Below, piece after piece: positions 1 through 64,000 of a stretch of 64,000 nt of DNA. Under the pieces are notes generated by a model. The model saw only the letters and a list, made by a program, of their open reading frames with translations, did no database searches and was not told the origin of the DNA. Both the position numbers and the translations under genes were made by a program. How positions within the stretch are numbered: the stretch's first letter is position 1; the number at the start of each line of letters is the position of its first letter. This DNA is from Cellulosilyticum sp. (GTDB lineage: Bacteria > Bacillota > Clostridia > Lachnospirales > Cellulosilyticaceae), in contig SVDC01000003.1 of assembly GCA_015058045.1 (NCBI GenBank), forward strand, positions 1 through 64,000, given 5' to 3'.

Positions 1-45
1 GAAACACTTTTTTCTCCCTTATGAGCTAGAATATGCCTAATTTTT

Positions 46-76
46 AAGGAGGTATCGCATTTCGCGACACCTCCTT
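46..76 (+). terminator. Rho-independent terminator for a gene left of the window
   Basis: An AAGGAGGT.TCGC / GCGA.ACCTCCTT stem with one mismatch and a 5-base loop is followed by TTTTAT on the plus strand. On the minus strand it is followed by AAAAATT, so it best serves a plus-strand gene ending left of the window. Confidence 0.6.
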
Positions 77-162
77 TTATAATCCTTCTATATGTATACT
101 TAATTTTTATTTTACTAATAATGAGCGCTTTCATTTATACTAAATTTTATATGGCATATTTC

Positions 163-1188
163 TTATAAAATACGTTTAATCCATCCTTCTGGTGCTTCAA
201 TTTTACCCATTTGAATACCTGTCAGTGTGTCGTAAAGCTTTTGAATAACTGGCCCCATTTTTTCCATTCCACTTGGGAAGCATATTTCTTTACCATGATT
301 ATAGATTTTACCTACTGGTGAAATAACAGCAGCTGTACCACATAATCCACATTCTGCAAAATCTTTAACTTCTTCTAAAAGTACTTCTCTTTCTTCTACT
401 TCAAGTCCTAAGTATTCTTTTGCTACATAAATCAGTGAACGACGTGTAATAGAAGGTAAGATACTATCTGATTTTGGCGTAATCACTTTGTTATCTTTTG
501 TAACAAAGATAAAGTTTGCACCACCTGTTTCTTCTACTTTTGTTCTTGTAGCAGGATCTAAATACATATTTTCATCAAAGCCTTCTTCATGAGCAGTGAC
601 AATAGCATGTAAGCTCATAGCATAGTTAAGCCCTGCTTTAACATGACCTGTACCATTTGGTGCAGCACGATCGAAATCACTTACTTTGATCGTAATAGGT
701 TTAGCACCACCTTTAAAATATGGACCTACTGGTGTACAAAATGCACGGAATTGATATTCTTCTGCTGGTTTAACACCAATAACTGGACTACTACCAAACA
801 TATATGGACGAATATATAAAGAAGCACCTGTACCAAATGGTGGTACATAAGCTGCATTAGCCTTAACGACTTCACAAATAGCATCTACAAAACGTTCTAC
901 AGGAAAAACTGGCATTTCAAGCCTTTTTGCTGAATCCACCATTCTTTGTGCATTCAGTTCTGGACGGAATACAACAATATGACCATCTTCTGTTGTATAT
1001 GCTTTAAGCCCTTCAAAACATGTTTGTGCATATTGAAGGACACCTGCACACTCGCTCATAACTATTTTATCATCTTCTGTTAAACAGCCTTCATCCCATT
1101 TACCATCTTTATAGTTAGATACATATCTTTTATCAGTATGCATATAGCCAAACCCAATATTTGACCAATCAATATTCTTCTTTTCCAT
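163..1188 (-). CDS. ilvE: Branched-chain amino acid aminotransferase
   Basis: This is a PLP-dependent class IV aminotransferase that interconverts valine, leucine and isoleucine with their 2-oxo acids, the last step of branched-chain amino acid synthesis, in the cytosol. The 341-residue length and the FEGLKAY motif near residue 58 fit the longer bacterial BCAT type. The PLP lysine is K184 in HVKAG, and the EETGGANFIF segment that helps bind the cofactor follows. The ATG is preceded by AGGGGATTAAC. It stands alone, with its own promoter, about 9 kb from the other ilv/leu genes, and is presumably the transaminase for that pathway. Family assignment is firm; exact substrate preference is inferred. 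Confidence 0.95.
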   Translation of the reverse strand: MEKKNIDWSNIGFGYMHTDKRYVSNYKDGKWDEGCLTEDDKIVMSECAGVLQYAQTCFEGLKAYTTEDGHIVVFRPELNAQRMVDSAKRLEMPVFPVERFVDAICEVVKANAAYVPPFGTGASLYIRPYMFGSSPVIGVKPAEEYQFRAFCTPVGPYFKGGAKPITIKVSDFDRAAPNGTGHVKAGLNYAMSLHAIVTAHEEGFDENMYLDPATRTKVEETGGANFIFVTKDNKVITPKSDSILPSITRRSLIYVAKEYLGLEVEEREVLLEEVKDFAECGLCGTAAVISPVGKIYNHGKEICFPSGMEKMGPVIQKLYDTLTGIQMGKIEAPEGWIKRIL

Positions 1189-1273
1189 GTTAATCCCCTC
1201 TACTTCCTTTCCTTATTCTACGTTTATAAGAATGATACTCCGTCACTCCGTACAAACACCTTTTGTTTATGTT

Positions 1274-1302
1274 ATCATATACCTTTTTTTATCATTTTAC
1301 AA
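1274..1302 (-). promoter_or_regulatory. Predicted sigma-A promoter of ilvE
   Basis: On the minus strand TTGTAA (1297-1302) and TATGAT (1274-1279) are 17 bases apart, about 85 bases upstream of the ilvE start. No T-box or other leader structure was seen between them. Confidence 0.55.
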
Positions 1303-1431
1303 CTTTTGTTTTGTATATTCTAACTTTTCCATCATTTATCTATTAAATACTTATCAAATCTTGTCTCTCTCTAAATATATACTATAGTACTTCCTTCATT
1401 TTATCAGGAATAATGAGGCTAAACACATAGT

Positions 1432-1471
1432 AAAGAGGGTTAAAAAGTAAATCTACTTTTTAACCCTCTTT
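1432..1471 (-). terminator. Terminator of the isc-mnmA operon (probably bidirectional)
   Basis: A perfect 18-bp stem (AAAGAGGGTTAAAAAGTA and its complement) with a 4-base loop lies 11 bases past the mnmA stop. T residues follow on either strand. Confidence 0.85.
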
Positions 1472-1481
1472 TATTGACACT

Positions 1482-2564
1482 TTATTTAACAATCGTGCCT
1501 CCACCAATTAATTCTTCGCCATTGTATAATACAAGTGCTTGTCCTGGTGTCACCGCACGTTGTGCTTCATCAAATTCGCAGACTAATGTCTCCTCATCCT
1601 TCATACGAATCGTACATGGTTCTGGTTTTTGATTATACCTAATTTTAGCACTACATTTCATTTCGCCTTCCAATTTTTCAAAAGGCATGAAGTTTAAAGT
1701 ATTAGCTATTACAGTTGTTTTAAATAAATCTTCATTATCTCCAACAACTACTTCATTTTTTGCAGCATCTAATTTTTGAACAAAAACAGGTTTTCCCATA
1801 GAAAGACCTAAGCCTTTTCTTTGACCAATAGTATAATGAATAATTCCTTTGTGTTTTCCTACTACTTTTCCGTTCTTATCCACAAAGTTACCTGGTTTAC
1901 ATGGTTTACCTGTTGCTTCTTCAATATAACCTGCATAGTTATCATCTGGTACAAAACAAATTTCTTGACTATCTGGCTTTGTCGCAACAGCAAGTCCAAT
2001 TTCTTTTGCAATGGCTCTTACTTCATCTTTTGTATAATCACCAAGTGGCATTAAAGTATGCTCCAATTGGTGTTGTGTTAAATTATAAAGTGCATAAGTT
2101 TGATCTTTTGCTAAAGATTTAGATTGTTTTAAGGCATAACGGCCTGTTTCTTCATCTTTTATTACACGAGCATAGTGTCCTGTCGCAATATAATCTGCTC
2201 CAATTTGTAATGCTTTTTGAAGCATAGATTCCCATTTTACATAGCGATTACAAGCAATACATGGATTTGGTGTACGTGCATTTTGATATTCATCTAAGAA
2301 ATAATCAATAACATATTTCTTAAAGTCATTTCTAAAGTTTACAACATAATGTGGAATACCAAGCTTTTGACAAACTCTTCTCGCATCATCTACTGCAGTC
2401 AGACCACAACAACCGCCACTATTATCATCCGGTGCATCTTCTTGCCAAATCTGCATTGTCATTCCGATTACTTCATACCCCTGCTCTTTAAGTAAATAGG
2501 CAGTCACGGAGCTATCAACGCCCCCTGACATACCTACTACTACACGTTTCGAAGAATTATCCAT
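1482..2564 (-). CDS. mnmA: tRNA-uridine 2-sulfurtransferase MnmA
   Basis: MnmA uses ATP and persulfide sulfur to make 2-thiouridine at wobble U34 of tRNAs for Lys, Glu and Gln. The PP-loop SGGVDSS is at residues 13-19. The two catalytic cysteines are visible in NPCIACNRY and SQEICFVPD, and the length (360) is normal for the family. The start codon overlaps the iscU stop by one base. It is the last gene of iscR-iscS-iscU-mnmA, so the sulfur donor (IscS) and the thiolase are made together. A strong terminator follows. Confidence 0.96.
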
Positions 2565-3025
2565 TAGTTTGCATCTTCCTCATCAAAATCATGAGCGTGG
2601 TCGTGATCATGAACATCTTCTACTGGTGGTTTAAGACCTTCGATTGTAATATTATTTTTTTGAGCATAATCCCAAAGCGCTGCATGAAGAGATTCTTCAG
2701 CTAATAATGAACAGTGCATTTTTACTGGTGGAAGTCCATCAAGTGCTTCTGCTACTGATTTATTTGTAATTTTAAGTGCTTCTTCAATTGTTTTACCAAT
2801 AACAAGTTCTGTTGCCATTGAGCTTGTTGCTACAGCAGCACCACAACCAAATGTTTTAAATTTAGCATCTTTAATGATGTTATCTTCAATTTGTAAATAA
2901 ACTTTCATGATGTCACCACATTTAGCATTCCCTACTGTACCAACACCACTTGCATCTTCAATTTCTCCAACATTTCTTGGATTCATAAAATGATCCATAA
3001 CTTTTTCACTATACATATATTTCAC
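2564..3025 (-). CDS. iscU: Fe-S cluster scaffold protein IscU/NifU-like
   Basis: This is the scaffold on which IscS-derived sulfur and iron are assembled into [2Fe-2S] clusters before transfer to apoproteins. The three cluster cysteines are in GNAKCGD, TFGCGAA and KMHCSLL, and the Asp after the first Cys is kept. The body is of normal length, but residues from about 137 form a His/Asp-rich tail ([15 protein letters not shown]) that ordinary IscU lacks and that could bind metal. It lies between iscS and mnmA in one operon. The tail's role is unknown. Confidence 0.93.
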
Positions 3026-3105
3026 CTCATATTTTTCTTAAATGTTTATCAATATTTTATGATACTTTTATACTTACTTCATTGTTTATAAAGTATCCGT
3101 ATTAA

Positions 3106-4284
3106 CTATTTATTATTTTTTACAACTTGTTCCCAAAGTGGAGACATATCTCTCATTCTTTGTACAACACCTGGCATTACTTCAAGTACTTTATCAATTT
3201 CTTCCTCTGTGTTTTGGCTACCTAATGTAAGACGAATAGAACCATGTGCTCTTTCATGAGGAACACCAATTGCAAGAAGAACATGTGATGGGTCTAAAGA
3301 ACCTGATGTACAAGCAGACCCACTTGAACCAGCAATACCGCTCATATCTAATAATAAAAGTAATGACTCACCCTCAACATATTCTACACCAATATTGCTA
3401 TTGTTTGCTAAGCGCATTGTTGGATGTCCATTAAGTTTTGTATACGGAATACTTTCTAATAAACCATTAATGAGTTTATCTCTAAGTTTTGTCATTTTTT
3501 CAATTTTTGCATCAAAGTCTTCATAAGCCAGTTCCATTGCTTTAGCAAGACCTACTATACCTGGCACATTTTCTGTTCCTGCACGACGTCCTCTTTCTTG
3601 AGCCCCACCGTGAATTAAGTTTTCGATTTTTAAGCCACGTCTAATGTAAAGAACACCCATTCCTTTTGGTCCATTAATTTTATGAGCTGATAAAGAAAGT
3701 AAATCGATATTTTGATCTTTTACATCAATTCTAACTTGACCTACTGCTTGAACTGCATCTGTATGGAAAGGAATTTTATGTGCTTTAGCAATAGCACCGA
3801 TTTCTTTAATTGGATTAATTGTACCAATTTCATTATTTGCATACATAATAGAAATTAAGATTGTTGTATCTTTAATTGCTTTTTCTACATCTTCTGGATT
3901 TACCATCCCAAACTCATCTACATCAAGATAAGTTACTTCAAAGCCATTTTTCGCTAAATATTCACATGTATGAAGTACTGCATGATGCTCTACTTTTGTT
4001 GTGATAATATGGTTACCTTTGGCTTTATGGGCATTTGCAATACCTTTAATTGCCCAGTTGTCTGCTTCTGAACCACCACTTGTGAAGAAAATTTCATTTG
4101 CTTGTGCACCGATTGCATTAGCAATTGTTTCTCTTGCATCATCTACAGCTTTTTTATTCATTTGTGCAATTTGATATACACTAGATGGATTACCAAAGCT
4201 TTCGGTAAAATAAGGTAACATTGCTTCTACTACTTCTTTACGTACAGGTGTAGTTGCCGCATTGTCTAAATAAATTTTTTCCAT
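3106..4284 (-). CDS. iscS: Cysteine desulfurase IscS/NifS
   Basis: This PLP enzyme takes sulfur from L-cysteine, leaving alanine and a protein persulfide that feeds IscU and MnmA. It starts with the typical YLDNAATTPV. The PLP lysine is in SLSAHKINGPKG, and the catalytic cysteine lies in the flexible loop SSGSACTSGS near residue 327. The length (392) is standard for group I desulfurases. It is the second gene of the operon, about 20 bases after iscR. Confidence 0.96.
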   Translation of the reverse strand: MEKIYLDNAATTPVRKEVVEAMLPYFTESFGNPSSVYQIAQMNKKAVDDARETIANAIGAQANEIFFTSGGSEADNWAIKGIANAHKAKGNHIITTKVEHHAVLHTCEYLAKNGFEVTYLDVDEFGMVNPEDVEKAIKDTTILISIMYANNEIGTINPIKEIGAIAKAHKIPFHTDAVQAVGQVRIDVKDQNIDLLSLSAHKINGPKGMGVLYIRRGLKIENLIHGGAQERGRRAGTENVPGIVGLAKAMELAYEDFDAKIEKMTKLRDKLINGLLESIPYTKLNGHPTMRLANNSNIGVEYVEGESLLLLLDMSGIAGSSGSACTSGSLDPSHVLLAIGVPHERAHGSIRLTLGSQNTEEEIDKVLEVMPGVVQRMRDMSPLWEQVVKNNK

Positions 4285-4304
4285 GTTTCTACCTCCATAG
4301 GTTG

Positions 4305-4754
4305 TTATATATAATAAATTTGTGAAGTATTTTGATTTATTTTTTCATAGTCATCCATTAATTGGTCTAAAGTAATATTATCAACCACACGATCAATACT
4401 ATCTCTAATCTTTTCCCAAACGGTTTTAGTTACGCATTTTCCATCTAAAGCACAGTGTACAGTGTTTCCTTTGCATGTACAATCTGTCGGCGCAAGTGAA
4501 CCTTCTAATGCTCGTAAGATTTCTCCAATTGTAATTTCACTTGGCTCCTTAGCCAAGGCATAACCACCTTGTGCACCTCTTACACTGACGACTAAGTGAT
4601 TTTTCTTAAGTAGTGCCATAAGTTGTTCTAAGTAGTTCTCTGACATCGAAAGCCTCTCTGCTATGCTTTTTAGAGATATGTGCTTTTCTTTTGAGTAAAC
4701 CCCTAAGTCAACCATAGCTTGAAGACCATAACGTCCTTTTGTTGATAATCGCAT
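4305..4754 (-). CDS. iscR: Rrf2-family regulator IscR
   Basis: This is a winged-helix Fe-S sensor expected to control its own operon according to cluster supply. I start it at the internal ATG giving MRLSTKGRYGLQAM, since GGAGGTG lies just upstream. The longer ORF start would fall in the promoter region. Cluster-ligand cysteines are in DCTCKGNTVHCALDGKC, a C-x-C-x6-C-x5-C pattern with one Cys more than the usual three. It leads the iscR-iscS-iscU-mnmA operon. A perfect palindrome between the predicted -35 element and the gene is the likely operator. Confidence 0.92.
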   Translation of the reverse strand: MRLSTKGRYGLQAMVDLGVYSKEKHISLKSIAERLSMSENYLEQLMALLKKNHLVVSVRGAQGGYALAKEPSEITIGEILRALEGSLAPTDCTCKGNTVHCALDGKCVTKTVWEKIRDSIDRVVDNITLDQLMDDYEKINQNTSQIYYI

Positions 4755-4795
4755 GTCTTCACCTCCAATTCCTACCTCAACGCTCGGAATTATAT

Positions 4796-4829
4796 TTCCT
4801 AGCTTATCACTAGGAATTAATTTTGTCAA
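4796..4829 (-). promoter_or_regulatory. iscR promoter with palindromic operator candidate
   Basis: On the minus strand TTGACA (4824-4829) is followed 17 bases later by TAAGCT, preceded by TG, a weak extended -10. The inverted repeat TTCCTAG-N7-CTAGGAA (4796-4816) covers the spacer and -10, where a repressor would block polymerase. Binding by IscR is inferred. Confidence 0.55.
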
Positions 4830-4971
4830 TAACTAGATGAGATATACTTATTTTTGTCAAAATCTCTCACTAAATCTTATGTTCAATCCTTGATAAATTC
4901 TATATTTTTCTTATTAAAATCTTTTTTCTTTTTATTAACTCGTCCGTTTCTATTGTACAAATAAAGAGTTG

Positions 4972-4993
4972 TCTAAAGACAACTCTTTATCTG
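4972..4993. terminator. Hairpin AAAGAGTTGTC/GACAACTCTTT
   Basis: An 11-bp stem followed on the minus strand by TATTTG lies in the long gap between iscR and the glycohydrolase gene. It could end a minus-strand transcript from the candidate RNA at 5117-5246. The T-run is weak. Confidence 0.35.
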
Positions 4994-5116
4994 CATTCTA
5001 TTTGTCATGTCACTATCAAAATGTTATTAGAACGTATTTATATATGAAGTAGGTATGCATAGTTTAATATAATTTAGCATATATTTAATAATAATTAATA
5101 TAAATATATTGGTAAA

Positions 5117-5246
5117 TGAGCTTTAGACTTCATAATAATATATTCAGAAAATATACTACCATTAAGTGACTTCTACGTACCTTACCGGTTTCAAGTACGT
5201 TAGGGCAATCTTTTGTATAATTCAAAGTTGGGAAGTCCTAAGCTCA
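5117..5246. ncRNA. Candidate multi-helix structured RNA, strand unresolved
   Basis: No ORF explains this stretch. Two 15-base arms (5117-5131 and 5232-5246) pair with only two mismatches across about 100 bases. Inside them are a TATATT/AATATA hairpin (5139-5155), an ACGTAC/GTACGT hairpin with a 14-base loop (5175-5200) and a weaker CAA-CTTT/AAAGTTG hairpin (about 5206-5230). Together they form a closed multibranch layout. A second GACTTC at 5169-5174 could compete for the 3' arm. On the minus strand one mismatch becomes a G-U pair. It might belong to a known class such as raiA or 6S; I cannot assign one. Confidence 0.5.
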
Positions 5247-5269
5247 CTGTTTTAACTGAATAAATAAAA

Positions 5270-5325
5270 AAGGATTCTATCCTTCCCCAAAGGGGATACT
5301 ATACCATTTTAACTTCTTATGGTAT
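5270..5325. other. Row of three short hairpins
   Basis: AAGGAT-tct-ATCCTT, CCCC-aaa-GGGG and ATACCAT-N11-ATGGTAT follow one another directly. Read on the minus strand, the AAGGAT hairpin is followed by TTTTTTATTT, so the group could end a small minus-strand transcript. On the plus strand a T-rich run lies at about 5357-5370. No gene is associated with it. Confidence 0.35.
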
Positions 5326-5572
5326 ATACTATGCACCTTCTAAAGCATATGTGCTACTTTTTTTATTTTTAGGATATTTTTATTTAATTTGGATTCATTC
5401 TCCTTTTTCACTATATATTATGCCACTCCCAACTTTCATGTTATTTTTTTACGAAATTTTTTTCATTTCTTTTTTTATCTTCATCCTGCACATTAAATAT
5501 TTTATAAATATGTTCGCTTTAACAATATCTTATTGCTATACTAAATAATACCTTATAACATTTAATTTTGAT

Positions 5573-5614
5573 AAAAAAGGAAGCGGACATATACCTTATA
5601 CCGCTTCCTTTTTT
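5573..5614 (-). terminator. Terminator after the glycohydrolase gene (bidirectional form)
   Basis: A 14-bp stem AAAAAAGGAAGCGG/CCGCTTCCTTTTTT with a 14-base loop lies 37 bases past the stop codon. It probably ends the pan operon transcript too. Confidence 0.85.
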
Positions 5615-5651
5615 ATGTGCCCACTTTTCTTTCTATATAAGCAAGCTTGTT

Positions 5652-6713
5652 TTACCAAGCAGGATACTTTGTCAGCCATGCTTCTCCATCTTGATAAAAT
5701 GTTAATAAATCTGTTGCTAATTCTTTAATTTCTTTATGAAGCTCAACCCTCTCTGCTAGATCTGTTGGTATTTTATGAATACCTAAATAACCGCCCAGAA
5801 TACATCCAGTAATTCCACCTACGCTATCACTAGCTCCACTGTGATTAATACCTAAAAGAACACCTTTTAAATAATCCTGTGGATAAGACAAAGCAGCGTA
5901 AATTGCCATTGCTAATACTTCATGGGCATCCAAACCTTTACCTATTTGTTCTATCTTTTCTCTACTAGGGTTACCTTCCTGAACTAACTTAATAGCCAAA
6001 TCTATTTTTTCGATGACATCTTTGCTATTTTCTTCTTGACTAAGCTTGTCTCTTGCTGAATAAACTGCTTTCTCAATTTCTTGATCTTCTATGATTTCAT
6101 GAATAATATAAGCTAGTGTACCTGCAGATAAGTATGCCGTTGGATTACCATGGGTAATAGCTGCTAATCGAATAGCTATATCAAATACCCTTTCACTTTC
6201 TTCTACTAACCCTACAGGAACCACACGCATGACACAACCACATCCTAAGTTCTCACTAATAGGCTGATTTAATGTTCCCATAACACCTTTTCCTAATGTG
6301 GTTAAACAGGTTACGCCCGGATCTCTATACGCATGCATGCGAGATACTTTTACAAGCCATCCATCATAATCTTTTTTACTCCATCTAGCTGTTTGTAAGC
6401 CTTGAGTATAAAGCCACCTTAAATAAGCTCTAAATACAGTAATAGCTATGCCTTGTAACGTACGCTCTTTATTTTTTCTATGTGCTCTTGTTGCACTGCG
6501 TATCAGCCCCTCTGCAGTAAATAGCATAAGTTGTGTATCATCTGTAACTAACGCATGTTTATGACCTGGTGGAATAATATAGTCTGTAACGCCTGTCTCT
6601 CCTAAAATACCCATTACTTGTTCAAATCGCATAAACTCTATAGGTGCGCCTAAAGCATCCCCAATTGCTCCACCTAATAACGCCCCATAGAAATAAGGAA
6701 ATGCATGCTTCAT
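5652..6713 (-). CDS. ADP-ribosylglycohydrolase family protein
   Basis: The family (DraG/ARH type) removes ADP-ribose from proteins or small molecules using two Mg ions. Metal-site motifs are visible at both ends: GDALGAP with TDDTQL in the N-terminal part, and NHSGASDSVGGITG near residue 300. The 353-residue length is normal for an all-helical ARH fold. The ATG follows GGGAGG. It lies 114 bases after panD on the same strand with no terminator between, so it may be read with the pan operon. Its target is unknown, and no partner ADP-ribosyltransferase was seen in the window. Confidence 0.85.
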   Translation of the reverse strand: MKHAFPYFYGALLGGAIGDALGAPIEFMRFEQVMGILGETGVTDYIIPPGHKHALVTDDTQLMLFTAEGLIRSATRAHRKNKERTLQGIAITVFRAYLRWLYTQGLQTARWSKKDYDGWLVKVSRMHAYRDPGVTCLTTLGKGVMGTLNQPISENLGCGCVMRVVPVGLVEESERVFDIAIRLAAITHGNPTAYLSAGTLAYIIHEIIEDQEIEKAVYSARDKLSQEENSKDVIEKIDLAIKLVQEGNPSREKIEQIGKGLDAHEVLAMAIYAALSYPQDYLKGVLLGINHSGASDSVGGITGCILGGYLGIHKIPTDLAERVELHKEIKELATDLLTFYQDGEAWLTKYPAW

Positions 6714-6827
6714 AGTGGAAAACCTCCCTACCCCTTAAATTCATTTAATATTTAAGTCTATGCATTTTCTCCACTACTTATCCCATTATCCATTTTATTT
6801 TTCTTAAAATACTTTTCTCTATCTCTT

Positions 6828-7226
6828 TTACTTCATATCTCCTAATAGACCATGCTTTTCATAATTTGTAATGCGCTGTACGTGATTGTCATCATCTACA
6901 AAAACAACCTTTGGCAAATTTTCCTTTGCTTCTTCTGGTGTCATTTGGGCATAGGCCATAATAATCACTTTATCATTTACAGATACACACCGTGCAGCTG
7001 CTCCATTTAAACAAATCATGCCACTTTCAGCTTCTCCTGCAATAACATAAGTCTCAAAGCGATTCCCATTGTTAACATCTACAATCTGTACTTTTTCATA
7101 TTCTAAAATTCCAGCCGCTTCCAATAATGCCTCATCAATAGTGATACTTCCTACATAATCTAACTCTGCTTGTTTTACAGTCGCACGATGAATTTTTCCT
7201 TTTAACATTTCTAATTGCATACTCAT
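6828..7226 (-). CDS. panD: Aspartate 1-decarboxylase PanD
   Basis: PanD makes beta-alanine from aspartate for pantothenate. It is made as a proenzyme that cleaves itself at Gly-Ser to form the pyruvoyl cofactor. The cleavage site is seen in DYVGSITID near residue 27, preceded by the typical [11 protein letters not shown]. The length (132) matches the family. It follows panC by 4 bases and is the last pan gene of the operon. Confidence 0.96.
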
Positions 7227-7230
7227 CCCC

Positions 7231-8073
7231 CTACTCCATCATAAAGTTATCAATTAATCTAGTTTTTCCAATGTACACAGCTATTGCTACTAAAATCGGG
7301 CCTTCTATATGCTCTATCTGTTGCATAGTAAGTCCATTTACACATTTAACATAATCAATTGTTGCTAGAGGCTCCTTATTAATCTCTTCTTGCATTCTGG
7401 CAATTACTTTCTCTGCATCTCTTTCACCAGCTTCTACTAAAGCTTGCCCCATTTTAATACTTCGAGATAGACATAATGCCGCTTTTCTTTCTTCCTGAGA
7501 TAAATATGTATTTCTAGAGCTCTTCGCTAGGCCATCTTCTTCTCTTACTATTGGACACCCTATAATTTGAATATCCATATTTAAATCTTCCACCATACGA
7601 CGTATAATGGCTAACTGTTGTGCATCCTTCTGACCAAAATAAGCTCTATCTGGTTTTACAATATTAAATAATTTATTTACTACTGTACATACACCTCTAA
7701 AATGAAGTGGACGGCTTAAACCACATAATTCCTTTGTTAATACATCCATATCTACATACGAGCAGAAATTTTTAGTATACATTTCTTCAGGCTCTGGATG
7801 GAAAATTAAATCCACGCCTAGGGACTTACAAAAAGCACTATCCTTTTCTAAATCTCTTGGATAACTAGCCAAATCTTCTGTTGGTCCAAATTGCATAGGG
7901 TTTACAAATATACTAACAATCACTTTATCATTATTTTGACGTGCATTTGTAATAAGGCTTCCATGTCCTTCATGTAAATACCCCATAGTTGGCACAAAAC
8001 CAATACTTAGTGCTTCTTTTTTCCAAGCTTTAACTTGCTCTCTTACTTCTTGAATAGTCGATACAACCCTCAT
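7231..8073 (-). CDS. panC: Pantothenate synthetase PanC
   Basis: PanC joins pantoate and beta-alanine with ATP to give pantothenate. The nucleotidyltransferase motif [10 protein letters not shown] is at about residues 28-37. FGQKDAQQ and the KSSRNTYLS loop that contact ATP and pantoate are present, and the 280-residue length is typical. It sits between panB and panD, so all pantothenate steps except ketopantoate reduction are plainly encoded here. Confidence 0.96.
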
Positions 8074-8135
8074 TTTTATAGCCTCTTTTCCTATTTCTAA
8101 ATAACTCTATCCTTCTTTACTTCAACATCATTATC

Positions 8136-8966
8136 TTAATACAATTTTTTTATAATACTTTCATCTATTTTATAGATGTGCTCTTCCGCTGGGAAACTCC
8201 CATTAGCAATCGCTGTTTTATATTCACGAAACGCCTCTTTCATTACCTCACCCACATTTGCAAATCGTCTGACAAATTTTGGTGTAAAATCAGAAAACAT
8301 CCCTAACATATCTTGATATACCAGTACTTGACCATCGCAACCTGCTCCTGCTCCAATACCAATAGTAGGAATATGAACATTCTTAGTAACTAACTGAGCT
8401 AACTGGGCAGGCACACATTCCATAACAATGGCAGATGCCCCTGCTGCTTCTACCATTTTGGCATCTTCTAATAGCTTTTTAGCTGCTGCTTCATCTCTAC
8501 CTTGTACTTTAAAACCACCAAAAGCATTAATAGATTGAGGGGTTAATCCTAGATGTGCACAAACTGGTATAGAGGCATCTACAATTGCTTTAATTTGTGG
8601 ACATACTGATGCACCTCCTTCTAGCTTAACCATTTGTGCACGTCCTTCTTTCATCAATCGCCCTGCATTAACCACAGCATCATAAACTGAGGTTTGATAC
8701 GACATAAATGGCATATCTGCTACTACTAGTGCATTTTTTGCACCTCTTGCTACTGCTACTGTATGATGAATCATATCTTCCATGGTCACAGAAATAGTAT
8801 CTTCATAGCCTAATACCACATTTCCTAAAGAATCTCCTACTAAAAGCATATTAATCCCTGCTTCATCCATAAGTTTCGCCATGGAATAATCGTAGCAAGT
8901 TAACATACTAATCTTTTCCCCGTTTTCTTTTTGCTGTTGAATAGTTGTTACTGTGTTCTTCATCAT
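8136..8966 (-). CDS. panB: Ketopantoate hydroxymethyltransferase PanB
   Basis: PanB transfers a hydroxymethyl group from methylene-tetrahydrofolate to 2-oxoisovalerate, the valine precursor, giving ketopantoate. The metal and substrate motifs [17 protein letters not shown] and [15 protein letters not shown] are all present in a 276-residue protein. The start overlaps the stop of the upstream gene by four bases, so the two are translationally coupled. Its substrate is made by the ilv operon just upstream on the same strand. Confidence 0.96.
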
Positions 8967-9808
8967 TCTAATACTCCCTCCATTTGATCATAGCTACGTT
9001 CTGGATTTTTCTTTTTTGCAATTGTAATGAGTGCTTTAGAAAGACACTTATAAATCTCTTTTTCATTTCCTGTTAAAACTCCTAAATGCTTTTCTACTGT
9101 ATTGATGTCACAGCGTTCTAATGGACCTGTTAATGCACACACACATCCTTCTGACACAATATGTTGCATATTGGACATAAGAATAGGGGCCAGTGCATCT
9201 CTAGCACTTTCCTCTGAAAAACCACAAGTTTGAAGCTGCCTTTCACAAATATGCACTAATGCTACCATCATATTACTTGCCATTGCTGCAGCCATATGAT
9301 ATCTAACCTTTTCTTGTTTTGGAATCATCTGAACACTATTGCCCATTTTACTAAATAACGTACTAAAATAAGATAGGTATTTTTCATTACCCTCAATTGT
9401 AAATAAACATTTGGAAAGCTCTTTATAGGAATTGAAACGATCATGAATTGCAAAGAGTGGATGGATAGAATAGGCGTATGCCTGGCATACGTCAATGTCC
9501 GAAAAGATATCTGATGTTAGTGCGCCGCTACAGTGGCACACTATTTTATTTTGAAGTGGATGCTGTTTGAGCTGTTCCCATACTTTTGAAATCATCGTAT
9601 CTGGGACAGTTACAAAAATAACTTCACTTTCTCCTACCATATGTTCTAGTTTTTCAAAAAACTTTGTATGTGTAAATTCTGCTGCTGCCTGCGCAGAATT
9701 TGGATTTTGACTATAGTAACCAGATACATCCATGTGATGTTCCTTAAAATAGCGGCCCAAAGAAAAACCTACTTTTCCTGCACCAATAAATCCAATTCTT
9801 TTTTTCAT
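8963..9808 (-). CDS. panG: Rossmann-like DUF2520 protein, probable ketopantoate reductase (PanG type)
   Basis: The N-terminus carries a dinucleotide-binding loop, [13 protein letters not shown], followed by a helical DUF2520 C-terminal half with [13 protein letters not shown]. It lacks the usual PanE signature, yet it leads and overlaps panB, and ketopantoate reduction is the only pathway step otherwise missing here. PanG-type reductases of this kind are known to replace PanE in some bacteria, so NAD(P)H-dependent ketopantoate reduction is the likely role. I start at ATG 9808 because AAGGTGG sits at proper spacing; the GTG six bases upstream touches that site. Confidence 0.7.
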
Positions 9809-9814
9809 AGGCAC

Positions 9815-10123
9815 CCCACCTTTCTAGATAGGATGAGTCAAGTTTTATTCAGCATATAGTATAATCTATCTTTACGGTATAGTTTCTTTTCTGAATACCA
9901 TCCGTTACACTGTTTATTCTTATTTTATAAAATGCTTTATTTCATTCACATTTAATAAATTTAATTTTATTTATTTTATAAAATATTCAATAAACAAAAT
10001 AGATTATATCATATATAAAGTACCTGTTAAATAAATTTTTCAATTAGATTGCTTCAATGTAGAACGATAGAACGCTCCAAATGATTATTTTATGAAGTAA
10101 GAGGCACTTTTTAGACTATAAAA
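9815..10123. other. Intergenic stretch upstream of panG
   Basis: It is AT-rich with no ORF of note. A TATACT -10-like element (minus strand, near 9860) has no good -35 partner. An imperfect inverted repeat GGTAT-N14-ATACC around 9877-9900 could be an operator. Nothing else is clear. Confidence 0.3.
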
Positions 10124-10150
10124 AGAGCATGAGTTTTTGACTCATGCTCT
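10124..10150 (-). terminator. Terminator of the ilv-leu operon
   Basis: A perfect 11-bp stem AGAGCATGAGT/ACTCATGCTCT with a 5-base loop is followed on the minus strand by TTTTTATAG. It lies 25 bases after the distal ilvB stop. Confidence 0.9.
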
Positions 10151-10174
10151 AAGTAAAACGATATTTATTGATTA

Positions 10175-11839
10175 CTATTCAAAAATCATATCACTAATTG
10201 CAGCTCCTGGTGCTACCATTGGTAATACTTTCTCATCCATTCCAATAAAACAATTTAAAACAGCTGGCTTTTTACGACTTAAGGCATCTGCTAAAGCCTC
10301 ATTAAATTCATCTTGGCTGTGAATTTCATATCCTTTAATACCATAAGCCTCTGCTAAAAGCTTAAAATCTGGCCCTCTATCTAATGTGGTTTGTGAATAA
10401 CGTTTTTCATAAAAAGCAGTTTGCCATTGGCGCACCATACCTAATGTGGTGTTATTCATCACGACAATCACAACGGGTACATCATAGTGAGCAATAGTTG
10501 AAAGCTCATTACAATTCATACGGAAAGAACCATCTCCTGCAATATGTACCACTTGTTTTTCTGGCTGAGCAATTTGTGCCCCAATACTTGCGCCTGTACC
10601 ATAGCCCATTGTACCTAGTCCACCTGAGCTAATATAAGTACGTGGTTTCGTATACTCAAAGAATTGTGCAGCCCACATTTGATGTTGACCGACTTCTGTT
10701 GTAATAATCGCCTTGCCCTCTGTTTGCTCATAAATGCCTCGCATAATGTACTGAGGACTTAAATGGTCACCACTTTGATAATCATATTTAAAGTCATTTT
10801 TCCATGCTTGAACTTGCGCTCTCCACTCAGGATGTGTTTCTTTTGGAATGAGTGGTAAAAGCTTATTTAAGATGGCTTTTACATCTCCAATAATACTTGC
10901 ATCTACAGATACATTTTTTCCAATCTCAGCAGGGTCTACATCAATATGTACAATCGTTGCATTTGGTGCAAATTCACTAACCTTACTAATAACGCGGTCG
11001 CTAAATCTCGCCCCAAGAGCAATAAGTACATCACATTCTGTAAAACCATAGTTAGAAGCTTTACTACCATGCATGCCTACAAGCCCTGTTGAAAGTGGAT
11101 GGGTTTCTGGGAATGCCCCTAATCCCATTAATGAAGTTGCTACAGGTGCGTCTAACTTTTCTGCTAAGTACAGCACTTCTTTATGTGCCCCACTAATAAT
11201 AACACCACCACCCGCATAAATCATCGGTCTTTTTGCATTACGCATTAATTCTGATACAACTTGAAGATCATGGTCACAAATGGTATCTACCTGTGGTGTG
11301 ATCATCTTTGGCATTTCATATTCATAATCCCATAGTGCAGCTGTTACATCTTTAGGTACATCTACAAGCACAGGACCTGGTCTACCACTTTGCGCAATAT
11401 AAAAGGCCTCTCTTAATGTTTTAGCTAAATCTTTTACATCTTTTACAATATAGTTGTGTTTTGTAATACACATCGTAATTCCTGTTATATCTACTTCTTG
11501 GAAACTATCCTTTCCAATGAGGCTATTAGGTACTTGCCCTGTAATGGCTACCATTGGTACAGAGTCCATATAAGCTGTAGCAATTCCTGTTACTAAATTG
11601 GTTGCCCCTGGACCAGAAGTTGCGATACAAACACCTACTTTTCCTGTGGCTCTAGCATAGCCATCTGCAGCATGAGACGCACCTTGTTCATGTGCTGTTA
11701 AAATATGATTTATACGATCACTATTTTTGTATAGTGCATCATAAATATTAAGTGCTTGCCCACCTGGATAACCAAATACGGTATCGACACCTTGTTCTAC
11801 TAAACATTCAATAATGATTTGAGAACCTGTTATTTTCAT
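10175..11839 (-). CDS. ilvB: Acetolactate synthase large subunit (distal copy)
   Basis: This thiamine-diphosphate enzyme condenses two pyruvates, or pyruvate with 2-oxobutyrate, to start valine, leucine and isoleucine synthesis. The N-terminal YPGGQAL and the catalytic Glu segment AHEQGA are present, as is the ThDP site GDGSFRMNCNEL-N-NN near residue 440-470. The length (554) is standard. It is the last gene of the T-box operon, 11 bases after ilvD, and is the second of two large subunits in that operon. Only one small subunit (ilvN) is encoded, and it sits beside the other copy. Confidence 0.94.
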   Translation of the reverse strand: MKITGSQIIIECLVEQGVDTVFGYPGGQALNIYDALYKNSDRINHILTAHEQGASHAADGYARATGKVGVCIATSGPGATNLVTGIATAYMDSVPMVAITGQVPNSLIGKDSFQEVDITGITMCITKHNYIVKDVKDLAKTLREAFYIAQSGRPGPVLVDVPKDVTAALWDYEYEMPKMITPQVDTICDHDLQVVSELMRNAKRPMIYAGGGVIISGAHKEVLYLAEKLDAPVATSLMGLGAFPETHPLSTGLVGMHGSKASNYGFTECDVLIALGARFSDRVISKVSEFAPNATIVHIDVDPAEIGKNVSVDASIIGDVKAILNKLLPLIPKETHPEWRAQVQAWKNDFKYDYQSGDHLSPQYIMRGIYEQTEGKAIITTEVGQHQMWAAQFFEYTKPRTYISSGGLGTMGYGTGASIGAQIAQPEKQVVHIAGDGSFRMNCNELSTIAHYDVPVVIVVMNNTTLGMVRQWQTAFYEKRYSQTTLDRGPDFKLLAEAYGIKGYEIHSQDEFNEALADALSRKKPAVLNCFIGMDEKVLPMVAPGAAISDMIFE

Positions 11840-11850
11840 CTGAGTTCCTC

Positions 11851-13512
11851 CTATGCTCTAAAAATAGCACCTGTATTTGCAGAAGTTACAAGTTGTGCAT
11901 AACGTGCTAAATAACCTGTTTTTACTTTTGGCTCTGGCTTAACCCATGCTGCTCTTCTCTTAGCAAGGGTTTCTTCATCTACATTTAAAGTAATGGTACA
12001 TTGATTCATATCAATAGAAATAGAATCGCCATCTTCTACAAGTGCAATCAGACCACCTTCAGCAGCTTCTGGTGAAATATGTCCAATAGATGCACCTCTT
12101 GTTGCACCAGAGAAACGTCCATCAGTAATTAATGCGACATCTTTATCTAGTCCCATACCAGCTATACATGAAGTTGGTTCAAGCATCTCTCTCATACCTG
12201 GTCCACCCTTTGGACCTTCATAACGAATCACTACAATATCACCTTTTTGAATTTTGCCACCTAATATAGCAGCTGTTGCATCTTCTTCACAATCAAATAC
12301 TTTAGCAGTTCCAGTATTAGCAATCATTTCTGGTGCAACTGCTGAACGCTTAACCACACAACCATCTACTGCAAGGTTTCCTTTAAGTACAGCAATACCA
12401 CCTGTCTCAGAATATGGACTTTCAATTGGACGAATGATTTCTGGATTTTTATTAACCACTTTAACTAGATTTTCTTCAATCGTTTTACCTGTTACGGTCA
12501 TTAAAGAAGTATCTAATAGATTTTTCTTTGTTAATTCTTTCATAACGGCTGGTACACCACCTGCAAAGTGAAGGTCTTCCATATGTGTAGGGCCTGCTGG
12601 TGCTAGGTGACATAGATTAGGTGTACTTGCAGAAATCTCATTTGCCATATCTAAATTAATATGTACACCTGCTTCATGTGCAAGTGCTGGAAGGTGAAGC
12701 ATTGTATTGGTACTACATCCTAATGCCATATCTACTGTTAAAGCATTATGGAAGGCTTTTTCATTTAAGATATCACAAATTTTAATATCTTTTTCTAACA
12801 TATCCATAACTGCGATACCTGCATATTTTGCTAAACGAATACGATCTGCAAAAACAGCTGGTATTGCCCCATTACCTGGAAGGGCAATGCCTAACACTTC
12901 ACACATACAGCTCATACTATTGGCTGTGTACATTCCTGAACATGAACCACATCCTGGACAAGCATGATCTTCAAATTCTTTTAACTCTTCTTCTGTAATT
13001 TTACCTGCATTATAAGCCCCTACTGCTTCAAAGGTAACAGAAAGATTAGATTTTCTACCATTTACATTACCAGCTAGCATTGGGCCACCACTTACAAGTA
13101 CAGTAGGTAAATTCATACGTGCTGCACCCATTACCATTCCTGGTACAACTTTATCGCAGTTAGGTACTAGTACCATAGCATCAAAAGCATGGGCTATTGC
13201 CATACATTCAATAGAATCTGCAATCAATTCTCTTGTGACAAGAGAATATTTCATTCCCTTATGCCCCATGGCAATACCATCACATACCCCAATAGCTGGA
13301 ATTTCAATAGGTGTTCCCCCTGCAATACGAATTCCTGTTTTAACAGCCTCTGTAATTTTATCTAGGTGTGAATGTCCTGGAACAATCTCACTTTTTGCAG
13401 ATACGACTGCAACTAGTGGTTTTTCAATTTCTTCATCGATATACCCCATTGCTTTAAATAAAGAGCGATGAGGTGTTCTTCCTGCTCCAACTTTTACGCG
13501 ATCACTATTCAT
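11851..13512 (-). CDS. ilvD: Dihydroxy-acid dehydratase IlvD
   Basis: IlvD removes water from 2,3-dihydroxy-isovalerate or -methylvalerate to give the 2-oxo acids for valine and isoleucine. The Fe-S cysteines are seen in NCDKVVPGM and [15 protein letters not shown], and the length (553) is normal. The cofactor is an oxygen-labile cluster, which fits an anaerobe and the isc operon nearby. It lies between the GNAT gene and the distal ilvB. The KARI step (IlvC) that makes its substrate is not in this window. Confidence 0.96.
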
Positions 13513-13565
13513 GATTTCTCCCTCTTTTCATCTATACTTATGTCTATTTTTCTTTCTGTTTAAAT

Positions 13566-14084
13566 TCACTTTAAAATGTTTTCATCCTTCTTAATCATCG
13601 CCATCGATATCATATCGAAATAATGACCATTTATTTTCATAGAATCTCTTAATATGCCTTCTTCTTCAAAACCTAGCTTTTTATATAAAGTAACTGCTCT
13701 ATCATTATCTTTGACTACTGTTAATTCTAATCGATGAAGTGTTGATTCGTTAAAAAAGGTTATCGCCTTATTCATTAGCATTTTTCCAACGCCTTTACCC
13801 CTATATGCTGCTCTAACAGATACCCCTATACTTGCACTATGTTTTAGGCGACTTAATGAATCTGGCCTAATATTTAAACACCCCACTATTATTTCACCTT
13901 CGATAGCTAACCAAGTTAGTGCATTTTCAGTACAGTGTATTTTTTCAATGCCTTGTACTTCTTCCTCTACACTACAGTTATACTCATCACCAGACCTAGA
14001 TAAAAACTCACTCTCACTATATACCTGCTTTTTATAATTTAAAAGTGCCTTGGCATCTTCTATTCTAGCTTCACGATACTCCAC
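13566..14084 (-). CDS. GNAT-family N-acetyltransferase
   Basis: This is an acetyl-CoA dependent acyltransferase of about normal size (172). The acetyl-CoA loop is RGKGVGKMLMNKA near residue 95, and the C-terminal NDRAVTLYKKLGFEEEG motif completes the fold. The start is probably GTG, preceded by AGGAAGTG. It sits inside the ilv-leu operon between leuB and ilvD with short gaps, so it is co-transcribed. No substrate can be read from the sequence; the family resembles RimL/SpeG-like enzymes that modify peptides or small amines. Confidence 0.85.
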   Translation of the reverse strand: MEYREARIEDAKALLNYKKQVYSESEFLSRSGDEYNCSVEEEVQGIEKIHCTENALTWLAIEGEIIVGCLNIRPDSLSRLKHSASIGVSVRAAYRGKGVGKMLMNKAITFFNESTLHRLELTVVKDNDRAVTLYKKLGFEEEGILRDSMKINGHYFDMISMAMIKKDENILK

Positions 14085-14111
14085 TTTATCACTTCCTAAC
14101 TAAATCTTTAC

Positions 14112-15194
14112 TTATCGAATAGCTGCAACCACTAAATCTCCCATTTCTACTGTACCAACTTGTTTCATACCTTCACTCATAATATCACCTGTGCGATAGC
14201 CTGCATCTAATACACTATTTACAGCATTCTCAATTGCCTGTGCTTCTTTTTCCAGGTTCATTGAATAACGAAGCATCATCGCTGCTGAAAGAATGGTTGC
14301 AAGTGGATTTGCTTTGTTTTGTCCTGCAATATCTGGTGCACTCCCATGACTTGGTTCATAAAGCCCAAGAGAATCTTCTCTAAGAGAAGCTGAAGACAGC
14401 ATTCCAATAGACCCTGTAATAATACTTGCTTCATCTGATAAAATATCACCAAAAATATTTGAAGTAATCATCACATCAAATTGTCTTGGATTAGCTACTA
14501 GCTGCATTGCTGCATTATCTACATACATAAATGAATATTCTACTTCTGGATAATCTGTTGCTACACGCTTTACAACTTCTCTCCAAAGTCTAGAGGACTC
14601 TAATACATTAGCTTTATCTACAACGCATACACGCTTATCACGTTTCATAGCTGCATTAAAGCCTACTCTTACAATACGTTCAATCTCACCTACTGTATAT
14701 TTTTCTTCGTCTGTTGCATAGGTTTCACTTGGATTAACTTCATCCACTACTTTATTTCTCTTGCCAAAGTAAATTCCACTTGTAAGTTCTCTAACAATTA
14801 AAATATCTAAGCCATCCCCTATAATCTCTTCTTTAAGAGGGGTAGCAAATTTAAGTTGCGGATATAAAATAGCTGGACGAAGGTTCGCAAAAAGACCTAA
14901 TGCACTTCTAATACCTAATAAACCTTTTTCTGGTCTATCTCCACCCGGTAGATTATCCCACTTAGGACCACCTACTGCACCAAGAAGAACTGCATCCGCT
15001 GACTTACAAGCATCAATGGTTTTTTGTGGAAGCGAGCATCCTGCATTGTCGATTGCAGAACCTCCTATAAATTCTTCATCATATGTAAATTGATGACCAT
15101 ATACATTGGCCACTTGATCTAATACTTTTACAGCTTCCTTGACAATATCTGGCCCAATCCCATCTCCAGGAAGCGTTACAATGTTATATTTCAT
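14112..15194 (-). CDS. leuB: 3-isopropylmalate dehydrogenase LeuB
   Basis: LeuB oxidises and decarboxylates 3-isopropylmalate with NAD to 2-oxoisocaproate, the leucine keto acid. Typical motifs are [11 protein letters not shown] at the N-terminus, [10 protein letters not shown] for substrate binding and [15 protein letters not shown] / [12 protein letters not shown] for metal and NAD. The length is 360. It follows leuD by about 75 bases in the order leuA-leuC-leuD-leuB. Confidence 0.96.
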
Positions 15195-15270
15195 AGCCTA
15201 TTCTCCTTATCTATTCCTTCTTCTCTATCTTAGATATTTCTAAGCTATAACCTACCTTTAAAGAATCATC

Positions 15271-15756
15271 TTAGTTATTTTTAATCTTATTAACCAATCC
15301 ACCTTGTTTAATAATCTCCTGCATAAATGGAGGAAAAGGTTGTGCTTTATAAGACTCCCCTTTGGTGATATTCGTGATAATACCTGTATCAAAGTTAATT
15401 TCTACTTTATCGCCTTTTTCAATACCATCAGCTGCTGCTTCACATTCTAAAATAGGTAAGCCTATGTTAATGGCATTACGATAGAAAATACGTGCAAACG
15501 TTCTTGCAATAACACAAGATACGCCTGCTTCTTTAATAGCAAGTGGAGCATGTTCCCTAGATGAACCACATCCAAAGTTTTTATCTGCCACAATGACATC
15601 ACCTTGCTTTACTTCTTTTACAAAGTTTGCATCAATATCTTCCATACAGTGCATGGCTAATTCTTTTCCATTTGGTGTATTTAAATAACGTGCTGGAATA
15701 ATAACATCTGTATCTACATTATCGCCATAGCGAAATACGGTTCCTTTTGCATTCAT
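15271..15756 (-). CDS. leuD: 3-isopropylmalate dehydratase small subunit LeuD
   Basis: LeuD pairs with LeuC to isomerise 2-isopropylmalate to 3-isopropylmalate. The short archaeal/clostridial form (161 residues) shows [13 protein letters not shown] and [12 protein letters not shown], the swivelling domain that closes the active site. Its ribosome site GGAGGAG lies within the last codons of leuC, so the two subunits are tightly coupled. Confidence 0.95.
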
Positions 15757-15758
15757 TT

Positions 15759-17033
15759 TTATTTCTCCTCCAATTTTTCAGGATTTGTAATATATCCAGT
15801 TACAGCAGAAGCAGCTGCAACTGCTGGACTAGCAAGATAAACTTCTGACTCTACATGCCCCATACGTCCGACAAAGTTACGGTTTGTTGTTGAAACAGCC
15901 CTTTCTCCTGCAGCTAATATTCCCATATGTCCCCCAAGACAAGGTCCACAAGTTGAAGTACTAAATACTGCCCCAGCTTCAATTAAGTCTGTTACAATAC
16001 CTTCTTTAATCGCATCTAAATAAATTTGTTGTGTACCTGGAAAAACAATACAACGTACACTTGAATCTACTTTTCTACCTTTTAAAATATCTCTTGCTAC
16101 CCTAAGATCTTCTAAACGACCATTTGTACAAGAACCAATTACCACTTGGTCAATTTTTACTTCTGTTTCACCAATTTCATCTACTGTTTTTGTATTTTCA
16201 GGAAGATGTGGGAAAGCAACAGTTGGACGAATCTTAGATAAGTCAATTTCATAGATCTTATCATACTCTGCATCTTCATCTGCTTCGTATACTGTATAAG
16301 GTTTTGTACTATGTTCTTTTACATAGTCAAGTGTTACATCATCTACAGCAAAAATACCATTTTTAGCACCTGCTTCAATAGCCATATTGGCCATAGCAAG
16401 CCTTGAATCCATAGAAAGATTTTTAACACCTTCTCCTACAAATTCCATAGATTTATATAACGCACCATCCACACCAATCATGCCAATAATATGCAAAATC
16501 ACGTCTTTTCCTGAAACAAATTGAGAAGGCTTACCTGTTAGGACAAATTTAAGCGCTGAAGGCACTTTAAACCATGCTTTACCTGTTGCCATACCTGCTG
16601 CCATATCGGTACTTCCAATACCTGTAGAAAAAGCACCAAGGGCACCATAAGTGCAAGTATGTGAATCTGCACCAATAATCACATCTCCTGGTACAGCTAA
16701 ACCTTTTTCAGGAATCAGTGCATGTTCAATCCCCATTTGACCAACTTCAAAATAGTTTGTAATTTCTTTGTCCTTTGCAAAGTTACGTACACATTTACAT
16801 TGCTCTGCCGCTTTAATATCTTTGTTAGGTGTAAAGTGATCTGGTACTAGTGCAATTTTATCTTTATCAAATACACAATCACATCCAATTTTATTAAATT
16901 CATTAATAGCAACTGGTGATGTAATATCATTTCCTAATACCAGATCTAAGTTTGCTTCAATCAGTTGTCCTGCTACTACCTCTTTAAGCCCCGCATGTGC
17001 AGCAAGTATCTTTTGTGTCATGGTCATACCCAT
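15759..17033 (-). CDS. leuC: 3-isopropylmalate dehydratase large subunit LeuC
   Basis: This is the aconitase-family subunit carrying the [4Fe-4S] cluster. The cluster cysteines are in GSCTNGR and [35 protein letters not shown] marks the active site. The 424-residue length is the short type that goes with a 160-residue LeuD. It is followed at 2 bases by leuD. A 160-base gap holding a possible small ORF separates it from leuA. Confidence 0.95.
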
Positions 17034-17080
17034 TATTCATCATCTCCCTAACTTTATACTCTATTACGTTTTAACTTTTA

Positions 17081-17182
17081 CTATTTCTCTTTATGAGTGG
17101 CTATATCATGCCAACTGTTTCCATGTCCACTTCCATTTGCATTGCCACAGATAATAATCTTCTTAGATTTGGTTAGGCACAT
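17081..17182 (-). CDS. Possible 33-codon small ORF between leuA and leuC
   Basis: An ATG 11 bases after the leuA stop opens a frame ending in TAG, giving a peptide that begins MCLTKSKKIIICG and contains NGSGHGNSWHD. The composition is not the AT-rich nonsense usual for gaps in this genome, but no proper ribosome site is present. It may be a real small gene, a degraded remnant or chance. Confidence 0.25.
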   Translation of the reverse strand: MCLTKSKKIIICGNANGSGHGNSWHDIATHKEK

Positions 17183-17193
17183 ATAAATTATTC

Positions 17194-18726
17194 TTAGTGC
17201 CTTCCATTTTCATCTTCATCATATATCATGCTGTTAATAGCTGAAATATAAGCTAAAATACTAGCTTCTACAATATCCATACTTACACCATGGCCATTGT
17301 AAACTCTATCTTTATTTTTAATTTTTACATTTACTTCACCTTGAGCATCTGTTCCTCCTGTTACAGAATTAATTACAAAATCCTCTAACATAAACTTCTT
17401 ACCAACCAAACGATCAATTGCTTTATAAGAGGCATCGATTGGTCCATCATAGGAAGAAACCACTTCTTCTAAAATATGCCCAGTCTTTGTTAATAAACGC
17501 ATAGATGAAGTTGTTGTAATGGTGTTCCCTGCATTAATCACAAAACGGTCTAACTTATACGCTTCTGGAATACTGACAACTTTTCTGCAAACTAATGCTT
17601 CTAAGTCACGATCTGTAATTTCCTTTTTCTTATCTGCCAATACTTTAAATTCTTCAAATGCTTTGTTTAATCCTGCTTCATCTAATTCATAGCCCATAGA
17701 TTGAATTTTATCTTCAAAAGCATGACGGCCTGAGTGCTTACCAAGTACTAATTTATTTTCTGTAAGTCCAATAGACTCTGGTGTCATAATCTCATAAGTT
17801 TCTTTGTTAGCAAGCATACCGTGTTGGTGAATCCCTGATTCATGAGCAAAAGCATTTTCACCAACAATAGCCTTATTAGGTTGTACTCTTACACCTGTAA
17901 TACTACTTAAGAGCTTACTCGTTTTATAAATTTCTTTAGTGTTAATACGTGTATCTACACCATAAAGATCTTTTCTTGTTTTAAGATTCATTACAATTTC
18001 CTCTAAAGCAGCATTTCCTGCACGTTCACCAATACCATTTACTGTACATTCTATTTGCATCGCACCATTTTTAAGAGCAGCAAGAGAGTTAGCCACGCCA
18101 AGGCCTAAATCATTATGACAATGTACAGAAATAATAGCTTTATCAATAGATGGCACATGTTCTTTAATACCCCTAATCAGGGCACCAAATTCATCTGGTG
18201 CGGAATAACCTACTGTATCTGGAATATTGACAGTTGTTGCCCCTGCCTGAATAACCGCCTCAAGTACACGATATAAAAATTCAGGGTTAGTTCTTGATGC
18301 ATCTTCTGCTGAAAATTCTATATCTCCACAATATTTTTTTGCATATTTCACCATTGCTACAGCTTGCTCAAGAACTTGTTCTGGTGTCATCTTTAACTTA
18401 TAAGCCATATGAATATCCGAAGTTGCTATAAAGGTATGAATCCTAGGAAATTTTGCTTCTTTTAAAGCTTCTGCAGCTGCATCAATGTCTTTTGTAAGGG
18501 CACGTGCAAGGCTGGCTACACAGCTATTTTTCATACCTTTTGCAATTGTTTTAACGGATGCAAAATCTCCAGGTGAAGCAATGGCAAACCCTGCCTCCAT
18601 AATATCTACACCTAGCCTATCCAGTTGATGTGCCATCTCTAATTTTTCTTTTAAGTTCATGCTACATCCTGGTGATTGCTCTCCGTCTCTAAGTGTCGTA
18701 TCAAAAATTCTAACAAAGTTTGACAT
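17194..18726 (-). CDS. leuA: 2-isopropylmalate synthase LeuA
   Basis: LeuA condenses acetyl-CoA with 2-oxoisovalerate, the committed step to leucine. The TIM-barrel start RIFDTTLRDGEQSPG is present, as are HCHNDLGLGVANS (metal His) and GIGERAGNAALEE. The C-terminal third (from about residue 390) matches the regulatory domain that binds leucine for feedback inhibition. The length (510) is the usual long form. The ATG follows AAGGGGG. It lies between ilvN and leuC in the operon. Confidence 0.96.
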   Translation of the reverse strand: MSNFVRIFDTTLRDGEQSPGCSMNLKEKLEMAHQLDRLGVDIMEAGFAIASPGDFASVKTIAKGMKNSCVASLARALTKDIDAAAEALKEAKFPRIHTFIATSDIHMAYKLKMTPEQVLEQAVAMVKYAKKYCGDIEFSAEDASRTNPEFLYRVLEAVIQAGATTVNIPDTVGYSAPDEFGALIRGIKEHVPSIDKAIISVHCHNDLGLGVANSLAALKNGAMQIECTVNGIGERAGNAALEEIVMNLKTRKDLYGVDTRINTKEIYKTSKLLSSITGVRVQPNKAIVGENAFAHESGIHQHGMLANKETYEIMTPESIGLTENKLVLGKHSGRHAFEDKIQSMGYELDEAGLNKAFEEFKVLADKKKEITDRDLEALVCRKVVSIPEAYKLDRFVINAGNTITTTSSMRLLTKTGHILEEVVSSYDGPIDASYKAIDRLVGKKFMLEDFVINSVTGGTDAQGEVNVKIKNKDRVYNGHGVSMDIVEASILAYISAINSMIYDEDENGRH

Positions 18727-18809
18727 ATTAATCCCCCTTTTTTATTCTTATCATCCTAATAAATTCTTTTTATTGATCCTCACTTTAATGAGGTCATCCT
18801 AAAAACTCA

Positions 18810-19304
18810 CTAATTTTTAAGCTCTTTTTCTCCTCTTTCCAGCGCTGTTAAACCTGTACGAATCACTTCTTTAATACCATATGGCATCAGCATATTACTA
18901 AGTGCACTAATTTTACCTTGATCTCCAGTTGCTTCAATAACAATAGATTCATTAGCTACATCTACAATATGAGCTCTAAAAATATTAGCAATCTCAATGA
19001 TTTCTGCGCGATTTTCCTTACTTGCTGCAATCTTTATAAGTGCAAGCTCTCTATAGATAGCACATTCTTCTTTAAGTTCTATAATTTTAATCACATCTAC
19101 TAGCTTATTAAGTTGTTTTTTGATTTGCTCTAAAGTATATTCATCTGCATCAGCTACTATAGTCATACGTGAGATTTTAGGATCTTCTGTTTCTCCTACA
19201 GATAAGCTATCAATATTATAACCACGTCTACTAAATAATCCTGATACACGACTTAATACTCCTGAATGATTTTCTACAAGTACAGATAATACATGTTTTT
19301 TCAT
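18810..19304 (-). CDS. ilvN: Acetolactate synthase small (regulatory) subunit
   Basis: The small subunit binds valine through an N-terminal ACT domain, here HVLSVLVENHSGVLSRVSGLFSRRGYNI, and activates the large subunit. The C-terminal domain is also present, so the 164-residue protein is full length. It directly follows the proximal ilvB, its expected partner. It is the only small subunit in the window, although there are two large subunits. Confidence 0.95.
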   Translation of the reverse strand: MKKHVLSVLVENHSGVLSRVSGLFSRRGYNIDSLSVGETEDPKISRMTIVADADEYTLEQIKKQLNKLVDVIKIIELKEECAIYRELALIKIAASKENRAEIIEIANIFRAHIVDVANESIVIEATGDQGKISALSNMLMPYGIKEVIRTGLTALERGEKELKN

Positions 19305-19349
19305 GTTCTCCCTCTTTTCTCCTAATCATTTTCCTAAGTTTTATATATT

Positions 19350-20957
19350 TTATAATGTAGATTCTTTATCACTTACAATAAACTCTATAAAGTAAGGTGC
19401 ATCCTCACTAAGCGCTTCTTTTAATACTGCTTCTACATCCTCACCATTATCTACTCGCTTGGTTCTTATACCGTAAGCTGCTACAAGTTGGGTGAAATTT
19501 GGATTGCCATTTAATGCAACGCCATGTTCCTTTAAATCTACTTTCCTTTGTAATTCTCTTACCATTCCTAGGCCACTGTTATTAAATAGAATAATTAAAG
19601 GATGAACTTGCTCTTGAACTAAAGTCCCTAATTCAAATAAGCTCATCTGGAAGCTTCCATCTCCCATGATGCTGACTACTTTTTTCTGCTTATTACCTAT
19701 AGCTGCACCAATAGCTGCTGGTAATGAATAGCCCATGGTACCAAAACCGCCTGAACAAATTAACTTTCTCTCCGCTTTCAGCTCCATATTTCTAATTGTC
19801 CAAAATTGATTTTGGCCTACATCTGCTACCATTATGGCATCATCATTTAAAAGCTCTGATAGTTTTCTTACAACTAATTTAGGATTTACAGTCCCTTCAG
19901 GATGGACTTCTACTTTTTCCTTCTTATGCTTATTAATTTGCTCTCTCCAGTCATCTGTATCAAGTTTTGTAATGAGTGGAATCATTTCTTCTAATACCCT
20001 TTTTGCATCACCAACAACTGGGATCGTTGCTGATGTAATCTTTCCAATTTCTGCAGGGTCTACATCTATATGTATAATATTGGCATTTTCATCTAAAATT
20101 CCTACGTTCGCTACTGCGCGGTCTGCAATACGTGCTCCAATAAATAAAATAGTATCTGCATTTTTTAGTGCCCAGTTAGAATGTGCATAGCCATGACTTC
20201 CTATCATCCCTTCATTATAAAAATGACAAGTAGGAAGTGCCCCTACCCCCATTAATGTATGCACCATTGGAATATGAGAGGTTTCAATAAAGCTTCTTAA
20301 TTCTTCTTCTGCTTTTGCTAAAACCACCCCTCCTCCCACACATACAAGAGGACGCTGACTATTTTTTAGTAATTTAATAGCTTTTTTAATTTGTCCTATA
20401 TGTCCTTCAATAGTTGGTTTATAGCCTCTAATCTCCACTTTCTTAGCAGGCGTATACTCAATTTGTTTGGCTTGATAATCCATAGGGATATCAATAAGTA
20501 CTGGCCCTGGTCTTCCTGTTTTAGCAATATAAAATGCCTCTCTTACAATACGTGGAAATTCTTTTGGGTCTTTAATTAAGTAACTATGTTTGATAAAAGG
20601 CTCTGTGGCACCCGTAATATCTACTTCTTGAAATACATCTCTTCCAATTAAATTAGATTTTACTTGACCAGTAAAGATAACAATCGGAATGGAATCCATA
20701 TAGGCTGTTGCAATACCTGTAATAAGATTGGTTGCTCCAGGCCCTGATGTTGCTAAGCATACTCCTACTTTTCCAGTTGTTCTTGCATAGCCACTGGCAC
20801 AGTGAACAGCTGCTTGCTCCTGTCGCACTAGCACATGATGAATAGATGATGCTCTTAGTGATTCATAAATATCAATTACAGCTGCACCAGGATATCCAAA
20901 AATTGTATCCACTTGCTCCTCTTGCAAGCATCGGATCATTACATCAGACAATTTCAT
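19350..20957 (-). CDS. ilvB: Acetolactate synthase large subunit (proximal copy)
   Basis: This is a full-length (535) ThDP-dependent acetolactate synthase with FGYPGAAVID, the catalytic VRQEQAAVH segment and the ThDP motif GDGSFQMSLFEL...NNSG. It is the first gene behind the T-box leader and the direct neighbour of ilvN, so it is likely the regulated biosynthetic form. It differs throughout from the distal ilvB at 10175-11839 and is not a recent duplicate. The ATG follows AAAGGGGGATT. Confidence 0.94.
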   Translation of the reverse strand: MKLSDVMIRCLQEEQVDTIFGYPGAAVIDIYESLRASSIHHVLVRQEQAAVHCASGYARTTGKVGVCLATSGPGATNLITGIATAYMDSIPIVIFTGQVKSNLIGRDVFQEVDITGATEPFIKHSYLIKDPKEFPRIVREAFYIAKTGRPGPVLIDIPMDYQAKQIEYTPAKKVEIRGYKPTIEGHIGQIKKAIKLLKNSQRPLVCVGGGVVLAKAEEELRSFIETSHIPMVHTLMGVGALPTCHFYNEGMIGSHGYAHSNWALKNADTILFIGARIADRAVANVGILDENANIIHIDVDPAEIGKITSATIPVVGDAKRVLEEMIPLITKLDTDDWREQINKHKKEKVEVHPEGTVNPKLVVRKLSELLNDDAIMVADVGQNQFWTIRNMELKAERKLICSGGFGTMGYSLPAAIGAAIGNKQKKVVSIMGDGSFQMSLFELGTLVQEQVHPLIILFNNSGLGMVRELQRKVDLKEHGVALNGNPNFTQLVAAYGIRTKRVDNGEDVEAVLKEALSEDAPYFIEFIVSDKESTL

Positions 20958-21011
20958 GTAGAATCCCCCTTTTCAATATGTTCATTATACTTTGAACTTA
21001 TTTTTTGATAT

Positions 21012-21290
21012 AAAAAAACCTCATCCCGTTAACGGGACGAGGAATATTCCACGTGTTACCACCCATCTTGCTAAATTTACACAAATGTAAATTTAACCAC
21101 TCGCTAGGTTCTATCAAACCCTTGCCTATAACGGGGCTTCCGGATATTTCCTACGTAGTCATAAGGTGACCGTTCAGAAATTCTGCTCTAGAGCGAGCCG
21201 CTTTTGACCACAATGTTAGTTCTCAGCACCACTAACTCTCTGAAATTGCTACCGCAAAAGCTCTTCTCCTTCACTGCATTTTTTAATCAT
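21012..21290 (-). ncRNA. T-box leader of the ilv-leu operon
   Basis: The minus-strand RNA has an AGAGAG motif with a GTTAGT/ACTAAC capped stem, as in T-box Stem I. It also has an AT-rich hairpin (TAAATTTAC/GTAAATTTA) and the T-box-like TGGGTGGTAACACG. It ends in a terminator (21019-21042, CCTCGTCCCGTT/AACGGGATGAGG) followed by seven T. Uncharged tRNA would stabilise the antiterminator and let the operon be read. The specifier is not certain; a GTC (Val) triplet in CGGTCACC is one candidate by position. Confidence 0.88.
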
Positions 21291-21305
21291 TTTTAATTTA
21301 TTAGT

Positions 21306-21334
21306 ATTTTAACAACAATAATATCCAGTGTCAA
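21306..21334 (-). promoter_or_regulatory. Promoter of the T-box/ilv-leu operon
   Basis: TTGACA (21329-21334) and TAAAAT (21306-21311) on the minus strand are exactly 17 bases apart and sit just before the T-box leader. Confidence 0.85.
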
Positions 21335-21469
21335 CATTTATGTTCTAATTTTATATTTAATTTTACATTTTTCTGTCTATTCTAATTTGTATATAGTGTT
21401 ATTTTATTTAACAAATAACTATTTAGAACCTCTTTTTAATAAAAATAAACTTAAGATAATCAATATACA

Positions 21470-21519
21470 AAAAGACACCCCAAATATTAGGCTTCTTTCT
21501 AATATCTAGGGTGTCTTTT
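21470..21519 (-). terminator. Terminator of typA
   Basis: The stem AAAAGACACCC...GGGTGTCTTTT has an inner ATATTA/TAATAT helix and lies just after the typA stop, followed on the minus strand by a short T run. Confidence 0.8.
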
Positions 21520-21550
21520 ATTTATTTAATTTTATTATGCTTTATATCTA

Positions 21551-23362
21551 CTACTTTTTAGATGCTCTTCTTCTTTCACCTTCATCAAGGATCTTTTTAC
21601 GAAGTCTGATTGCATCTGGTGTTACTTCTACTAATTCATCATCTTCGATGAACTCTAAAGCTTCTTCAAGTGTGAAGATTCTTGGTGGTGATAAACGGAT
21701 TGCATCATCAGCACCTGATGAACGAGTATTTGTTAATTTTTTATTTTTACATGGGTTAACTGTCATATCTTCTTTACGGTTATTTTGACCAATAATCATA
21801 CCTGGATATACATCAGTACCTGGTTTTACGAATAATGTTCCACGATCTTCAAGTGAGTTAAGTGCATACCCCATTGTTGTACCTGATTCTTGAGCAATAA
21901 GGGCACCATTTCCTCTTCTTGGAAGTTCCCCTACATAATCTGTGTAACCTTCGATTCTTCTTACCATTGTAGCTTCACCTCTTGTATCAGTGATCAGCTC
22001 ACTTCTGAATCCAAGAAGGGCACGTGTTGTACAGTGGTATTCGATACGAATGTGACCATTTTCTGGTTCCATACTTTGCATCATACCTTTACGAAGGTTT
22101 AATTTATTAATAACTGTACCAGAGTATTCTTCTGGACATGAAATGATTACACATTCAACTGGCTCTTGAAGTGTACCATTTTCATCACGGTGCATAATAA
22201 CCTCTGGTTTAGATACACCAAGTTCGTATCCTTCACGTCTCATATTTTCAATAAGAACTGATAAGTGAAGTTCTCCACGACCAGATACTCTGTATCCATC
22301 TGTTGTGTCCATTGGTTCAACGCGAAGACCAACGTTGATTTCTGTTTCTTTTTCAAGACGGTCTTTAATATGTCTTGTTGTAACAAATTTACCACTTTGA
22401 CCTGCAAATGGTGAGTTGTTTACAAGGAAGTTCATAGAAAGTGTTGGTTCTTCAATTGTGATTGGTGTCATTGGGTCTACTTGACCTACTTCACCAACTG
22501 TTTCACCGATAGAAATATCTGGAACACCAGCGATTACAACGATATCGCCACTTGTTGCTTCTGGAACAGCAATTTGTTTAAGGCCTTCATATACCATTAC
22601 TTTACTGATTTTAGCATTTCTTGACTTACCATCATTGTCTACGATTTCTACAGTTTGTCCTTCTTTAACTTTACCTTTGTAAATACGTCCAATACCAAGA
22701 CGACCTACGAAGTTATCGTATGATAATGCACTGATTTGTAATTGAAGTGGTGCTTCATCATCTTTTGGATATTCTCCAACTTGTTTAACAATTGTTTCAA
22801 GAAGTGGAATGATGTCTTTACCTTCATCATCTAATTCATATTGCATAATCCCTTGTTTACCAATTCCGTAAAGGATTGGGAAGTCAAGTTGTTCATCGTT
22901 TGCTTGAAGATCAACGAATAAGTCAAATGTCATATCCACTACTTCTTCAGCTCTATGATTTGGTTTATCAATTTTATTAATAACTAAGATTGGTTTTAAA
23001 CCAAGTTCTAATGATTTTTGAAGAACGAAACGTGTTTGTGGCATTGGTCCTTCAATTGAGTCTACTAAAAGAATTACTGTATCTACAGTACGGATAACAC
23101 GTTCTACCTCTGATGAGAAGTCACTATGCCCTGGAGTATCTACAATGTTAATTTTGTAATCTCCATATTTAATAGAACAGTTTTTAGAATAAATTGTAAT
23201 ACCTCTTTCTCTTTCAAGGTCATTACTATCCATAATACAGTCTACATGTTCCTCATTAGCTCTAAAGACACCACTTTGATTTAAAAAGGCATCTACAAGT
23301 GTAGATTTACCAGCATCAACGTGGGCAATAACAGCTATATTTATAATTTTCATATCGCTCAT
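21551..23362 (-). CDS. typA: Ribosome-associated GTPase TypA/BipA
   Basis: TypA is an EF-G-like translational GTPase that binds the 70S ribosome, helps 50S assembly in the cold and affects stress responses. The G motifs are [18 protein letters not shown] and NKIDKP. EF-G-like domains and the BipA C-terminal domain follow, for 603 residues. I start at MSDMKIIN rather than the track's Met 16 codons upstream, because that codon abuts the -10 box of the predicted promoter and GGAAAGAGAG precedes 23362. Confidence 0.96.
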
Positions 23363-23400
23363 GTTTCGATCTCTCTTTCCGTAATTTATCACAATTAAGT

Positions 23401-23429
23401 ATTTTAACACATTTAATAGGAGGACTCAA
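23401..23429 (-). promoter_or_regulatory. Promoter of typA
   Basis: On the minus strand TTGAGT (23424-23429) and TAAAAT (23401-23406) have a 17-base spacer. Transcription would begin near 23394, which excludes the longer ORF start at 23410. Confidence 0.75.
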
Positions 23430-23706
23430 CATCTTATTATTTTTATATCTACTATTTATATAGTATGTGTTTTACATTTCTACTAAATACCTTTATCAAA
23501 TTGGTATCATTTCTCACATTTTTGTTCTTTATAGACATTTTCCTTTATTGATTATATCCTTATCTTTCCTATTATTTTTCTTTTTTATATGAAAACCTTC
23601 TATATTAATAGTTCCTTATATAATATGTATTAAAAATTTATTTTTTAATCTTTATTTTCAGTTTTTATGATAATATATAAACAATAAATAATCATAGGAG
23701 GCCTCT

Positions 23707-24537
23707 ATGGAACTTGAAATTTTGTACATATGCGAAAAAGAATACACTAAGCTCAATGAAAGTTTTACACAATCTGTGCTTCACACCCATGATCATCCTG
23801 AAATTTCTATTGTCTTTTCAGGAATGGCCCAATATTTTATCAACAATAAAACCTATACCCTGAAGGCAGGCGAACTCATTATTTTAGCTCCTGGTATTGT
23901 TCATAGTGTTACTATTCCCAAACAAAATCACTACAGAGATTTACATTTAGGTCTAAGTCACTTAGAGGGGCATCTTGCTGAATGCTGCACTCATTTTACA
24001 GATAACTTCCTAATTATTAATTTTACTGAAACTGAAAAATGTATCACAGAAATTTGCAATGCACTTGTCGAAGAATCTAATAAGCGACTACCAGATTATC
24101 AAATGATGCTTCAATCTCTTATCATGAGACTCCTTGTATGTTTATCTAGACGCCTAGATCATAGTAATACCTCTAAGATTCAGCATGTCTCTTCTCTTAT
24201 TTATCCTGATAAACGTGCTGTTGTTGAATGGATTACAGACTATATCCAGCAAAATTATATGAAAGAAATCTCACTAGAAATGTTTGCAAAAGATATGTAT
24301 TTGAGCCAGGTATATATTTCAAAAATATTTAAAGAGGAAACAGGACATTCTCCTATTCATTTTTTAATTCAAACCCGCCTGTCCATTGCTAAAAACTTGT
24401 TAGAAAACTATCCTATTCCTATCAAAGAAGTTTCTAGAAGGGTTGGTTATGAAGATGCTTATCATTTCAGTAAACTCTTTAAAAAATACTATGGTTATCC
24501 ACCTTCTGAAGTTAAAAAGTCTCCTCATAAGGCATAA
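23707..24537 (+). CDS. AraC-family transcriptional regulator with cupin sensor domain
   Basis: This one-component regulator has an N-terminal cupin (residues about 10-90, with HTHDHPEISIV and the GELIILAPGIVHSV turn) expected to bind a sugar or other small ligand. The C-terminal double helix-turn-helix runs from about 175-270 and has SQVYISKIFKEETG and GYEDAYHFSKLFKKYYG. The ATG follows AGGAGG. It stands alone, divergent from typA and ending in a shared terminator with the ferredoxin gene. No target gene is adjacent, so its ligand and regulon are unknown. Confidence 0.9.
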   Translation: MELEILYICEKEYTKLNESFTQSVLHTHDHPEISIVFSGMAQYFINNKTYTLKAGELIILAPGIVHSVTIPKQNHYRDLHLGLSHLEGHLAECCTHFTDNFLIINFTETEKCITEICNALVEESNKRLPDYQMMLQSLIMRLLVCLSRRLDHSNTSKIQHVSSLIYPDKRAVVEWITDYIQQNYMKEISLEMFAKDMYLSQVYISKIFKEETGHSPIHFLIQTRLSIAKNLLENYPIPIKEVSRRVGYEDAYHFSKLFKKYYGYPPSEVKKSPHKA

Positions 24538-24568
24538 AAAAAACAGGCTCTTTATAAGCCTGTTTTTT
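24538..24568. terminator. Bidirectional terminator between the AraC gene and ferredoxin
   Basis: AAAAAACAGGCT/AGCCTGTTTTTT with a 7-base loop serves both convergent genes. Confidence 0.85.
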
Positions 24569-24583
24569 CACAATCTATTATGA

Positions 24584-24757
24584 TTAATTTTCTGGATTTG
24601 GTGCACCTACTGGACATACAGCTTGACATGTACCACAATCAATACATTGATCTCCATCGATTACATGTTTGCTATCCCCTTCAGAAATACATCCAATTGG
24701 GCAATCAGCAGCGCAAGCACCACAGTTAATACAATCATCATTAATTATGTATGCCAT
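24584..24757 (-). CDS. 2[4Fe-4S] ferredoxin
   Basis: This small electron carrier of 57 residues has two classic cluster motifs, CINCGACAADCP and CIDCGTCQAVCP, as in clostridial ferredoxins that serve pyruvate:ferredoxin oxidoreductase and hydrogenase. The start is MAYIINDDC, with GGAGGG seven bases upstream. The track's start codon is part of that ribosome site. It is monocistronic. Confidence 0.94.
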   Translation of the reverse strand: MAYIINDDCINCGACAADCPIGCISEGDSKHVIDGDQCIDCGTCQAVCPVGAPNPEN

Positions 24758-24995
24758 TATACTTCCCTCCATTTACATTACATATTTTTACTTCACAATT
24801 AATGATACTATCATTAATTTTACCTGTCAAGAAAGTTACCTGTAAGTAACCCTTTTCTTTTTTACTATGCCCTCAACTAACTCTGTAGTGGACTTTCTCA
24901 TGAAATTTTAATCTTCACCTCACTTTGTCCTCATCAACTTCTATAGACTTTATGCTATACTATATACTATAAATTATTGATAAAGGAGTTATGCT

Positions 24996-25214
24996 ATGCT
25001 AAGTGCCCTATTTCATCTTATTTTATTGCCTTTTAAGCTCATATGGACGCTTGTGGGACTTGTATTTTCTTTATTAGGCAACCTTATGACGGCAGGAATC
25101 GGATTAATCCTACTCCTAGTAGGTATTATCCTTTGTTTCACTATTATTGCATTACCACTTGGTGTTATTTTTATCATCTTTGGTATCTTACTTTGTCTAA
25201 AAGGAATTTTTTAG
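24996..25214 (+). CDS. Small hydrophobic membrane protein
   Basis: The product is 72 residues, nearly all hydrophobic, with two or three likely membrane helices split by short G/P turns and a KGIF end. A good ribosome site (AAAGGAG) precedes the ATG and a strong terminator follows the gene, so it is probably real. I do not recognise the family; glycine-patterned helices suggest a small inner-membrane protein. No function can be assigned. Confidence 0.7.
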   Translation: MLSALFHLILLPFKLIWTLVGLVFSLLGNLMTAGIGLILLLVGIILCFTIIALPLGVIFIIFGILLCLKGIF

Positions 25215-25248
25215 ATGCTAGTTGCTCTTTAATTCATCCCATGCAATA

Positions 25249-25290
25249 AAGCCCCTCTAAAAGTAATAAACGCTACTTTTAGAGGGGCTT
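25249..25290 (+). terminator. Terminator after the small membrane protein gene
   Basis: AAGCCCCTCTAAAAGTA and its complement form a 17-bp stem. The following CTTC is a weak T-tract, so it may also act for the convergent gene. Confidence 0.7.
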
Positions 25291-25367
25291 CTTCATAACT
25301 ATATTTCGTTTCTGCATGGGGCCTTTTCTATTTTTCCACTATCTTCTTCCGCCATGCAATACTCAAC

Positions 25368-26510
25368 TTATTCTTTTTTATCTTTAACTTCATTCAATAC
25401 ATTGATTTTTTCATTAAGATAATTCATACTTTCTTTAACATCTGTTAGTGTATCTAACATTTGTTCTTCTAAATGTTTAATTTCTTTTGCTATAATAGAA
25501 ATTTCATCTTCACCTTCTAATAACTCATGGGGTACTGAATCCTGAAATTCATTTTCTATGCTATCTTCTAAATAATGAGCAATATGCAACATACGTTTAG
25601 CAACAGATGTTGCAATAATATATATAAGTAATATTCCAATAACAATAGCCAGAATAATCCCTATTAGTATATCCCTTTTAAAGTTTATTAAATCAAGTTC
25701 TTTTTGTCCTTTATGACTTACGACACCTAAAATCCATCCATTCTCACTAACAAGTCCATAATGTAAATCAGATAACACGTGGGTATAAGGATTCTCTATC
25801 TCCAAACAATATTCCTCCCCAAATTGTAGATTCTCCCCAAAAAGGACATCTACGTCGGAATCATTTTCAATCCCACCACTTTCTTTGATTTGCATTTCTT
25901 CAACCACACTGTAGAAAACTTGTCCATCTTCATTGGCCAAAAAGTAAATCTTCCCATCACTTAAATTTTTAATATCCTCAAAAACATCTCTTATTTTGTA
26001 TATACCAACTATAATTGCTTGTACTTGATCTAGTTCATCTCTAATGGATTTCCCAAAGATCATGTACTCTTCATCTTTATAGTTAACAAGTTCTAATTTT
26101 CCCTCCAATGTTTCTATTAGCTCCTCATTAGGATCCCATTGGAATGTCAAACCATTTATACTTCTCCCTTGACCATTAACATCTAAAAGCATCATGTCTT
26201 GAAAATATGTGTTATACCTTCTTATTAAGTCAACTCGCTCTTCTAATCCCAACTTATCATTTGAGATATTATCTATTCGCGCAATGTTGCCTAAAGTTGT
26301 TTCTATACTAGAAACCAGTAACCTAACGTGATTAATGGATGCATTTGTAATAATTTCCGACTTATCTTGTTCCTTAGTATCTATCATATTAGTATAAATA
26401 CATAGAACCAATACATAATAGAATACGCATACACCCACTAAAATAGCGCCAAAGTCCATAATAAGCCTATACTTAACACTCTTTTTTCTTCTGTTTAATA
26501 TCTTTAGCAT
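25368..26510 (-). CDS. Membrane sensor-like protein, Cache-type domain, no output domain
   Basis: The layout is an N-terminal membrane helix (about residues 15-38), an extracytoplasmic region of about 220 residues resembling a Cache ligand-binding domain, and a second helix (ILIGIILAIVIGILLIYIIA). A HAMP-like linker and a coiled coil ending at DKKE follow. Chemoreceptors and sensor kinases of this layout normally continue into a signalling or kinase domain; here the protein stops. I start at the third codon of the track ORF, since GGAG is seven bases upstream. It resembles the protein at 46965-48248. It may work through a partner or as a heterodimer. Confidence 0.7.
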   Translation of the reverse strand: MLKILNRRKKSVKYRLIMDFGAILVGVCVFYYVLVLCIYTNMIDTKEQDKSEIITNASINHVRLLVSSIETTLGNIARIDNISNDKLGLEERVDLIRRYNTYFQDMMLLDVNGQGRSINGLTFQWDPNEELIETLEGKLELVNYKDEEYMIFGKSIRDELDQVQAIIVGIYKIRDVFEDIKNLSDGKIYFLANEDGQVFYSVVEEMQIKESGGIENDSDVDVLFGENLQFGEEYCLEIENPYTHVLSDLHYGLVSENGWILGVVSHKGQKELDLINFKRDILIGIILAIVIGILLIYIIATSVAKRMLHIAHYLEDSIENEFQDSVPHELLEGEDEISIIAKEIKHLEEQMLDTLTDVKESMNYLNEKINVLNEVKDKKE

Positions 26511-26615
26511 ATACATACTCCGTCTTTCTATTGTCTCATCAATATACTATCACAAAGTATGTTCACTTTCCATATTTTACATATTTTTTCACATTGCAGC
26601 ATAATTATTTATTCT

Positions 26616-28775
26616 TTATATAAACTCCATTCTCCAAGTAAAATAACCTGTTTGCTCATTTTTTTCATAAAATAAATAGGCTGCAAAGGTCGTTCCTTTT
26701 TTACTCTTAAGATTCTTAAATCCTACTTTTCCATTCTTAAGTAAAAGTTCTACCATTGGTCTTGTAACTTCCTTCCCCAGTGCTGCAATATACTTATCCC
26801 CTTTCCAAATTGTATACTTACAACCACTTTTCCAGTTACTACACCCAAAGGCACGTTCTGTTTCAATAATGTCATGACCACAAAGTGGACATTTACCTAC
26901 ACTCTCTTTTGAAAAGGTTGGTCTTCCAAAGCCACTTGAATCTTCTTTTATGGTCCCTACTGCTTCAGAGGTAAAATCCTTAATCATATTAAGGAACGTA
27001 TCCTTTTGGAACTTTCCTCTTTCTATATCAGATAAAGTTTTTTCTAGACGCCCTGTATATTCTAAGTCAAATAGTTCTTTAACGGGGAAATGCTCAACTA
27101 GGCTTTTTCCTAACTCTGTACAAGTTAAACTCTTCCCTTTAGCCATAATATAGCCTGTATCTTTCAGCTTCTTAATAGTCTCTGCTCTTGTAGCTGGTGT
27201 ACCAATACTAAAACCACTTAAAATAGATGCCATCATTTCCTCTGAATCTTCTTCCCCCTTAAAGGCTTTTCCACAAGTCTCCATAATTTTTAACAAGGTC
27301 TTTTCTGTATGCAGCTTTGGTGGTTTTCTTGTAACTGCATTAATACTGCTTTTTGCCAAAGCAACTTGTTCGTTTTGTACAACATAAGGAAGTACTGTAT
27401 CCTTACTATCTGGCTTCTCGATGACTTGCCATCCTTCTACAAGCTGTACTTTTCCTTTTGCAATAAAATCCCCTTTTACTTCTGGCTCTTCTATTTTAAC
27501 TGTAAGCTTTGTTTCTTCAAATTCTGCTATCGGTAAAAACTGCATTAAAAAACGATTTTTAATGGCCTCATAAACAATATTTTCATCTGCTGTTAGTCCT
27601 TTTGGCTTCATATAAGTTGGACAGATGGCACTATGGCTTTCTACCTTAGCATTATCAAAAATACGTTTATGCGTAGCAAATTTTAGCTGATTCTCATAAG
27701 GCAAACCAACCTTTAAAGTATCTAATACTTTCTTGGTACGATCCTTTAAACTTTCCTCTAAGGCCATACTTCCTGTTCTTGGGTAAGTAATATATTTCTT
27801 TTCATAAAGAGATTGTGCAACCTTTAAGACTTTATCTGAAGTCCATCCCTTATATTTACTAGTAACATACCCTTGTAAATTAGATAAGTTAAATAAGAGT
27901 GGTGCATATTCTTTTTTCTGCTCCACTTGCTTCTCTATAACTTTTCCAGACTTCCCTTTAATTAATCCTTGAATTTTTTCTAGTACAGCCTTATCTTCAA
28001 ACTTCTCATTAGGCTTATCTTCTTCATTCTTTTCATAATAAGTGGTCTCAAAAAACTCCCCTTTTTCTGTCTTAAAATGAGCTAGTAATTTATGATAAGT
28101 AGAACTTTGGAATTCAGCGATTTCTTTATCTCTATCATAAACAATCTTTAAGGTAGGCAGTAAGACACGCCCTATATTTAAAAGTCTTTTTTCACCTGTT
28201 CCATATTTTACAGTGGCTGCTGAAGTTAAATTAATCCCAATAATCCAATCTGCCCATTGTCTACCCATTCCTGCGTCTTGTAAAGACTGCATCTCTTCAT
28301 TAGGTTTTAAACGTTCCATTCCTTTTTTAACTTCTTCTGGTGTCCATTCATTTAATAAAATACGATAAATAGGTTTGCCTTGCCTTAAATAAAGAAAAAT
28401 TTCATCCGCAATGACCTGTCCTTCACGATCATAGTCTGTTGCCGAAATGATGCCATCTACATCTTCTCTCCCTATAAGTGTCTTGATAATTTGTATCTGT
28501 TTCTGTGCTCCAGGATCTACAGCTGCTTTATTCTTAGAGTCTGATTTTACCTTATACTTAAATGTCTCTGGAATAAAAGGGAATTTCTCGAGCTCCCATT
28601 TCTTCATGCGCTCATCATAATCTTTTGCATCATACAACTGAAGTAAATGCCCAAAAGCCCAGGTAATTAAATATTGCTCTCCTTCAAAATATCCATCTTT
28701 TCTGATTTTAATATTAAATGCGTCCGCAATATTTTTGGCTACTGAAGGTTTTTCTGCAATAACGACTTTCTTCAT
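26616..28775 (-). CDS. topB: DNA topoisomerase III
   Basis: This type IA topoisomerase passes single strands and decatenates DNA. The TOPRIM start is KKVVIAEKPSVAKNIADAF, with acidic motif SATDYDREGQ. The active-site Tyr lies in YITYPRTGS near residue 320, where the more usual form is YPRTDS. A single C-terminal zinc ribbon, CPLCGHDI...CSNWKSGC, is present. The length (719) is standard. The ATG follows GGAGGG. It is monocistronic. Mobile-element topoisomerases of this type exist, but nothing mobile was seen nearby. Confidence 0.93.
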   Translation of the reverse strand: MKKVVIAEKPSVAKNIADAFNIKIRKDGYFEGEQYLITWAFGHLLQLYDAKDYDERMKKWELEKFPFIPETFKYKVKSDSKNKAAVDPGAQKQIQIIKTLIGREDVDGIISATDYDREGQVIADEIFLYLRQGKPIYRILLNEWTPEEVKKGMERLKPNEEMQSLQDAGMGRQWADWIIGINLTSAATVKYGTGEKRLLNIGRVLLPTLKIVYDRDKEIAEFQSSTYHKLLAHFKTEKGEFFETTYYEKNEEDKPNEKFEDKAVLEKIQGLIKGKSGKVIEKQVEQKKEYAPLLFNLSNLQGYVTSKYKGWTSDKVLKVAQSLYEKKYITYPRTGSMALEESLKDRTKKVLDTLKVGLPYENQLKFATHKRIFDNAKVESHSAICPTYMKPKGLTADENIVYEAIKNRFLMQFLPIAEFEETKLTVKIEEPEVKGDFIAKGKVQLVEGWQVIEKPDSKDTVLPYVVQNEQVALAKSSINAVTRKPPKLHTEKTLLKIMETCGKAFKGEEDSEEMMASILSGFSIGTPATRAETIKKLKDTGYIMAKGKSLTCTELGKSLVEHFPVKELFDLEYTGRLEKTLSDIERGKFQKDTFLNMIKDFTSEAVGTIKEDSSGFGRPTFSKESVGKCPLCGHDIIETERAFGCSNWKSGCKYTIWKGDKYIAALGKEVTRPMVELLLKNGKVGFKNLKSKKGTTFAAYLFYEKNEQTGYFTWRMEFI

Positions 28776-28954
28776 CCACTGTCCCTCCTACTTCCCTTTC
28801 ATTCTTTTTAGGATCTTCTAGTACCTATACTCATTCATTGATTCTGCTCTTAATACAATACCTATGAATCACGAAATAAAACAGACACAACGCCTTTCAT
28901 TGTGTCTGTAGCTATTGTCCTATTTTTTTTTATATTATAGCATAAATACCCAAA

Positions 28955-28999
28955 AAAATATACAGGTAGGTTACGCCAAGTAACACCCCTGTATATTTT
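28955..28999 (-). terminator. Terminator of the 120-residue membrane protein gene
   Basis: A 12-bp outer stem AAAATATACAGG/CCTGTATATTTT with an inner GTTAC/GTAAC helix is followed on the minus strand by TTTTTTT. It lies right after the stop codon. Confidence 0.88.
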
Positions 29000-29004
29000 A
29001 TGAA

Positions 29005-29367
29005 TTATGCTTCTGTGTTTTCAGTTTTTACTTCTTCTTGTTCTTCTTCTACTGCTTCTTCATCATTGATAAAATCATTGATTTTAACATATTCAACTTG
29101 ATCTTCTTCATCATCATAAATGCTATCATCAAAGTGATCAAAGTCCCCATCTAATTCATCAAAGTCTTCGAAATCCTCATCAATATATTCATAATGTTCT
29201 TCTAATTCTTTCTCTCTTTTCTTAGCAATCCAAATGATGACACCCACTAATACAGCGATAACACTAACACCTACAGCAATCCATGTGACACGTTTAGCTT
29301 CTTCTTTCTTCATTAATCTTCTTACTTCTTCTACTGTAAGAGGTAAATCTCTTAATCTGTCTCTCAT
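29005..29367 (-). CDS. Membrane-anchored protein with long acidic tail
   Basis: The 120 residues comprise a basic N-terminal helix (RDRLRDLPLTVEEVRRLMKKEE), one membrane segment at about 27-48 (WIAVGVSVIAVLVGVIIWIA) and a C-terminal tail of about 65 residues that is almost wholly Asp/Glu with aromatic residues (EDFEDFDELDGDFDHFDD). A good ribosome site and its own terminator support expression. I do not recognise the family. The positive N-terminus predicts a cytosolic head and an outward acidic tail, or the reverse; a role in cation binding or protein anchoring is only a guess. Confidence 0.75.
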   Translation of the reverse strand: MRDRLRDLPLTVEEVRRLMKKEEAKRVTWIAVGVSVIAVLVGVIIWIAKKREKELEEHYEYIDEDFEDFDELDGDFDHFDDSIYDDEEDQVEYVKINDFINDEEAVEEEQEEVKTENTEA

Positions 29368-29672
29368 CTATACTTCACTCCTTTATATTTATATTCATAT
29401 ATTTGATTATTAACTGGGTTAGGCCACTTTATCCTAATTTTATTGTATCGCATTTACCTTAAAATATACGATGAGTGTCCCTAAATGTTTTAATCATTTA
29501 CTATGTATTTTATACCATTGTATATCACTTGTTATCTACTATCAACTAAATATTATCAGAGATATGTTCTATTTTACTTGGTATATTCTTTATACTCATG
29601 ATTATTATAAACTTTAAAAATGTTGAAATTATGTTGCTTCTTATATTTTTTCTGAGCCTATTTACACCAGAA
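29368..29672. other. Gene-free AT-rich stretch
   Basis: About 305 bases lie between two minus-strand genes. I see no ORF with a ribosome site, no clear hairpin and no good promoter pair. Confidence 0.5.
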
Positions 29673-30131
29673 TTATTTTTCACTTAGGTAGTTATATAAA
29701 ATGACCTTTCCTTTATGTGATACTAATACATTTATTTTTTTCTTCTCACATTCTAACTTAATGACATTGGTCTTATTTTGCTCCTCTTTATTCGTAATAA
29801 ATGTTTTTGATTTTTTAAGATGCTCCCCGTTAATAATCAGCTCTTCATCTCCTTCAAAGCAGATTAATTGACTGATACTTGCATAACATAGGGATCCCAT
29901 TAAAATAGGCATTGCCAAGTTACTGCTACTACCACCTATAAAACATACCGCATTTGTACTCATAACAAATAAAAATAGTAGTATACCTATTTTCCCTGAT
30001 ACATGCCCAATATTTAGATAGCGATATTGTTTCACCCATTTCCAGTAAATAAAACGCGCTAAAAGTATAACATAAAAAATCACTTCCATAATGCCTGCCA
30101 TTATAATCAATATATTTACAACCTCTGCCAT
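29673..30131 (-). CDS. Hypothetical membrane protein
   Basis: This is a 152-residue protein with three or four membrane helices in the first 100 residues (LIIMAGIMEVIFYVILLARFI; GILLFLFVMSTNAVCFI; MPILMGSLCYASISQLI). A soluble C-terminal region of about 55 residues follows and could form a small beta domain (GDEELIINGEHLKKSKTF...GKVILYNYL). The start follows AAAGGAG. It lies just after the truncated phosphatase gene on the same strand. I cannot assign a family. Confidence 0.65.
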   Translation of the reverse strand: MAEVVNILIIMAGIMEVIFYVILLARFIYWKWVKQYRYLNIGHVSGKIGILLFLFVMSTNAVCFIGGSSSNLAMPILMGSLCYASISQLICFEGDEELIINGEHLKKSKTFITNKEEQNKTNVIKLECEKKKINVLVSHKGKVILYNYLSEK

Positions 30132-30203
30132 CTTTTTACTCCTTTATCTTTTATCCTATGATACAACTCCTCTATCTCATTTTATTAACCTAGCCTAATG
30201 TTT

Positions 30204-30410
30204 CTATATTTTTCCTTGATTTGCAAATGCTTTTACTGTATCTACTGATCGCTTGTAAGGACTTGATAACACTGCATCTATTCTTTTGTCCGCTAAAAAT
30301 TGTGTCACAAAATGCCTATCGGCTAATCCTTTTTGAGTTAGTTCCCTTGCTCGGTCCTCATGATTCTCATAATTTGGTTGTGCATGTCTTACAAAATAAA
30401 TAGTTGGCAT
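30204..30410 (-). pseudogene. Truncated histidine phosphatase (phosphoglycerate mutase-like)
   Basis: The reading frame begins with the family's catalytic motif, TIYFVRHAQPN, and follows the expected path through LTQKGLADR and VLSSPYKRSVDTVKAFA. It then stops at about 68 residues where about 100 more are expected. The second catalytic His and the core fold are missing. The start at 30410 has GGGGG upstream, so translation may still begin. It lies directly after the ATPase gene. A deletion or early stop is more likely than a functional small protein. Confidence 0.7.
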
Positions 30411-30443
30411 TGTTTTATCCCCCATATCACTTTTCAATAAATA

Positions 30444-31187
30444 CTAATCATTTAGCAAGTAATCTAGCATTTTCTGTGGATGTTCTAAAAACTGTTTGGT
30501 TATAATATAATGCTCTGTTTCCTCATAAGGCGTTAGCTTAATATCTTCCTCTGTTAGCTCATATATTTCGGCGTTAGGATAAGCAAGTAATATAGGCGAA
30601 TGTGTGGCAATAATAAACTGACTATTTCTTTTTTCTAATTGGTGCATCTGTGCAATTAATGCCATTTGTCTAGAGGGTGATAATGCAGCTTCTGGCTCAT
30701 CTAATAAATAAATGCCATTTCCTCCAAAACGATTTAAAATAAGATTAAAAAAACTCTCACCATGAGATTGCTGATGTAATGACTTTCCACCATAGCTACC
30801 TAATAAAGGAAATATTTCATCCAAGCGATCAATTTCAGTTGCTACATTATAGAAACTTTCTGCACGAAGAAAAAAGCCATCCTTTGGATATTTTCTCTTT
30901 GAAATTTTGAGCTTGCCTGCTAAATTAGAATGGGTTTGCTTTGTATGAAAGGAAAAATTCTTTGTCCCCCCTTCTGCATTAAAACCATATGCAACAGCAA
31001 TCGCCTCTAATAAAGTAGATTTACCTGTTCCATTCTCTCCTACAAAAAATGAAATATTCTTATTAAATTTCAATTCGCCTTTAAGCATTAAATTTTTAAC
31101 TACTGGTAATCGACATACATAGGGCTCAATCTCTAATAAATCCTCAATCCGAATTGCATGAATATATTCTCCCAAATCCTTTCCCAC
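30444..31187 (-). CDS. AAA/ABC-type ATPase (SMC-like head, stand-alone)
   Basis: A soluble ABC-class ATPase of 247 residues. Walker A is FFVGENGTGKST at residues 47-58, followed by the signature SHGES (about 140), Walker B IYLLDEPEAALS (about 160) and the H-loop IIATHSP. No membrane part or transporter partner is seen, so it is not an ordinary transporter subunit. It resembles the stand-alone ATP-binding proteins often annotated as putative ATPases in Firmicutes. The start is probably GTG; the ribosome site is weak. Its role is unknown. Confidence 0.8.
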   Translation of the reverse strand: MGKDLGEYIHAIRIEDLLEIEPYVCRLPVVKNLMLKGELKFNKNISFFVGENGTGKSTLLEAIAVAYGFNAEGGTKNFSFHTKQTHSNLAGKLKISKRKYPKDGFFLRAESFYNVATEIDRLDEIFPLLGSYGGKSLHQQSHGESFFNLILNRFGGNGIYLLDEPEAALSPSRQMALIAQMHQLEKRNSQFIIATHSPILLAYPNAEIYELTEEDIKLTPYEETEHYIITKQFLEHPQKMLDYLLND

Positions 31188-31199
31188 CTTACTACGTAT

Positions 31200-31829
31200 T
31201 TAAATAGATTCTAGTTGTCTCACATTCCCTTCCATAATAGCAGGTAAATAAGCTTTTACCTTCGCCGCTTCCCAATTCCACCACTGAATTTCTAGCAATC
31301 GCTCAATTGTGTCTGCATCAAATCTTTTCTTAATCAATTTTGCAGGTACGCCACCTACCACACCATAAGGTGGTACATCTTTTGTAACCACTGCTCTTGT
31401 CCCTATAATGGCACCATCACCAATCGTTACACCTTGCATAATGATTGCTTCATACCCAATCCATACATCATTTCCTATAACAATATCCCCTTTGTTATCC
31501 CAAGCCCTTGTGATTTCTTCTCCTTTTAATCCCCACTCTTCAAAAAAGATTGGAAATGGATAGTTCGATAAAGATTGCTTACTATGATTAGCTGAGGTAA
31601 AAATAAACTTAGCCCCACACGCAATAGAACAATACTTACCAATAATGAGTTTATCCTGATTCACTGGATAATGATACAGTACATTATTCTTTTCAAAATC
31701 ACATGGATTATTAAAGAAATCATTATACATAGTGTACTCCCCAACCTGAATATTCTCCCTTGTAATAACCTGATTTAAATAAACCGTTTGGTTATCACCA
31801 CTTCTTGGATAAATCTTTTTATGATTCAT
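31200..31829 (-). CDS. Vat/CatB-like hexapeptide-repeat O-acetyltransferase
   Basis: This is a left-handed beta-helix acyltransferase of 209 residues from the xenobiotic acetyltransferase group that includes streptogramin A (Vat) and CatB chloramphenicol enzymes. Visible marks are [15 protein letters not shown], the catalytic His region FTSANHS near residue 82, hexapeptide turns [28 protein letters not shown], and the exit motif [14 protein letters not shown]. It acetylates a hydroxyl group with acetyl-CoA. Whether it confers drug resistance cannot be read from sequence; many chromosomal members have unknown substrates. Confidence 0.85.
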
Positions 31830-31896
31830 CTGCCTTCCCCCTATTAACTCTTAATTCTCTTTCATAATCTCTTATTTTAATGAACTAATCCACTTC

Positions 31897-32355
31897 TTAC
31901 TTCGCTAACTGCTTCTCCATACAAATAGACTCAGGCATATCAACATATTGTCCATAATTTACTATTCTTTCAAAACCTATACTCTTATATAAATGAATTG
32001 CACCTTTTAAGGCCGCTCCTGTTTCTAAAATCAAAGTATCATATCCTTTTTCTTTAGCCTGCTTTTCAAGTGCCTCCATGATTCTTTTAGCAACACCTTG
32101 CTTTCTATATGCCTCCTTTACAAAAACGCGCTTAACTTCTGCCACATGGTCATCATACTGTTTAAAGCTCCCAGTTCCTATTACCACCCCATCGTCTATA
32201 GCCAGTACAACATCATGAATTTCTTCAAGCGTATTAAATGCCACATATTGCTCTTGCTGTTTTTCTACCCCAACTGCTTCATTTAAATAATCATCCAGTT
32301 CTGCACATAACTTAATAAATCTTTCATCTGTTCCATTTGTCATCTCAATTTTCAT
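31897..32355 (-). CDS. GNAT-family N-acetyltransferase
   Basis: This 152-residue GNAT has the acetyl-CoA loop YRKQGVAKRIMEALEKQAKEKG near residue 90 and the C-terminal GAIHLYKSIGFERI. The N-terminal ELDDYLNEAVGVEKQQEQY resembles the PhnO-like/YjaB-type small acetyltransferases. It lies between the Vat-like gene and a cupin gene, all on the same strand with short gaps. Substrate unknown. Confidence 0.85.
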   Translation of the reverse strand: MKIEMTNGTDERFIKLCAELDDYLNEAVGVEKQQEQYVAFNTLEEIHDVVLAIDDGVVIGTGSFKQYDDHVAEVKRVFVKEAYRKQGVAKRIMEALEKQAKEKGYDTLILETGAALKGAIHLYKSIGFERIVNYGQYVDMPESICMEKQLAK

Positions 32356-32409
32356 TATGATTACCTAATCTCCTTTCTTGCCTGTTCTCTAAAAGTTTGA
32401 TATCCCCTT

Positions 32410-32724
32410 CTATAATTCAAAAGATAACATTTTCATTTTCTTTCCACTTGGAACCATGGCTTTATGCTTATGTTCTACTCCACCTGATATAAAGACAATA
32501 TCCCCTTCTTTAAAATGTTCCCTATGATTTTCAAACTCTACATGAAACTCACCTTCAAGAATAACGCCTATATGACCATGGGTACACCATTCTAACTCCT
32601 TATACTGATCTGTTAATTCCATCAAGCGTAAAACTTTACCATCTCTTTCAAATTTCTTATAGCGCATACCCTCACATGCATTTACCCATTCAATTGTTTC
32701 AAACTCTACTAAATGTTTATCCAT
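32410..32724 (-). CDS. Small cupin-domain protein
   Basis: A single cupin barrel of 104 residues with metal-binding motifs HGHIGVILEGEFHVEF and GDIVFISGGVEHKHKA. Such stand-alone cupins bind a metal and a small ligand or act as isomerases or dioxygenases. The gene starts after TTAAGGAG and precedes a GNAT gene on the same strand. No specific reaction can be assigned. Confidence 0.8.
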   Translation of the reverse strand: MDKHLVEFETIEWVNACEGMRYKKFERDGKVLRLMELTDQYKELEWCTHGHIGVILEGEFHVEFENHREHFKEGDIVFISGGVEHKHKAMVPSGKKMKMLSFEL

Positions 32725-32884
32725 CCTAATTCTCCTTAATAAAATTCACTCCTTAAATATATGTAATCTTATGCTTTATCCGCTTATTCTTCGCCATATA
32801 TGATTTCATTTTATATATCGTTTATAAAAAAATCAATATAATTAATATATTCTAACTTTATATCAAAAAATAAGTTTTAATATA

Positions 32885-32924
32885 AAAAAAGCCAACAAAG
32901 TTTTCCTTGGTTAGCTTCTTAAAT
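32885..32924 (-). terminator. Terminator of the thi operon
   Basis: A mostly paired AAGCTAACCAAGG/CTTTGTTGGCTT stem is followed on the minus strand by TTTTTTTATA, 30 bases after the thiD stop. Confidence 0.8.
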
Positions 32925-32954
32925 TTCCTATATTGATTTTAGAAATACACTACT

Positions 32955-33737
32955 TTATAACTGATATACATGGCAAAGTGGCCCTGCACCTTTTCCTAGG
33001 TCAAAGTCAACGGCTAATGCACCTATTAAATATTGTTTAGCGTTTTTAATGCTCTCATCTAGACCATACCCTGCTGCAAGATTACAAGCAATAGCAGAAG
33101 AAAGGGTACATCCTGTACCATGAGTATTTGTACTTTGAATACGTTCTGCTTTATACCAGTATTTTGTTTTATTGACATATAGTAAATCTGTGGCATCATT
33201 TACAAGATGACCACCCTTAACAAGCACTGCCCCTTCTAAGTAATCAGCAATTTTTATTGCAGCCTCAATCATTCCCTCTTCATTTTCAATGACTAAACCG
33301 CTTAAAATTTCTGCTTCTGGGATATTAGGTGTAATGACTGTTGCTATAGGTAACAGCTTTTTAATAAGGGTTTCTCTTGCATCATCTAATAATAATTTTC
33401 CCCCACTTGTTGCTACCATCACTGGGTCAACAACAATATTTTTAGCTTGATATTGTTTTAATTTATCTGCAATCACTTCTATAATCTTACGATTAGAAAC
33501 CATTCCTATTTTCACTGCATCTGGCACAATATCATTAAAAATACAATCTAGTTGATTTGCAACAAACTCCGGTGTTGCCTCCATAATACCATAAACACCT
33601 GTTGTATTTTGTGCTGTAAGTGCTGTAATCACACTCATTGCATACATTTTATGTACGGTAATTGTTTTTATATCCGCCTGTATACCAGCCCCACCACTAC
33701 AATCTGAACCTGCAATCGTTAGTACTTTTTTAATCAT
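32955..33737 (-). CDS. thiD: Hydroxymethylpyrimidine (phosphate) kinase ThiD
   Basis: ThiD phosphorylates HMP and HMP-P to HMP-PP for thiamine. The ribokinase-like start TIAGSDCSGGAGIQADIKT is present, with the anion hole NTHGTGCTLSSAIA near residue 210. The length (260) is standard. It is the last gene of the thiM-thiE-thiD set, which supports salvage of the two halves of thiamine. Some family members act on pyridoxal; the thi context favours HMP. Confidence 0.94.
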   Translation of the reverse strand: MIKKVLTIAGSDCSGGAGIQADIKTITVHKMYAMSVITALTAQNTTGVYGIMEATPEFVANQLDCIFNDIVPDAVKIGMVSNRKIIEVIADKLKQYQAKNIVVDPVMVATSGGKLLLDDARETLIKKLLPIATVITPNIPEAEILSGLVIENEEGMIEAAIKIADYLEGAVLVKGGHLVNDATDLLYVNKTKYWYKAERIQSTNTHGTGCTLSSAIACNLAAGYGLDESIKNAKQYLIGALAVDFDLGKGAGPLCHVYQL

Positions 33738-33763
33738 AATGATTCCTGCTTTCTACGTATACT

Positions 33764-34408
33764 CTATTTATAACTTACCATCTCTTGAGATAACTTCTTA
33801 AGCTGCCTACATTGCTCCTTAATGTGTTTACTTCCAAAAATAGCAGATACAAGAGCAACCCCATCTACCCCTGAACCTTTAAGTTCTAAAATATTTCCCT
33901 CATGTATGCCACCTATTGCCACAACAGGTATCTTTACAGACTTGCAAATATCTTTTAAAGTCCCATAGCTTACAGCATTGGCATCCAACTTTGTACTTGT
34001 AGAAAATACAGCACCTACCCCAAGATAATCTGCCCCATTTTTTTCAGCTAAAATAGCCTGTTCTACTGTTTGTACAGAGACACCTAATATTTTTTCATCT
34101 CCAATTTTGGCACGCACATCTTCTGCTGACATATCTTTCTGCCCTACATGTATCCCATCTGCATCACAGCGAAGTGCAATCTCCACATTATCATTAATGA
34201 TTAATGGCACATGATACTTTTCACAGATCACCTTCATTTCAATAGCTTCTAATAAAAATGTTTCCTTAGCTAGCTCTTTTTCTCGAAGCTGAACGCATGT
34301 GACACCACCTTCTAGTGCTTCTTCTACTTGCTGAAAAAGTGTCTTTTCCTTCGTCCATGTCCTATCTGTTACGGCATAAAGTAACATTGTTTCCTTATCG
34401 CATTTCAT
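33764..34408 (-). CDS. thiE: Thiamine-phosphate synthase ThiE
   Basis: ThiE joins HMP-PP and thiazole phosphate to make thiamine phosphate. The TIM-barrel motifs are CVQLREKEL, LIINDNVEIALRCDADGIHVGQKDM and [31 protein letters not shown]. The length is 214. Its start lies inside the end of thiM (14-base overlap) with GAGGGGG as ribosome site, so the two are coupled. Confidence 0.95.
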   Translation of the reverse strand: MKCDKETMLLYAVTDRTWTKEKTLFQQVEEALEGGVTCVQLREKELAKETFLLEAIEMKVICEKYHVPLIINDNVEIALRCDADGIHVGQKDMSAEDVRAKIGDEKILGVSVQTVEQAILAEKNGADYLGVGAVFSTSTKLDANAVSYGTLKDICKSVKIPVVAIGGIHEGNILELKGSGVDGVALVSAIFGSKHIKEQCRQLKKLSQEMVSYK

Positions 34409-35225
34409 ACTTTGCCCCCTCTTCTAGGCTTTCTCCTGTAAGATGGAAGATTTCATCTATTATATAATTTCTATAAGTTGCATTCCCATCTTGTTTAGTT
34501 AATCTATTAAAAGCCTTTTCACCACAAAGTCCCATTGCACATAGAGACGCAATAGTAGCTTCTAATGGTGTACTAGAATTGGCAGTAATATATGCTCCAG
34601 TCATTGCACTTAACATACAACCAGTTCCTGTAATTTGGCTCATCATTGGATTTCCATTGTAAATGACATAAGCTTGTTCTTTGCTCGTTACAATATCTAT
34701 TGCTCCTGTAATGGCTATAACTGCTCCTGTTTCTTTGGCGAATGCTTTCGCAAATGTAATGGTTTGATCTAGTGTTTGATCTGTTACTGTATCTGCCACA
34801 TCTGCATCTACCCCTCTAGAGGTTCCACTCCCAAGAGCAAGTTGCTTAATCTCCGAAATGTTCCCTCTAATCACAGTAAATTTAACTTCCTTTAACAATT
34901 GACTGGCTACTTCGTTACGGTATTTTGATGCGCCTACACCTACTGGATCCAGTATGACAGGATGCCCTAATTCATTAGCTTTTTTACCTGCTAAAAGCAT
35001 GGCTGGTACAGTATTTTGATTCAGTGTTCCCATATTGATGTTTAAGCCCCCACAAATAGATGTAATATCTTCTACCTCATTTATATCATCAGACATAATA
35101 GGTGAAGCACCGCATGCCAATAAAATATTGGCACAATCATTTACTGTCACGTAGTTTGTAATATTATGTATTAGTGGCCTATTCTTTCTTACATGATTAA
35201 GTTGTTCTCTAAGTATTTCTTTCAT
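34395..35225 (-). CDS. thiM: Hydroxyethylthiazole kinase ThiM
   Basis: ThiM phosphorylates the thiazole alcohol, a salvage step. Typical segments are PLIHNITNYVTVNDCAN near the N-terminus, LDPVGVGAS, and the catalytic TGTGCMLSAM near residue 205. The length (276) is normal. It is the first gene behind the TPP riboswitch, so the operon is switched off when thiamine pyrophosphate is plentiful. No de novo thiC or thiG gene lies in the window. Confidence 0.95.
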   Translation of the reverse strand: MKEILREQLNHVRKNRPLIHNITNYVTVNDCANILLACGASPIMSDDINEVEDITSICGGLNINMGTLNQNTVPAMLLAGKKANELGHPVILDPVGVGASKYRNEVASQLLKEVKFTVIRGNISEIKQLALGSGTSRGVDADVADTVTDQTLDQTITFAKAFAKETGAVIAITGAIDIVTSKEQAYVIYNGNPMMSQITGTGCMLSAMTGAYITANSSTPLEATIASLCAMGLCGEKAFNRLTKQDGNATYRNYIIDEIFHLTGESLEEGAKYEMR

Positions 35226-35263
35226 ATAATCCTACTTTCCTGACAGGAGAAAAAGAATTAAAA

Positions 35264-35296
35264 AAGCGAAGAAACCCAAAATAAGTTTCTTCGCTT
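35264..35296 (-). terminator. Riboswitch-controlled terminator before thiM
   Basis: AAGCGAAGAAAC/GTTTCTTCGCTT with a 9-base loop is followed on the minus strand by TTTTTT. It lies between the TPP aptamer and thiM. Confidence 0.9.
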
Positions 35297-35302
35297 ACAC
35301 AG

Positions 35303-35397
35303 TCGTCGATTACTTCCTACGTTGGCATTACCCAAATCAGGTTAAAGGGTCGAAGTTAGATGACTTCCTCTCAGCCTGCTTCACAAGCTCCCCTGTC
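35303..35397 (-). promoter_or_regulatory. TPP (THI-box) riboswitch aptamer
   Basis: The minus strand reads GGGGAGC, then GGCTGAGAGGAAG, GACCCTTTAACCTGATTTGG and GTAATGCCAACGTAGGAAG. These are the conserved blocks of the thiamine pyrophosphate aptamer. TPP binding is expected to favour the terminator just downstream. Confidence 0.97.
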
Positions 35398-35410
35398 ATA
35401 TTTTTTATTT

Positions 35411-35439
35411 ATAATATAATAACCAAAACAATTTGTCAA
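35411..35439 (-). promoter_or_regulatory. Promoter of the thi operon
   Basis: TTGACA (35434-35439) and TATTAT (35411-35416) on the minus strand are 17 bases apart, ending about 14 bases before the aptamer. Confidence 0.85.
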
Positions 35440-35548
35440 TTATTTCTGAAAACTACTTACTTACCCTTACATCTATATTATCAAAACGTTAACCCCTAAT
35501 ATAAATCATGAAATTTAAACCAATCTCATAATAAACTTTATTCGTACG

Positions 35549-36109
35549 CTATTCCTTAGCTTCTTTTAATTTACTATATTGCTTTCTTGTCTGATTCAAT
35601 ATAATTAAAAAATAAATATTGATTCCAAAAGTTATAATCGCCAACACAATAACTATTATTGGAACAATCTGTGCAATCTTTTGAATAATTATAACAACAT
35701 AAGTAGCCAGTGTTAAAATGACATCTACCTTCCAAATACTATATAGGGATTCTGAATCTAAATATCCATGATATTTTTCCTCTATATCAGCTACCCCCTT
35801 AATCATATCATAAATCATAGCTAATTCTATCACTGCAAATACTACACTTATGCCAACAGAAAAGAATCCACTAAGTAGATCATTTAAACCAAATACTTCC
35901 ATCCCATACCTAATCAAGGAATAGGTGATTAGGATCTGTATGTAAGACTTAACCTTTATAAAATAGTCACTCTCTTCTAAAAGTTTTACTGCTCCTCTTA
36001 AAATAAAAATATAGCCTATAAAGTCAGGCAGTAGCATGATCTTTAACTCCGCAAAGCTTATATTTAATTGGATAAAACATAATAGAAATCCTAAAAATAT
36101 ATTATTCAT
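35549..36109 (-). CDS. Hypothetical multi-pass membrane protein
   Basis: This is a protein of about 186 residues with five or six predicted membrane helices and short loops, including LLPDFIGYIFILRGAVKLLEE and a C-terminal QTRKQYSKLKEAKE cytosolic end. I start at the Met with GGGGAG ten bases upstream; a start six codons earlier is possible. It lies beside a truncated GNAT gene and an XRE/membrane regulator on the same strand. I do not recognise the family and see no catalytic motif. Confidence 0.65.
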   Translation of the reverse strand: MNNIFLGFLLCFIQLNISFAELKIMLLPDFIGYIFILRGAVKLLEESDYFIKVKSYIQILITYSLIRYGMEVFGLNDLLSGFFSVGISVVFAVIELAMIYDMIKGVADIEEKYHGYLDSESLYSIWKVDVILTLATYVVIIIQKIAQIVPIIVIVLAIITFGINIYFLIILNQTRKQYSKLKEAKE

Positions 36110-36140
36110 CTGATTATTACTCCCCATCCTATAAAAAAGC

Positions 36141-36416
36141 TTATCTAACTTTTATTTCCTTGTGAATGACAAACCCAAGTTGTCTATAGAGCCCAATGGC
36201 TTTTTCATTCCATTTTGCAACATGTAATATAATAGGTAGAGCATTTTGTTTCCTTATATGATGGATACCCCAAAGCAAAAGCTCTTTGCCATACCCTTTA
36301 CCCTGCTCATCATTTTTCACAATCAAATCATCTATCTCATTACCATAGCAGGAAACTGCACCAATAATGGTATCTTCCTTAATCAAAAGATAAATGTCTT
36401 TTGCCTTATCCTTCAG
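36141..36416 (-). pseudogene. N-terminally truncated GNAT acetyltransferase
   Basis: The frame contains the second half of a GNAT fold: IDDLIVKNDEQGKGYGKELLLW (acetyl-CoA loop) and NEKAIGLYRQLGFVIHKE. The first half, about 50-60 residues, is missing, and in-frame codons upstream of the ORF track start run back only to a TAG at about 36417. There is no ribosome site and only a TTG as possible start. It is best read as a gene remnant. Confidence 0.65.
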
Positions 36417-36438
36417 CTACTCAAACTTTGAATAAAAT

Positions 36439-37074
36439 TTAATAACGTATCCCTTCAATCACCCTATTTACAATATATATCGCTAACCATAGGATAAATA
36501 TAATTACAAATATACTCGAAATGATTTTACTTTTTCTATCCCTAGTTTTTAGCGCAATGATACTAAATATACATAAACCTAAAACTGGAATACCTAATAT
36601 CATGAATATAAGTAATGCAGCAAAAGCAAAATAAGCAAAGGTAACTCGTGCCTCTTCTAAATTTGCCTCTTCTACTAAAATACTATATCCAAACACAAAA
36701 AACACGTTACATAATATAACTAGAAAAACACCTAAAAGCCCTACCCCAATTAATCCATAAAGAATCTTTTTATGTTCTTTCTTTTTCTGCACCTTAGCTT
36801 CCTCAACAACTTGTGTAACTATATATTCTTTACTTTGTTCTACTTTATGTTCTTCATCTTCAGTTTCTCTTTTTCCTCTTATAAGTTCCGTTATAGAAAT
36901 ATCCAAGATACTAGCTAAGTTATCAAGTAATGTAATATCCGGAAAACTATTTCCATTTTCCCATCTTGATACAGCTTTATTAGTTACATTTAATTTATTA
37001 GCCAATTCTTGTTGTGTATATCCTTTTTTTACTCTTAATTGTTTAATCAAATTTCCGGTTTTCTCTTTATCCAT
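36439..37074 (-). CDS. XRE-family regulator with C-terminal membrane helices
   Basis: The N-terminal helix-turn-helix (residues 8-62) reads IKQLRVKKGYTQQELANKLNVTNKAVSRWENG. After a charged linker come three hydrophobic helices (about 105-130, 147-172 and 183-203). The DNA-binding part is therefore tethered to the membrane, an arrangement seen in Firmicutes regulators that sense cell-envelope conditions. The ATG follows AAGGAGGGG. The neighbouring membrane protein gene at 35549 is a possible target. Confidence 0.85.
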   Translation of the reverse strand: MDKEKTGNLIKQLRVKKGYTQQELANKLNVTNKAVSRWENGNSFPDITLLDNLASILDISITELIRGKRETEDEEHKVEQSKEYIVTQVVEEAKVQKKKEHKKILYGLIGVGLLGVFLVILCNVFFVFGYSILVEEANLEEARVTFAYFAFAALLIFMILGIPVLGLCIFSIIALKTRDRKSKIISSIFVIIFILWLAIYIVNRVIEGIRY

Positions 37075-37284
37075 CTTTTCCCCTCCTTATAAAAATCTTA
37101 TATAACTCAGGCAAAAAATACAATCTATCAGTAAGAGAATCCCCAAATATCGTACCATTTTACACTTAAATAGGCTCTATGTACTTCATTTCATATCCCC
37201 ATATGAATTTTTTACTATTAACTGCTTCTATTATTCTATGTATCTTTTCTAGTAGACCATTGAAGTTGATTCATTTTGATTCTC

Positions 37285-37677
37285 CTATGTCTGAGCAAAT
37301 CTCAGTAAATACCCATCTGGATCTTGAAGTAAAATTTCTTTTTGATAGATTATTTCCCCATTACATTCATATTGACTCTCCATAATATCCCTAAATAATG
37401 GTATTTGGTGTTTCTTCATCTGATCTGCTATCTGCTTCACATCTTTGACTTTAATTTGAAAATTGATACCCTTTCCAAAAGGGTATTCTAATTTTCCAGT
37501 GCTCCAATATCCATTGATTTCTTCTAGCATTATTTGTGCTTCACCTAAAGATAGAAATACAAACTTATCCTCTGTTCTTTCATACTCAACATTAAATCCT
37601 AGTATCTGAGTATAAAACTTCTTTGATACCTCGATACTTGATACTGATAATTCTGGTATTAATCCATTAAATTTCAT
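37285..37677 (-). CDS. Glyoxalase/bleomycin-resistance (VOC) family protein
   Basis: A 130-residue VOC protein with two beta-alpha-beta-beta-beta units. The first is LIPELSVSSIEVSKKFYTQILGFNVEYE; the second ends with LLQDPDGYLLRFAQ. It resembles the bleomycin-binding resistance group more than metal-dependent glyoxalase I, since metal-binding His residues are not obvious. Such proteins may sequester a drug as dimers. Drug binding here is inference only. The ATG follows AAGGGGG. Confidence 0.8.
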   Translation of the reverse strand: MKFNGLIPELSVSSIEVSKKFYTQILGFNVEYERTEDKFVFLSLGEAQIMLEEINGYWSTGKLEYPFGKGINFQIKVKDVKQIADQMKKHQIPLFRDIMESQYECNGEIIYQKEILLQDPDGYLLRFAQT

Positions 37678-37694
37678 ATTTATCCCCCTTAAGT

Positions 37695-38573
37695 CTACAT
37701 TGTGTGTTTTAATTCTGGTAACCTTTTAGTAATAGCCGCTGCTACTGCACCTGCTCCTATATGACAGGCTACACTTAATGGAAGTGGTGCCGCTTCAATG
37801 TGAAACTGTGGAAAGGTTTCTTTCAGTTCGTCTACCCATCTAGCCGCCTCTTCTTCATTACAGGTGTATGCTGCTTGAACCCGAACTTCTTCCGGTGTAT
37901 AGACTTCCATTCGCTTCATAGAATCTTTTAAAGCATTTATAATACACTGCTTTGCTTTTTTGCTCCCTCTCACTTTTGCATAAGCATCCAATTTTTCTCC
38001 ATGAATCTGTAAAATAGGTCTAATGTTTAAAATAGTTCCTATAGTTGCCACAGCAGGCGTAATTCTTCCACCTTTTTTAAGATACTTTAAATCTTCTACT
38101 GAAATATAAATATCTGAATTCAATCGATCACGTTCTAGAATTTGTTTAACCTCTTCACTGGTTTTCCCCATCCTAACTAATGCAATAGCATCTTCTACTG
38201 AGGACTTTTGTGGTACAGATATACGTTGATTATCAATCACATATACTTTTCCATCATACTCTTGTGCCATACTCATAGCACTTTCACATGATGAAGAAAG
38301 TCCACTAGACATAGGAATATAAATCACTTCATCATAAGATGCTAATAGTTGGTCCCACCTTTGCTTAACCTCTCCTAAGGCTGGCATAGACGTATAAATT
38401 TCTGCACCTTCTTCTTGCTCTTTAAAGAATGCCTCCCTTGAAAGATTAATACCTTCTTTATAATGTTTTTCATTGATTGTAAATGGCATAGCAAGAACAC
38501 TAACTCCCATTTGCCTTCCTTTTTCTTCTGTGATTCCGCTATTAGTATCTGTCATAATAGCTATCTTCTTCAT
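37695..38573 (-). CDS. DegV-family fatty-acid-binding protein
   Basis: DegV/FakB proteins hold a single fatty acid for the FakA kinase so that exogenous fatty acids can enter phospholipids. The N-terminal IMTDTNSGIT, the TSMPALGEV loop and the central MSSGLSSSCESA turn are typical, as is the 292-residue length. No fakA-like kinase gene lies in the window. It is encoded just upstream of the VOC gene on the same strand. Confidence 0.88.
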   Translation of the reverse strand: MKKIAIMTDTNSGITEEKGRQMGVSVLAMPFTINEKHYKEGINLSREAFFKEQEEGAEIYTSMPALGEVKQRWDQLLASYDEVIYIPMSSGLSSSCESAMSMAQEYDGKVYVIDNQRISVPQKSSVEDAIALVRMGKTSEEVKQILERDRLNSDIYISVEDLKYLKKGGRITPAVATIGTILNIRPILQIHGEKLDAYAKVRGSKKAKQCIINALKDSMKRMEVYTPEEVRVQAAYTCNEEEAARWVDELKETFPQFHIEAAPLPLSVACHIGAGAVAAAITKRLPELKHTM

Positions 38574-38770
38574 GTCTTGTACTCCTTTATGTCATTTAAA
38601 TACTTTAAACTAACCTCAATTATATTTTAACATCTTAAAAATATTATGAATTATTTTCACAAAATCTTTATTTATTAATTCTTTACTTAATGATACTTTT
38701 TTATTCTTATAAATAAACACTAGAATACTACTGAGTATCCTCTTTTAACAGCAGCTCCTTCCTCCTACTA
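38574..38770. other. Gene-free AT-rich stretch
   Basis: It lies between the degV start and the terminator of the next gene. It presumably holds the degV promoter; no clear element stands out. Confidence 0.4.
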
Positions 38771-38805
38771 CAAAAACTCCTAACTATAATCGTTAAGAGT
38801 TTTTT
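38771..38805 (-). terminator. Terminator after the beta-lactamase-like gene
   Basis: CAAAAACTCCTAAC pairs with GTTAAGAGTTTTTTG with one mismatch. T residues follow on either strand. Confidence 0.65.
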
Positions 38806-38872
38806 GTATCACACTAAGTCAGCTATGACTTAATCATTCTTTATTCTTATCATTTTTGAAAGAAATACTAGA

Positions 38873-40327
38873 TTAGATTTTTTTTCCAGAGAACACTCCA
38901 TCATATTCATTAAAAAGACTTTCTTCGATTTTCCTAAATAAAACGGTTACGTAATCTTCATAGAAACTAAATCCCATAAATAAATTCCCGATAGCCGAAT
39001 CAATAATCTGAAGCTTAATAAGGAAATAATGATCCATTCTCCAAGCAGCTGATGCTGCATATTTTAAATGATAGTCCGGAAAGTCTCCTATAGCATTATC
39101 ACCTATAAGAAAATTAATGCTATGTGTTCCCGTATGATTCTCATAAACGAATTGGCCTCTTGTCTCATCTTCAAAATGTAAAGAAATATTTTTTACACCA
39201 CATGGATTGACATCACAAATATATGTTTTATGATTAATTTCCTTGACTATTGGCGATGTTGTATCTCCAGATAACGCTAATAATCTACGACTATTCATAA
39301 AGTTTTCTAAGTCTTTAGGGAGTATTTCCTTGGAAATGCTCTGTACATTGTCCATATCACATCCTGTAGGTATTTTATCGTATACCTCCTGCCAAAAAGC
39401 ATCATATATAAGCTGTACACCACCTTGGCGTCCTTGGGCATCGGCAGTTGTAATCATATAAATATCTTTTTCAGGGACATATAGCGCTAGCTGTCCACCC
39501 ATCCCAAACATAACGTATCCACCATGAGTGGTCTGCCACAGCTGATAACCATACCCCTGAATCTCTTCTAACGTAGTCTGCTTTGCTATAGGGTCTGCAT
39601 GACGAAGCTTTGCAGTTTTTACATACTCCTTAGGCAAGTACTGTTTATCATTTAACTTACCATCATTGACAATGAGCATCATCATAATCAATATATCTCT
39701 TGGCGTTGCACACATTCCTGAGCCGCCCATACTAATACCAGTAGGATCTGTAAGACAGTATGCCTCTTTAGAAAAACCTAGTTCATCCAATCCCTTACTT
39801 CTTAAATAATCTAGGAAATTCATCCCAGATAATTTCTCCACAAGTGCACCTAGAACATGGGTTGAGGAAGTATCATAAGAAAAATTAGTCCCTGGTACAT
39901 TTGTAGGCGGTGTTCTGAAAAACGACTCTACCCAATCTGTTATATCCTTTGTCTTATATGTCGTTTTTTCATGACATGTCCTCATCGTTAACATCTGTCT
40001 GATGGTAAGCATTGCAGTATAAGGATAAGGCCCTTCTTCTGGCTGTTTTTCAGGAAAGTAGTCTACAATATGATCATCTAAAGAAAGTTTACCCTCTTCT
40101 TCTAAAAGCCCAATAGCCATAGATACAAAACTTTTACTTATTGAAAACATTCTATGCAGAGAATCCTGATTATACGGCTCATAATAGGCTTCCATACAAA
40201 TTTTGTTATGACGCATAATGATGACACTGTGAAGTGGTAATAATTGATTTTCTAACCTTGTAAGAAAATTGATAAGATAACCTGAATCAATCCCCACTTC
40301 TTCTGGCACGCAAGTTGTAAAATTCAT
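38873..40327 (-). CDS. Class C beta-lactamase-like serine hydrolase
   Basis: This belongs to the AmpC/esterase/D-peptidase superfamily. The catalytic SxxK is in MFSISKSFVSM near residue 63, the Tyr motif is FSYDTSSTH, and GMGGQLALYVPE stands where the third box lies. No signal peptide is seen, so it is probably cytosolic and more likely an esterase or peptidase than a true beta-lactamase. An extra C-terminal domain of about 170 residues makes it 484 long. I start at MNFTTCVPEE, which has AAGGGG upstream. Confidence 0.85.
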   Translation of the reverse strand: MNFTTCVPEEVGIDSGYLINFLTRLENQLLPLHSVIIMRHNKICMEAYYEPYNQDSLHRMFSISKSFVSMAIGLLEEEGKLSLDDHIVDYFPEKQPEEGPYPYTAMLTIRQMLTMRTCHEKTTYKTKDITDWVESFFRTPPTNVPGTNFSYDTSSTHVLGALVEKLSGMNFLDYLRSKGLDELGFSKEAYCLTDPTGISMGGSGMCATPRDILIMMMLIVNDGKLNDKQYLPKEYVKTAKLRHADPIAKQTTLEEIQGYGYQLWQTTHGGYVMFGMGGQLALYVPEKDIYMITTADAQGRQGGVQLIYDAFWQEVYDKIPTGCDMDNVQSISKEILPKDLENFMNSRRLLALSGDTTSPIVKEINHKTYICDVNPCGVKNISLHFEDETRGQFVYENHTGTHSINFLIGDNAIGDFPDYHLKYAASAAWRMDHYFLIKLQIIDSAIGNLFMGFSFYEDYVTVLFRKIEESLFNEYDGVFSGKKI

Positions 40328-40460
40328 CGTATTAAACCCCTTTATAACGTATGTAATAAATCTTAACACAATTATATCTTACAATTATGAATAATTCTAT
40401 TATATTACGTAAAATCCTCTCCGTAAGTTAACTACACAAAATACAAGCAAATGCTCTTAT

Positions 40461-41336
40461 CTATAGCCACCAGAAAGAATAATGCTCTTGTTTTTCAAAT
40501 CCAAGATTATAATAAAATGGTTGATCAGATATCACATAAGCTTCTTTAGCACCTAATAATCTACAGCGATTCAATGCTTCATATACAATAGCCTTCCCTA
40601 ATCCTTCCTTTCGATACTCAGGAATAGTACAGACAGGTTCAATATAGGCATAGTCAGTTTCTTCTGCAATCCAGCAATTACAGTGTGCAATGAAATTTCC
40701 ATTTTTATCTGCAACTACTAAGCAAAGGTCACTTCTAAAATGTGGTCGTTTTACTTCTTCATAAATCAACTGATCTTCAAATTCTTTTTTATCATTACCA
40801 TGGTCAAATCCCTGCCATAATACCCATTGATACTGATAGACATCGTCTTTTAAGTTAATTTCCTTTATTGTATGCTCTTTTGGAATAGAATATTGTAATA
40901 TCTCCTCTAGCCTTATTTTTAAAATAGTTTCATCTTGTTTAGCTTTATGAAATCCTTTCTCTAATAATACTTTTTGCAATTCTTTATTGCTATCATTTAC
41001 AGCAATCCCTAGCCCTGAATCATCTTTTAGATTTTCACAGGCATAATCAATAATTTCCGATAAAATTTCCTGCCACTCCGATAAACATCCGCAAAAGGCT
41101 TCTCCAAAATACTGATCATAGATTGCAGCACCTACGATAGTCTGCTCATGCCACCATAGTCCAATGTGGTGCATGAGAGTTTTATCAAAGTCAGTATGAT
41201 AATACATCCATTCCCATCTAGCCCAGTTCCAATTTATATGCTCCTTATTTTTTTTGTTAAGCTCTATCAGAAAGTTACATACATCTTTATAATTTTCATC
41301 TTTATAATTTGTAAATCTGATTTTTCTTTCAGTCAT
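40461..41336 (-). CDS. Tandem GNAT acetyltransferase
   Basis: The 291 residues hold two GNAT-like halves. The first (to about 150) has lost a clear acetyl-CoA loop. The second carries VCTIPEYRKEGLGKAIVYEALNRC and ends YYNLGFEKQEHYSFWW. Such double GNATs include mycothiol-synthase-like and other amine acetyltransferases. Only the C-terminal half looks catalytic. The ATG follows GGAGGAAAGAGG. Substrate unknown. Confidence 0.83.
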   Translation of the reverse strand: MTERKIRFTNYKDENYKDVCNFLIELNKKNKEHINWNWARWEWMYYHTDFDKTLMHHIGLWWHEQTIVGAAIYDQYFGEAFCGCLSEWQEILSEIIDYACENLKDDSGLGIAVNDSNKELQKVLLEKGFHKAKQDETILKIRLEEILQYSIPKEHTIKEINLKDDVYQYQWVLWQGFDHGNDKKEFEDQLIYEEVKRPHFRSDLCLVVADKNGNFIAHCNCWIAEETDYAYIEPVCTIPEYRKEGLGKAIVYEALNRCRLLGAKEAYVISDQPFYYNLGFEKQEHYSFWWL

Positions 41337-41420
41337 ATTTCCTCTTTCCTCCTATGTACATTTCTGTGTAAGTCTGCCTTAATTAAATTTGCATCAACTT
41401 ATCTCTATTATCATCACGAA

Positions 41421-41786
41421 TTATCTTCCGCCTAAAGTAATCATATCTAAAAAGGAAAAAATACTCATATTAAAGAAATCTACAAACATATGAGAAATAA
41501 CGCACAACCATAAATTCTTTGTTTTAATATAAATTGTTCCCCACAAGCATCCCATAATCAATAATGATACAATCATAGCTGGCTCTCGTAATGTATGTGA
41601 AAATACACCCCACATAAACGGATGACTTAATGTAAACATAATGGTAGTAAATAATACTGCCATTTTAGGCGATGTATCTAACCCCTCAATCATAAGCCTA
41701 TTAAAATGATTAGAAAAGGAGCAATAATATATCTCGTTCTTTTCATAAAATTCCTCCACATAAAATACTTTAATCATTTCTAACAT
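41421..41786 (-). pseudogene. Truncated CPBP-family intramembrane protease
   Basis: The frame holds an EEF motif near the start, then MFTLSHPFMWGV and VISHMFVDFF, which match the conserved Glu and His motifs of CAAX/bacteriocin-processing (CPBP) proteases. Only about three membrane helices remain. The N-terminal helices of a normal 200-280 residue member are missing, and the upstream 250 bases are AT-rich without a matching frame. It is most likely a 5'-truncated remnant, though a short functional form cannot be excluded. Confidence 0.6.
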
Positions 41787-41961
41787 AAAAACTTAATTTA
41801 TTTTTAATATCGCTAATTATAAATTATTTTAACATAAATATATCAAAAAACAAAAAATTTCAAAACCTACTATATCTAAGTAAAAAATATTTTAACTTTG
41901 TTAGAGCCAATATTTAAAGAATATTTCTTGAACAACTTTTTCTACTCTTTAAATAAAAAAC

Positions 41962-41985
41962 AGCCTAGAACTTATGTCCTAGACT
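41962..41985 (-). terminator. Terminator of relQ-metA
   Basis: The minus-strand RNA AGTCTAGGAC-ataa-GTTCTAGGCT pairs fully when G-U is allowed and is followed by GTTTTTTATTT. It lies 60 bases after the metA stop. Confidence 0.75.
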
Positions 41986-42044
41986 ATTCATCTTATTCTA
42001 TTAAAAGTAGTATGACACTACAGCCTAATACTCCAAGTCTTCTA

Positions 42045-42956
42045 CTACATTTTTTCCAAATCATAAGGTGTAACTTGATATACATAGTAATTAAGCCAAT
42101 TTGAAAAAATAGCATACATATGAGAGCGCCAACGTACCGTTACGCCTTCTTCCATATGGTCATTTTTATAATAATGTTTTGGCATTTGAATAGATAATCC
42201 TTTTCCTAAATCTCTTTTATACTCTTGATCTAGAGTCATTGGATCATATTCTCCATGTCCTGTCATAAAAACTTTCTTGCCATCTTCTGAAATAACTAGA
42301 CCTACACCTGATTCCTCAGAATGTAATAATAGTTTTAAACTATTACATTTTTCAACATCTTCCCTTTGAATGGTGCTATGTCTAGAATGTGGTATATTCA
42401 CATAATCATCTAACCCCTGTAAGAGTTTCTCATCTTGTATTTTTGTATGTTCAAATATCCCAAACATCTTTTCTGACAACTGATATTTAGGTATACCATA
42501 ATGATAATAAAGTCCTGCCTGTGCCCCCCAGCAAATATGAAAAGTAGAAGTCACATGAGTATTACTCCATTCCATTATTTCTTTTAGTTCATTCCAGTAG
42601 TTTACTTCTTCAAATTCCATTTGTTCTACTGGCGCACCTGTTATAATTAAACCATCAAAGTTCTGATGTGCTATTTCTTGAAATGTTTTATAAAATGTTT
42701 CTAAGTATATACTAGATGTATTTTTGGAGTCATGTGATAAAGGTCTTACAAGGGTAATATCCATCTGTAATGGCGTATTACTTAATAATCTTAAAAGCTG
42801 CACTTCTGTTTCTTGTTTAACTGGCATCAAATTTAAAATGGCTATTTTTAACTCTCTAATATCTTGAGTTACAGCCCTCGTTTCATCCATAACAAATATA
42901 TCTTCTTTTTGTAAAATTTCAATTGCAGGTAATGTATTCGGCACTCTGATTGGCAA
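42045..42956 (-). CDS. metA: Homoserine O-acetyltransferase (MetA family)
   Basis: MetA activates homoserine for methionine synthesis. Motifs are [14 protein letters not shown] (residues 40-53) and the catalytic Cys142 in [16 protein letters not shown], with a His in HSRHST. Residue 111 counts out as Glu in GAPVE. In studied homologues Glu at this place goes with acetyl-CoA and Gly with succinyl-CoA, so acetyl transfer is expected despite the common name homoserine O-succinyltransferase. It follows relQ by 31 bases and shares its promoter and terminator. No SAM riboswitch was seen. Confidence 0.93.
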
Positions 42957-42987
42957 TTTTACTCGTCTCCCCTCTTGTAACTTTAAT

Positions 42988-43776
42988 CTATCTTCCTGTT
43001 AGACTCCTGCTAAATTCCTTCATCTTAGCCATATCGCCCTCTTCCCATAAGGCCCAAAAAATCTCATAAATCTCATTCATATCTTTTTTATCTTTAGTTG
43101 CATTTAATGATTGTATTGAAGTAAAAATTTCTGCAATCAAATTAGATTCTTCTTGGAAAGATTCTTGACATTTTAGAACTTCTTCTCTAATCTCTGCCAT
43201 TTCTTGATCTAATAAAAAGGCTGCTTCAGCTGCTTTATTTAACCTCTCTTGAATATTCTTAGGCATATTCTGTTTATATTTATAGCGCAATGAATGCTCA
43301 ATAGTTGCCCAAAAATTCATAGCTAGAGTTCTAATTTGAATTTCTGCAAAAATCCATTTTTCTCCATGTCCTGTTTGTACAGGATATTTAATAATCATAT
43401 GATAACTTCTATAGCCACTGATTTTCATATTTGTAATATAGTCACGCTCTTCGATCACTACCAAATCTTTACGATCTCTAGCTCTTATAATATCAATGAC
43501 TTTATAAATGTCCTCCACAAATTGGCACATAATACGAATACCAGCAATATCTTCTATCTTTTCTTCGATTTCATCAAGCGGAATGCTTTTCTTTTCAGCC
43601 TTCTCTAAAATACTAGATATCTTTTTTACACGCCCCGTTACAAACTCAATTGGAGAATACTCATCTAACGCAATAAATTCTTTTCGAATGCTTTTAAACT
43701 TTACTTTGAGTTCCTCTACCGCTTGTGTATACGGTAGGAGCATACGTTTCCAATCCTTTTGTTGCTGCATTTCCAC
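42988..43776 (-). CDS. relQ: Small alarmone synthetase, RelQ/YjbM type
   Basis: It makes (p)ppGpp from ATP and GDP/GTP. Only the synthetase domain is present: [14 protein letters not shown], the acidic [23 protein letters not shown], and the [22 protein letters not shown] motif. There is no hydrolase, TGS or ACT domain. The helical C-terminal tail and 262-residue length fit the RelQ group. The start is probably GTG, nine bases after GGAGGT. It is first in a two-gene unit with metA, divergent from spoVB. Confidence 0.92.
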
Positions 43777-43810
43777 CAGTAACTCACCTCCACTTAAAAT
43801 CCCCTATACT

Positions 43811-43839
43811 ATTATATATAAATTCAGTTTTTTACTCAA
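43811..43839 (-). promoter_or_regulatory. Promoter of relQ-metA
   Basis: TTGAGT (43834-43839) and a perfect TATAAT (43811-43816) on the minus strand have a 17-base spacer, 35 bases before the relQ start. Confidence 0.8.
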
Positions 43840-43962
43840 CGTAAAACCTATATTCTTCTATATTAAATATTGTTCTCATATTTTCGTAACTCGTCTCATA
43901 AATTGTACTAGTTATCATTCTATACACTCCATCTTTGAAACACATCATGAAAGGAGCTTTCT

Positions 43963-45495
43963 ATGAGCAAAAAATCATTAATCGCTGGTACACTTATTTT
44001 AACAATTGCTAGTTTTATTACACGTTTATTAGGCTTTGGCTTTCGTATTTATCAATCACAGGTTATGGGAGCAGAAGGTATGGGGCTCTATCAACTTCTT
44101 TTCCCCATTTATATGCTTCTTTGGGCTACTTCCTCTGCCGGTATCGCCTTAGCCATTGCTAAAATGATTGCCGCAGAAGTCTCCAAGGGCGAAGAAGGAA
44201 ATGCCGTACATATTTTGAAAGTTTCTCTACTTATCTCATTACCACTTAGCTTTATACTTTCTATTCTACTCTTTCTCTTTGCTCCTTTTATTGCACGTTA
44301 CTATATTCATGAGCCTGTAACAGAACTTTCGCTAAGAATCCTCGCTTTTTGTGTTCCCTTCATGTCCACAGCTTGTTGCTTAAGAGGCTATTTCCAAGGT
44401 CACCAAGAAATGTCTATTACTGCTTTAGCTCAAATTGTTGAGCAAGTGGCTCGCATGACCGCCATTTATCTCCTTGCCCATATTTTAATCCCTATGGGTA
44501 CTAAATATGTGTGTGCTCTAGGCGTTATTGGAATGTGTACCGGCGAAGTTTTTTCTTTTATTATGTCTTTTATTGCTTATCAACTAAAAAAGAGAAAAGT
44601 GACTTTAGGACCCGTTACCCTAAAACATTCTCAGACCTTTAATCAACTTTTGGCTTTATCGATTCCTATTACTGCCAATCGTTTTTTAACTTCTGGTCTT
44701 TCCTCTTTTGAAAACATTTTAATTCCAATTAATCTTGAGAAGTTTGGACTAACTTCTCATGAAGCATTAGCCCTATACGGAAAATTTAGTGGTATGGCCC
44801 TGCCTCTTTTACTTTTTCCTTCTATGGTAACTTCCTCCTTAGCAACAGCACTTGTTCCCGCTATCTCTGAAGCAGTAGCTATGAAAAAACAAGCAGTCCT
44901 ACAAAACACAATTGGACGTGCTATTCAGTTCTCCGCTCTAATCGGTATTGGTGCAACCTCACTTTTTCTTTCTTTCTCTGAGGATATTGCCATGGCTTGT
45001 TATCATATTAAAGATGTAGGCTATCTCCTTAAATGGCTTGCTGTTATTTGCCCCTTCATATACTTGCAAAACATCTTAACCGGTACGATGAATGGACTAG
45101 GCATGCAAAAGCGTACATTCCAAACCAATATTATTGGCTCTTTATTTTGCATTGGCACCATTCTACTCGTTGTACCTCTTAAAGGAATTATTGGCTTTGT
45201 ACTTGCTATGCTCTTTCAATCAGGTTTTGTTTGCTGTAGACTTTTAATATATGTGCTTGAATTTGTTGATCTTAAGGTAGATTTAAATCATTGGATTTTA
45301 AAACCTTCCATTGCTGCTATCATTTCTGCTTTTATTTCAATTACTTTTAAGCATTATTTATTTAGTCCCTATTTGGGCTTAGTTCTAAGTACTACTTTTT
45401 CACTACTCACTTTAGCTGGCACTTACCTTATTTGTTTAATTTTAGTTGGTTCTCTTTCTATTAAAGATATAAAAGCCTATATCGGTACTCGCTAA
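43963..45495 (+). CDS. spoVB: SpoVB/MATE-like polysaccharide transporter
   Basis: This 510-residue integral membrane protein of the MOP flippase superfamily has about 14 helices. The N-terminus ITRLLGFGFRIYQSQVMGAEGMGLYQL and CCLRGYFQGHQEMS are typical of SpoVB, which is needed for spore cortex synthesis and is thought to move lipid-linked peptidoglycan precursor. Close homologues (YtgP/MurJ-like) act in vegetative cells, so the exact role is inferred. The ATG follows AAAGGAG. It is monocistronic. Confidence 0.88.
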   Translation: MSKKSLIAGTLILTIASFITRLLGFGFRIYQSQVMGAEGMGLYQLLFPIYMLLWATSSAGIALAIAKMIAAEVSKGEEGNAVHILKVSLLISLPLSFILSILLFLFAPFIARYYIHEPVTELSLRILAFCVPFMSTACCLRGYFQGHQEMSITALAQIVEQVARMTAIYLLAHILIPMGTKYVCALGVIGMCTGEVFSFIMSFIAYQLKKRKVTLGPVTLKHSQTFNQLLALSIPITANRFLTSGLSSFENILIPINLEKFGLTSHEALALYGKFSGMALPLLLFPSMVTSSLATALVPAISEAVAMKKQAVLQNTIGRAIQFSALIGIGATSLFLSFSEDIAMACYHIKDVGYLLKWLAVICPFIYLQNILTGTMNGLGMQKRTFQTNIIGSLFCIGTILLVVPLKGIIGFVLAMLFQSGFVCCRLLIYVLEFVDLKVDLNHWILKPSIAAIISAFISITFKHYLFSPYLGLVLSTTFSLLTLAGTYLICLILVGSLSIKDIKAYIGTR

Positions 45496-45511
45496 AGGAG
45501 TACCTTTTTTT
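45484..45511 (+). terminator. Terminator overlapping the spoVB stop
   Basis: GGTACTC-gctaaag-GAGTACC followed by seven T begins inside the last codons of spoVB. Confidence 0.85.
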
Positions 45512-46838
45512 ATGCCTTATGGTCTTCCTTTAAAAATTGCATATGCTCACCGACTTTAGCTTCATATCCTTCTTTCGTTACTTCATAATAAACCGTTCCA
45601 ACAAGCTCATCAGGTAAATATTGTTGTTTTACATAATGATTTGGATAATCATGGGCATACTTGTAACCTTGGCCATGTTCTAATGCTTTTGCTCCACTAT
45701 AATGAGAGTCTCGTAAATGATTAGGCACACTTCCAATTTCCCTATGTGCTACGTCTCCTAGTGCTTTATTAATGGCATTATAACTGGCATTACTTTTGGG
45801 TGCTGTTGCCACATAAATCGCTGCTTGACTTAAGATAATGCGTCCTTCTGGTATCCCAATACGTTCCACAGCTAGCATAGCATTAGTCGCCACTACTAAA
45901 GCCTGTGGATCTGCATTACCAACATCCTCACTAGCACATATTGTAATACGTCTTGCAATAAACTTAGGATCTTCCCCAGCTTCAATCATTCGTGCTAAAT
46001 AATGCACAGCAGCATCCGGATCACTGCCTCGCATACTTTTTATAAAAGCTGAAATCACATCATAATGATTATCACCTTTCTTATCATATACCAATGCTTT
46101 CTTTTGCATACACTCTTCTAAAACAGCTACCGTAAGATAGGTTGTCCCATCTTCTGCTTTTGGTGTAGTCATAACAGCAAGTTCTATAGCATTTAATGCA
46201 TTTCTTGCATCTCCACAAGTGCGCATTGCTAAATACTCTAGTGCCTCATCATCAATTTGTGCACCATAAACCCCTAATCCTCTTTCTTTATTATGAACAG
46301 CTTCCCTTATAATACTTTTTATATCTTCATTGTTTAATGGTTTTAGCTCAAAAACGAGTGAACGTGAAATAAGCGCACGATTCACCTCAAAGTATGGATT
46401 TTCCGTAGTGGCTCCAATTAATACTAGGGTGCCATCTTCTGTATAAGGAAGCAAGGCATCTTGTTGCGCTTTATTAAAACGATGAATTTCATCAATAAAA
46501 ATAATAGTCTTTTTACCCGTCATACCACGTGCTGTCTTTGCCTCTTCTACTGCCTTAACAATATCCGCTTTACCACAAGTTGTGGCATTTAAGGTAATAA
46601 AATTGGCTTTAGTTGTATGTGCAATAACCTTTGCAATGGTTGTTTTTCCCGTTCCTGGAGGTCCATAAAATATTAAGGATTGTAACTTATCAGCCTTAAT
46701 AGCACGATATAATAATTTATCTTCTCCCAAAATATGCTTTTGCCCAACAATCTCACTAAGTTTGGTGGGACGCATACGAGAAGCAAGTGGTGATTCCTGT
46801 TGGCTTTTCTTTTCACCTATATATTCAAATAAGTCCAT
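45510..46838 (-). CDS. rarA: Replication-associated recombination protein RarA (MgsA)
   Basis: This clamp-loader-like AAA+ ATPase acts at stalled forks and single-strand ends. Motifs are RPTKLSEIVGQKHIL, Walker A FYGPPGTGKTT near residue 58, Walker B IFIDEIHRFNKAQQD, and sensor 1 IGATTENP. The C-terminal tetramerisation part with NHLRDSHYSGAKALEHGQGYKYAHD is complete. The length is 442. It is convergent with spoVB and monocistronic. Confidence 0.94.
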   Translation of the reverse strand: MDLFEYIGEKKSQQESPLASRMRPTKLSEIVGQKHILGEDKLLYRAIKADKLQSLIFYGPPGTGKTTIAKVIAHTTKANFITLNATTCGKADIVKAVEEAKTARGMTGKKTIIFIDEIHRFNKAQQDALLPYTEDGTLVLIGATTENPYFEVNRALISRSLVFELKPLNNEDIKSIIREAVHNKERGLGVYGAQIDDEALEYLAMRTCGDARNALNAIELAVMTTPKAEDGTTYLTVAVLEECMQKKALVYDKKGDNHYDVISAFIKSMRGSDPDAAVHYLARMIEAGEDPKFIARRITICASEDVGNADPQALVVATNAMLAVERIGIPEGRIILSQAAIYVATAPKSNASYNAINKALGDVAHREIGSVPNHLRDSHYSGAKALEHGQGYKYAHDYPNHYVKQQYLPDELVGTVYYEVTKEGYEAKVGEHMQFLKEDHKA

Positions 46839-46916
46839 AAAATCTCATTTCCCTTTCTTCCAATTATTTCATCCTTTTTATTATACCACATAACCCTCCT
46901 AAAATAATCCATAGCA

Positions 46917-46951
46917 AAATAGCTTGAGTAAATTCTTACCCAAGCTATTTT
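46917..46951 (-). terminator. Terminator of the Cache-HAMP gene
   Basis: AAAATAGCTTGAGTAA/TTACCCAAGCTATTTT with one mismatch and a 3-4 base loop lies just after the stop codon. Confidence 0.75.
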
Positions 46952-46964
46952 AGTGTATATTCAC

Positions 46965-48248
46965 TTAAATCTTATCCCTTTTAACTATATGAAAATCAGG
47001 CAATATCTCACTAATGCGATTAAGCATCTTTAAATGTTGTATGATATCTTCCTGATACCTCTCATCTAATTTTCTATTTTCTAAAACCAATGCATTTTTT
47101 ATGGCATCTTTAATCTCTACTGTTAAATCTTCCATTTGCTCATTCATATAATCTGTACAGTGTTTTATGGTGCTTAGCATCTCTTGTATTTCTAATTTCA
47201 TCGTTCTTATGGCTCTTGCCAGATCACCAATCTCATCTTTTTGTTCAATTAATGACTTTGGTACTGGTTTCTCTAAGTCTCCACTTGCCATATCCTCCAT
47301 ACAAGATACTAACTCGCTCATTTGATTTGCAAAAGATTTAGCGATACTGTGTACAATTACAATAGCCACTACTATGAGTATCATCATAATCCCTATTAAT
47401 TTAATATTAAAATGAATAAACGTACTAAACATTATATCACTTCTATCACTTACAAGTGCAAGGGACCATCCCATCCCAGTTGGTGCATAACCTACATAAT
47501 TTTTGCCTTTAGTTTTTATGCCTTTACATAAACGTGTGCCTTGCTTACCTTCACTCATCGTTTTAAATAAGTCATAAGCTTCATTATATTCCTCTTGATT
47601 TGCAATCTGCTCCATATGTACCAAGATATTAGAAGTTTCTCTAGCAGAATGTGCAATGATCGTTCCATTTACATCTAAAAGTACGTACTCATCTGCACAT
47701 TCTATGTTATTTAAAACACTATCAAAGTCCTGCATAAAGTCAAGACCTATGAGCATTCCTATTAATTCTTCTTCTTGCACTACTGGAATACAAATTGAAA
47801 GCATGGGTTCTTCTTCCACTTGTACGACTTCTATAAAAGCTTGTTTTATATCTGAAACCACCTTAAACGCTTGAGAATCTGATATATTTTCTTTACTCGC
47901 ATTTGTACTATATTTGTTGCCTTCTAAATCTACAAAAGCAATTTCTTCAAAGGCAGCAATATTACTTAGATACTTTAATACGGTAAGTTTTTCTTCTATA
48001 GTTGATTTTGAACTATTAATCTCTTGTAATTGTGCAATTTGTTCTAAATCTTGTTTTTTTTGTTCTAAAATCATGTTGACTTGATTAGATGTACTTGATA
48101 CTGCTTTTTCTAAATACTTCACAGTATCTGATTCCATAATTGATTGACAAAGTTTATTAGCTGCTATTGCAATCACAAGAAAACTAACACCCAAAATAAT
48201 TCCGAAATAAGATACAAGCTTATTTTTTATACTTGATTTAATGTCCAT
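46965..48248 (-). CDS. Cache-HAMP membrane protein without an output domain
   Basis: The order is membrane helix (about 12-33), extracytoplasmic Cache-like sensor of about 230 residues (FEEIAFVDLEGNKYSTNAS..., MLSICIPVVQEEELIGMLIGLDF), second helix (IMMILIVVAIVIVHSIA) and HAMP domain (MEDMASGDLEKPVP...KDEIGDLARAIRTM). Only about 80 more residues of coiled coil follow. The methyl-accepting, kinase or cyclase domain expected after HAMP is missing. I start at MDIKSSIKNK, preceded by GGAG. It is a paralogue in layout of 25368-26510. It may signal through a partner. Confidence 0.78.
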   Translation of the reverse strand: MDIKSSIKNKLVSYFGIILGVSFLVIAIAANKLCQSIMESDTVKYLEKAVSSTSNQVNMILEQKKQDLEQIAQLQEINSSKSTIEEKLTVLKYLSNIAAFEEIAFVDLEGNKYSTNASKENISDSQAFKVVSDIKQAFIEVVQVEEEPMLSICIPVVQEEELIGMLIGLDFMQDFDSVLNNIECADEYVLLDVNGTIIAHSARETSNILVHMEQIANQEEYNEAYDLFKTMSEGKQGTRLCKGIKTKGKNYVGYAPTGMGWSLALVSDRSDIMFSTFIHFNIKLIGIMMILIVVAIVIVHSIAKSFANQMSELVSCMEDMASGDLEKPVPKSLIEQKDEIGDLARAIRTMKLEIQEMLSTIKHCTDYMNEQMEDLTVEIKDAIKNALVLENRKLDERYQEDIIQHLKMLNRISEILPDFHIVKRDKI

Positions 48249-48455
48249 CCTCTGTCTCCATAGATTTATACTTTTAAGCATTTTCTTGTTATCATATTAA
48301 CATATTTTTCCTATCAAATAAAAGCCTTATCTCCTCTTTCAAAATCATCTTTTATTTTTAAATTATTCAAATTTAAAATTTCTCACCCCATGTCAACCTA
48401 TTATTCATACAATATGGTAATAATAATATTTCGCTTTTAAAAAATCAGAATATTG

Positions 48456-48504
48456 TTGACTCATTTACCACTTTACTTTATAGTAGTACTAAATAACACT
48501 ACTA
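48456..48504 (+). promoter_or_regulatory. Promoter and operator candidate of the TrmB-lysA unit
   Basis: TTGACT (48456-48461) and TATAGT (48479-48484) are 17 bases apart. Around the expected start point lies the inverted repeat TAGTAGT-N10-ACTACTA (48481-48504), with the palindrome TAGTACTA inside. Binding by the adjacent regulator is inferred from position. Confidence 0.65.
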
Positions 48505-48515
48505 AGGATGATTGG

Positions 48516-49205
48516 ATGAATTTTAATAACACACTACACAAATTAGGCTTCACGCCTATTGAGTCCACTGTTTTCATTACACTTTGTAAACATGGAGCAC
48601 TCTCTGGCTACGAAGTTGCCAAACTAACTGGTATATCACGTTCTAATGTCTATGCAGCTTTGTATAGTCTTCAAGAAAAAGGAAAATGCTATGTATCTGA
48701 AAGTGAAACCACCAAATATATTGCGATTTCAAAAAATGAACTTTTACTTTCTGTCCAACGAGAACTGACGCAAACCTTATCAGAAATCGATCAGCTATTT
48801 CCTAAGCCTATTGAAACACATGAACCTTATGTTACGATAAGAGGCTACACTAATGTGCTTAATAAAATAAAAAATAGCATCTTACTTTGTAAATCTCATC
48901 TTTATCTTCTATGTTCTACCCAATATATTGATTTACTTGAGGAAGAACTATTATCCATATGTTCTAGTAGGCGTATTACCATTATCTGCGATGGTCCTAT
49001 CTCTTTAAATGATCAAATTACTATTTATAATCGTCAAAAGGATGCACAAGGAATTCATATCATTATTGATACCCAATCTGTCATCACAGGTGACTTAGAT
49101 TTAGAGCATGCTCAATGTCTTTTCTCTCGTAATGAGTCTTTAGTTCGTCTTATGAGAGAGTCCTTTGTAACAGAATTAGATAGGATTGCACTTAAAAAGC
49201 ATTAA
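48516..49205 (+). CDS. TrmB-family transcriptional regulator
   Basis: The N-terminal winged helix (residues about 5-70) reads LGFTPIESTVFITLCKHGALSGYEVAKLTGISRSNVYAALYSLQEKG, the TrmB pattern. A C-terminal part from about 100 resembles the ligand/PLD-like domain of these regulators (HLYLLCSTQYIDLLEEELL). I start at MNFNNTLHKLG, which has AAGGA seven bases upstream; the track start lies within the promoter. It is 11 bases before lysA, so it probably controls lysA and itself. Confidence 0.85.
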   Translation: MNFNNTLHKLGFTPIESTVFITLCKHGALSGYEVAKLTGISRSNVYAALYSLQEKGKCYVSESETTKYIAISKNELLLSVQRELTQTLSEIDQLFPKPIETHEPYVTIRGYTNVLNKIKNSILLCKSHLYLLCSTQYIDLLEEELLSICSSRRITIICDGPISLNDQITIYNRQKDAQGIHIIIDTQSVITGDLDLEHAQCLFSRNESLVRLMRESFVTELDRIALKKH

Positions 49206-49216
49206 GGAGGAAATAT

Positions 49217-50470
49217 ATGTTTACTTTACACGGTACTTTTACTAAAGAAACCAATTTTTTTAAAGAAAATAATGTCTATGATTTAAAAGAGCAATATGGA
49301 AGCCCACTCTATATTTATAATGAAGATTTATTAAGAGCACGTTGCAAAGAAATGAAAAATCTAGTAACCTATAAAAATTTTGTGCCACATTACTCTATTA
49401 AAGCCAACACAAATATTCACCTATTAAAAATAGTTCACGAAGAAGGTTTACATGCAGACGTTATGAGTCCTGGTGAAATCTATCTTGCCCTTGAAAGTGG
49501 TTTTAAACCAGAAGAACTCTTCTTCATTCCAAATAATGTTGTACCTGAAGATATGCAATATGCTATTGACCACAACATCACAACAAGTGTAGATTCTTTA
49601 GACCAACTTAAACTCTATGGTGAGCTTAATCCAGGTGGCAAAGTTGCTATTCGCTTTAATCCAGGAGTAGGTGCAGGACATCATGAAAAAGTTGTAACAG
49701 GCGGTAAAAAAACAAAATTTGGTGTTAATCCCGAGTATATTCCGGAAGTAAAACGCATCCTTGAAACTTATAACCTTACTGTAGTTGGTATTAACCAACA
49801 TATTGGTTCTTTATTTATGGACTCTAAACCCTATATTGATAGTCTTTCTTCCATCTTAAATATTGCAAGACAATTTGACGATTTAGAATTTATTGATCTT
49901 GGTGGTGGTTTTGGTATTCCCTATCATAAACAAGATGGCGAGATGCGATTAGATATCAAGGCACTTGGAACAGCTTTAGATCCAGTACTTCAATCTTTTT
50001 CTGAGGAATATGGAAAAGAAATTCAGTTCCAAATTGAACCTGGGCGCTATATTCCGTGTGAATCTTGCCTACTACTTGGTCAAATTACCGCTACCAAAAC
50101 CAATGCAGATCATCAATATCTTGGATGTGATATTGGATTTAATGCACTTCAAAGACCTATTATGTATGATTCCCATCATGATATCGAAATCTATTCAAAA
50201 GAGCAAAAAGAAGCTTCTTTAGTTCCACTTACAGTAGTAGGTAATATCTGTGAAAGTGGTGACATCTTAGCTAAAGACCGTATGCTCCCTAAATCTGCCT
50301 GCCGTGGGGATTTAATTGCCATGATGGATGCAGGTGCTTATGGCTATAGTATGGCATCTTGCTATAATCAACGTTTCAGGCCGGCTGAAATCTTAATTTG
50401 CTCAGATGGAAGCGTCAAACAAATTAGAAAACGTGATACCTTTGAAGATTTAATTCGTAATATGCTTTAA
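49217..50470 (+). CDS. lysA: Diaminopimelate decarboxylase LysA
   Basis: LysA converts meso-diaminopimelate to lysine. This PLP enzyme has the cofactor lysine in HYSIKANTN near residue 60, the glycine-rich LGGGFGIPY, the EPGRY phosphate contact and the CESGDILAKDR motif from the partner subunit. The length (417) is standard. The start has AAGGAGG. It is second in a two-gene unit with a TrmB-type regulator, an uncommon arrangement. Confidence 0.94.
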   Translation: MFTLHGTFTKETNFFKENNVYDLKEQYGSPLYIYNEDLLRARCKEMKNLVTYKNFVPHYSIKANTNIHLLKIVHEEGLHADVMSPGEIYLALESGFKPEELFFIPNNVVPEDMQYAIDHNITTSVDSLDQLKLYGELNPGGKVAIRFNPGVGAGHHEKVVTGGKKTKFGVNPEYIPEVKRILETYNLTVVGINQHIGSLFMDSKPYIDSLSSILNIARQFDDLEFIDLGGGFGIPYHKQDGEMRLDIKALGTALDPVLQSFSEEYGKEIQFQIEPGRYIPCESCLLLGQITATKTNADHQYLGCDIGFNALQRPIMYDSHHDIEIYSKEQKEASLVPLTVVGNICESGDILAKDRMLPKSACRGDLIAMMDAGAYGYSMASCYNQRFRPAEILICSDGSVKQIRKRDTFEDLIRNML

Positions 50471-50476
50471 TCCATA

Positions 50477-50514
50477 AAGAATGAGAAAATCATTACTAGA
50501 TTATCTCATTCTTT
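50477..50514 (+). terminator. Terminator of lysA
   Basis: AAGAATGAGA/TCTCATTCTT with a 17-base loop is followed by TTTCT. Confidence 0.75.
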
Positions 50515-50840
50515 TTCTATTACTTATGTAAATTCTTAATCCTATTTCTATTGGAACTATTTTTATGTATTATCTAATTTAATAGGTCTATACTCAACAA
50601 ATTATTTCTATTTAGTGTAAATAAAGTGAAAAGGCAGGCCCTTGGGGTATGGCCTGCCTTCTCGTTCCGTTCATATTTTATAAACAGGAAAATAGATATA
50701 TTATGGGGAGATTTTGTAAGCAAAAGTTTTATCTCTTGCTTGATATTTATATTACACCATATTTATTAATAAAATATGAATTACAATTTAACATTTTATG
50801 TTGCCTTTATTCTAGTTCCCACTTCTATCTTAAAATAATA
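50515..50840. other. Gene-free stretch with an orphan GC-rich hairpin
   Basis: The 80-codon plus-strand ORF in the track has no ribosome site. The only clear structure is AAGGCAGGCC-N10-GGCCTGCCTT at about 50631-50660, unusually GC-rich for this region. On the minus strand it is followed by TTCACTTT. It may end an unseen transcript. Confidence 0.4.
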
Positions 50841-50882
50841 AAAAGAGATATAAAATCCATTACTAGGATTTATACCTCTTTT
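50841..50882 (-). terminator. Terminator of tgt-yajC
   Basis: AAAAGAGATATAAAATCC/GGATTTATACCTCTTTT is a long stem with small mismatches, followed by T on the minus strand, just after the yajC stop. Confidence 0.8.
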
Positions 50883-50895
50883 TATTCATAGAAAA

Positions 50896-51318
50896 TTATT
50901 TATCTTTTTTTACTTCCCCAATTTCGTTTCCGTTTTCGTCTACTTCAACTTCTACTTCTACGTATTCGTATTCTACACCATTTTCATCTACAAGGTCAGC
51001 TTTTTTACCAACTGTTAAGTTTGGTTCTGCTGCACGTGCTACAGTAGATTTTAAAACTGGGATACGAACACTTTTATTTAAACCAAATTCAACGATTAAT
51101 GTATCACCAATAACATCCATTACTTTACCATACATTCCTGAGTTAAGAAGAACAGAATCTCCTACTTTAATGCTATTTTGCATTTCTTCCACTTGTTTTT
51201 GTTGTTTCTTTTGAGGTCTGATTAAGATAAACCACATAAGACCAATGATTACAGCGTAAATAACAATCATACTTACTAAGCCACCACCAGCACCTGCTGT
51301 TAATAATACAGTATTCAT
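50896..51318 (-). CDS. yajC: Preprotein translocase accessory subunit YajC
   Basis: YajC is a single-pass protein that associates with SecDF and the Sec channel. The helix at about 14-33 is followed by the signature FILIRPQKKQQKQVEEM and a small beta domain (VGDSVLLNSGMYGKV...VEFG). The 140-residue length includes a longer acidic C-terminus than usual. It follows tgt, as in many bacteria (queA-tgt-yajC). Confidence 0.94.
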   Translation of the reverse strand: MNTVLLTAGAGGGLVSMIVIYAVIIGLMWFILIRPQKKQQKQVEEMQNSIKVGDSVLLNSGMYGKVMDVIGDTLIVEFGLNKSVRIPVLKSTVARAAEPNLTVGKKADLVDENGVEYEYVEVEVEVDENGNEIGEVKKDK

Positions 51319-51332
51319 TTGAATTCCTCCAT

Positions 51333-52463
51333 TTATTTATTGTTTTTATATCCTTCTAGACGCATTTTTTTATAGTTAGCAAATTCGCCTTTATCTAATG
51401 CATCTCGAATTTCTGTCATTAAGTTATTAAAGTAGTGAAGGTTATGCATAACGCATAAGCGCATACCTAACATTTCTTTTGCCTTTAATAAGTGTCTAAT
51501 ATAAGCTTTACTATATTTTTGACATGTTGGACAATTACAGTCTTCTGCAATTGGGCTCATATCTTTTTCATGCTTTTGATTGAATAAATTAAGTTTACCT
51601 TGGTTTGTATAAACATGTCCATGTCGACCATTACGTGCTGGAAGTACACAGTCAAAGAAATCAATACCACGATCTACTGCTTCTAAGATATTTTCTGGTG
51701 TTCCTACCCCCATAAGGTAAGTTGGTTTATTTTGAGGTAAATATGGTACAACCGCTTCTAATACATTGTACATTTCTTCATGAGATTCACCCACAGCAAG
51801 TCCACCTACAGCATAACCTGGTAAATCAAATTCTCTAATAATCTTAGCGTGTTCAATACGAAGGTCTGGCATAATACCACCTTGGTTAATCCCAAAGAGC
51901 ATTTGCTGTTTATTAATGGTATCCTCTAAACTATTTAAACGATCCATTTCTACCATACAACGTTTTAACCATCTTGTTGTACGTTCTACAGATGGAATAA
52001 TATAATTACGATCTGCTAATGCAGGTGGACATTCATCAAATGCCATTGCAATAGTTGAACCTAAGTTAGATTGTATTTGCATACTTTCTTCTGGTCCCAT
52101 GAAAATCTTACGACCATCAATGTGCGAAGAAAAATATACCCCTTCTTCTTTAATCTTACGCATGGCTGCAAGAGAAAATACTTGGAAACCGCCTGAATCT
52201 GTCAGAATTGGTTTGTTACAATTCATAAATTTATGAAGCCCACCTAATTCCTTAATCAGCTTATCTCCTGGTCGTACATGTAAATGATACGTATTAGAAA
52301 GTACCACTTGTGTACTAATGTTTTCTAAATCCTCTGTAGATAAGGCCCCTTTAATAGCCGCTACTGTTGCTACATTCATAAATACCGGTGTTTCAATGAC
52401 ACCATGAGGTGTGTGAAAACGTCCTCTTTTGGCACGCCCTTCTACTTTTAGTAATTCATACAT
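51333..52463 (-). CDS. tgt: tRNA-guanine transglycosylase Tgt
   Basis: Tgt exchanges guanine 34 for preQ1 in tRNAs with GUN anticodons. The nucleophile/base-recognition segments DSGGFQVFSLA, FDECPP, GGLAVGE and FDCVLPARNGRHG are present. The zinc site is formed by CNCPTC...C and MHNLHY near the C-terminus. The length is 376. Its pathway partner queA lies 10.6 kb away on the same strand rather than next door. Confidence 0.96.
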   Translation of the reverse strand: MYELLKVEGRAKRGRFHTPHGVIETPVFMNVATVAAIKGALSTEDLENISTQVVLSNTYHLHVRPGDKLIKELGGLHKFMNCNKPILTDSGGFQVFSLAAMRKIKEEGVYFSSHIDGRKIFMGPEESMQIQSNLGSTIAMAFDECPPALADRNYIIPSVERTTRWLKRCMVEMDRLNSLEDTINKQQMLFGINQGGIMPDLRIEHAKIIREFDLPGYAVGGLAVGESHEEMYNVLEAVVPYLPQNKPTYLMGVGTPENILEAVDRGIDFFDCVLPARNGRHGHVYTNQGKLNLFNQKHEKDMSPIAEDCNCPTCQKYSKAYIRHLLKAKEMLGMRLCVMHNLHYFNNLMTEIRDALDKGEFANYKKMRLEGYKNNK

Positions 52464-52645
52464 CTGATGTCTCCTATCTAAATTTCATACTAGTTAATAG
52501 TGTACCGTAAAATGACTTTATTTTCAATAAGTCTTCCCTTATTTTTATGAGTTTAATCATGGTTTCTATCTACTTGGGTTGATGTTTTCCTTCATTGTAT
52601 GATAAAATTAAACTTATTTAGATAATTTACAAAGGGGGCATCATA

Positions 52646-53743
52646 ATGTCTGGCTCAATATTTGGTAAAATGTTTCGCATCTCTACCTTTGGGGAATCTC
52701 ATGGGACTGCCCTTGGTGTGGTAGTAGATGGTTGCCCTTCTAATATACCTATTACATTAGAAGATATTATGAAGAATATGAATAGACGAAAGCCTGGTAA
52801 TGGGCAGATTGGTACCACCAGAAAAGAAGCTGATGAAGTCGAAATTTTATCTGGTATTTTTGAAGGAAAAACTACCGGTACACCTATCGCCTTACTCATT
52901 CGCAATACCAATCAACGTTCTGGTGACTATGGAAAAATCAAAGAGGTATATCGCCCTTCTCATGCAGATTATACCTTTGATCAAAAGTACGGTATTCGTG
53001 ACTATCGTGGAGGTGGACGTTCTTCTGGTCGTGAAACAGCAGCTAGAGTTGCTGCCGGCTCTATTGCTAAACTCTTTTTAGACCAATTAGGCATTAAAGT
53101 AACAGCTTATACCCGCTCTATTGGTTCTGTAAGAGTAAATGATGAGGACTTTAACTTATTTGAAACCTCTCAAAATCCAGTCACTATGCCTAGTAATGAA
53201 ACAGCACAAAAAGCTCTAGAGCTTATAGCCAAAGCGAGACAAGCTAAAGACTCTATTGGGGGTACTATCGAATGCATGGTAACAGGTCTTAAGCCAGGTA
53301 TCGGAGAAACGGTTTTTGATAAGTTAGACGCCTCTTTAGCTTATGCTGTTATGGGAATTGGAGGCGTTAAAGCTTTTGAAATTGGTGAAGGGATTCATGC
53401 CTCTACTATGTACGGCTCTGAGTATAATGACGGATTTACTATGAAAGATGGTAAAGTGACTAAAACGAGTAATCATTCTGGTGGTATTTTAGGTGGGATG
53501 TCTGATGGAAGTGACATTCTCATTAAAGCCCACTTTAAACCTACACCATCTATTGCTAGAACGCAGCAAACTATTACAACTACTCTTGAAGATACAACTA
53601 TTGAAATTACAGGTCGTCATGACCCTGTAATTGTTCCTCGCGCTGTTGTCGTCGTAGAATCTATGGTTGCCCTGACTCTTGCTGATTTAATTTTATGTGA
53701 CTTAGGGGCTAATATAGAAAATATAAAAAAACTCTACCATTAA
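52646..53743 (+). CDS. aroC: Chorismate synthase AroC
   Basis: AroC makes chorismate from EPSP using reduced FMN, the last shared step to aromatic amino acids. Family marks are STFGESHGTALGVVVDGCP, RRKPGNGQIGTTRKEADEVEILSG, and YGIRDYRGGGRSSGRETAARVAAG. The length (365) is normal. The start has AAGGGGG. It is monocistronic and divergent from tgt; no other shikimate gene is in the window. Confidence 0.96.
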   Translation: MSGSIFGKMFRISTFGESHGTALGVVVDGCPSNIPITLEDIMKNMNRRKPGNGQIGTTRKEADEVEILSGIFEGKTTGTPIALLIRNTNQRSGDYGKIKEVYRPSHADYTFDQKYGIRDYRGGGRSSGRETAARVAAGSIAKLFLDQLGIKVTAYTRSIGSVRVNDEDFNLFETSQNPVTMPSNETAQKALELIAKARQAKDSIGGTIECMVTGLKPGIGETVFDKLDASLAYAVMGIGGVKAFEIGEGIHASTMYGSEYNDGFTMKDGKVTKTSNHSGGILGGMSDGSDILIKAHFKPTPSIARTQQTITTTLEDTTIEITGRHDPVIVPRAVVVVESMVALTLADLILCDLGANIENIKKLYH

Positions 53744-53770
53744 TTTACCTCATCCTTTTAGACTAAACAA

Positions 53771-53815
53771 TAGACCAGTAAAATAAAAGAGCTTCCCTTC
53801 TATTTTACTGGTCTA
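53771..53815. terminator. Hairpin between aroC and the Cys-repeat gene (likely bidirectional)
   Basis: A 15-bp perfect stem TAGACCAGTAAAATA/TATTTTACTGGTCTA with a 15-base loop sits between two convergent genes. T-tracts are weak. Confidence 0.7.
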
Positions 53816-53833
53816 TTTATCGTTATTCGTTTC

Positions 53834-54550
53834 CTATAAACGGCATTCCTTTTTCTTAGGCCATACCTCAAGAACCGCTTGAATATTTACTTTATAACAC
53901 TGTTGTTCTATCCTTTGATAATTACAATGACAAACTTTTAGCTTATAATAACATGCGCTTTTTCTTTCAATATTTTTATATGTCTGTTTAATGTAATCTG
54001 TATAACATTTTCTTTGTCCCAACTCATTACAATATAACAAACTATACTCATACTGAACGTCTAAATAATCTTCATTTTTTACAGAGTACCAGCTTAATGC
54101 ACATTGGGTAGGATGGATTTCATATATACAATGAGCATTAGATAATTTAACTACTTTACACCCTTTGTCTAATCTAATCTCTTCTAATGACTTTCCTATT
54201 TCATTTTCTAGCTCTACAGTTTTTACCTCTTCTTTTTCCTGTTCTATATGCTCACAAGATAATTGATTTTTTAAAATACATGGAGGTTTATGATTTAATA
54301 TTGATTTTTTTACCCCTACTCTACATAAATCACATGGATAACATGATTCACATGGATAACATGGTTCACATGGATAACATGGTTCACATGGATAACACGG
54401 CTCACATGGATAACACGGCTCACATGGTGTTGATTTGGATAGAATATTAATAATGCAATCATTACTTTTAGTCTTTAAATTGATGTGCATTTGATTATGA
54501 TGATACTCACCCGTTACATACGCTGTATTGATTAGGAATGGACAGTCCAT
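53834..54550 (-). CDS. Cysteine-rich protein with CEPCYP repeats
   Basis: The 238 residues contain no signal peptide. From residue 43 to 76 cysteine occurs at every third position, twelve times, as four CEPCYP units, one CESCYP and a final CDLC. The remainder is also Cys-rich (for example KVCHCNYQ), with a Glu-rich linker at about 105-125 and a C-terminal region that looks like beta strands. The ATG follows AAAGGAG, 27 bases after the DUF11 gene, so the two form an operon. Cys-rich repeat proteins of this kind are common in spore coats and exosporia; that role is inferred. Some metal or Fe-S binding is the alternative. Confidence 0.75.
   Translation of the reverse strand: MDCPFLINTAYVTGEYHHNQMHINLKTKSNDCIINILSKSTPCEPCYPCEPCYPCEPCYPCEPCYPCESCYPCDLCRVGVKKSILNHKPPCILKNQLSCEHIEQEKEEVKTVELENEIGKSLEEIRLDKGCKVVKLSNAHCIYEIHPTQCALSWYSVKNEDYLDVQYEYSLLYCNELGQRKCYTDYIKQTYKNIERKSACYYKLKVCHCNYQRIEQQCYKVNIQAVLEVWPKKKECRL
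54331..54428 (-). repeat. 18-bp tandem repeat encoding CEPCYP
   Basis: Five whole copies of an 18-base unit (plus-strand form CACATGGATAACAYGGYT) plus a partial sixth run head to tail in frame within the Cys-rich gene. Copies differ mainly at the fourth codon (ATGRTT versus ACGGCT), showing local duplication in pairs. Copy number may vary between strains. Confidence 0.95.
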
Positions 54551-54577
54551 AAACTAGTACTCCTTTACTCATTTTAC

Positions 54578-57500
54578 TTAAAAATTAACATTTACACTAA
54601 ACCGTACCGTAGCTGTAGAATTAACAGGAACTCTTCCTACTAAAATACCACCTGTAGATGGCTCTGGACTTTTGTTAGTAGGACCAACACTTCCAACATA
54701 AGTTGAATTTGGTCTATATGTGGTTCTCTCTGGCAATATATCCGTAACAATAACATTCGTTAAATCAACATTACCTGTATTTCTAACGTAAACAGTGTAT
54801 TCTATAATTTTACTTGTTCCATCATTAACAATAATGGTTGTACTTGCATATTTCTCTACGATTAACTCTGGTTTAATAATTTCTACATTGGCAACATCAG
54901 ATGGTACATCTGTTTCTCTAACGATTGTTTGACCATTAAAATACGAGTAATCTACTAATGCTTGATTGCTTATTGTATCTGGTGCTGTACTTAAAACTGT
55001 TCCATTAAATGTAATAATACCAACTGCTCCAACCCCTAATGTTCCTAAACTAATGCCTGTAGCTAATGTAGGCTGAGGCGTTACTAAAACATTGTTCACC
55101 CTAATATTTGAAATAGACATATAACTTAGATCTGCACTCGTATCTCTTACCACTACATTTTCAATAGGCTCCGTTGAAAGATTGGTCACTGCAATACTAT
55201 ATTGTACTGTATCCCCTATGGCTGCATTAGTTGGTGTAACAACTTTATTAAACTGCACATTAATATCCTGAACATCAGTTGTTACTGTTGCTTTTTCTGG
55301 TGTTCCATTATATACAACACCATTAACATCTGTATAGGTATAACTTGCCAAATTGGCTGTATTTACTACATTTCCACTTACATCTTGCTTAATAGTAGCT
55401 GTAAATGTAAGCGTATATACATTATTAGGTGCACTATCCTTACTTGGAATGGTTCCAATACTATATCCTGTTGATAATGTAGCATAAGGTATAGGATTAG
55501 TACTATCATATGTTGTCTTAGAATCGATGATATCTTGAAGTACAACATTATCAATTGGAAGACTTGAGTTATTTCTAATCGTAACAGTATAGGTGAGTTG
55601 TTGCCCTTCAATGGCTTGTGAAAGATTTACTGTTTTGGTCAATAACACATCTATGACATCTGTTACGGCAGGGTCACTTGTATCACTAATGTTTCTTACA
55701 TCATCTGGATTAACTGTATATTGTGCCGTTCCTTTAGCCGTATTTTCAAAAGCGGCCCAAAGAATATTATTAATTGAAGCTCTAAATGTTATCATACTAC
55801 TTTCTCCTTCATTAATTTGTGAGATTAAAATACCGCTTGCTATAGAGCCTACAGGTGGCTGCCCATCTACCAAAACACTAGATTCATCTACTGTTAAACC
55901 CGGCGAAATATTGATATCATAAACATGAATATTGGTAAGTGGTATATCTCCTGTATTAGTCACTGTTATGGCATAGTTAATCAAATCGTTAGCTGTAACC
56001 ACAGCTGGTGTTGCAGATTTTTCGACAAGTATACCTGGTGTAACGGGCGTAACCGTAACAATATTACTTTGTTCTGTATAGGGAATAGGTTGTAAAAAAT
56101 ACGTGTAGGTTACTGCCCCTCTATCTTGGTAATTTGTAATCCCTGAAGTAGATGTCACTCTTAACCTAAACGTAACAACTATTGGCGTTGTACTAGAAGC
56201 TAAGGTTCCAAGCGATACACCTGTTACAATAGACGCACTAGTATCGGCAACTCCATCAATTGTGACACTACCTACAACAAATTCCATCCCTATTGGAATA
56301 GAATCTGTAACCACAACGTCTTCTGCTGCTGCCGTTCCCGTATTTATTATATTCAAAGTATAAAGTACCTCATCACCCAATACAGCCTGACTCACCGCAC
56401 TGCTTTTTACAATTTCTAAATTAGGTTCATTGGTATCAATTACAATCGCAGCTGCATTTAGCAAAACGCTTTCACTTGTGCTGGCTACACGCAAAGTTGC
56501 ACTTGTTTGTAGCGGATCTAAATGACTTGGTGGAATTTGAATATTAGTAATATCCCAACCTTGTCTTGCTGCACTTGTGCCTATATATGCAGTTCCTGAA
56601 GAGTTAAGCAAATGATTTCTATTACTAAATGTTCCAGTTGTTGTATTGAGTAATCCTTCATCATTATTAATTTGAGAAGCAAAAAAATTGCCTGCTAAGT
56701 TATTAGGCCCTGATAAAGGCTCTGTCAAATTAGCATTTCCCGTTGTAGCAAAAAAGACTTGGTCTCCTACTAGTGAATAATCCCCCTCAAATGCACTTAA
56801 TAGTAGTCGTGCCTCAATATCTGGGCTATTTGGCGTCACAAAATCAGTTAGTGTTTCTTCTGCAAAGGAAACATCAGATATTATAGGTACACCACCTACA
56901 TAGAGCGTTACACTTCTTAGTGGCTCTGTATTTCCTGTTAAATACCGATACACAACAGCTAAAGTCCATCCAGAACCTGCAAACCCATAGGCTTCATTAA
57001 TATCATTTGCGCTTAATATTGCAGGTACTCTACCCACAGTATAGCTACCACTACCTGCTTGAGCTACGTAATCTGTTACAATAGCTGACCTGGTATAAGC
57101 ATAAATTCCTAGATCATCTGACATACTATATTGCCCTTTTGTAGCCTCTATAGGTGTTATCTCTATAGGTATTTGCATCAAAGGTGTTTGAAATGTTATT
57201 GGATTATCTAGTCGATCTTCAATCGAGTTGTTCCCATATCTATAAGAACCACCCCATATGAGTTCAGCATAAACAACTTCTGTATCATTAGGTAAATTCA
57301 AAACAGCTTCTGAATTACTTGGAATATACATTGTATCTAGTGGTAAGTCACATGTTGTTCCATAGGGAAATGTTGTTCCACATCTACTTGTGGTATCAGT
57401 CGTAACAAAGGCTCCTCCTATATCAAATGTTCCAGCTACACGTTGGCCCGTTTGAAAAAAGTTATTTATCCTTCTAGATAGTGTTAAAACATTTCCAATA

Positions 57501-57613
57501 AAAGTGATATTTCCATAAAGCCGATCCGAATACTGCTCTACCAAAGGCATAAAATATGCCACCCTTTTTAGAAATCTACCATATCTTATGCTTCCTTTTG
57601 ATATTAAGTTCAT
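54578..57613 (-). CDS. Large DUF11-repeat surface-type protein
   Basis: This 1011-residue protein has an N-terminal unit of about 395 residues followed by five DUF11-like beta-sandwich repeats starting near residues 398, 527, 655, 784 and 915, a period of about 129. Each opens with a (V/L)xK(S/T)-type strand and contains an (I/V)TNTG-like turn. The last repeat is cut about 30 residues short. There is no clear signal peptide, membrane helix or LPXTG sorting motif, which is odd for a DUF11 protein. The start follows GGGAG. It is cotranscribed with the Cys-rich gene. A spore-surface structural protein, placed from the mother cell without secretion, would fit; this is inference. Confidence 0.8.
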   Translation of the reverse strand: MNLISKGSIRYGRFLKRVAYFMPLVEQYSDRLYGNITFIGNVLTLSRRINNFFQTGQRVAGTFDIGGAFVTTDTTSRCGTTFPYGTTCDLPLDTMYIPSNSEAVLNLPNDTEVVYAELIWGGSYRYGNNSIEDRLDNPITFQTPLMQIPIEITPIEATKGQYSMSDDLGIYAYTRSAIVTDYVAQAGSGSYTVGRVPAILSANDINEAYGFAGSGWTLAVVYRYLTGNTEPLRSVTLYVGGVPIISDVSFAEETLTDFVTPNSPDIEARLLLSAFEGDYSLVGDQVFFATTGNANLTEPLSGPNNLAGNFFASQINNDEGLLNTTTGTFSNRNHLLNSSGTAYIGTSAARQGWDITNIQIPPSHLDPLQTSATLRVASTSESVLLNAAAIVIDTNEPNLEIVKSSAVSQAVLGDEVLYTLNIINTGTAAAEDVVVTDSIPIGMEFVVGSVTIDGVADTSASIVTGVSLGTLASSTTPIVVTFRLRVTSTSGITNYQDRGAVTYTYFLQPIPYTEQSNIVTVTPVTPGILVEKSATPAVVTANDLINYAITVTNTGDIPLTNIHVYDINISPGLTVDESSVLVDGQPPVGSIASGILISQINEGESSMITFRASINNILWAAFENTAKGTAQYTVNPDDVRNISDTSDPAVTDVIDVLLTKTVNLSQAIEGQQLTYTVTIRNNSSLPIDNVVLQDIIDSKTTYDSTNPIPYATLSTGYSIGTIPSKDSAPNNVYTLTFTATIKQDVSGNVVNTANLASYTYTDVNGVVYNGTPEKATVTTDVQDINVQFNKVVTPTNAAIGDTVQYSIAVTNLSTEPIENVVVRDTSADLSYMSISNIRVNNVLVTPQPTLATGISLGTLGVGAVGIITFNGTVLSTAPDTISNQALVDYSYFNGQTIVRETDVPSDVANVEIIKPELIVEKYASTTIIVNDGTSKIIEYTVYVRNTGNVDLTNVIVTDILPERTTYRPNSTYVGSVGPTNKSPEPSTGGILVGRVPVNSTATVRFSVNVNF

Positions 57614-57668
57614 TCAATCTCCCAATTGTACTTTGTATTTACAATAATTTTATTTTTACCAAACAAAA

Positions 57669-57705
57669 AAAGATAGATAGTGCATTTAATACACCACCTA
57701 TCTTT
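57669..57705 (-). terminator. Terminator of fliB and its partner gene
   Basis: AAAGATAG...CTATCTTT with an inner GTG/CAC pair is followed on the minus strand by TTTTTTTG, about 40 bases past the stop. Confidence 0.75.
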
Positions 57706-57743
57706 CTTCAACGGTTTATCTTTATTGAATCTTATGAAATCTA

Positions 57744-58343
57744 TTAGATTGCCTTGATGATTAATCGTTTATTTTCCTCTACCACTTTAATACGGAAGTT
57801 TTTGCGAATCCCTTCCATACTACGAAGCTGATTAATGAGTCTTAAATTTTGTGTATCTACAATACGCTTAATCATCGGCATAATATCTTCTTTTTCTTTA
57901 GCAGATAACTTATTTCTTAAACAGTACGTATTAATGGTTTTTAAAGTTTCTATAACACTGCTTTCATTTAAGCGTGTTAAGTCTACTAAGGCATAAGTAT
58001 ACGCCTTAGTTTTTACTTGATTTGCAAATGTCTGTTTATAAAAACGTATAAAAGTATTTTCCTCACCTTTTGTAGGTGCTGCAAATTTACCTAGATTGTT
58101 TCTTAATTCATTTTTTAAATAGACCATGGTATTAACTTTAATATCTTGTCCAAGTGCCTCAATTTGTTTTTCTATCCATTCATAAACCTTTTTTACTTCG
58201 GCTTCTTGCATCCCATCTTTTGCAAGTTTACGAATGCTTGCTATATAGTCTAATATGTTTTTCTTTGTAGTAAGTGGTTTGGCTTCAAGTGCCTCAAAAA
58301 TTTCTTCTGCAGAATAACCTGCATATAATGTTTCGTTTGCCAT
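57744..58343 (-). CDS. Hypothetical helical protein downstream of fliB
   Basis: This soluble, lysine-rich protein of 199 residues is almost all predicted helix. It has no membrane segment, no signal peptide and no motif I recognise. Recurrent LxxIxxI patterns suggest a helical bundle. The start has AAAGGAAG, and it begins 14 bases after the fliB-like gene, so they are coupled. A role tied to the methylase is a guess from position. Confidence 0.65.
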   Translation of the reverse strand: MANETLYAGYSAEEIFEALEAKPLTTKKNILDYIASIRKLAKDGMQEAEVKKVYEWIEKQIEALGQDIKVNTMVYLKNELRNNLGKFAAPTKGEENTFIRFYKQTFANQVKTKAYTYALVDLTRLNESSVIETLKTINTYCLRNKLSAKEKEDIMPMIKRIVDTQNLRLINQLRSMEGIRKNFRIKVVEENKRLIIKAI

Positions 58344-58356
58344 TTGTACTTCCTTT

Positions 58357-59526
58357 CTACTTACCTGCTAATTGTTTTTTTATTTGCTGTATATACAATA
58401 CATTATGGTCAAAGACTCTTGTAAATCCCTGAATAAGTTTTACAATATCTATTTCTACTAAACTTTCTTTATGCGCTGCTTGTCCTATAAGATGTAAACG
58501 AATCAGTGCATAATATAAATACATTTCTTCTAAACTTTCTAATGGTGAACTTTGGTTAATAGGAACCAGTCTCTCATAGATATAGTTTACAAAATAATTT
58601 TCTAAAATATAAGGGTACGTCTCTAAAAGTGTACTTTGATAAATCGTTTCACCTTTTTTGTACTGATCTTTATCACAAGCTTCCCCTAAACCTTCTAACA
58701 TAGACATATAACATGCTTCATAGATAGCTGATGGCCATTTCTTCTGACTTCTCATCCCAGTTAAACAAGCCAGTAACTTTTTTGCCATCTCTTCACTTGT
58801 ATAGTACTCTAATAAAGCTGATTTTTTCGGACTACGTAGGTATTGCTCTTTACACCCTTTATCTTGCATTTCTTTTAAGAAAAGTGAAAGCTTTTTAAAA
58901 TCTTGACGTGATTGACACGCATGAAACTTCATCATAACCTGTTCAAAAGCTTGCCATTTGTCTTGGATATTATAGCACTTTTCTTGCCATATATCACATA
59001 AAACCTCTCTCATTTTCAATAAGTAATCTTCAAAATGCTTTGGCTGTGTAAGTTGTAACTTTAAAGAGGCCCCTACAACTGGCAAACTAGAACACTCTTG
59101 CATCTCAAAACTAATAGATTGCTTACTAAGTAAAACCTGACGTGCTGCTTCTGGGCAAGATAATGCAAGAGATAATTCCACTTGCTCCCCTAATGCATTG
59201 GTATTGCGTGGATACATCGTACATGTTTCGCTTAAATACTGTTCACCTAAATTTTTATAGATATCACATAAGTTTCCCTTATCTAAGAAAGCGCAACGAT
59301 TATTTTTTAATTTAATCTTTGCCGCACATTCCGTACTATTTCCTTTCTTTACAACCAATTCTTTATCTAAGCGCTTTTTCATATCAGGATTTTTTACTTT
59401 TTTGTATTTTTTATAAGTTGCTTCATCAACGGCAATATACCATCCCGCGCAACAAGTCTCTTCACACTCTCCTGCAATACATTTAAAGTTTGCCATATAA
59501 CTTGGCACCATCATCCTTTGTTTCAT
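58357..59526 (-). CDS. fliB: FliB-like lysine N-methylase
   Basis: The family is named for flagellin lysine-N-methylase and carries a Cys-rich N-terminus thought to bind Fe-S. Visible are CIAGECEETCCAGW (residues 15-28), CAAKIKLKNNRCAFLDKGNLCDIYKNLGEQYLSETCTMYPR, and LALSCPEAAR. The 389-residue length is typical. No flagellin or flagellar gene lies in the window, so the substrate could be flagellin elsewhere or another protein. The start has GGAAGG. It heads a two-gene unit. Confidence 0.85.
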   Translation of the reverse strand: MKQRMMVPSYMANFKCIAGECEETCCAGWYIAVDEATYKKYKKVKNPDMKKRLDKELVVKKGNSTECAAKIKLKNNRCAFLDKGNLCDIYKNLGEQYLSETCTMYPRNTNALGEQVELSLALSCPEAARQVLLSKQSISFEMQECSSLPVVGASLKLQLTQPKHFEDYLLKMREVLCDIWQEKCYNIQDKWQAFEQVMMKFHACQSRQDFKKLSLFLKEMQDKGCKEQYLRSPKKSALLEYYTSEEMAKKLLACLTGMRSQKKWPSAIYEACYMSMLEGLGEACDKDQYKKGETIYQSTLLETYPYILENYFVNYIYERLVPINQSSPLESLEEMYLYYALIRLHLIGQAAHKESLVEIDIVKLIQGFTRVFDHNVLYIQQIKKQLAGK

Positions 59527-59621
59527 GTTCTATTCCTTCCTATCCAATCTTATATCCACTCATTTTATCTCTAGAAATTTTATTTCTTATTTTTTCTTTA
59601 CTACCAATGGTTGAACTATAC

Positions 59622-60059
59622 TTATAGACTTTTTTCAATTAAGTCCTTTAAACTTTTTTCAAAAGCTATATCTTGATCTTTACTTCTTTTTTTTGGGCCT
59701 TTTATTCGCCCGCCTCTTCTTCTTGCCTCTCTTCCTAAATGTCTTCTAAATAATAGTTGGTCAATATTCCCCTCTGTATAAATAAATCCACTTTGATGAA
59801 TTGGTTTTGCTTTCTTAGCAAGTGCCACTGCTGCTAAACCATAATCTTGCGTCACCACAATATCATTTACTTTAATATCATTTAGAATTTTAAAATCTAC
59901 TGCATCACTTCCCATGGAAACATTGATTACCTCAATGCCCTCACGCTCAATAAAATGCGCCATATCACAGAAAATAATAACTTCTATCCCATAGTTTTTT
60001 GCAATTTCTATTGTTATATCAATAACTGGACAAGCATCCCCATCGATTAATATCCTCAT
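59622..60059 (-). CDS. yaiI: YaiI/YqxD family protein (UPF0178)
   Basis: A conserved 145-residue protein with a PIN-like fold. Family marks are ILIDGDACPV at the N-terminus, VSMGSDAVDFKI, DIVVTQDYGLAAVAL and the basic RRHLGREARRRGGRIKGPKKR. The aspartates match metal-binding positions of PIN nucleases, so RNA cleavage is possible but unproven for this family. It stands alone after the fliB unit. Confidence 0.9.
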   Translation of the reverse strand: MRILIDGDACPVIDITIEIAKNYGIEVIIFCDMAHFIEREGIEVINVSMGSDAVDFKILNDIKVNDIVVTQDYGLAAVALAKKAKPIHQSGFIYTEGNIDQLLFRRHLGREARRRGGRIKGPKKRSKDQDIAFEKSLKDLIEKSL

Positions 60060-60212
60060 CTATACACCTACTTTCTCTCTGCTACTCTATATTATCATCA
60101 ACTACTTACATAATAAACTACATTCTTATTCACCACACTTCTATCCCTTAGTGTTAAAATAATGAATTTGACACAAACTAAGCCCAGTAACTGATTTGAT
60201 AGGAGGGCCCTT

Positions 60213-61037
60213 TTGAAATCTAAATCATTCATCTTTCTTTTTTTTATAACTATTTGTATAAGCTATAGCATCATTCTTGTATATCTATATATGACGCCTC
60301 ACTATACACCTAAAGTTCATCCTATTAATCTCAGTTCTATGTTAGAAAAACAATCTTTTACTTCATTTGATTATGAGCTTTTATTTAAACAAACAGGCCT
60401 TACTCAACCTATTATAGATGAACTTCATTCTGATCCAGAATTCAAAACTCAAGTACTTGCTTTCCAGCAAGATTATTTAAAAGAAGTGACCATTAAAAAT
60501 GTTTATCTGGCACCTACTACCTTTTGCCAATTTGTGATTGATCCATCTACTAAGCAAAACAAAAAAGCTTTTACTCTAGCTCCTTACCACAATGGTTATT
60601 TATTATTCACAAATGCTACACAAACTTTAGGTTGGCGTCACGGACATGTGGGACTGGTTGTAGATGAAATTCGTGGCTTAACACTAGAAGCACTCCGTCC
60701 TGGAACGGTTAGTTGCCTACAAAATATACACAAGTGGGAATACTACCCCACATTTAAAATGATGCGCCTAAAAAATGTTTCAATGGATGATTTAAATTAT
60801 ATTTCACAATATGCCCTAGCACAATTAAGTGGACTCCCTTATAATATTCTAGGTGCTAAAAATCAAAGTACTTTGCAAGATACCCATTGTTCTTTACTGA
60901 TTTGGCAAGCCTTTTATCATTTTGGCTATGATTTAGACTCAAATGGTGGTTTTTTTGTGACACCTAAAGATCTTACCTGTAGTCCTCTTTTAGAACTACT
61001 ACAAACTTATGGATTTAACCCTAACAAGGATTGGTAA
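60213..61037 (+). CDS. Permuted papain-like amidase (YaeF/YiiX, C92 type), membrane-anchored
   Basis: The N-terminal hydrophobic segment (about 6-28) is a signal anchor. The catalytic His lies first, in GWRHGHVGLVV near residue 147, and the Cys later, in DTHCSLLIWQAFYHFG near residue 228. This is the reversed order typical of permuted NlpC/P60-type enzymes, which cut amide or ester bonds in cell-wall peptides or lipids. The start is TTG with AGGAGG six bases upstream; the next Met would remove the anchor. The following gene begins one base after its stop. Confidence 0.8.
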   Translation: MKSKSFIFLFFITICISYSIILVYLYMTPHYTPKVHPINLSSMLEKQSFTSFDYELLFKQTGLTQPIIDELHSDPEFKTQVLAFQQDYLKEVTIKNVYLAPTTFCQFVIDPSTKQNKKAFTLAPYHNGYLLFTNATQTLGWRHGHVGLVVDEIRGLTLEALRPGTVSCLQNIHKWEYYPTFKMMRLKNVSMDDLNYISQYALAQLSGLPYNILGAKNQSTLQDTHCSLLIWQAFYHFGYDLDSNGGFFVTPKDLTCSPLLELLQTYGFNPNKDW

Positions 61038-61038
61038 T

Positions 61039-62091
61039 ATGAAAAGAATACTTTTATTTATAGGTAGCATTTGTCTGCTGCTTATTGGCTTTTTAATATG
61101 TTTTAACCCTATTGCTGCCAGCACACCTGTCATGCAAACCCTAAAAGGCACTACCTTAATTGATCGATTAACAGAGGATTCCTTTAAGATAGAGCTATTT
61201 TATAGCGATTTGAGCTTATCTCAAATTGAATCATATGAAGTGACTGCTTCTCACATAGAGCCTTGTTCTACACCCTACACAAGTTTTACAGAAGGCTTTA
61301 TCTCATCTGATAAGCATGCTATCCTTTTGGATGCTGTTAATAAATATCGTCACTTCCAAGGCTTAACGCCTATTACTTATTATCATAATTATATGGAGAT
61401 AGATAACTATGGATTCCTATCATTAACAGAAGGTCTTGGTACGCTTTATATTATTAATTTATCTACCTATGAAATAACTACCCCTTCTTTTGACTCTGAA
61501 TATGCCTTAGAAAGTCAATATGTCTATCATATTGTAGAAGGAGCAGACGTTTACTACATTCTAACAGCCCAAGCTAATAGCTATAAAGCTTTTTGGTATG
61601 CTCTAAGTAAAGATACTTTTGAGTTAAAAGCTTCTCGTAAGCTTTCTCCTCCAACTAAAGCTCTACAATCTAATCAATATGCTTTAGACCGTAATGGTAG
61701 TGCATACTTTATCGGTAGCAATAGTTTACTGGTTATTACACCAGAGGAAACCATTAATATTCCTTTAACCTTTGACCCAGATACAGTTTATTACGCAGAT
61801 GGACAAATTTATACGTTATCACTGTCTGAACTCTTCCTAAACTATGCCGTTTATAATGAAGATGTAGGCCTTTCTCAATGGGGACAAGTTAACTTACCCA
61901 ATAAATTTGCATCACTTGTAAGCTGCACGATCAAAAATAATATTTTATATACCGTCACATATGATGAAAATCATCCTTTATACCGTAACTATCTCACACT
62001 TTACAGTTTAGAGAATAATAATATTATTTATTGCTTGGCACTTAAATCACATAGTGGTCTACTGGCTCTTCAAAATGCACATTTTCATTAA
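61039..62091 (+). CDS. Secreted or anchored protein of unknown function
   Basis: A 350-residue protein with an N-terminal signal sequence (MKRILLFIGSICLLLIGFLICF) but no lipobox. The rest is rich in Tyr, Ser and Thr strands with repeated short blade-like units (YEITTPSFDSEYALES, QYALDRNGSAYFIGSNSLLVI, TVYYADGQIYTLS), suggesting a beta-propeller. I start at the ATG one base after the upstream stop, with AAGGA eight bases before it. It is coupled to the papain-like gene, so both probably act outside the membrane together. Confidence 0.7.
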   Translation: MKRILLFIGSICLLLIGFLICFNPIAASTPVMQTLKGTTLIDRLTEDSFKIELFYSDLSLSQIESYEVTASHIEPCSTPYTSFTEGFISSDKHAILLDAVNKYRHFQGLTPITYYHNYMEIDNYGFLSLTEGLGTLYIINLSTYEITTPSFDSEYALESQYVYHIVEGADVYYILTAQANSYKAFWYALSKDTFELKASRKLSPPTKALQSNQYALDRNGSAYFIGSNSLLVITPEETINIPLTFDPDTVYYADGQIYTLSLSELFLNYAVYNEDVGLSQWGQVNLPNKFASLVSCTIKNNILYTVTYDENHPLYRNYLTLYSLENNNIIYCLALKSHSGLLALQNAHFH

Positions 62092-62110
62092 AATATTTAT
62101 TATACCTTAA

Positions 62111-62158
62111 TCAAAAAGCGATTAAACTAAATTTCAACTTAGTTTAATCGCTTTTTGA
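62111..62158 (+). terminator. Terminator of the amidase/secreted-protein unit
   Basis: A perfect 20-bp stem TCAAAAAGCGATTAAACTAA and its complement with an 8-base loop lies after the second gene; it may also serve the convergent thioesterase gene. Confidence 0.85.
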
Positions 62159-62222
62159 TTATATCTTGTTTTTGAATCAGTGTCTCTTGATTGTGTCTTT
62201 TGGGGACATTCTCTGTTATCTG

Positions 62223-62987
62223 TTAATCCATGCATCTTAATTTTAGCCTTGAAGCAAAATAGTTTATATTCCCATCTATGCTACTTCCATAAATCATATA
62301 CTCTTTTGATTCATTCTGAATTAATAGGACATCTACTTCTGTTCCACAGGTGATTGCTGTATTATAGTTCACCTCTAAACTACTTATTTCGTGTGTCTTT
62401 AGCCATTCAATTGGTAATACGTCCACAATCCATCTAATATAATGTGCATTGTTCATATGCTCATTTAAATCCATTTCTGAATAAAAGGCTTTGCGTCTTT
62501 CTACTTTTATGACTTGTAAATCATTTAGCTCTTCCTTAGATGGTATCCTTAGTTTTTCTAGACATTCTCCTTCATATGGGAAATCTAAGAAAGCAAGTGT
62601 ACCTGTTGCTCCTTTAATACGAGCTGGACGTTTTTTTACAGCATCCATCAGAATGTAATCTCCTATAATGTAACCAATCTTTTGATCCTCTTGATTATAG
62701 AAATCAAATAATCTTACAGCAAAAAGCTTATCATATCCACCAGGATAAGTCTCCACCTTAACTTCATCTTCCCATCTTGGATAAGTTTCTATGACATACT
62801 TCACTCTAGATAAAATCCAATAATATTCTGGTGTATCACTATTTTTATAGTAATTAAATCCAAGCAGAGAGGCATGATTTGCAGCAATCATTTGCATATA
62901 ACTACATAGTCCATTAATACTTATCTTTCCATTAAAATCAATGCGATCAAACTCTACCTTATAGTTCTCTCTTAATTTTAAAGACAT
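62223..62987 (-). CDS. Acyl-ACP thioesterase
   Basis: The enzyme releases fatty acids from acyl carrier protein. Two hot-dog folds are expected in 254 residues. The second carries the catalytic region MDLNEHMNNAHYIRW near residue 172, and the N-terminal YWILSRVKYVIETYPRWEDEVKVETYPGG matches plant and bacterial FatA/B-type enzymes. It lies just after queA on the same strand (55 bases). Chain-length preference cannot be read from sequence. Confidence 0.88.
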   Translation of the reverse strand: MSLKLRENYKVEFDRIDFNGKISINGLCSYMQMIAANHASLLGFNYYKNSDTPEYYWILSRVKYVIETYPRWEDEVKVETYPGGYDKLFAVRLFDFYNQEDQKIGYIIGDYILMDAVKKRPARIKGATGTLAFLDFPYEGECLEKLRIPSKEELNDLQVIKVERRKAFYSEMDLNEHMNNAHYIRWIVDVLPIEWLKTHEISSLEVNYNTAITCGTEVDVLLIQNESKEYMIYGSSIDGNINYFASRLKLRCMD

Positions 62988-63041
62988 TGTAATTCCCCTT
63001 TTCTCTTGAGTTCAGAAAAAATGATTATCAAATCCACTCAT

Positions 63042-64000
63042 TTACTGAATAAACATTGCATCTCCAAAGCTAAAGAAACGATAACCTTCTTTTACTGCTT
63101 CATTGTAAGCTGCTAAAGTATGCTCTTTTCCTGCTAAAGCACTCACTAACATAATCAGAGTAGACTCTGGTAAGTGGAAATTTGTAATCAGTGCATCAAT
63201 ACACTTAAACTCATAACCTGGATAAATAAAGATCTTTGTCCATCCACTACGTGCACATACCATGCCATTTTCATCTGCATTAGATTCTAAAGTTCTTGTA
63301 CTAGTCGTTCCTACTGGGATAATACGTCCTCCAGCTTTTTTCACTTCATTAATAATAGCAGCATTTTCTTCATCAATTTGATAAAACTCAGAGTGCATAT
63401 CGTGTTCTAGGACATCTTCTACCTTAACCGGTCTAAAAGTACCTAATCCTACATGTAGTGTTACATAAGCAACTTTAACCCCTTTTTCTTTGATCTTTTC
63501 TAAAAGCTCTGTTGTAAAATGGAGTCCTGCTGTAGGTGCTGCTGCACTTCCCTCGTGTTTAGAATAAACTGTTTGATAGCGTTCTCTATCTTCTAATTTC
63601 TCATGAATATAAGGAGGAAGTGGCATTTCTCCAAGTTGGTCTAATACCTCTTCAAAAATTCCATTGTACTCAAAGCTCACAATACGATTACCATCTTCAA
63701 TAACTTCTTCTACTTTAGCTTTTAAGATACCATCACCAAAAATAATTTCATCCCCAACTCTTGCTTTTTTACCTGGTTTTACTAACACTTCCCAACGCTT
63801 TTCATCTTTACGTGTGAGTAAAAGAAATTCTACTTTCCCACCAGATGGTCTTGCTCCAAAAAGTCTAGCTGGAATAACTCTTGTGTTATTTAAAACAAGG
63901 CAGTCCCCTTCTTTTAAATACTCTAGTATATCATAAAAATGTTGATGTTTTGTTTCACCTGTTTCTTTATCCAATACCATTAAACGTGAACTTGTACGGT
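63042..64000 (-). CDS. queA: S-adenosylmethionine:tRNA ribosyltransferase-isomerase QueA (partial)
   Basis: QueA adds a ribosyl unit from SAM to preQ1 in tRNA, forming epoxyqueuosine. Family motifs are [60 protein letters not shown] and [15 protein letters not shown]. The frame continues past the ORF track's Met to the window edge (RTSSRL before MVLDKETGE), so about 25-30 N-terminal residues lie outside and the track start is internal. It acts after Tgt, whose gene is 10.6 kb away. Confidence 0.95.

Follow-up and report, generated by a model that had tools for sequence, protein, structure and literature searches.

Genomic context of the element

The window analysed here, a stretch of 64,000 nucleotides of Cellulosilyticum sp. 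(contig SVDC01000003.1, positions 1 to 64,000), contains a gap that is bounded by iscR (minus strand; start near 4755) and by an ADP-ribosylglycohydrolase gene (minus strand; end at 5652). The initial annotation described this gap as a gene-free stretch of nearly 900 bases, and the description is accurate: the sole open reading frame of at least 60 amino acids between the flanking genes is an A+T-rich run of 65 amino acids that is unconvincing as a gene. Two inverted repeats lie near the borders. The one at 5571-5616, flanked on both sides by A/T runs, is likely to be a bidirectional terminator of the ADP-ribosylglycohydrolase gene, and a weak match to Termite-leu arises from it. The other is situated at the boundary between the RNA gene described below and iscR, outside the RNA (Table 1), and relatives have hairpin-like repeats at the equivalent position. 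The two 15-base arms that first drew attention to the gap (TGAGCTTTAGACTTC and GAAGTCCTAAGCTCA, 100 nucleotides apart) were found again and pair at 13 of 15 positions, though when the gap was shuffled with its dinucleotides preserved, arms at least as good arose in 22 of 60 cases, so that the pairing in this single sequence is no better than chance. The case for an RNA is thus made below with its homologues.

Table 1. Features of the predicted RNA gene and its boundary, in window coordinates
Feature	Position	Strand	Basis or conservation
Inverted repeat, terminator-like	4958..4993	.	Self-match on the opposite strand
-35 element GCATA, sigma-E-type promoter	5057..5061	+	Same kind of box in 15/15 homologues
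-10 element CATATATT	5078..5085	+	[CA]ATATNNN in 15/15 homologues
Predicted noncoding transcript, ~275 nt	5092..5366	+	5' end deduced from the -10 box and 3' end from the terminator; homology over 5049-5383 across the genus
P1 closing helix, 5' arm	5117..5131	+	Covariation across 15 homologues
P2 hairpin (5139-5144 pairs with 5150-5155)	5139..5155	+	Conserved, nearly unvarying
Conserved single-stranded junction CUACC...GUGACU	5156..5171	+	Near invariant
P3 hairpin, conserved ACCGGU-type loop (5184-5189)	5172..5204	+	Covariation
Conserved single-stranded segment GCAAUCUUUUG	5205..5215	+	AUCUUUKG nearly invariant in five genera
P1 closing helix, 3' arm	5232..5246	+	Covariation across 15 homologues
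Invariant unpaired 3' element AAAGGGGATACTATACCATTTTA	5289..5311	+	13/15 homologues
Terminator-like hairpin GCAC/GUGC, then U run	5333..5366	+	Sequence

Homologues and secondary structure

The block at 5049-5383 was found in all seven Cellulosilyticum genomes, over most of its length in six and as the core only in one. A covariance model built from the RNA core (R1) and searched against 24 Cellulosilyticaceae genomes gave matches in 15 of them, which belong to five genera, with E values from 1e-38 to 2e-5; the weakest homologue reached E = 7e-13 under a refined model. The RNA is present as a single copy per genome.

Covariation was assessed in a hand alignment of the 15 homologues against a null made of 60 replicates that redistribute the substitutions over the tree. 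The covariation among homologues that the initial annotation had proposed as a check is present in P1, with a summed score of 53.7 (null mean -0.7, sd 8.7, maximum 17.2), and in P3, with a score of 84.1 (null mean 2.6, sd 6.0, maximum 23.3), both far above the tree-aware null. P2 varies too little to exceed the null. In P3, 97% of the cells are paired, compared with 68% in the null, a fraction that is inflated towards the structure because the alignment was fitted to it by hand. The ACGUAC/GUACGU stem of P3 is replaced by CACAC/GUGUG, CUCCUU/AAGGAG, CCCCUAA/UUAGGGG, CUCCUCA/UGAGGAG or CCUUUAAG/CUUAAUGG in homologues, which are compensatory changes, and the pair formed by alignment columns 62 and 75 is seen as GC, AU, UA and CG, that is, as all four Watson-Crick types. 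Only one pair passes E < 0.05 individually, which is unsurprising for 15 sequences.

The three smaller hairpins that had been proposed within the arms thus fared differently: P3 is strongly supported by the homologues and P2 is conserved, if hardly varying, while a small hairpin near 5206-5217 is unsupported. The junction strand CUACC...GUGACUUCU is near invariant among homologues, and there is a weak indication that it forms a pseudoknot with the P3 loop (partner permutation, p = 0.022). It had also been supposed that a second GACTTC copy, which does exist at 5169-5174, could compete for the 3' arm and make the RNA a switch. The competing GACTTC/GAAGTC pairing is complete solely in the window sequence: ACTTCT is invariant, and the 3' arm reads TTAAC, TTAGG, AAAGA, TTATC and so on elsewhere. 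A conserved switch is therefore unsupported. Taken as a whole, the comparison indicates that the element is almost certainly a conserved structured RNA.

Extent of the transcript and the 3' element

The multi-helix RNA of the initial annotation persists as a noncoding RNA in a gene-free gap, but its extent is revised from a core of 130 bases to the predicted transcript in Table 1, to which a sigma-E-type promoter on the plus strand, a conserved 3' element and a terminator are added. Among the homologues, the six closest Cellulosilyticum ones retain the U run of the terminator, which is harder to make out in other genera. The 3' element AAAGGGGATACTMTACCATTTTA is kept 28-46 nucleotides after P1 in 13 of the 15 homologues.

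This element permits another view of the RNA, in which it would be a base-pairing small RNA whose function resides in the unpaired 3' element as an antisense seed, the core being only a stabilising domain. An invariant unpaired stretch of some 20 bases is what such a seed would offer. However, the two carriers that lack the 3' element retain the core, conservation of the core junctions reaches further than that of the element, and no recurrent complement of it with at most three mismatches was found in seven Cellulosilyticum genomes, nor was a second copy of it found in them. An antisense seed is thus conceivable but rather unlikely.

A predicted sigma-E promoter

In all 15 homologues, the -10 box is preceded, at a distance of exactly 16 nucleotides, by a TCATA/GCATA-type box, which reads GTCTA in one of them, while the surrounding sequence varies; the leave-one-out score of the promoter is at least 15.1 in 14 of the 15. 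Sigma-E is the mother-cell factor that runs early spore formation. Its consensus in B. subtilis has been given as TYATATTT and KCATANANTN, and a study comparing Epulopiscium with C. lentocellum lists the Epulopiscium sigma-E promoters of spoIIIA (TAATGATT/GCATATACTG) and spoIVA (TCATATCC/ACATATAGTT), which have the same boxes as the RNA promoter (PMC3416734).

A matrix made from the RNA promoters only was applied upstream of spoIIIAA and spoIVA. In 19 of 20 genomes, the matrix locates a site 44-74 nucleotides before spoIIIAA (shuffle p no higher than 0.05). Nearly all of the 20 (L087-L106) have there, at a single position, the sequence GTTCTA-N16-GCATATATT or one close to it. Likewise, a site was found before spoIVA in all 11 genomes (p at most 0.035), with a spacer of 15 or 16, that is, of 15 in some genomes, and with scores below those at the RNA. 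The spoIIIA promoters of two family genomes without the RNA (G010 and G011) are identical to the Epulopiscium boxes; since they match letter for letter, these two are probably Epulopiscium-like genomes. Upstream of spoIVA (L076-L086), between the sigma-E-like site and the start of the gene, lies a ATGTACCCATACA block that is strongly conserved and may represent a further promoter or a site for a regulator. A genome-wide scan with the promoter pattern gave 35 matches versus 17 for the reversed control, with no visible enrichment for sporulation genes. Because the layout of -35 box, 16-base spacer and -10 box is the same as that of the spoIIIAA promoters of the family, transcription by sigma-E is strongly suggested, and we regard it as likely on the strength of these motifs.

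The same structured RNA gene might instead be transcribed in vegetative cells by sigma-A or another factor, with the sigma-E likeness incidental to a conserved, A+T-rich upstream region. That region is indeed very rich in A+T and some of the -10 boxes contain TATAAT-like words; moreover, among structured RNAs with a sporulation phenotype the best known, raiA/ModT, has a sigma-A promoter, and its deletion affects sporulation (PMC11706538). On the other hand, a TTGACA-like -35 box is absent at the right spacing, whereas sigma-E is matched by the unvarying spacer and by the TCATATTT/KCATATANT boxes, both of which are seen again at spoIIIAA and spoIVA. Vegetative transcription is accordingly an unlikely account of the promoter, and control by sigma-E is retained as the prediction.

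Strand and coding potential

The count of variable pairs (16 G-U versus 22 A-C) does not decide the strand of the RNA, which is assigned to the plus strand because of the orientation of the promoter and the terminator. A contrary assignment would make the element a cis-acting leader on the minus strand, upstream of iscR-iscS-iscU and regulating these iron-sulfur genes. It accords with the position of the element upstream of iscR at every locus inspected and with the fold z-score of 5090-5375, which is better on the minus strand (-3.40) than on the plus strand (-1.96). However, terminator-like inverted repeats are placed between the element and iscR, two other genes intervene at L021 and L026, and the promoter and the U-run terminator point the opposite way, which together render a minus-strand leader very improbable.

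A decayed coding gene, the outcome that the initial annotation named as its own refutation, is contradicted by the homologues: no reading frame is conserved across them, their longest stop-free runs are of unequal length and lie in different frames, and a small open reading frame, which in the window extends for 17 codons from an ATG in P1, is broken in relatives. Although the 3' element might serve as a site in the DNA, any reading of the locus as a decayed gene, DNA-level repeat or binding site rather than an RNA is scarcely credible given the compensatory changes in P1 and P3 across five genera, the lack of a common open frame and the single copy per genome.

Distribution and genomic neighborhood

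A second covariance model (R2) was run with stricter filters on samples of 392 genomes of the order and 391 of the class. In the Lachnospirales sample it matched only the same family, besides two chance hairpins (L038 and L039), weak matches in unrelated places of other Lachnospirales that were rejected; in the Clostridia sample, only the genome of the window itself matched. The RNA is therefore likely, but not proven, to be absent outside Cellulosilyticaceae, because these searches covered samples with stricter filters. A weak model match of 29.6 bits after a thiC-like gene in Sporanaerobium (L028, 1501-1629, minus strand) has a long hairpin and a part that resembles the P3 region; it is probably a terminator and doubtful as a homologue.

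At L019 and L025, the RNA is followed by a DUF2225-like gene on its own strand; in most other genomes, the gene that follows is glycosidase-like and lies on the opposite strand. Nine of the 24 family genomes have no detectable copy of the RNA, and the regions upstream of iscR in five non-carriers contain nothing similar, not even a divergent copy. All nine possess spoIVA, which is present in 22 of the 24 genomes; thus, the RNA is not essential to sporulation, and any role that it has would be accessory or lineage-specific.

Proposed role of the RNA

These observations lead us to propose, as the likely explanation of the whole, an independent plus-strand gene (approximately 5092-5366) for a noncoding RNA that is controlled by sigma-E and has a partner-binding fold. 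In this model, sigma-E would transcribe the RNA in the mother cell from the promoter at 5057-5085, and helices P1 to P3 would lock the strands of the invariant junction into one shape that a partner recognises, in all likelihood a protein and otherwise a target mRNA; the 3' element would be a candidate pairing or binding site. Most likely, then, the RNA would act in trans in the mother cell, binding a protein or an mRNA through the junction and possibly through the 3' element as well.

To our knowledge, few noncoding RNAs under mother-cell sporulation factors have been recognised, and fewer still with a function. The RNA described here occurs in five genera as a single copy, with strong covariation and a clear predicted promoter. 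On account of its conservation, predicted promoter and single copy, a deletion could be made and examined in a spore former that can be grown in culture, and the many family members that carry it provide a natural comparison with the Epulopiscium-like non-carriers.

Comparison with known RNAs

No Rfam 15 family matches the region at the gathering threshold, and loose thresholds gave nothing relevant, the weak matches being terminator hairpins or below-threshold chance. This agrees with the initial annotation in that the RNA is not a T-box, TPP, tRNA or SRP form. Elsewhere in the window, a T-box leader (21030-21283, minus strand) and a TPP riboswitch (35297-35404, minus strand) score above the Rfam gathering level. 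Among the papers searched, none deals with both Cellulosilyticum and noncoding RNA, and an RNA survey of 50 genomes does not mention the genus. As far as these searches reach, the RNA has not been described previously; it comes from a spore-forming, gut-type bacterium and is predicted to function like a sporulation-controlled noncoding RNA, outside raiA, 6S and any curated family. A riboswitch or leader was rejected since no same-direction gene follows in most genomes: the downstream gene is convergent in the window and in most relatives, the two DUF2225-like loci being the only exceptions.

The other identities suggested for the element, raiA and 6S, are not borne out. The raiA model (RF03072) matched nothing at E <= 5 in the region and nothing genome-wide, where the positive control likewise gave no match. 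Like raiA/ModT, a highly structured, stand-alone noncoding RNA of approximately 200-260 nucleotides in spore-forming Clostridia (PMC11706538), the gap RNA is a gene of its own, but raiA/ModT, which has as many as eight helices plus two pseudoknots (PMC11751092), is known from more than 2,500 species and has a sigma-A promoter, whereas the gap RNA has three core helices, sigma-E-like boxes with a 16-nucleotide spacer in 15 of 15 homologues, and a range of one bacterial family. The 6S model (RF00013) had no match in the region either. Two ordinary 6S genes lie in tandem elsewhere in the genome (G000:C34:56236-56443 and 56480-56700; 60 and 57 bits; approximately 36 nucleotides apart), and therefore the gap RNA is not the 6S RNA of this genome. 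Both are structured RNAs, 6S being a regulatory one whose 6S-1 form influences when B. subtilis begins to sporulate (PMC9147052); 6S, however, is a long hairpin with a central bubble, while the core of the gap RNA is a three-helix junction.

The sporulation RNAs of Bacillus include CsfG and Bvs196 (sigma-F/G), SurC (sigma-K) and the yocG-yocH intergenic RNA (sigma-E) (PMC9147052). All of these come from another class of bacteria. CsfG and Bvs196 are forespore RNAs, whereas the gap RNA, which has no Rfam match, is predicted to belong to the mother cell, as does sigma-E; with the yocG-yocH RNA it is compared here by sigma factor and intergenic location. With these RNAs it shares an intergenic location and predicted control by a sporulation sigma factor, and Bvs196, at 294 nucleotides, is of similar length (PMC9147052).
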